From: a virus
IMG/VR virus record: IMGVR_UViG_3300025536_000041
Span: 1 to 20,401 of that record
Direction: 5' to 3' (one strand)
DNA length: 20,401 nucleotides
Made by a program: the position numbers and the translations under genes. Position 1 is the first letter of the stretch, and each line of letters starts with the position of its first letter. This document shows, in pieces, positions 1 to 20,401 of this stretch. The notes under the pieces are model-generated. The model made no database searches and had not been told where the DNA came from. It saw only the letters and a list, made by a program, of their open reading frames with translations.

Positions 1-312
1 TGTAAGGCCGAGAAACAAAACTTCAAACATTGTCCTGGTACTTTTTGCAAGCTCACGGCTCCAGTTGCGGACTTCGTACCATTCAGGATTATTGATAATT
101 CTCTGAGTGGCTTTTTTGTGAAATGGTGCAGGCTCTGAAAAAGCATATTTTGGAAAGTAGTATTTAAACCATTCCTCCACATTAGCTTCCAAATGTGCCA
201 TCCGTTTTCGCTTTTGTTCGGGAGTTTCATTTTTGTCCACTGGTGTACTGTTGCGCACCGAGTCTCTAAACTCCGACCATAAAAGCTCAATTTTTTTATC
301 GCTCAATGCCAT
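1..312 (-). CDS. Terminase large subunit, N-terminal part (cut by window edge)
   Basis: This is the motor ATPase (and presumably nuclease) that packages phage DNA into the prohead. Only the first 104 codons are inside the window; the frame is open to base 1 and continues leftward. The ATG lies at 312-310. Residues 85-92 read SRELAKST, a deviant Walker A loop of the kind seen in large terminases (compare SRQLGKTT of T4 gp17). It is preceded by PFHKKATQRIINNPEWYEVR, typical of the terminase adenine-binding region. The start codon is one base past the stop of the small terminase gene, so the two are almost certainly co-transcribed and translationally coupled. The C-terminal nuclease domain cannot be seen. 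The assignment rests on the motif and on the neighbour. Confidence 0.85.
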   Translation of the reverse strand, partial: MALSDKKIELLWSEFRDSVRNSTPVDKNETPEQKRKRMAHLEANVEEWFKYYFPKYAFSEPAPFHKKATQRIINNPEWYEVRNWSRELAKSTRTMFEVLFLGLT

Positions 313-313
313 C

Positions 314-766
314 TTAATTGGCTTTTAAACAGTGTTTAATAAATGCATCGTACAAGTCAACTACCTCCTTGCTTTTTTGAAAGTCGTGGCTTTGTAAAAA
401 AGTGATGAATCTTTTACCAACTTCAAAAACATCAGTGATATTGGTTTCCTCTTCTAACTGCTCAATAGATGCAGTGATCTTGGCCATGATATCGGCTTCT
501 TTAGAATTGGCATAACGTTCACCAGCAGCCTTTTTGCGAATAGCAGCATTGATTTCGCTAAGCTGTTCGTACATGTGCGATAGCTGCTCTTGTTTTGAAA
601 TTAGTAGTGACTTGCGAAGGCGTTCCCAATTTTCATCTTTCACCCATTTGGTAATTGTTTTCTCTGAAACACCAACTTTATCTGCAATTGCTTTTTGGGT
701 AATATTTCCCTCGCAGAATAATTGTTGCGCCCATTCCTTTTTTTGTTTGATGCTTAAGTCTGCCAT
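314..766 (-). CDS. Terminase small subunit with N-terminal helix-turn-helix
   Basis: The protein has 150 residues. A clear helix-turn-helix spans about residues 22-42 (QKAIADKVGVSEKTITKW), followed by a charged, helical C-terminal half rich in Glu and Lys that would serve oligomerisation. This is the usual build of small terminases, which recognise the packaging site on phage DNA and hand it to the large subunit. Its stop is one base from the large-subunit start. The gene opens leftward from a divergent control region shared with the rightward structural operon, an orientation opposite to the rest of the morphogenesis genes. A HTH regulator could look similar, but the large terminase next to it makes the packaging role the better call. 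Confidence 0.8.
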   Translation of the reverse strand: MADLSIKQKKEWAQQLFCEGNITQKAIADKVGVSEKTITKWVKDENWERLRKSLLISKQEQLSHMYEQLSEINAAIRKKAAGERYANSKEADIMAKITASIEQLEEETNITDVFEVGKRFITFLQSHDFQKSKEVVDLYDAFIKHCLKAN

Positions 767-779
767 CCGTTATGTTTTG
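746..779 (+). promoter_or_regulatory. Candidate Bacteroidota-type promoter for the rightward late operon
   Basis: TTTG at 746-749, 21 bases, then TATGTTTTG at 771-779. This resembles the Bacteroidota consensus TTTG / TAnnTTTG, with one extra T in the -7 box. It points rightward to the protease-capsid operon and overlaps the 5' end of the small terminase gene on the other strand. The match is imperfect and there is no transcript evidence. Confidence 0.35.
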
Positions 780-792
780 CTGTACAGCAAAA
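775..792. promoter_or_regulatory. 18-bp perfect palindrome, candidate operator
   Basis: TTTTGCTGTACAGCAAAA is a perfect 18-bp palindrome. It lies 8 bases upstream of the small terminase ATG (on the minus strand) and overlaps the -7 box of the candidate rightward promoter, so a dimeric protein bound here could control both divergent operons. It could equally mark a packaging or recombination site. The binding protein is not in this window, unless it is the HTH small terminase itself. Confidence 0.45.
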
Positions 793-850
793 TTGCCCGA
801 AAAAAGGGGCTGGATTGATGTCTAAAATCTAAGTCGGGGAACTATGTGGC

Positions 851-869
851 ATAAGTGTTGGCACTTTAT
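851..869. promoter_or_regulatory. Short hairpin in the late-operon leader
   Basis: AAGTG (853-857), loop TTGG, CACTT (862-866), extended by flanking ATA/TAT with a one-base bulge. It lies in the 192-bp divergent gap between small terminase and protease. Its centre GTTGGCAC also occurs in the loop of the hairpin in front of the methyltransferase gene (19185-19192). It may be a weak regulatory hairpin or a protein site; the signal is small. Confidence 0.2.
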
Positions 870-958
870 TAATTGTGCTGTAAAGCCCATTTGGCAAGGG
901 TTTCAAGGCTGTGCAATTTTACAACCTACAAGCTAGTAAACAAAAACGTAAAGGTAGT

Positions 959-2080
959 ATGAACAAAGTTTGGGCAGTTAATAAACTCGATAAAAACACA
1001 GCGGAAATTCTCCTTTATGGCTACATAGGAAGCGATAAGGTTAACGCTGATGCTTTTGTGAAAGAGCTTAAGCAACTAGAAACCCAATATCAAACTATCA
1101 ATTTACGCATTAACAGTGGTGGTGGTAGCATTTTTGAAGGGCTCGCCATTTTCAATGCAATCGGTCAAAGTTCTTGTGCAATCGACGCTTACATAGATGG
1201 CCTTTGTGCTTCTATGGCATCTGTACTCATATTGCGCTGTCGTAAAATCTACATGTCAAAAGTGGCAATGTTGATGACGCACAGACCAAGTGGAGCGGCA
1301 ATGGGTAATCCTGATCAGCTTAGAAGTACAGCTGACATGTTGGAAGGTTTAGAAGAAACAGTTTGTAGCATTTATGCTGAACGTACAGGCTTAAGCATTG
1401 AAGATGTCAAGAAGAAATTCATGGGCACTTCTGATAACTGGCTTACAGCCGATGATGCTCTTGAGTGTAAGTTAATTGATGGCATTTATGATGCGCCCAA
1501 AGCGGCCGCTTTACCACCAGCAACAATGCGTGCAGAGCAAGACCTGGTTAACTACTTCACAAATTCATTTAATCACTTAGATATGAAACAATTCACACTA
1601 TCTGCCAATTTGATGGCAACTCTTGGCCTTACGGCTGATTCTGATCAATCTGCAGCAGAAGCTGTGATTGCAACTATGGCTGCAAAAGCTGCTAAAGTAG
1701 AAACCTTAAATGCTGAATTAACAACAGCTAAAGAAACGATTCAAAGCTTTGAAGCCAATGCTGTAAATGCAAAAGCAGAAAAGCTTGTTGATGATGCGAT
1801 TGCTGCAAGGAAAATTGTGGCTGGTGATAGAGAAAAGTATTTGCGTTTGGCAAAGGCTGATTTTGAAGGAACAGAAAGCCTAGTGAATGATTTGAAACCA
1901 TACATGAGCATTGCCGATCAGATCACTTCAGGTGATTCAAATGCAGCTGAGCTTGCTGAACTGGTAAAAATGAGCGGACGTGACTTGCATATGAAGGGCA
2001 AGTTTGAAAGACTTAAGCAGCTAAACATGGCTGAATTCAAAAATAAATACAAAGAGTATTTCGGTCAGGATTACAAATAA
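959..2080 (+). CDS. Head maturation protease (ClpP/S49 fold) with scaffold-like C-terminus
   Basis: 373 residues from the ATG at 959. An upstream in-frame GTG at 911 would add 16 residues without family resemblance, and the ATG is preceded by AAAGG. The N-terminal domain (about residues 14-180) is a ClpP-like serine protease: GLCASMAS places the nucleophile at Ser85, MTHRPSG the histidine at His108 and TSDNWLTADDAL the aspartate at Asp159. All three are intact. From about residue 209 the sequence becomes Ala/Glu/Lys-rich and coiled-coil-like, as in the scaffold part of Mu protein I/Z. The protein would organise the prohead and then cleave scaffold and capsid. An internal ATG at 1583 (residue 209) starts exactly at the scaffold part and may give a separate scaffold protein. 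It is the first gene of the rightward operon, just before the capsid gene. Confidence 0.88.
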   Translation: MNKVWAVNKLDKNTAEILLYGYIGSDKVNADAFVKELKQLETQYQTINLRINSGGGSIFEGLAIFNAIGQSSCAIDAYIDGLCASMASVLILRCRKIYMSKVAMLMTHRPSGAAMGNPDQLRSTADMLEGLEETVCSIYAERTGLSIEDVKKKFMGTSDNWLTADDALECKLIDGIYDAPKAAALPPATMRAEQDLVNYFTNSFNHLDMKQFTLSANLMATLGLTADSDQSAAEAVIATMAAKAAKVETLNAELTTAKETIQSFEANAVNAKAEKLVDDAIAARKIVAGDREKYLRLAKADFEGTESLVNDLKPYMSIADQITSGDSNAAELAELVKMSGRDLHMKGKFERLKQLNMAEFKNKYKEYFGQDYK

Positions 2081-2111
2081 AACATAAACCTCTATATCCA
2101 TGCATAGGCCA

Positions 2112-2136
2112 GCCCGATACCGTCAATGGATCGGGC
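2112..2136 (+). other. Stem-loop between protease and capsid genes
   Basis: GCCCGAT (2112-2118) and ATCGGGC (2130-2136) form a perfect 7-bp stem with an 11-nt loop, followed by only a short T run. It sits 39 bases before the capsid ATG. It could be a leaky terminator, an RNA processing or stability element that raises capsid mRNA level, or chance. Confidence 0.4.
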
Positions 2137-2174
2137 TTTGGCGGCGAAGTAATCTCAAAATTCAAACAACTAAT

Positions 2175-3224
2175 ATGAAACAGTTTAATCGTGTTTTCTC
2201 AATCATGTTAATGGCTTTAATGTCCATTGTACTCTTAACCTCATTTACAGGGTTATCACCCCTTACCAGTACAGCCATTGTTTTTGGTATAGGTACTTTT
2301 ATTCCAATGCCTAAAAACGTGTTTAATGGCGTTATCATTGAAACTTGGGCTAACTACATTATTGAGCGATTCTTTAAAGACAATCAGTTTTTGAGATTTG
2401 CATTCGATGATTCCCAATACGTACAGGTCGGTAGAATTGTGCATATTCCTCAACCAGGATCAAGACCAACTGTTGTAAAAAATAGAAGTGTATTTCCGGC
2501 AACTGCAGTTCGTAGAGCAGATACAGACGTTGTATATGCTTTAGACGAATACACAACTGATCCTACACATATTCCAAATATTGATCAAATCCATTTAAGC
2601 TACAACAAACAAGACAGTGTATTGGGTGACCATATGCAAGTTTTGGATGAAACTGTAGCTGATGACATGTTAATCAAGTGGGGTGGAAATGCAACCATTG
2701 TTGAAACAACAGGCGCGGCAGTTGCACCAGTAGGCGCACAAACTGGTAACAGAAAAGGCTTTGGTCATGCGGATTTGAAAAAATTAATGATCAGAATGAA
2801 TGCTGATAATGTACCTAAAAACGATCGTTATGTATTAATTGACGATAACATGTATGAATTCTTCTATGATTCATTAAGTGAAACCAATGCAAAAGACTTT
2901 TCAAGATATGCGGATGCTGAAAATGGTGTTATTGGGAAATTACACGGCTTTAGCATCATGACTAGAAGCTCTGTATTAGCGGCAACATCAGCAAATGCAA
3001 TTAAATCTTTAGGCTCTGCTTTAGCAGCTTCTGATGGTCTTTGCTCATTAGCATGGCAGAAAAATACTGTTGCTTTTGCAATGGGTAATACACAACTTTT
3101 TGAAGACACTAATAACCCATTATACTACGGCGATATCTACAGCACATTAGTAATGTGTGGATGTAGAGTAAGACGTGAGGATGGCAAAGGTGTTTATGTG
3201 ATTAAACAAGCTGCATCAGCATAG
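2175..3224 (+). CDS. Major capsid protein
   Basis: 349 residues from the ATG at 2175; an upstream in-frame ATG at 2100 would run through the stem-loop and add a non-conserved basic stretch. Position directly after the protease/scaffold gene, length and the mixed alpha/beta body (for example residues 66-125, with DDSQYVQVGRIVHIPQPG) fit the HK97-type major head protein that forms the icosahedral shell. The N-terminus is odd: residues 8-24 and about 33-43 are strongly hydrophobic and resemble membrane segments, ending in IPMPKNVF. In a capsid protein this is more likely a delta-domain-like region that contacts scaffold and is removed by the protease than a real membrane anchor. No similarity search was possible, so the family is inferred from context. 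Confidence 0.75.
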   Translation: MKQFNRVFSIMLMALMSIVLLTSFTGLSPLTSTAIVFGIGTFIPMPKNVFNGVIIETWANYIIERFFKDNQFLRFAFDDSQYVQVGRIVHIPQPGSRPTVVKNRSVFPATAVRRADTDVVYALDEYTTDPTHIPNIDQIHLSYNKQDSVLGDHMQVLDETVADDMLIKWGGNATIVETTGAAVAPVGAQTGNRKGFGHADLKKLMIRMNADNVPKNDRYVLIDDNMYEFFYDSLSETNAKDFSRYADAENGVIGKLHGFSIMTRSSVLAATSANAIKSLGSALAASDGLCSLAWQKNTVAFAMGNTQLFEDTNNPLYYGDIYSTLVMCGCRVRREDGKGVYVIKQAASA

Positions 3225-3251
3225 TAATCCTATTTAAAAAGGTGGTTGGTT

Positions 3252-3282
3252 AATGAATGCGTCCGTAAAAAGACGCTTCATT
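3252..3282 (+). other. Strong hairpin between capsid and lysis genes
   Basis: AATGAA(T)GCGTC at 3252-3263 pairs with GACGCTTCATT at 3272-3282: 11 base pairs with a single bulged T and an 8-nt A-rich loop. No T-tract follows, so it is not a classical intrinsic terminator. It lies 28 bases downstream of the capsid stop and 24 bases upstream of the first membrane-protein start, where it could stabilise capsid mRNA or reduce read-through into the lysis genes. Confidence 0.4.
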
Positions 3283-3327
3283 TACCGATTGCAAAAACTA
3301 AAAGAATGGATATTTCTACAAAAGTAG
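3253..3327 (+). CDS. Possible 24-residue basic leader peptide
   Basis: ATG at 3253, 7 bases after AAGGTGG, one of the best Shine-Dalgarno matches in the window. It encodes MNASVKRRFIYRLQKLKEWI and four more residues, rich in Lys and Arg and potentially amphipathic. Its stop (3325-3327) lies past the ATG of the next gene at 3306, so translating it could affect initiation of that gene. It may equally be a chance ORF; no family is recognised. Confidence 0.22.
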   Translation: MNASVKRRFIYRLQKLKEWIFLQK

Positions 3328-3521
3328 GAACTGCATCAGGTGCAATTGTTGGATTCGTAAAATTCTTGATTTCAATTGACAGTACATTTTTATTGCGAAT
3401 GGCTGAAAGCGGTTTAGCTGCTTTATTATCAGGCGCAATGGCATCTCTAGGTTCTTATTTGATGGTTCGTTGGATTAAAAATAAATACAAGCAAAATGGA
3501 AAACATAAATCGGAGAATTAA
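3306..3521 (+). CDS. Small membrane protein, candidate holin or holin partner
   Basis: 71 residues from the ATG at 3306 (a TTG at 3246 in the same frame would give 91, but overlaps the hairpin). The hydrophobic stretches are about residues 10-24 (ASGAIVGFVKFLISI) and 34-53 (GLAALLSGAMASLGSYLMVR), followed by a basic tail KNKYKQNGKHK. It is followed by a second small membrane protein whose start overlaps it by 26 bases, then a spanin-like protein and an endolysin. This order suggests a holin or antiholin in the inner membrane, which would time endolysin access to the wall. No family could be confirmed. Confidence 0.45.
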   Translation: MDISTKVGTASGAIVGFVKFLISIDSTFLLRMAESGLAALLSGAMASLGSYLMVRWIKNKYKQNGKHKSEN

Positions 3522-3720
3522 GGGTAAAACGCCAAAGTGGTTTCGTCAGATCATTCGTGTTTGTCTGACATTATCTATCGTTGGAGTAACTCTTTTAACG
3601 GCAGAACAACAAGTGCCTGGTTTCATTTTGCCACAATTGATGCACACAATTTCACAATGGTTTGTTGTTGCTGGATTAGTTGGTGCGGCCATTGCAAAAA
3701 CAGCAAAAGAAAGTGAGTAA
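3496..3720 (+). CDS. Small membrane protein, probable holin
   Basis: 74 residues, starting at the ATG at 3496 inside the end of the previous gene. A basic N-terminus (residues 1-20, NRRIKGKTPKWFRQIIR) precedes a membrane segment at about 21-38 (VCLTLSIVGVTLLTA), a short linker QQVPGFILPQ, and a second segment at about 52-68 (SQWFVVAGLVGAAIAKTA). Two membrane segments with a charged end are typical of class II holins. The downstream gene starts 8 bases before this stop (GTGAGTAA overlap), so the lysis genes are coupled. Which of the two neighbouring membrane proteins is holin and which its regulator cannot be told from sequence. Confidence 0.5.
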   Translation: MENINRRIKGKTPKWFRQIIRVCLTLSIVGVTLLTAEQQVPGFILPQLMHTISQWFVVAGLVGAAIAKTAKESE

Positions 3721-4309
3721 AAAATACTTTTTCATATTATCAATCGTACTCTTAACGCTATCCTGCCAACGCAGAATGATGCCAGTAAAGGCCAGCGAGG
3801 TAAAGGATAGCACCGTGGAGAAATCATCTGTCACCCGTAAGGACAGTGTTTTCTCCTTTATGCCACTAAACGCAAGTTTGGCAACTACGGTTGATAGTTT
3901 GCTTTCGGTGTTAAAGCAAATTCAATTATTAAATATCAACCCTGATTCTTTAGATACAAAACCAAAAGTGATTGTTTTAAAAGATTTGTCGGACACCATC
4001 GGTAAGACCAAAATTCTTGACAAGAAAAGCGGTCAAATAAGAGCCAGTTTATGGCTTGATCGTTCAGGTAATCTTCTATTTAGTTGTAATACAGATTCGC
4101 TTAAACATAAAATAAGTTGGCTTGAATCAGAGCTTAGAAAGGAGAAATATTATAATGAAACAAAGACTGTAGAAGTAAAGGTTGAAGTTCCAGACCCATT
4201 TATACCTAACTATATTTTGTGGATAATGGGCATCAGTTTAGCACTCAATGCGTGGGTATTTCGTAAGCCATTTTTAAACTTAATTAAGCACTTTTTTAAG
4301 CCTTGGTAA
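3713..4309 (+). CDS. Probable unimolecular spanin-like lipoprotein with C-terminal membrane segment
   Basis: 198 residues from the GTG at 3713. This start gives a proper signal sequence (MSKKYFFILSIVLLTLSC) and an 8-base overlap with the previous stop; an upstream in-frame start at 3680 would bury the signal. Cys18 sits in an imperfect lipobox (TLSC, Thr rather than Leu at -3), predicting an outer-membrane lipoprotein. The middle is Ser/Asp/Lys-rich, with a helical stretch (about 127-150) and a Lys/Val/Glu segment. Residues about 167-183 (YILWIMGISLALNAWVF) form a membrane segment followed by a basic tail (RKPFLNLIKHFFKPW). A lipidated N-terminus plus a C-terminal inner-membrane anchor is the topology of u-spanins such as T1 gp11, which fuse inner and outer membranes at lysis. 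Holin-like genes before it and an endolysin after it support this. Confidence 0.6.
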   Translation: MSKKYFFILSIVLLTLSCQRRMMPVKASEVKDSTVEKSSVTRKDSVFSFMPLNASLATTVDSLLSVLKQIQLLNINPDSLDTKPKVIVLKDLSDTIGKTKILDKKSGQIRASLWLDRSGNLLFSCNTDSLKHKISWLESELRKEKYYNETKTVEVKVEVPDPFIPNYILWIMGISLALNAWVFRKPFLNLIKHFFKPW

Positions 4310-4761
4310 TGCAAAGGATTAGTCAACATATTAGTTATTCTGAAGGAATTGTAAGTGCAACTGGCTTAAGGCTTGGTATTGCCAACAATCCTCCTGCAGC
4401 AGTTTTAGCCAATATGCAAATTACTGCAGAGGCCATATTTGAGCCATTGAGAGAACATTTTGGCATACCTATTCGCATTTTATCTTTTTACAGAAGTCCA
4501 GCTTTAAACAGAGCTGTCGGTGGTTCACAAACGAGCCAACACATGACAGGAGAAGCAATTGATATGCAGGGAACTGGGGAATTGTCAAATGCTGATCTGT
4601 TCAATTATATCAAAGACAACCTTCCATTTGATCAGTTGATTTGGGAGTTTGGAACTAGCAAAGAGCCTGATTGGGTTCATGTAAGTTTCAGTAAAAGACC
4701 AAGAAAAAGTGTACTCAGGGCTTCAAGAGTAAACGGTAAAACAACCTATACAAAAATTTAA
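4309..4761 (+). CDS. Endolysin, peptidase M15-type
   Basis: 150 residues from the ATG at 4309, which overlaps the previous stop by one base (TAATG); a TTG at 4303 would add only two residues. The M15 signature is intact: SFYRSPALNRAVGG, then SQHMTGEAIDM with zinc ligands His78 and Asp85, and DWVHVSF with the third ligand His124. Enzymes of this family cut peptide cross-links of the cell wall as D-Ala-D-Ala or L-Ala-D-Glu peptidases; the exact bond cannot be read from sequence. No signal peptide is present, so it should accumulate in the cytoplasm until a holin opens the inner membrane. It closes the lysis cassette. Confidence 0.88.
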   Translation: MQRISQHISYSEGIVSATGLRLGIANNPPAAVLANMQITAEAIFEPLREHFGIPIRILSFYRSPALNRAVGGSQTSQHMTGEAIDMQGTGELSNADLFNYIKDNLPFDQLIWEFGTSKEPDWVHVSFSKRPRKSVLRASRVNGKTTYTKI

Positions 4762-4766
4762 ATCAA

Positions 4767-5150
4767 ATGAATAAGAAACAAGCCATCGCAATCGCGAAAC
4801 CTCTTTTTAAACATTATCCTGGTACAAAAGATTTTTATATCACCAGCGATGGTGAAGCCTTTTTTACCGAGAACGATGCTTTTCATCATGGCAAATCTCT
4901 TGGCGATGTTGATCAGCCATTTATCAGCGTCAATATTGACGATAAAGATGAGGAGAAAACAAGCGCTAAATTGGTAAAAAAGATAGTTACTCAAGAAGAT
5001 CTTGATGCCAACCCAGAATTAGTTGTAAAGGGCATTAAAGTGGGTGATGAAATTGAAATTCCCGCCCCTCCAAAGCCTGCAGCTTCAGAAACAAAACCAA
5101 AACCACCAAAAACTGCGGCACCTCCAAAGCCTGCAGCAGTTAAAAAATAA
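4767..5150 (+). CDS. Hypothetical protein with Pro/Lys/Ala-rich tail (before tail sheath)
   Basis: 127 residues, not confidently assigned. The N-terminal half (about 1-50) looks folded: KPLFKHYPGTKDFYITSDGE followed by AFFTENDAFHHGKSLG. The middle contains a Lys/Glu-rich segment and LVVKGIKVGDEIEIP. The last 30 residues are Pro/Lys/Ala-rich with APPKPAA twice, encoded by an exact 17-bp direct repeat (5067-5083 and 5121-5137). Placed between endolysin and tail sheath, it occupies the slot where head-completion or head-tail joining proteins are often found, so a structural role is possible. A gene of this type with a YxTSDGxxFF motif seems common in Bacteroidota phages, but its function is not known to me. 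Confidence 0.6.
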   Translation: MNKKQAIAIAKPLFKHYPGTKDFYITSDGEAFFTENDAFHHGKSLGDVDQPFISVNIDDKDEEKTSAKLVKKIVTQEDLDANPELVVKGIKVGDEIEIPAPPKPAASETKPKPPKTAAPPKPAAVKK

Positions 5151-5174
5151 TTTTTAAACTTAAGATTTTAACAC

Positions 5175-6410
5175 ATGGCACGTCCATCAGTATCAGTCAA
5201 CATAAGCAACGGTAATTTAGGTTTATCTGCTCCAAATCAAAATGGCATAGCTATTTTGCTTGTTGCAGCTCCAACTGCTCCAACTGCAGGTTATGGTACC
5301 GCTTTTTTAATTACTAACAAATTAGAGGCGAAAGCTGCATTTGCTCATGCTAATAATGCACCCGTTTTAGAAGCTATTGAAAAAGGCTTTTATGGCGAAG
5401 CACCTGAAGGAAGTAAGTTGTATGTTTTGGCGATGGCTCAGTCCACTACTCTAGAGTCTTTATTAGCCACTGTTAATGCTGAAAAGGCATTGAATTTGGC
5501 AGGCGGACTTGCACGCTTAGTTGCAGCTGTAAAATTTCCTGCAGACAATTATGCTCCGACAATTGCTGATGGTTTAGATCAAGATGTTATTACGGCTGTT
5601 ACTGCTGCTCAAACTCTTGCAGATAGCTGGAGTTTAAAAAACAAAGGGTTCAGAAGCTTAATTCAAGCATTCGGATTTACTAATCCAACAGATGTTAAAG
5701 ATTATTCAGCTGCAACAAACAGAAATGTTGGTATTGTAGTCGGCAGTATAGCTAATAGCACAGCTACAGCTACTTTGTTGGCTCTTGGTAGAGCTGCATC
5801 TATTGATCCTCAACAAAACATTGGCCGTGTTAAAACTGGTAGTTTGAATATTGATTCTTCAGCTTCGGTAAAAATTGGGGCTACTGAAGCTGATCAAGTG
5901 AGTAGTGCATTATTAAATTCTTTGCATACTAAGCGGTACATCACTTTTGAGAAAAATGAAATTGCCGCTGGATACATCTTTAATGATGACTTGATGGCTT
6001 GCATCAAAAGTGATGATTATAATAATCTTCGTCATGGCCGTGTGATTGATAATGCCCAAAGAGTTGCTTACAATGCATATTATGAAGAGTTAAAAAATGA
6101 TGTTGAAGTTGATGAAACGGGTAGGTTAGACAGCATTGTTGAAAAAGGACTTGAAACCAAAATCCAAGTGGCCATTGATCAACAAATGCGTGGTCAATTA
6201 GCAACCCGAAAAGACGGGTCTAGCGATATTCAAGTTTTAGTGAATCCTGATACTGTTGATTTTGCTGCTTTGTATGCAAAAAATGGCATCAGTAATCCAA
6301 ATCTGAATATCATTCAAAATGAAACAGTCTATCTGTTTATCTTCTTAAAACCTAAAGGATGTTTGAAATACATACAAGTGTATTTAGGACTTTCTGCTGC
6401 AACTGTATAA
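5175..6410 (+). CDS. Tail sheath protein
   Basis: 411 residues. It is the contractile outer cylinder of the tail, which shortens and drives the inner tube through the host envelope. Supporting features are an N-terminal MARPSVSVNISNGNL strand followed by Gly/Ala-rich repeats (about 10-45), a central variable domain, and a C-terminal region with conserved-looking segments: HTKRYITFEKNEIAAGYIFN, RVIDNAQRVAYNAYYEEL and a final strand, KYIQVYLGLSA. The RVID...AxR...Y region matches the C-terminal sheath domain that interlocks subunits and binds the tube. The protein resembles DUF2586-type sheaths of Bacteroidota Mu-like phages (from memory, not searched). The tube gene follows after 25 bases. The presence of a sheath shows that the phage is a myovirus. 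Confidence 0.8.
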   Translation: MARPSVSVNISNGNLGLSAPNQNGIAILLVAAPTAPTAGYGTAFLITNKLEAKAAFAHANNAPVLEAIEKGFYGEAPEGSKLYVLAMAQSTTLESLLATVNAEKALNLAGGLARLVAAVKFPADNYAPTIADGLDQDVITAVTAAQTLADSWSLKNKGFRSLIQAFGFTNPTDVKDYSAATNRNVGIVVGSIANSTATATLLALGRAASIDPQQNIGRVKTGSLNIDSSASVKIGATEADQVSSALLNSLHTKRYITFEKNEIAAGYIFNDDLMACIKSDDYNNLRHGRVIDNAQRVAYNAYYEELKNDVEVDETGRLDSIVEKGLETKIQVAIDQQMRGQLATRKDGSSDIQVLVNPDTVDFAALYAKNGISNPNLNIIQNETVYLFIFLKPKGCLKYIQVYLGLSAATV

Positions 6411-6435
6411 TTAATTCATAAGTAAAAAATATCCC

Positions 6436-6861
6436 ATGTTTAATAGCAACGAATTCGACTTCTCTGACGTAAAAGTTTTTTTACTTGGCACCAGTCTTAC
6501 TGGACTTCGTGGATTGACTTATAAAAAAAGTCAAGAAAAAGAAGTTGTTTATGGCCAAGGAAATGAAGGCAAATCAATTCAGAGAGGCAACAAAAAATAT
6601 GATGGCTCATTAATGCTGTTAAAAAGTGACTATGATGCCTTACACAGGGCGGCAGTTGCTGCTGGTTACGAAGATATTGTTGATGTACCAGGAAAGTTGA
6701 TCAACATTACTTGTGTATACCAAAAACTAGGCATTAAAGGTCTTAGTACAGTTCAAATTTTGAACGTAGAATTTACAGAGTGCGAGGATGGAATGAAGCA
6801 GAATGACAAATTTAAAGAGGTTACTCTTCCTTTCATTGCGCTTAAAACAAGACAATTATAA
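6436..6861 (+). CDS. Tail tube protein
   Basis: 141 residues, immediately after the sheath and before the tail chaperone, which is the standard place of the inner tube. It is predominantly beta: VKVFLLGTSLTGLRGLTYKK, YDGSLMLLKSDYDALHRAA and KLINITCVYQK, then VQILNVEFTECEDGMKQND and a final strand VTLPFIALKTRQL. The pattern of two long hairpins with a helix between them, SDYDALHRAAVAAG, fits the tube fold shared by contractile tails. The tube polymerises in hexameric rings around the tape measure and is the conduit for DNA. Identification is by position and fold pattern rather than by a diagnostic motif. Confidence 0.75.
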   Translation: MFNSNEFDFSDVKVFLLGTSLTGLRGLTYKKSQEKEVVYGQGNEGKSIQRGNKKYDGSLMLLKSDYDALHRAAVAAGYEDIVDVPGKLINITCVYQKLGIKGLSTVQILNVEFTECEDGMKQNDKFKEVTLPFIALKTRQL

Positions 6862-6878
6862 TTCTAAAATCAACCACC

Positions 6879-7205
6879 ATGTCAAAATTAAAAGGTCAAG
6901 TTACCCCTGAACAAATCCAAAATTGGATTAAAGAAGTAAAAGAGAAGTACGGGTCAACCGCTAAAGTACACTCGTATGAAGTTGATGGACGCATTGGTTA
7001 TTTGCGTTCAGTTGATCGTGATACTTACAGCTTAGCCGTATCAAAAGTAAGCTCTAATCCAGCCAAATTTAATGAGGTTGTGATTGAGTCTATTTGGCTA
7101 GGCGGAGACGAAGAAATCAAAAAAGATGACCAGTTGTATTTTGGTCTGATTGACTTCGTAGAAGATTTTATGGGTAAAAAAAAGGGCATCTTGAAGAGCT
7201 TATAA
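6879..7205 (+). CDS. Tail assembly chaperone, short form (G-like)
   Basis: 108 residues, ending at TAA 7203-7205. The gene sits between tail tube and tape measure, the fixed place of the tail assembly chaperone. These proteins coat the tape measure and recruit tube subunits, and are absent from the virion. The sequence is mostly helical and acidic at its C-terminus (DDQLYFGLIDFVEDFMGKKK). At codons 100-102 the mRNA reads A AAA AAG (7178-7184), a classic -1 slippery heptamer. Ribosomes that slip there bypass this stop and make a 168-residue long form (see next entry), as in the lambda G/GT and Mu gp41 systems. The short-to-long ratio is normally important for tail assembly. Confidence 0.82.
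   Translation: MSKLKGQVTPEQIQNWIKEVKEKYGSTAKVHSYEVDGRIGYLRSVDRDTYSLAVSKVSSNPAKFNEVVIESIWLGGDEEIKKDDQLYFGLIDFVEDFMGKKKGILKSL
7178..7184 (+). promoter_or_regulatory. -1 programmed frameshift site A AAA AAG
   Basis: The heptamer A AAA AAG is in the correct register for the zero frame (AAA AAA AAG GGC at 7176-7187) and is the same heptamer as in E. coli dnaX. A TAA at 7175-7177 in the -1 frame sits directly before it and the zero-frame stop lies at 7203, so the shift must occur between 7178 and 7202. No convincing stimulatory stem-loop was found by eye. Confidence 0.85.
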
Positions 7206-7384
7206 AATCTGCTAGTGGTAAACCTGAATCAAATTTTGTGCAGTATATCAACACACAACTTAGATATCACTTGGGTTTTACAACTAAAGAATTAAAAGAA
7301 ATGGATGATGCTGAATGGGCAGAGCAATTTGCAATTCTGCAGCACATTCGAGAACAAGAATCTAAACAGAAGCCCTTTGGATAA
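7178..7384 (+). CDS. C-terminal extension of tail chaperone, reached by -1 frameshift (T-like)
   Basis: This open segment in the -1 frame has no good start codon of its own; the only internal ATG is near 7300 and would leave 28 residues. It is read after slippage at A AAA AAG, continuing with GGG at 7184 and ending at TAA 7382-7384. It adds 66 residues to the first 102 of the chaperone, giving a 168-residue long form. The extension carries NTQLRYHLGFTTKELKEMDD and then AEWAEQFAILQHIREQE, a helical segment of the kind expected for the T-domain that binds the tube protein while the G-part coats the tape measure. Its stop lies inside the loop of the terminator-like hairpin at 7370-7399. Confidence 0.8.
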   Translation, partial: KKGHLEELIKSASGKPESNFVQYINTQLRYHLGFTTKELKEMDDAEWAEQFAILQHIREQESKQKPFG

Positions 7385-7399
7385 CAGAGGGCTTTTTTT
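7370..7399 (+). terminator. Intrinsic-terminator-like hairpin directly before the tape measure gene
   Basis: AAGCCCT (7370-7376) pairs perfectly with AGGGCTT (7388-7394), followed by a run of seven T (7393-7399). This is the full shape of an intrinsic terminator, yet it lies five bases before the tape measure ATG with no room for a new promoter. It must be leaky, antiterminated, or act on translation. The stop of the frameshifted chaperone product falls in its loop. Confidence 0.65.
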
Positions 7400-7404
7400 A
7401 TACT

Positions 7405-9147
7405 ATGGCAAACGCACTTGAATTTATCATTAAACTTACCGACATGCTCACACCGAGTATGCGTCAAGCCGCGCAGATTAGTGAAAGCTCTGCCGTGAAA
7501 ATTCAAAGTCAATTTGATAAAATTACCAATAAGGGTAAAAATATGGGAGCTTCATTAAATGAGCTCAAAAGCCGTTTAGAATCTGTAAATCAGGTTCGTT
7601 TTTCAACTTTATATGCTAAGGAATTTGATACCGCAACTCGTGCAGCTAACAGACTAGAAAGGCAGATTCAACAATTAGAAAACAAAGGCAAAGCAGATAT
7701 AGGCATTGGAGGAATGATTGGCGGTGCTGCTCTAGGTTATGGAGCGTTTGAATTTATTAAATCTGCTATAGGAGCTTCAGCAACTAGAGAGCAACAAACT
7801 ATCAGCTTTGAGGTTATGACTGGAAGCAAGGAAGTCGGCAACAAATTATTAGATGATTTAGTTAAAATGGGTATTAGAACTCCATTTGAATCTGCTGATT
7901 TAATTAAAAATGCAGAACTATTGAAAGGATTCGGTCTTGAAACTAATAAGCTAATTCCGACACTAAATATGCTCGGAGACATATCTAGAGGCAATGCAGA
8001 AAAATTGGGCTTATTATCATTGGCTTATGCTCAAGCCTCTTCTGCTGGAAGACTTATGGGTCAGGATTTACTTCAGATGATTAATGCAGGGTTTAATCCT
8101 TTGCAACAAATGATAAAAGATAAAGTCTTCCCAAACATGTTAGCTGCAAAAAAAGCCATGGAATCTGGAGCAATTAGTGCTAACATGTTAGAAGCTGCAT
8201 TTTTGAGTGCTACTGGACCAGGTGGAATGTTTCATAATATGATGGAAAAACAAAGTAACACAATCGCTGGCCGTTGGAGCACTCTAATGGATAATGTAAA
8301 TCAAAAATTATTAGCTATTGGTAAAACGCTAGAACCTGTAACGATTGCAACGATTGGATTCGTTAATTCATTAATTGAAGGTGAGCCTTATGCAATTGCC
8401 ATTTCAGTTGCTGTCGGAGCCTTAGCGGCGTCTATTTGGGGGGCAACCATCGCTACTAACGGAATGGCTGTTGCTACTGCTATTCTTAATGCGATTATGA
8501 ATGCTAACCCAATCGGCCTAATAATTTCAGCAATTGCTGCATTCATTGGTATACTGATTCTAGCATACAACAAGGTTGATTGGTTCAGAGGTATAATAAA
8601 AGGCGCATGGGAAGGTTTAAAAGAGTTTGGTTCGCTTATCAAAGATTATGTAATAAACAGAATTCATGAATTGTTATCAGGGATCACTGGATTAGGTAAA
8701 TCTCTTAGCCTATTTTTTAAAGGTGAGTGGAAAAATGCGTGGGAAGCTGGCAAACAAGCAACTTCTGATTTATTTGGAGTAGGAAGTGCTTCTAAAGCAC
8801 TTATGGATGCTAAAAAAGTAGGGGAAGCTGCTACAAAAGGGTACAACCAAGGTGTCTCCGAAATAATTAAAGGCACAAGTGCTGGAGTAAATGCAAAGAC
8901 TGCTACTGCAGGTAATACTGGTACATCTAAAGCAGATTATGGAAATTTTGGTGTTGTTACCGATAAGGCTGATAAAATCAACCAAGGTGGCCAGCGCAGT
9001 GTAGTGATCAATATCGGGAAGCAAATTGAAAAAATTGAGAATCACATCATTGGTGGAAGTCAACAAGTGGCTGATGAAATAGAAGCTGCAATCAAAGAGG
9101 GTTTGCGCAGAACCATGTTATCAATCAATTCACAAGTAAGTAACTAA
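7405..9147 (+). CDS. Tail tape measure protein
   Basis: 580 residues, the second-longest gene here. It sets tail length and is ejected ahead of the DNA. Helical N-terminal part (1-95) with a coiled-coil stretch (KSRLESVNQVRFSTLYAKEF), then the well-known tape-measure block at about 130-300 (SFEVMTGSKEVGNKLLDDLV, TPFESADLIKNAELLKGFGL, then LLSLAYAQASSAGRLMGQDL). Strong hydrophobic segments follow at about 327-400 (AIAISVAVGALAASIWG; NPIGLIISAIAAFIGILIL), which may insert in the host membrane. The C-terminus is Gly/Ala/Lys-rich. By the usual 0.15 nm per residue it predicts a tail of roughly 85-90 nm. The stop overlaps the next ATG (TAATG). Confidence 0.9.
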   Translation: MANALEFIIKLTDMLTPSMRQAAQISESSAVKIQSQFDKITNKGKNMGASLNELKSRLESVNQVRFSTLYAKEFDTATRAANRLERQIQQLENKGKADIGIGGMIGGAALGYGAFEFIKSAIGASATREQQTISFEVMTGSKEVGNKLLDDLVKMGIRTPFESADLIKNAELLKGFGLETNKLIPTLNMLGDISRGNAEKLGLLSLAYAQASSAGRLMGQDLLQMINAGFNPLQQMIKDKVFPNMLAAKKAMESGAISANMLEAAFLSATGPGGMFHNMMEKQSNTIAGRWSTLMDNVNQKLLAIGKTLEPVTIATIGFVNSLIEGEPYAIAISVAVGALAASIWGATIATNGMAVATAILNAIMNANPIGLIISAIAAFIGILILAYNKVDWFRGIIKGAWEGLKEFGSLIKDYVINRIHELLSGITGLGKSLSLFFKGEWKNAWEAGKQATSDLFGVGSASKALMDAKKVGEAATKGYNQGVSEIIKGTSAGVNAKTATAGNTGTSKADYGNFGVVTDKADKINQGGQRSVVINIGKQIEKIENHIIGGSQQVADEIEAAIKEGLRRTMLSINSQVSN

Positions 9148-9680
9148 TGGCAACATTTTCAATAGATAGAATTTGGCAAGCGGCATTTGGGTCAAACATC
9201 CCTAATGCAGAGCCAAATATTCCTAAAGCACAGGACAAGAAATTGAATGGCTTGACTGGCTCTAAGTTTTATGCCACGGATAGTCAAGGCATAGAACACT
9301 TCATGCCAGTAGAGCTTGATGGTGTCATTCTACCATATGCTTTAATTGATATGACTGCCAAAAAGATAATTGTAAGCACGCCACTTGTTGAAAGAACGGG
9401 AGCGGTTAATGAGCTTGTAAGTACCGAGGATTATCAATTTACAATCAAAGCCTTACTGATGGCCGATGACTATCCTGAAGCACAATTAATCGGATGGCAT
9501 AAAATCTTTCAAAAGAACCAAAGTTTAACGCTTAGGTCGGTTAAAAGCGATGTATTCCTTAAAGGTGATGACAAAGTAATTATCAAAGAAGTGCGCTATC
9601 CGAGTATACCAGGCGTTGAGCATGTTCAACCAGTTGAAATGACAGTAATTAGTGATTTAATCTATACCCTAGAAATATAA
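9147..9680 (+). CDS. Baseplate/tail protein between tape measure and hub
   Basis: 177 residues, starting in the TAATG overlap with the tape measure stop. The sequence is beta-rich: EHFMPVELDGVILPYALIDM, KKIIVSTPLVERTGAVNELV and VFLKGDDKVIIKEVRYPSIP, ending VEMTVISDLIYTLEI. In Mu-type and P2-type tails this slot holds the protein joining the tube end to the hub (Mu gp43 / LysM-type or gpU-like proteins). It resembles DUF6046-type proteins of Bacteroidota phages, from memory rather than a search. The exact role is unproven, but a baseplate or tail-tip position is well supported by its neighbours on both sides and translational coupling to both. Confidence 0.65.
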   Translation: MATFSIDRIWQAAFGSNIPNAEPNIPKAQDKKLNGLTGSKFYATDSQGIEHFMPVELDGVILPYALIDMTAKKIIVSTPLVERTGAVNELVSTEDYQFTIKALLMADDYPEAQLIGWHKIFQKNQSLTLRSVKSDVFLKGDDKVIIKEVRYPSIPGVEHVQPVEMTVISDLIYTLEI

Positions 9681-10699
9681 TGTTTGTATTAACCAGCGAT
9701 ATCAGTATTGGGCCTTACAAAAGAGCAAAAGTTCACGAGGTAAGGATTAACAAATCGGTTCATGATTTCGTGAATAAAGCTGTTATAAAGCTACCTACAA
9801 GTGCTAGAATAGTGCTAGATGGTAACTTACTTGAAAGCTCTACAAACATTGCAAACAGCTTTTCTGAAGGCGCACTGGTTAAAATAGATCTCGGCTATAA
9901 CAATGTACTCAAAAATGAATTTGTTGGTTTTGTTAGCCGTGTCAACTTCAAGAGCCCTTTAGAAGTAGAATGTGAAGGTTACAGTTACCTATTAAGAAAA
10001 AGGACATACAAAAAGGTATTTAAAAATGCAAAGCTGTTAGATATCCTAAAGTTTTTGGCTTCTGGTACTGATATCGTGATTGATTCAAAAAACATTGAGG
10101 ATGTAGTTGTAACTAAGCTGCTTCTACAGGATCATTCGGGTACTGAAGCTTTGACGCTGCTCAAAAAGATGTTTGACAACATCATTCTTTTTTGGTTTGA
10201 GGGGAAAGTTCTTTATGCATCATTATTCCCAGCAAAGCCAATCGGAGAAACCGTACCATATAGAATTGGATGGAATGTTATCAATGCTGATCAGTTAAAA
10301 AAGCGGGAGTCAAAAAATACAGATGTAGAGATAATTTACCAAGCGAGAGAAGCAAGTGGCAATGTTGTCACTGCTATTGGTGGTAGGCTTAAAGCTTTTA
10401 AAACTGTAGCTGCAGTAAGCAGTAAAACAGAGGGTGAAAGAAAACGCATTAATACCAGTATTAACAACGTGGCCACACTAAAAAAAATGGCAAACAGTCA
10501 GCATTATAAAACAACTTATGATGGCTATGACGGAAAAATAACTGCCTTTTTGGTTCCTTATTGTTTACCAGCTTGGAGTATCAACTTGATAGACAAAAAA
10601 TTTAAAGAACGTGAAGGCAAGTATATCATAACTGGTGTAGAAATCACCTATGGAATAAATGGAGCAAGAAGAATTTTAGAAATCGGAAATAAAATATAG
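9680..10699 (+). CDS. Tail hub protein (gpD / Mu gp44-like)
   Basis: 339 residues, ATG in a TAATG overlap with the previous gene. It would form the trimeric hub at the tail tip, joining tube to spike. The sequence starts with beta strands (SIGPYKRAKVHEVRINKSVH) and contains VKIDLGYNNVLKNEFVGFVS, typical of the first tube-like domain of late-control-D/gp27 proteins. The domain YSYLLRKRTYKKVFKNAKLL resembles the segment of gpD proteins in which a short peptide precedes LLxxIL. The C-terminal half ends in GKYIITGVEITYGINGARRI, a strand pattern characteristic of gp44/gpD. The spike gene follows in overlap. The call rests on fold pattern plus order tape measure - hub - spike - gp25. Confidence 0.8.
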   Translation: MFVLTSDISIGPYKRAKVHEVRINKSVHDFVNKAVIKLPTSARIVLDGNLLESSTNIANSFSEGALVKIDLGYNNVLKNEFVGFVSRVNFKSPLEVECEGYSYLLRKRTYKKVFKNAKLLDILKFLASGTDIVIDSKNIEDVVVTKLLLQDHSGTEALTLLKKMFDNIILFWFEGKVLYASLFPAKPIGETVPYRIGWNVINADQLKKRESKNTDVEIIYQAREASGNVVTAIGGRLKAFKTVAAVSSKTEGERKRINTSINNVATLKKMANSQHYKTTYDGYDGKITAFLVPYCLPAWSINLIDKKFKEREGKYIITGVEITYGINGARRILEIGNKI

Positions 10700-11178
10700 T
10701 GGGCAAAATTGAAGATGATATCAGAGAAGAGCTTGGCAGGTTTGCTGCAAAGTATTCACCAGTAATGATTATGCATGCTGATGTGGTTTCAATTAATGAA
10801 GATGACACGATAAAGGTTAAAACGGTTGGGGGTGATGAAATTGACGATGTGAGATTGAAAAGTGTAATTAAAGCTGGTAATAAGTTGGTTTTAACGCCCA
10901 AAATTGCAAGCACAGTTCTGATTGGACGAATTGAAAATGGCGAAGACTGGGTTTTAATTAGTGCGGATGAAGTTGAAAAACTATCTCTGCTTATTAATGA
11001 GGTTAGTATTGAAGTTGATGAGAATGGTTTAGTTGTTTCAAAAGGTGAGGACAATCTGAAGGACATATTTGGCTTGATCATATCTGCAGTAAAACAAATT
11101 GTGGTTTTACAAGGGAATAACCCTGATTATGAAAAGCTAATTGATGCACAAAATAAAGTAAACAACATTTTTAGTTAA
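10699..11178 (+). CDS. Baseplate spike protein (gpV / Mu gp45-like)
   Basis: 159 residues from a GTG that overlaps the hub stop by one base (TAGTG). The N-terminal half is an OB-fold-like set of strands: MIMHADVVSINEDDTIKVKT, VRLKSVIKAGNKLVLTPKIA and STVLIGRIENGEDWVLISAD. This is followed by a short beta stretch (LSLLINEVSIEVDENGLVVS) that would start the needle, and a helical tail. This matches the central puncturing device of contractile tails, usually a trimer tipped by a PAAR-type protein. The needle is short, and no iron-binding HxH apex is seen. Assignment follows from order hub - spike - wedge and the OB-type pattern. Confidence 0.7.
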   Translation: MGKIEDDIREELGRFAAKYSPVMIMHADVVSINEDDTIKVKTVGGDEIDDVRLKSVIKAGNKLVLTPKIASTVLIGRIENGEDWVLISADEVEKLSLLINEVSIEVDENGLVVSKGEDNLKDIFGLIISAVKQIVVLQGNNPDYEKLIDAQNKVNNIFS

Positions 11179-11438
11179 TGGCATTGAACAAAGACATATT
11201 AGGACAAGCTCTCTACGATTTTAGAACAGGGTTTAATGGTAAAACCATTGAACAGTTGCAAACCGAATTTGGCAGTTTAGAAGCAGCACGTTTGGCAATG
11301 GCTAAAGGTGAGGCTGAGATATTTATAAACCATATTAAAGATAATGCTGAAGGGGAATACCAAAATGGAAGTTTAGTTGCTGGACCTAATCCAGTAACAA
11401 AAGTAAGCGGTGTTACAATAGCAGTTAAAATCAAATAA
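11178..11438 (+). CDS. Small baseplate-region protein, function unknown
   Basis: 86 residues with TAATG overlaps at both ends, placed between spike and gp25-like wedge. The N-terminal two-thirds are helical (ILGQALYDFRTGFNGKTIEQ, LEAARLAMAKGEAEIFINHI) and the C-terminus is a Gly/Val-rich pair of strands (NPVTKVSGVTIAVKIK). No PAAR or other spike-tip motif is visible. A small baseplate assembly or spike-associated protein is the most reasonable guess from position, but no family is recognised. Confidence 0.55.
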   Translation: MALNKDILGQALYDFRTGFNGKTIEQLQTEFGSLEAARLAMAKGEAEIFINHIKDNAEGEYQNGSLVAGPNPVTKVSGVTIAVKIK

Positions 11439-11722
11439 TGAAAGACATTCTTTTAAATAGCGATTTTGATTTAGATGTGGTTAATGGCGATTTGGTCGTT
11501 GGCGAAAGTACTAATCAGCACCAGCAGTTATTGTTACTTACTAATAAGGGTGATTGGAAAGAAAATCCATTAATCGGTGTGGGAGCTGCAGCTTTTTTAA
11601 AAGATGAAGATGAAAGTGGATTGTTACAAGAAATAAGAATCCAATTTGAAAAAGATGGTATGGAAGTTAATAATATAACAATTGATTCAGGTGAAATAAA
11701 AATAGATGCTCAATATAAATAA
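11438..11722 (+). CDS. gp25/gpW-like baseplate wedge protein (Mu gp46-like)
   Basis: 94 residues. The pattern matches the gp25-like family: an N-terminal region DFDLDVVNGDLVVGESTNQH, then a helix QQLLLLTNKGDWKENPLIGV, in which the KGxWxxxPxxGV block is the family hallmark, then LLQEIRIQFEKDGMEVNNIT and a last beta strand. In contractile systems gp25 is at the inner baseplate, where it nucleates sheath assembly and joins wedge to hub. The start overlaps the previous stop (TAATG), and the next gene starts 17 bases before this stop. Confidence 0.8.
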   Translation: MKDILLNSDFDLDVVNGDLVVGESTNQHQQLLLLTNKGDWKENPLIGVGAAAFLKDEDESGLLQEIRIQFEKDGMEVNNITIDSGEIKIDAQYK

Positions 11723-12179
11723 ACATACGACTACGGTTGATTTGGTGATGAATCAGTATCAAAGCTTAGAGCCTTTATTTGCCCTGTGCTTGGCTAATTA
11801 TGCATCAATTACCGATGATTTAATTGCCGGAAATATTTGGCAATCTGTATCCGTAGAAATCGTACCCGAAAGAGTTATTGTTGAGCGAACTAAACCAATT
11901 GAAAAACCATCTATTAAAAAGCGTCAAACTTTTGTTGATTTTGTTACACAGACATCGGGTTCTCTAGAAGGTTTGTTTGAAACTGCTAAACTAAACGGTT
12001 TGTCAGTTACTGGCGATGTTTCACCTGGTACTGTTCTTTTTTCATTTATAATTAATGAGGAGGTAACATCATTCTACAAAAATCAAAACTTAGACATTAC
12101 TGGGAACCCTCTGAATTCCGAAGTATTTCCCAGTGGAATTGGCAATATGCAAATTGGAACATCTTTTAAAGTATACTAA
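11706..12179 (+). CDS. Baseplate protein with two LysM-like repeats
   Basis: 157 residues from the ATG at 11706, overlapping the gp25-like gene by 17 bases. Two segments align with each other: residues about 19-48 (QSLEPLFALCLANYASITDD ...GN) and about 85-113 (SGSLEGLFETAKLNGLSVTG ...GT). Each has the SLExLF...N...G pattern of a degenerate LysM fold, and a Lys/Pro/Glu-rich linker joins them. LysM domains in T4 gp53 and related baseplate proteins clamp wedges together, so a structural baseplate role is likely. The similarity is by eye only. The stop overlaps the gpJ-like gene (TAATG). Confidence 0.6.
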   Translation: MLNINKHTTTVDLVMNQYQSLEPLFALCLANYASITDDLIAGNIWQSVSVEIVPERVIVERTKPIEKPSIKKRQTFVDFVTQTSGSLEGLFETAKLNGLSVTGDVSPGTVLFSFIINEEVTSFYKNQNLDITGNPLNSEVFPSGIGNMQIGTSFKVY

Positions 12180-13015
12180 TGGCACGAACAATTACAGCGA
12201 TAGAAAATGAAATAATTGCACAAGTACAGGCAAATGCTACACTTGGCCCATTGTTAACAAGTATAAGTCAAGCAGCCATTTGGCGTTTGATTGTATACGT
12301 TTGTGCTGTAGTCATGTGGACAATTGAACAGTTATTTGATATCCACAAGGCTGATATAGAAGAGCAAATTGCCACTTTAAAGCCTCACAGTTTGCGCTGG
12401 TATGCTGAAAAAACTAAGCAGTTTCAATACGGATTTAATCTAGTGCCTGAGACAGATGTTTACGATAATACTGGTATAGATGAAAGTGTAGTTGAGGCCA
12501 GTAAAATAATCGATTATGCTGTAGCAGTTGAAGTTGAGAGAGGTTTAAGAATTAAAGTAGCTACAACAGTGGGCAACGATTTAGCTCCCCTCAATGTTGA
12601 CCAACTTAATGCAGCTAAAGAATACTTAAAAAGATTTAAGGATGCAGGGGTTAAAGTTGAAATGACCAGTACATTTGCCGACTCTTTAAAACTTACTGCA
12701 GATGTTTATTTCAATCCTTTGGTTTTAAAATCAGATGGCTCAAGGCTTGATGGTGAGAATTCAACTCCTGTTCAAGATGGAACGAAAGCATATTTGAAAA
12801 ATCTACCTTTTAATGGCTTATTCATATTGCAGAATCTAGTCGATGAAATGCAAAAAATAGATGGTGTTGTTTTAATAGATATTAAAGCAGCTTCAGCTAG
12901 ATACGGCACTTTATCATATCAGTCATTTTCAGTGCAGTACTTGCCTGATGGCGGTTACTTGAGATTTGTTTCTAACGATGATTTAACTATAAATTTTATC
13001 CCTTACAGTGAATAG
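12179..13015 (+). CDS. Baseplate J-like wedge protein (Mu gp47-like)
   Basis: 278 residues. Gene order gp25-like - (LysM-like) - this - gp48-like equals the Mu order 46-47-48. The N-terminus has the helical block SQAAIWRLIVYVCAVVMWTI followed by HKADIEEQIATLKPHSLRWY, and the centre has GLRIKVATTVGNDLAPLNVD and NAAKEYLKRFKDAGVKVEMT, both characteristic of Baseplate_J proteins (the second is the ferredoxin-like domain helix). The end has YQSFSVQYLPDGGYLRFVSN. The protein forms the wedge core that transmits the signal from fibres to sheath contraction. The next gene starts within its last codons (GTGAATAG overlap of 8 bases). Confidence 0.78.
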   Translation: MARTITAIENEIIAQVQANATLGPLLTSISQAAIWRLIVYVCAVVMWTIEQLFDIHKADIEEQIATLKPHSLRWYAEKTKQFQYGFNLVPETDVYDNTGIDESVVEASKIIDYAVAVEVERGLRIKVATTVGNDLAPLNVDQLNAAKEYLKRFKDAGVKVEMTSTFADSLKLTADVYFNPLVLKSDGSRLDGENSTPVQDGTKAYLKNLPFNGLFILQNLVDEMQKIDGVVLIDIKAASARYGTLSYQSFSVQYLPDGGYLRFVSNDDLTINFIPYSE

Positions 13016-13478
13016 CAACATATACGATATCACCTATCAAAAGCTTAGAGCTTGGGTCATGCCAAATCTTGTTCGCAAACCAAGATTAACGGCATTACTT
13101 CAAGTATTGTGTTTCCCTATCGAAAAGGTTTATCAAGCTTTTAATAGATATAGAAACGCTAAGCAGTACCAGCTAAAAATTAGCCCTCAAGTATGCTATT
13201 TAGAAATGATGCTCAACGACAGGTATGATTTTGTTTTGAGGAGAATAAGAATTGAGGATTCATTAGACAAACCCCCATTATATCTGTTTCAAAATTCTGA
13301 AAACAAGCCTGTTTTTTTGGGGACTCAATACCTTTTTACAAATGGGGAGGCGGGTGATATAAAAGATGATTTTGTTGTGAAAGTACCTATAGATATAATT
13401 TTTGAAAATGCAGAAATGCTAAGCTTACTTAAAAATTACAAGCTAGCTAGTATGAAGCCTAAAATACAACGAATATGA
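13008..13478 (+). CDS. Baseplate wedge/fibre-connecting protein (Mu gp48 position)
   Basis: 156 residues from the GTG at 13008, overlapping the previous stop by 8 bases. The N-terminal third is basic and helical (YDITYQKLRAWVMPNLVRKP, EKVYQAFNRYRNAKQYQLKI), then QVCYLEMMLNDRYDFVLRRI and a beta C-terminal part. Mu gp48 and P2 gpI occupy the same place between the J-like wedge and the fibre, and join fibre to baseplate. No diagnostic motif for those families is obvious, so the call is positional. The next gene starts in ATGA overlap. Confidence 0.6.
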   Translation: MNSNIYDITYQKLRAWVMPNLVRKPRLTALLQVLCFPIEKVYQAFNRYRNAKQYQLKISPQVCYLEMMLNDRYDFVLRRIRIEDSLDKPPLYLFQNSENKPVFLGTQYLFTNGEAGDIKDDFVVKVPIDIIFENAEMLSLLKNYKLASMKPKIQRI

Positions 13479-14290
13479 ATAAACGTATTGATTTAACGAA
13501 CATCGGAGGGTTTCCTACAACTCAAGACACCCTTTCATTTATGCAGGATAGCTATAGGGATGCATTTAAAAGCATCGCAAAACTATGCGGTGACAAATCA
13601 ATTATTGATGGAGTCGTTGTAAATGCGGGGGTTGTAAGCAATGGTTGGATTTCTTATGGAGGTGAATTAATTCCATTTGTTGGTGGTTTATTTTCATCAG
13701 GCGTTGTAATTCAGGAGACTGCAACAAAAGCAATGTATCAAGATTTAATTGAAAGAGATGCTTATTTTACAAAAGTGGCCTTTTGCGGAAGTCCCGCAAC
13801 TTTTCAATTTTCAGATTTGAAAAAACTGAACACATTACAAGAATTTTGGTTGACTGGTGATATCAAGGAAGTCGATTGCAGTGCAGAATATATAGATGAC
13901 AATTTTGATTCAACTGGGTTAGGTAAAAATGAAAGAATTGGTTGGGCTATTTGTAATGGACTTAACGGCACAAAAAATAGAGGTGGCAGAGTTGGTATTG
14001 GTTATTCAACAGTTACAGTTGATCCAGTAGATAATGTTTGGGAAAATACTTATAACAACATAGGAGCTACTGGTGGTGAGAAAAAACACACATTGACAAT
14101 TGATGAAATACCTCAACACGACCATACCGTAAGAAAAGATGGCTTTTTAAATAAGGGTGCTGGCGATGGTTCTAATGTAATTGGTAGCGAATTAGGAGCT
14201 AATCAATTAAAAACAGGCTTCGCAGGTGGTGGGCAAGCGCATGAAAATCGGATGCCATTCATTGTAACACTATTCATACAAAAATTATAA
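13475..14290 (+). CDS. Tail fibre / collar-domain protein
   Basis: 271 residues, ATGA overlap with the preceding baseplate gene. The C-terminal part has the tail-collar signature of microcystin-dependent-type proteins: GWAICNGLNGTKNRGGRVGI, then ATGGEKKHTLTIDEIPQHDH at about 198-217, and a final HENRMPFIVTLFIQKL. The HxH histidines at the end of PQHDH are candidates for metal coordination in a trimer. The N-terminal half probably attaches to the baseplate. It would be a short fibre or a fibre tip involved in host recognition. The gene is coupled to the following fibre-associated gene by TAATG. Confidence 0.75.
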   Translation: MNKRIDLTNIGGFPTTQDTLSFMQDSYRDAFKSIAKLCGDKSIIDGVVVNAGVVSNGWISYGGELIPFVGGLFSSGVVIQETATKAMYQDLIERDAYFTKVAFCGSPATFQFSDLKKLNTLQEFWLTGDIKEVDCSAEYIDDNFDSTGLGKNERIGWAICNGLNGTKNRGGRVGIGYSTVTVDPVDNVWENTYNNIGATGGEKKHTLTIDEIPQHDHTVRKDGFLNKGAGDGSNVIGSELGANQLKTGFAGGGQAHENRMPFIVTLFIQKL

Positions 14291-14730
14291 TGGCTAAGCA
14301 ATCAATTGAACAATTAAAGCAATGGTTTGAAACTGGTGACTATCCTACCCAAGCTCAATTTTGGGATTGGTTAGATAGTTTCATCCATAAAGATGATCAG
14401 CTTACTGTTGATAATATTCAAAACCTGACAACTATTTTAAGTCAAAAAGCGGAAGCATCGGCTTTGCTGTTGATTACTCCAGTTTTATTGCCTCAAAATA
14501 CTACACAGTGGGTAGCTCCTGCAGGTACTTTAATTGAAGGCATAGTATTCATGACTTCGGGTAGCAAAAACATAAAAGTTGGCACAAGCCCTGAAGGAGA
14601 AGAAATTATATTCTTACAAGAAATAACCGCAAAAGCAATTTTTAGACCTGACTTTATTTGCGATACAGAAACTAATATTTATTTCAGTGGAGTTGGTTCA
14701 AACACAATTATTAAAATTTTAAGACGATGA
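14290..14730 (+). CDS. Fibre-associated protein with QFWDWLDSF N-terminus
   Basis: 146 residues. The first 50 residues (IEQLKQWFETGDYPTQAQFW, DWLDSFIHKDDQL) resemble an N-terminal module that I have seen at the start of tail-fibre proteins of Bacteroidota phages, where it probably docks to the baseplate. The rest is beta-rich (VLLPQNTTQWVAPAGTLIEG, SGSKNIKVGTSPEGEEIIF) and may be a small receptor-binding or connecting domain. TAATG overlap with the collar gene and ATGA overlap with the long fibre place it as a part of the fibre assembly. The stop is only four bases past the next start. No enzymatic motif is seen. Confidence 0.6.
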   Translation: MAKQSIEQLKQWFETGDYPTQAQFWDWLDSFIHKDDQLTVDNIQNLTTILSQKAEASALLLITPVLLPQNTTQWVAPAGTLIEGIVFMTSGSKNIKVGTSPEGEEIIFLQEITAKAIFRPDFICDTETNIYFSGVGSNTIIKILRR

Positions 14731-17700
14731 GGTATTTTATTGCATTCTTTTTGCTTTTTATAAGCGCATTTTCTAGTGCTCAAACTGAATTGCTTGATGC
14801 CAAAAAAATATGGGTACGAGACAGCATTCGTTTGGGATCAAATTGGATTCGTAGTGTGTCGAAGGATACGGCTTTGTTAACAGTGACCGATCGTGATATC
14901 CCTTCAGCAAAAGCTGTCAAAGATTTTGTTTTAAACAGAAAGGCTAATACTGACAGTTTACTTAACCTTAAAATGGACAAGACCGATTCAACAGATTTAC
15001 TCAGTAAAACAGTAAGGACATTTGGCAATCAATCTGGTATTTTAGGTAATAAGTCTTTCACTAACAACATTACTGCAAACAGCTTTATAAAAGCTTCTGG
15101 AACAGCCGATCAACTTTTGGCCGCAAATGGAGATGTGCAAAGTAAAGCTGACATTCATAATGGAGCTTTTACATTCGACACTACTGGAAGATTATTAACC
15201 ATTCAAACTTTAGGTGGCGGTACTTATTCTGTTTTAATCCCTAGAGGAACTGCAAGTGGAGCTGAAGGTATAACGGCTTTGACCAGTTCAAAGGTGGGCA
15301 ACTTAGTTACTGTATTTGGCGACAACGGTAGCAGTACAACATTCTCAATTAGAGATGCTGATAGTGCTATTACAGCAAGGTTAAGTGATAGTACACTTTT
15401 CAATGCTGGCAGATGGTTGCCAAACAGAAGCGAAGATTCAATAAAAGTATTACGAACTCTTATAAATACGAAAGGGGTTGGAACAGTTACAAGTGTGAAT
15501 GCTTCTGGTCCATTAAGCTCTAGCGGGGGTGCTACTCCAAATATTACTATTTCACAAGCCAACACATCGACTAATGGTTTTTTGAGTTCTACTGATTGGA
15601 ATACTTTTAATAACAAAGTAAGTTATACCGATGCATTGGCTCGAGGAGCTGTATCATTTACTGCTGGAAGTGGAGCGTATAATTCAACTACTGGAGTAAT
15701 TACCATACCAACTAATACCAATCAAATTACAAATGGTTCTGGTTTTATCACCCTTAATGATAGTTCAACTATCAATGCAGGTAGATGGTTGCCAAATCGC
15801 TCAGAAGATAGCATTAAGGTCATCAGAGATTTAGCTAATTCAAAAGGTGTTGGAAGTGTAACCAGTGTTGCTGTTACTGCAGGAACAGGTATAAGTGTAA
15901 CAGGCTCACCAATTACTGGTGCTGGAACTATTAATGTTGTAAATACTGCTCCAGATCAGGTGGTTACTTTAACTGCGGGCACTGGAATATCTGTCAGTGG
16001 CACATATCCAAATTTTACGGTCACCAATACAAGTTCTTCAACAGGTACTGTTACTTCTGTTGGCTTAACAGCTCCAACTGGTTTTAATGTTTCCAGCTCT
16101 CCGATTACAAGTGCAGGAACAATTGGGCTAAGTTTTGCGAGTGGTTATTCCTTACCAACTACTGCATCACAATCTCTTTGGGATGTTGCATACAACAAAC
16201 GATTGATTTCTGCTTCTCTTTCTTCATCTACGTTAACTCTTACCCTTGGAGATGCTTCTACCGTGACAACGAGCGTTCCAACGTTCAACCAAAATACCAC
16301 GGGTACCGCTGGTTCATTAAGTGAGGTGCTTTCTTCCACTTTAGGTGGTGCGGGTTCTGTGAATGGTATTTTAAAAGCCAATGGAAGTGGAACCGTAAGT
16401 GCAGCAGTAGCGGGAACGGACTATGTTGCGCCAAGTGCTTTGAGTTCTTATGTTCCATATACTGGGGCAACTACAAGCGTAAATTTAGGAAGTAACAATT
16501 TGTCTGCGGGTTTAATAAGCGGAACATCCGCATCCATTAGTGGATTGACAAAGATAACAGGCGGCACTATTTCAAGCGGCACTGAATTATCTTTAGCATG
16601 GAATGCAACTACAGGCGGTGCAATTCAAACTTTTGCAAGTCAACCATTAACATTAAATCCATTAGGAAACAATATTATTTTAGGTGGTGCATTAAGCGGC
16701 ACAAGTGCTGCGTTTAGTTCAAATATTGCTGCAGGTGGTGATTTAACATTCCCAATAAACTTAACGACAAGAACAATTTGGAATAATGGTTACGGAGGAG
16801 CAGTTCAGTTAAGAAGAAGTGATGCAAGTACAGACAGATTTTCACGAATAGGAATTGTAGATAATTCAGGTGCTTGGGTTGGAGGTTTGACGATAAGTTC
16901 AGACCAATCGGCTATATTTTCAAATACATTAACTGCTAATAACACCTTTTCTGTTGGAACTTCAGGAGGAGTTACTACTGGAATTATGAGTTGGACAGGA
17001 GCAAGCAATGGTACACTCTCTTTATACGACGGAGGTGTTTCAAAAATTAGTTTTACAGCGACAGGTAATAGCTTTTTTAATGGAGGAGACTTAGGAATAG
17101 GAACAAGCAGCCCCAATTATAAATTGGATGTGAATATTGGAGCAGGAAATACAGGAGTGGTAGCAAGATTTAATGCTCCTACGTATGATGAGGTAAATAT
17201 TTCTGCAGGACTTTCTAACTGGATAGGGACTAATGGAGCATCTTCATTCTCAATAAGAACATCAAATACAAATAGATTAACAGTAGACGGTTCAACCGGT
17301 GCTATCACAGCAAGTTCAAGCATAACAGCTACGGCAGGTGTTTTTAGCGGTGGTGCTACTATTTCAGGCTTTGGTACAATTTCAAATGCTGCAAACAGAT
17401 TGAATTTAGACTTTGCTACGGGAAATTCAAGGTTATATTCATTGGGTGCAAACACTTCAACTAAAGGTGGGTTTGAATTTCACACAATTAGTTCTGACGG
17501 TTCTTTAGATGTAACAGCCTTAGCAATAGCGGGAAGTACAGGGGCAATAACAGCCAATTCTTCAATCACAGCCACTTCATTCTTTGAAAGTTCAGACGCA
17601 CGTTTAAAGAATGTTATCCGCAGGGATGGTGACGTTGCATATTTCAAATGGAAAGATGGCCAAGACAATAAGGTCCATATTGGTTACATCGCTCAGGAGG

Positions 17701-17834
17701 TACAAAAATCAAATCCCAATCAAGTAAAGGCAGACGACAAAGGATTTTTGAGCGTCAACTATACCGAGGTATTGGTTGAAAAAGTGCGCTCATTGGAAAA
17801 AAGAATTAGTGAACTCGAAAACCGTAATAAATGA
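14727..17834 (+). CDS. Long tail fibre-like protein with signal peptide and C-terminal S74 autochaperone
   Basis: 1035 residues, ATGA overlap with the previous gene. The N-terminus is a clear Sec signal peptide (RYFIAFFLLFISAFSSA, predicted cut A18|Q19), which is odd for a virion part assembled in the cytoplasm. The body is a Gly/Ser/Thr-rich fibre with GVGTVTSV-type repeats, a duplicated 37-residue block (221-257 and 345-381), and later GSTGAITAxSSITAT repeats (two copies). The C-terminus is a peptidase S74 intramolecular chaperone: SDARLKNVI places the nucleophile Ser956, which would cut off the last 80 residues including a terminal coiled coil (VEKVRSLEKRISELEN). S74 domains drive trimerisation and then detach. 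It is the likely receptor-binding fibre or a secreted adhesin-like relative of one. Confidence 0.8.
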   Translation: MRYFIAFFLLFISAFSSAQTELLDAKKIWVRDSIRLGSNWIRSVSKDTALLTVTDRDIPSAKAVKDFVLNRKANTDSLLNLKMDKTDSTDLLSKTVRTFGNQSGILGNKSFTNNITANSFIKASGTADQLLAANGDVQSKADIHNGAFTFDTTGRLLTIQTLGGGTYSVLIPRGTASGAEGITALTSSKVGNLVTVFGDNGSSTTFSIRDADSAITARLSDSTLFNAGRWLPNRSEDSIKVLRTLINTKGVGTVTSVNASGPLSSSGGATPNITISQANTSTNGFLSSTDWNTFNNKVSYTDALARGAVSFTAGSGAYNSTTGVITIPTNTNQITNGSGFITLNDSSTINAGRWLPNRSEDSIKVIRDLANSKGVGSVTSVAVTAGTGISVTGSPITGAGTINVVNTAPDQVVTLTAGTGISVSGTYPNFTVTNTSSSTGTVTSVGLTAPTGFNVSSSPITSAGTIGLSFASGYSLPTTASQSLWDVAYNKRLISASLSSSTLTLTLGDASTVTTSVPTFNQNTTGTAGSLSEVLSSTLGGAGSVNGILKANGSGTVSAAVAGTDYVAPSALSSYVPYTGATTSVNLGSNNLSAGLISGTSASISGLTKITGGTISSGTELSLAWNATTGGAIQTFASQPLTLNPLGNNIILGGALSGTSAAFSSNIAAGGDLTFPINLTTRTIWNNGYGGAVQLRRSDASTDRFSRIGIVDNSGAWVGGLTISSDQSAIFSNTLTANNTFSVGTSGGVTTGIMSWTGASNGTLSLYDGGVSKISFTATGNSFFNGGDLGIGTSSPNYKLDVNIGAGNTGVVARFNAPTYDEVNISAGLSNWIGTNGASSFSIRTSNTNRLTVDGSTGAITASSSITATAGVFSGGATISGFGTISNAANRLNLDFATGNSRLYSLGANTSTKGGFEFHTISSDGSLDVTALAIAGSTGAITANSSITATSFFESSDARLKNVIRRDGDVAYFKWKDGQDNKVHIGYIAQEVQKSNPNQVKADDKGFLSVNYTEVLVEKVRSLEKRISELENRNK
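15387..15869 (+). repeat. Duplicated 37-residue block inside the long fibre gene
   Basis: Residues 221-257 (15387-15497) and 345-381 (15759-15869) share 29 of 37 positions, including NAGRWLPNRSEDSIKV. The period is 124 residues, and the segments between the copies differ. This looks like modular growth of the fibre shaft by recombination. Confidence 0.7.
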
Positions 17835-18385
17835 AAAAGCTTTTGATCATTGCGATTGTAATTATTGCTTGCTCGTTTAGTTACCGGCATACAACCGGAG
17901 ACACTTGGGACGGCAATGCATCAAACCAAGCAGTTACCTATAAGGCACTAAGAAACGCAAATTCCGTTGGAGCATGGGTCAATGTTTTTCCTGAACCTCC
18001 TGACACAAGAGAGATATACACTAAGAATGATTTAGCCTCCTATCCTTTGAGTGTAAGTTGGTACGATGGCGGCTGGGATATATCGGACACCTTTACATCT
18101 TTTGGAACCGGCCAAGCGATTACAAGGACCGATATTGAAAGGACTTTAGCGTGTTTACATGCAGAGAGTGATTTTCTACCGTCAGACCCTTTTACCACAA
18201 CGGTATTTTATCTTCCCAAGGGCAGGCTAATAAATACGATGGCCATAAATGACCAGCTGTACACCAATAGGCAATCAACCACCACTTACGCACCAGGAAC
18301 AACAAAATATTTTATAATCGGCTTTAGCTACGCCTATATCACAGTAAACTCTTCTGGACAAATCACAGCAATCACATTCCCTTAA
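17831..18385 (+). CDS. Exported protein, probable lipoprotein, function unknown
   Basis: 184 residues, starting in ATGA overlap with the long fibre stop. The N-terminus MKKLLIIAIVIIAC fits a lipoprotein signal with lipobox IIAC at residues 11-14; it could instead be an ordinary signal peptide. The mature part is polar and beta-rich (RNANSVGAWVNVFPEPPDTR, YPLSVSWYDGGWDISDTFTS; TVFYLPKGRLINTM). No family is recognised. Tight coupling to the fibre gene argues for a function with the fibre or at the cell surface during infection, for example a fibre tip, a surface receptor blocker or an exclusion factor; none of these is demonstrated. Confidence 0.6.
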   Translation: MKKLLIIAIVIIACSFSYRHTTGDTWDGNASNQAVTYKALRNANSVGAWVNVFPEPPDTREIYTKNDLASYPLSVSWYDGGWDISDTFTSFGTGQAITRTDIERTLACLHAESDFLPSDPFTTTVFYLPKGRLINTMAINDQLYTNRQSTTTYAPGTTKYFIIGFSYAYITVNSSGQITAITFP

Positions 18386-18398
18386 AATTAAATACTAT

Positions 18399-18731
18399 AT
18401 GAAAAAACTATTTACCATCTTACTCGTTGCAGTTGCTTACAATGTCTCTGCTCAAAAAGTTGACACCGTTTATAAGGCTATTCAGATTACGCCAATAGTA
18501 GTAAACGCTTTGAAAAAAGATACTGCCTATCAATTGACTTGGAGGATTGACGGAGTGCATAGAAATGACTCGCTCCCAGCTACAAGCCAAGTACATGTTT
18601 TTGACCGAAAGGGACGCCGCATCATGCAAGACGAAGTTATCATCCCGGCGAGTGTCCTTGCTGTATGGCTTGCCAATACAGTTATCGATGATTATATCAT
18701 GGCTTTTTACGGCCTCACTAAACGTAAATAA
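18399..18731 (+). CDS. Small exported protein, function unknown
   Basis: 110 residues. The signal peptide is clear: MKK, hydrophobic core LFTILLVAVAY, predicted cut SA18|Q19. The mature chain of about 92 residues has beta-like segments (TVYKAIQITPIVVNALKKDT, YQLTWRIDGVHRN) and a helical end with a hydrophobic patch (SVLAVWLANTVIDDYIMAFY). No family is recognised. It starts 13 bases after the previous stop and belongs to the run of four signal-peptide genes at the end of the fibre region. Confidence 0.55.
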   Translation: MKKLFTILLVAVAYNVSAQKVDTVYKAIQITPIVVNALKKDTAYQLTWRIDGVHRNDSLPATSQVHVFDRKGRRIMQDEVIIPASVLAVWLANTVIDDYIMAFYGLTKRK

Positions 18732-18755
18732 TTCTTCACCAATAAATCAAACACA

Positions 18756-19151
18756 ATGAAAAAAGCAATTTTATTTCTAACTGCAATGATTCTTTTAGGC
18801 TCAGTTACAAAGGCACAAACAAAGCCAGACTATAAGGATATTGCCAAAAAAGCAGCCAATGTCACCGACAAGGAATTCGGATTTGTAAGCAACAAAGACA
18901 ACAGCAAGTTGATTGCCAAGATACCAGCTGGAAGCGATACACTCGAGCTTACCAATGACTGCAAGTTCATTAAGGTGAACGGTCAGACAATTGATGTATC
19001 TGTAATCAGTAATTCCGTTCTCATTTTATCACAAAAAGACTTGGAAAGTTTTATAACTGGCATTCAAGAATATCCAGCAAAAATTGCAAACCCATTTACC
19101 CAATACTTTTTAAAATTCTTTGGACTTACCATCCAAGAACCTAAGAAGTAG
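18756..19151 (+). CDS. Small exported protein, function unknown
   Basis: 131 residues. Signal peptide MKK + AILFLTAMILLGSV with predicted cut KA20|Q21. The mature part is Lys-rich, with DKEFGFVSNKDNSKLIAKIP, a beta segment DCKFIKVNGQTIDVSVISNS and a C-terminal IANPFTQYFLKFFGLTIQEP. The end (MAFYGLT in the previous gene, LKFFGLT here) is slightly alike, so the two small genes may be distant duplicates. No family is recognised. The 51 bases after its stop include the hairpin before the methyltransferase. Confidence 0.55.
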   Translation: MKKAILFLTAMILLGSVTKAQTKPDYKDIAKKAANVTDKEFGFVSNKDNSKLIAKIPAGSDTLELTNDCKFIKVNGQTIDVSVISNSVLILSQKDLESFITGIQEYPAKIANPFTQYFLKFFGLTIQEPKK

Positions 19152-19174
19152 TAATCACAAATAATATTTTTTAA

Positions 19175-19201
19175 CTATTGAATTGTTGGCACAATCAATA
19201 G
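19175..19201 (+). promoter_or_regulatory. Hairpin touching the methyltransferase start codon
   Basis: CTATTG (19175-19180) pairs with CAATAG (19196-19201), and ATTGT (19182-19186) with ACAAT (19191-19195): 11 base pairs with one bulged A and a TGGC loop. It ends one base before the ATG at 19203. In the mRNA it would hide the initiation region. As DNA it could be an operator. The left arm and loop (19178-19190) are repeated exactly at 20084-20096. Confidence 0.6.
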
Positions 19202-19202
19202 T

Positions 19203-20003
19203 ATGAAACAATTTACACTTAGAACTCCGATATCATATTATGGTGGCAAACAGAAATTGGTTGCCACTATTCTTAAATTTATTCCTGAACATAATCTTTA
19301 CTGTGAGCCATTTCTTGGAGGAGCTGCAGTATTTTTCGGGAAACAACCAAGTAGGGTTGAAGTAATTAACGACACAAACAAAGAGCTGATAAACTTCTAC
19401 AGGGTTTGCAAGAACCGATTCCATGAACTAAGTGCTTTGACGAGAATCACCTTACATTCAAGAGAGGATCATGATAGCGCATGGATAATTTACAATAAAC
19501 CTCATTTATTTGATGAAGTAAGAAGAGCATGGGCTGTTTGGGTTTTGAGCACCCAAAGCTTTAGTGCCATGTTAGATGGCTCTTGGGGCTATGATAAAAC
19601 TGATGATACAACTACTACAAAGATTGGTCACAAGCGTGAGCAGTTTACCGAAGACCTTGCAATTCGGCTTCAACATGCGCAAATTGAGTGCGCAGACGCC
19701 ACTTATATTATCCGTAGCAGAGACACGGAACAAAGCTTTTTCTATTGCGACCCACCTTATTTTAATTCAAATTGTGGCCATTATGATGGCTATACTGAGT
19801 CTGATTTTAGAGAATTACTTGACACATTAGCTTCTATAAAGGGAAAATTTATTCTTAGTAGCTACCCTAGCCAAATTCTAAAAGAATACTGCAAAAAGTA
19901 CGATTGGTCAATGTGGTCTGTAGAGCAGGCTGTTTCTGTAAATGCAAAATCAGGGTACTTGAAGCGAAAAGTGGAAGTGATTACAGCGAACTTTAAGTTG
20001 TAA
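19203..20003 (+). CDS. DNA adenine methyltransferase, D12 (Dam-like) class
   Basis: 266 residues. N6-adenine methylation of double-stranded DNA with S-adenosylmethionine. Motifs in D12 order: SYYGGK at 11-16 (motif X), YCEPFLGGAAVFF at 33-45 (motif I, cofactor loop), a central target-recognition part (about 65-170), and FFYCDPPYF with the catalytic DPPY at 183-186 (motif IV), then GKFILSSYPSQIL. All key residues are present and the length is normal. It has no partner restriction enzyme here, so a solitary phage enzyme that hides phage DNA from host restriction or controls packaging or transcription is likely. Its location, last before the right end, equals that of Mu mom. Expression appears to be restrained by the leader hairpin at 19175-19201. 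The target sequence is not predictable from this. Confidence 0.9.
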   Translation: MKQFTLRTPISYYGGKQKLVATILKFIPEHNLYCEPFLGGAAVFFGKQPSRVEVINDTNKELINFYRVCKNRFHELSALTRITLHSREDHDSAWIIYNKPHLFDEVRRAWAVWVLSTQSFSAMLDGSWGYDKTDDTTTTKIGHKREQFTEDLAIRLQHAQIECADATYIIRSRDTEQSFFYCDPPYFNSNCGHYDGYTESDFRELLDTLASIKGKFILSSYPSQILKEYCKKYDWSMWSVEQAVSVNAKSGYLKRKVEVITANFKL

Positions 20004-20019
20004 TTAAGCGATAAAAGTA

Positions 20020-20085
20020 GGCTGGGACGTGAAAGATACCACTCTATTCACTAAAACACCAAAGGCGTGTCCCAGCCGTATTTTT
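20020..20085 (+). terminator. Likely bidirectional terminator after the late operon
   Basis: GGCTGGGAC (20020-20028) and GTCCCAGCC (20069-20077) form a perfect 9-bp GC-rich stem with a 40-nt loop. On the plus strand it is followed by GTATTTTT, on the minus strand by TACTTTTAT. It starts 16 bases past the methyltransferase stop. The long loop contains one arm of another inverted repeat, so folding may compete. Confidence 0.5.
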
Positions 20086-20136
20086 GAATTGTTGGCCAGA
20101 ATTAATCCTTTGGTGCAGCTTTAAATAGAGTGGTAT
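20036..20136. repeat. 30-bp imperfect inverted repeat interlocked with the terminator stem
   Basis: Left arm 20036-20065 and right arm 20107-20136. The outer 13 bases (ATACCACTCTATT) and inner 8 (ACCAAAGG) are perfectly inverted, and the 9 bases between are mismatched but equal in length. The left arm lies inside the loop of the 9-bp stem 20020-20077, the right arm outside it, giving pseudoknot topology. Equal spacing argues for conserved structure rather than chance. Confidence 0.7.
20084..20096 (+). repeat. 13-bp direct repeat of the methyltransferase leader
   Basis: TTGAATTGTTGGC occurs here and at 19178-19190, flanking the methyltransferase gene. With a one-base gap the likeness continues for nine more bases (ACAATCAAT against AGAATTAAT, seven equal). 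It may derive from duplication of the leader, give antisense pairing, or mark a protein-binding site. Confidence 0.6.
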
Positions 20137-20138
20137 TA

Positions 20139-20146
20139 CAAAGATA
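20139..20146 (-). promoter_or_regulatory. Candidate -7 box TATCTTTG for the small RNA
   Basis: The plus-strand bases CAAAGATA read TATCTTTG on the minus strand, an exact match to the Bacteroidota -7 consensus TAnnTTTG. The -33 region upstream is only T-rich (TTTTTC) and lacks a clean TTTG, so strength is uncertain. Confidence 0.45.
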
Positions 20147-20388
20147 GTAGCAGAAATTGAAAGAAAAACGGGTATTTTGAAGCCTAAAAAAGTGAATTTT
20201 TACAACCTTTAAAAATTAGGCCGTTTCGTTTTTATATTTAGGTCGTGTGAAATTTGCGCTTTTATTAGCTTTTCCCATATATTTTATATTTTAATAAAGT
20301 TAACTTCTTTTCGTGTAAAGCAATTTGTTAAAATGGTATAATCGGTCCAAAATAAATGCAATTGCTTACCTTGCACGAAATTTTTTTT
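20147..20388. other. AT-rich non-coding stretch, possible phage right end / host junction
   Basis: There is no gene in these 242 bases. Base composition is more AT-rich than in the genes. Two similar words stand out: ATTAGGCCGTTT (20215-20226) and TTTAGGTCGTGT (20237-20248), and TCGTGT followed by A-rich sequence occurs at 20243 and 20311. Such spaced repeats could be transposase-binding sites of a Mu-like right end, but no defined end, target duplication or attachment core could be recognised. Confidence 0.3.
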
Positions 20389-20401
20389 ATGAGCCAGTTG
20401 A
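20389..20401 (+). CDS. Possible start of the next gene (cut by window edge)
   Basis: ATG at 20389 opens a frame (MSQL) that leaves the window after four codons. Upstream, TACCTTGC (20367-20374) resembles the Bacteroidota -7 box with one T missing. A host or phage gene could start here; nothing about its product can be said. Confidence 0.25.

Follow-up and report, generated by a model that had tools for sequence, protein, structure and literature searches.

A candidate RNA switch for translation of the DNA methyltransferase in Mu-like phages of Bacteroidota

The 20,401-base virus record analysed in this study, hereafter the window, has as its last gene a D12-class N6-adenine DNA methyltransferase of 266 aa (19203-20003, plus strand; Pfam PF02086, E = 7e-26), and the locus raises the question of how translation of this gene is controlled. 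The window carries Mu-like structural genes, including those for head maturation protease, tail sheath and tape measure (Pfam, PHROGs). Its head protease resembles the Mu I protein weakly, and the window, which is itself partial, yielded no transposase; MuA transposase is present in Peternella, a related cultured Mu-like phage. At 20219-20264, GGCCGTTTCGTTTTT...GGTCGTGTGAAATTTGCGC resemble repeats that occur in pairs at the right end of related phages such as L007, and thus the phage probably ends near 20264, the remainder being host DNA.

The answer proposed here, with rather better than even confidence, is a two-part RNA switch that activates translation of the methyltransferase. A hairpin in the mRNA leader, its 3' arm lying against the start codon, would keep ribosomes off the methyltransferase start. 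A small RNA, presumably transcribed from its own opposite-strand promoter just downstream of the methyltransferase gene, would carry a stretch complementary in sequence to the loop of this hairpin and to the upper part of its 5' arm. In the cell, its pairing would displace the 5' arm, release the 3' arm and allow translation to start. Comparison of sequences among relatives establishes the two elements, the structure of the RNA, its co-evolved pairing with the leader and its exclusive association with the methyltransferase. Mu-like viruses of Bacteroidota thus seem to control DNA modification by an RNA where phage Mu uses a protein.

The leader hairpin and the putative small RNA gene

The sequence-only reading had described an 11-bp hairpin ending one base before the ATG. 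The hairpin is real (19174-19202, plus strand), and the MFE fold corrects its make-up to 8 bp (19174-19181 with 19195-19202) and another 4 bp beyond a one-base bulge, with the 3' arm (19195-19202) touching the ATG at 19203. This geometry is common to 36/37 relatives, in whose leaders the 14 nt before the ATG form the hairpin 3' arm; in the exception, L030, a downstream alternative start codon would restore it. The predicted cost of opening the region from -12 to +12 around the ATG averaged 8.7 kcal/mol in the leaders of loci with a downstream RNA; shuffling the leaders reduced it to 5.1 kcal/mol, and the remaining methyltransferase leaders gave 5.6 kcal/mol (P = 5e-8). No Shine-Dalgarno-type site was identified as the element hidden by the hairpin. 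According to these predictions, the leader structure would hide the start region, as is required of a cis-repressed leader.

Beyond the gene, the minus strand bears the elements that had been described there, among them a TAnnTTTG box, about 125 nt with two interlocked stems, and a T-rich end. The box, TATCTTTG (20139-20146, minus strand), is a putative small-RNA promoter that agrees with TAnnTTTG, the -7 promoter consensus of Bacteroidota (PMC7366714). It is present in most of the relatives that were found without requiring it, and a slightly different box, such as TATATTCG, precedes the same RNA in further loci; a -33 promoter element is not conserved among the RNA loci. In five loci (L120, L127, L134, L164 and L091), palindromes of the type GGGCTTTAAA...TTTAAAGCCC lie just 5' of the RNA box and are perhaps plus-strand terminators or operator sites.

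The small RNA gene itself was placed at 20010-20135 of the minus strand, with approximate ends, by the promoter box, the conserved structure and the T-rich tract, and the box together with the conserved structure suggests that the RNA is transcribed. Covariance model R1 matches it at 65 bits, which is a match to a member of the model's own training set. Helix P1 joins 20124-20136 to 20036-20048 and shows covariation in relatives. Helix P2 (20069-20077 with 20020-20028) interlocks with P1 in a pseudoknot, and probably acts as the terminator stem too, since a T-rich tract follows it on the minus strand in most of the RNAs, as expected of a terminator. In addition, sequence and fold indicate an inner stem, P4 (20107-20115 with 20057-20065). 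A local hairpin, P3 (20094-20101 with 20070-20077), appears in the MFE fold of the window, where it would display the anti-leader segment and compete with P2; P3 is less clear in some relatives. The anti-leader segment, GCCAACAATTCAA read 5' to 3', occupies 20084-20096 of the minus strand. It was expected as an open loop in every RNA, but its core was clearly single-stranded in a loop in only 6/26 local folds, and in many loci it was partly paired when the RNA was folded in isolation.

The pseudoknot is supported by covariation. In an alignment of 28 RNAs, 7/9 P2 pairs had changes on both sides. In one clade of nine RNAs, two-sided changes were found in 12/24 of the P1 and P2 pairs, 95.8% of the cells were paired, and the observed covariation values were reached by no shuffle. 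In a second clade, where P2 is nearly invariant and P1 aligns poorly, the pseudoknot covariation was therefore weak. Rfam gave no match at the gathering score for the window, nor, with E-values up to 1, for six relatives, and no description of such an RNA was found in the open-access literature. The Bacteroidota phages gain an apparently undescribed family of structured RNAs.

Departures from this structure were also observed. In L123 (around 3786-3860), the anti-leader segment comes immediately after the minus-strand box and leads into a simple hairpin resembling a terminator; the pseudoknot is missing, and this is possibly a minimal version of the RNA. In L263, L276, L296 and L289, it is the 5' arm of P1, not the linker, that is antisense to the start codon or the first codons.

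Distribution of the RNA among methyltransferase loci

Methyltransferase queries in four viral-contig scans and one genome-contig scan yielded about 320 loci, of which 177, after dereplication, had sufficient downstream sequence; the named genomes among the methyltransferase loci were almost all Bacteroidota. The layout of the window is common to about 40 dereplicated relatives, which are phages and prophages of Bacteroidota. Cultured bacteria that carry the locus include Limnovirga soli KCS-6 (L117) and Flavipsychrobacter stenotrophus RB1R16 (L127). The sequence-only reading had advised looking in related prophages for the leader hairpin, the complement and the interlocked stems with compensatory changes; the three elements do co-occur there, and the changes are both compensatory and wobble-compatible. 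A further scan, for interlocked stems beside a minus-strand TAnnTTTG box, made no use of the leader and returned 33 credible loci; one extra match, L213, was dropped as chance.

The RNA covariance model was also run over two bacterial families, and 609 genomes or records were counted across all searches. Every one of the 17 matches of at least 42 bits lay at a methyltransferase of this kind. In 15 cases the two were immediate neighbours, L338 adjoined a decayed remnant, and L328 was about 1.5 kb downstream. Ten of the 17 were in loci already known from the methyltransferase search, and therefore seven matches make up the independent test of the association. Four weak matches of 33-36 bits (L335, L336, L339 and L340) had no methyltransferase nearby and were not counted. 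In these genome searches the RNA family was thus found only at this methyltransferase, as judged by the strong matches. The distant case is instructive. When L328 was extended (L341:1-6601), a cytosine methyltransferase and a small ORF were found between the adenine methyltransferase and the RNA gene, and the RNA still matches the leader of the adenine methyltransferase, TGGGGAAAACAAGC against TGGGAAAAACAAGC; therefore the RNA is directed at that leader and not at the adjacent gene.

Genome G003 holds two methyltransferase/RNA units with differing codes. In L324:1-3141, the genes on either side of a methyltransferase/RNA unit are host-like and apparently truncated, not phage genes; the locus may be a unit standing alone, a prophage remnant or a chimeric assembly.

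Moreover, a second arrangement was found in 55/184 methyltransferase loci, including L018, L034, L069 and L342 (Peternella). These loci have a long hairpin 5' of the gene, and a minus-strand TAnnTTTG-like box lies between the hairpin and the ATG. None of the 55 overlaps with the 37 core-matched loci that have a downstream RNA; taking 45 loci as the downstream class and ignoring shared ancestry, the chance of zero overlap is 6e-9. The second arrangement may meet the same need by cis-antisense control.

Pairing between the leader and the RNA

The sequence TTGAATTGTTGGC stands at 19178-19190 of the plus strand, where it forms the upper 5' arm and loop of the leader hairpin, and again at 20084-20096, so that 13 nt of the leader have a perfect complement in the minus-strand RNA, just as the sequence-only reading had stated. 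It might be argued that two unrelated elements match here by chance, given that a 13-nt match arises in shuffled leader/RNA pairs with P about 3e-4 for the two elements alone and that there were many possible places to look. This explanation, which we consider scarcely credible, is refuted by the comparative data, in which the same relation recurs with different sequences in about 40 relatives.

The relation between the two copies was quantified in the 33 structure-defined loci. The linkers scored a sum of 965 against their own leaders and 567 ± 26 against permuted leaders, the maximum of 20,000 permutations being 692.5, so that none reached the observed value. Among seven RNAs checked, three matched their own leader better than 33/33 foreign leaders, and for the other four, between one and four foreign leaders were not surpassed. 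The core sequences vary greatly among loci, as exemplified by GGGGAATAAGC, GTAAACAAAGC, GAATTGTTGGC and GTAGAATAAGC; the code varies between phages, and the leader and RNA copies within one phage agree. The matched segments are 11-23 nt long. In the closest relatives, where a loss of complementarity had been named in advance as a reason to give up the idea, complementarity is kept: the core is identical in L083, and in L085 two T-to-C changes are both G.U compatible.

The direction of such changes separates RNA pairing from another explanation, namely that a protein (e.g. the methyltransferase) binds both copies as a repeated site on DNA or RNA, or that they are the leftover of a duplication, without any RNA-RNA pairing. 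On the plus strand the copies are indeed direct repeats flanking the gene, and in L278 and L199 the leader and the downstream RNA copy are similar over 33-45 nt. However, over an 11-nt core in 37 loci, the transitions between leader and linker were 20 G·U-compatible and 0 incompatible (P = 2e-6), with leader G opposite plus-strand copy A in 17 and leader T opposite copy C in 3; the reverse transitions, which would break pairs with a minus-strand RNA, were absent. When each kind was counted once per methyltransferase cluster, the ratio was 17:0, 18:0 or 16:0, depending on the identity threshold. The result depends on anchoring, as a badly anchored 14-nt window gave 19:9 (P = 0.09), whereas the anchor at a shared GC with the 11-nt core gave 20:0, with which the cluster counts and later matches agree. 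One-sided transitions of this kind are predicted for RNA-RNA pairing and would not be given by a repeated protein site. Furthermore, a protein site or simple duplication is hard to reconcile with a code that differs among phages while the copies agree within each phage, and with a downstream copy embedded in a covarying RNA that has a promoter box of its own. It was therefore rejected and is given a very small probability. The similarity over 33-45 nt in L278 and L199 suggests, as a separate matter, that the RNA originated as a duplicated leader.

Taken together, the comparison argues that base pairing with the target mRNA leader is kept by selection, and that a small structured RNA has, as far as its sequence tells, co-evolved letter by letter to pair with the hairpin that covers the start. 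It is a clear case of co-evolved RNA-RNA pairing, in which many sequence codes would serve one function.

Direction of the effect and relation to known systems

The sequence-only reading had allowed for activation or repression. Two features favour translational activation: the hairpin 3' arm overlies the start region, and the RNA is directed solely at the 5' arm and loop, its target lying on the 5' side of the hairpin in 37/37 leaders. When the target was made unavailable, the predicted cost of opening the start fell on average from 8.9 to 4.4 kcal/mol and was lowered in 34/37. Fold predictions therefore agree with the activating branch of the earlier proposal, in which pairing with the left arm frees the right arm, and the sign that they suggest is positive. 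The structure prediction of the duplex, which had also been recommended, agreed in part: blocking the target behaved as described, but cofolding of leader and RNA left the start region closed in 9/29 complexes. The leader/RNA duplex lies 5-44 nt from the ATG, and in some loci it may, on this modelling, hinder the ribosome.

The opposite sign is less likely in our judgement, but it is a rival to be taken seriously. Natural antisense RNAs often bind the hairpin loops of their targets, and here the RNA would bind the leader loop and repress the methyltransferase in the lysogen, until late transcription passing across the RNA gene either halts or titrates it and so lifts the repression. The genes are convergent, and therefore read-through mRNA could titrate the RNA, which counts against activation and fits relief from repression. 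The four loci with the antisense P1 arm described above also count against activation; repression is more natural there, and in the three of them that were folded the start region was not strongly occluded. In addition, cis-antisense RNAs such as DonS repress in Bacteroides (PMC7366714). Nevertheless, repression leaves unexplained why a leader hairpin predicted to be strong enough alone to block initiation should abut the ATG, and why the RNA of the main class avoids the 3' arm and the ATG in all 37 leaders.

Long RNA duplexes can be substrates of RNase III, and the pairing, with matched segments of the lengths given above, might instead alter mRNA stability, for example by cleavage of the leader/RNA duplex. 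This would not account for the start-proximal 3' arm, and we regard an effect on stability in place of initiation as improbable.

If activation is the correct sign, these loci would form a natural family of phage riboregulators with a lineage-specific code between leader and trans-acting RNA, in which the methyltransferase stays untranslated until the RNA accumulates, for instance as the phage copy number rises in replicative transposition. We hold this broader picture to be about evenly balanced between right and wrong. It would also suggest that phages have solved the control of DNA modification by RNA as well as by protein, and the many ready-made leader/RNA pairs are candidate natural translation switches.

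Several known systems share parts of this design. In the RNA-IN/RNA-OUT system of IS10, the mobile element itself encodes the RNA that pairs with the translation-initiation region of the target gene; this RNA, RNA-OUT, overlaps that gene and represses it. The RNA described here is likewise borne by the element and would pair with the translation-initiation region of the element's own gene, whereas it is encoded beyond the 3' end of that gene and, in the main class, targets the 5' side of a hairpin that occludes the start. IS10 has been named among natural antisense controls (PMC4737173). The cis-antisense RNAs of Bacteroides such as DonS are also non-coding antisense regulators in Bacteroidota, and they are encoded divergently to susC homologues and repress (PMC7366714). 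Unlike in DonS, the pairing segment here is a second copy of leader sequence, located beyond the 3' end of the gene.

In phage Mu, the proposed action of Com is to bind a hairpin close to the structure that inhibits translation of the mom mRNA and thereby to expose the start signals (PMC6483171). The present locus resembles com/mom in that a DNA-modification gene stands at the right end of a presumably transposable phage, its start region is predicted to be hidden in mRNA structure, and a dedicated phage factor is proposed to open that region (PMC6483171). It differs in that Com is a zinc-finger protein whereas the factor here would be an RNA, and in that the enzyme is a D12 adenine methyltransferase (PF02086) and not of the Mom type. 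A Com-type zinc-finger gene was looked for directly 5' of the window methyltransferase, where the two ORFs have no Pfam or PHROGs match. Activation has been demonstrated for Com, and here we infer it. The locus is thus not a member of the com/mom system, and by analogy it would work alike if its sign is activation.

The same logic has been built synthetically. In the taRNA/crRNA riboregulators of the Isaacs design, a leader hairpin occludes the start signals and pairing with a trans RNA exposes them (PMC4737173), as is predicted here, whereas the present RNA is natural, phage-borne and pseudoknotted, and its function is a prediction. If the prediction is true, the RNA of these phages would correspond to Com of Mu, and the methyltransferase locus would be a naturally occurring version of the synthetic cis-repressed, trans-activated switch.
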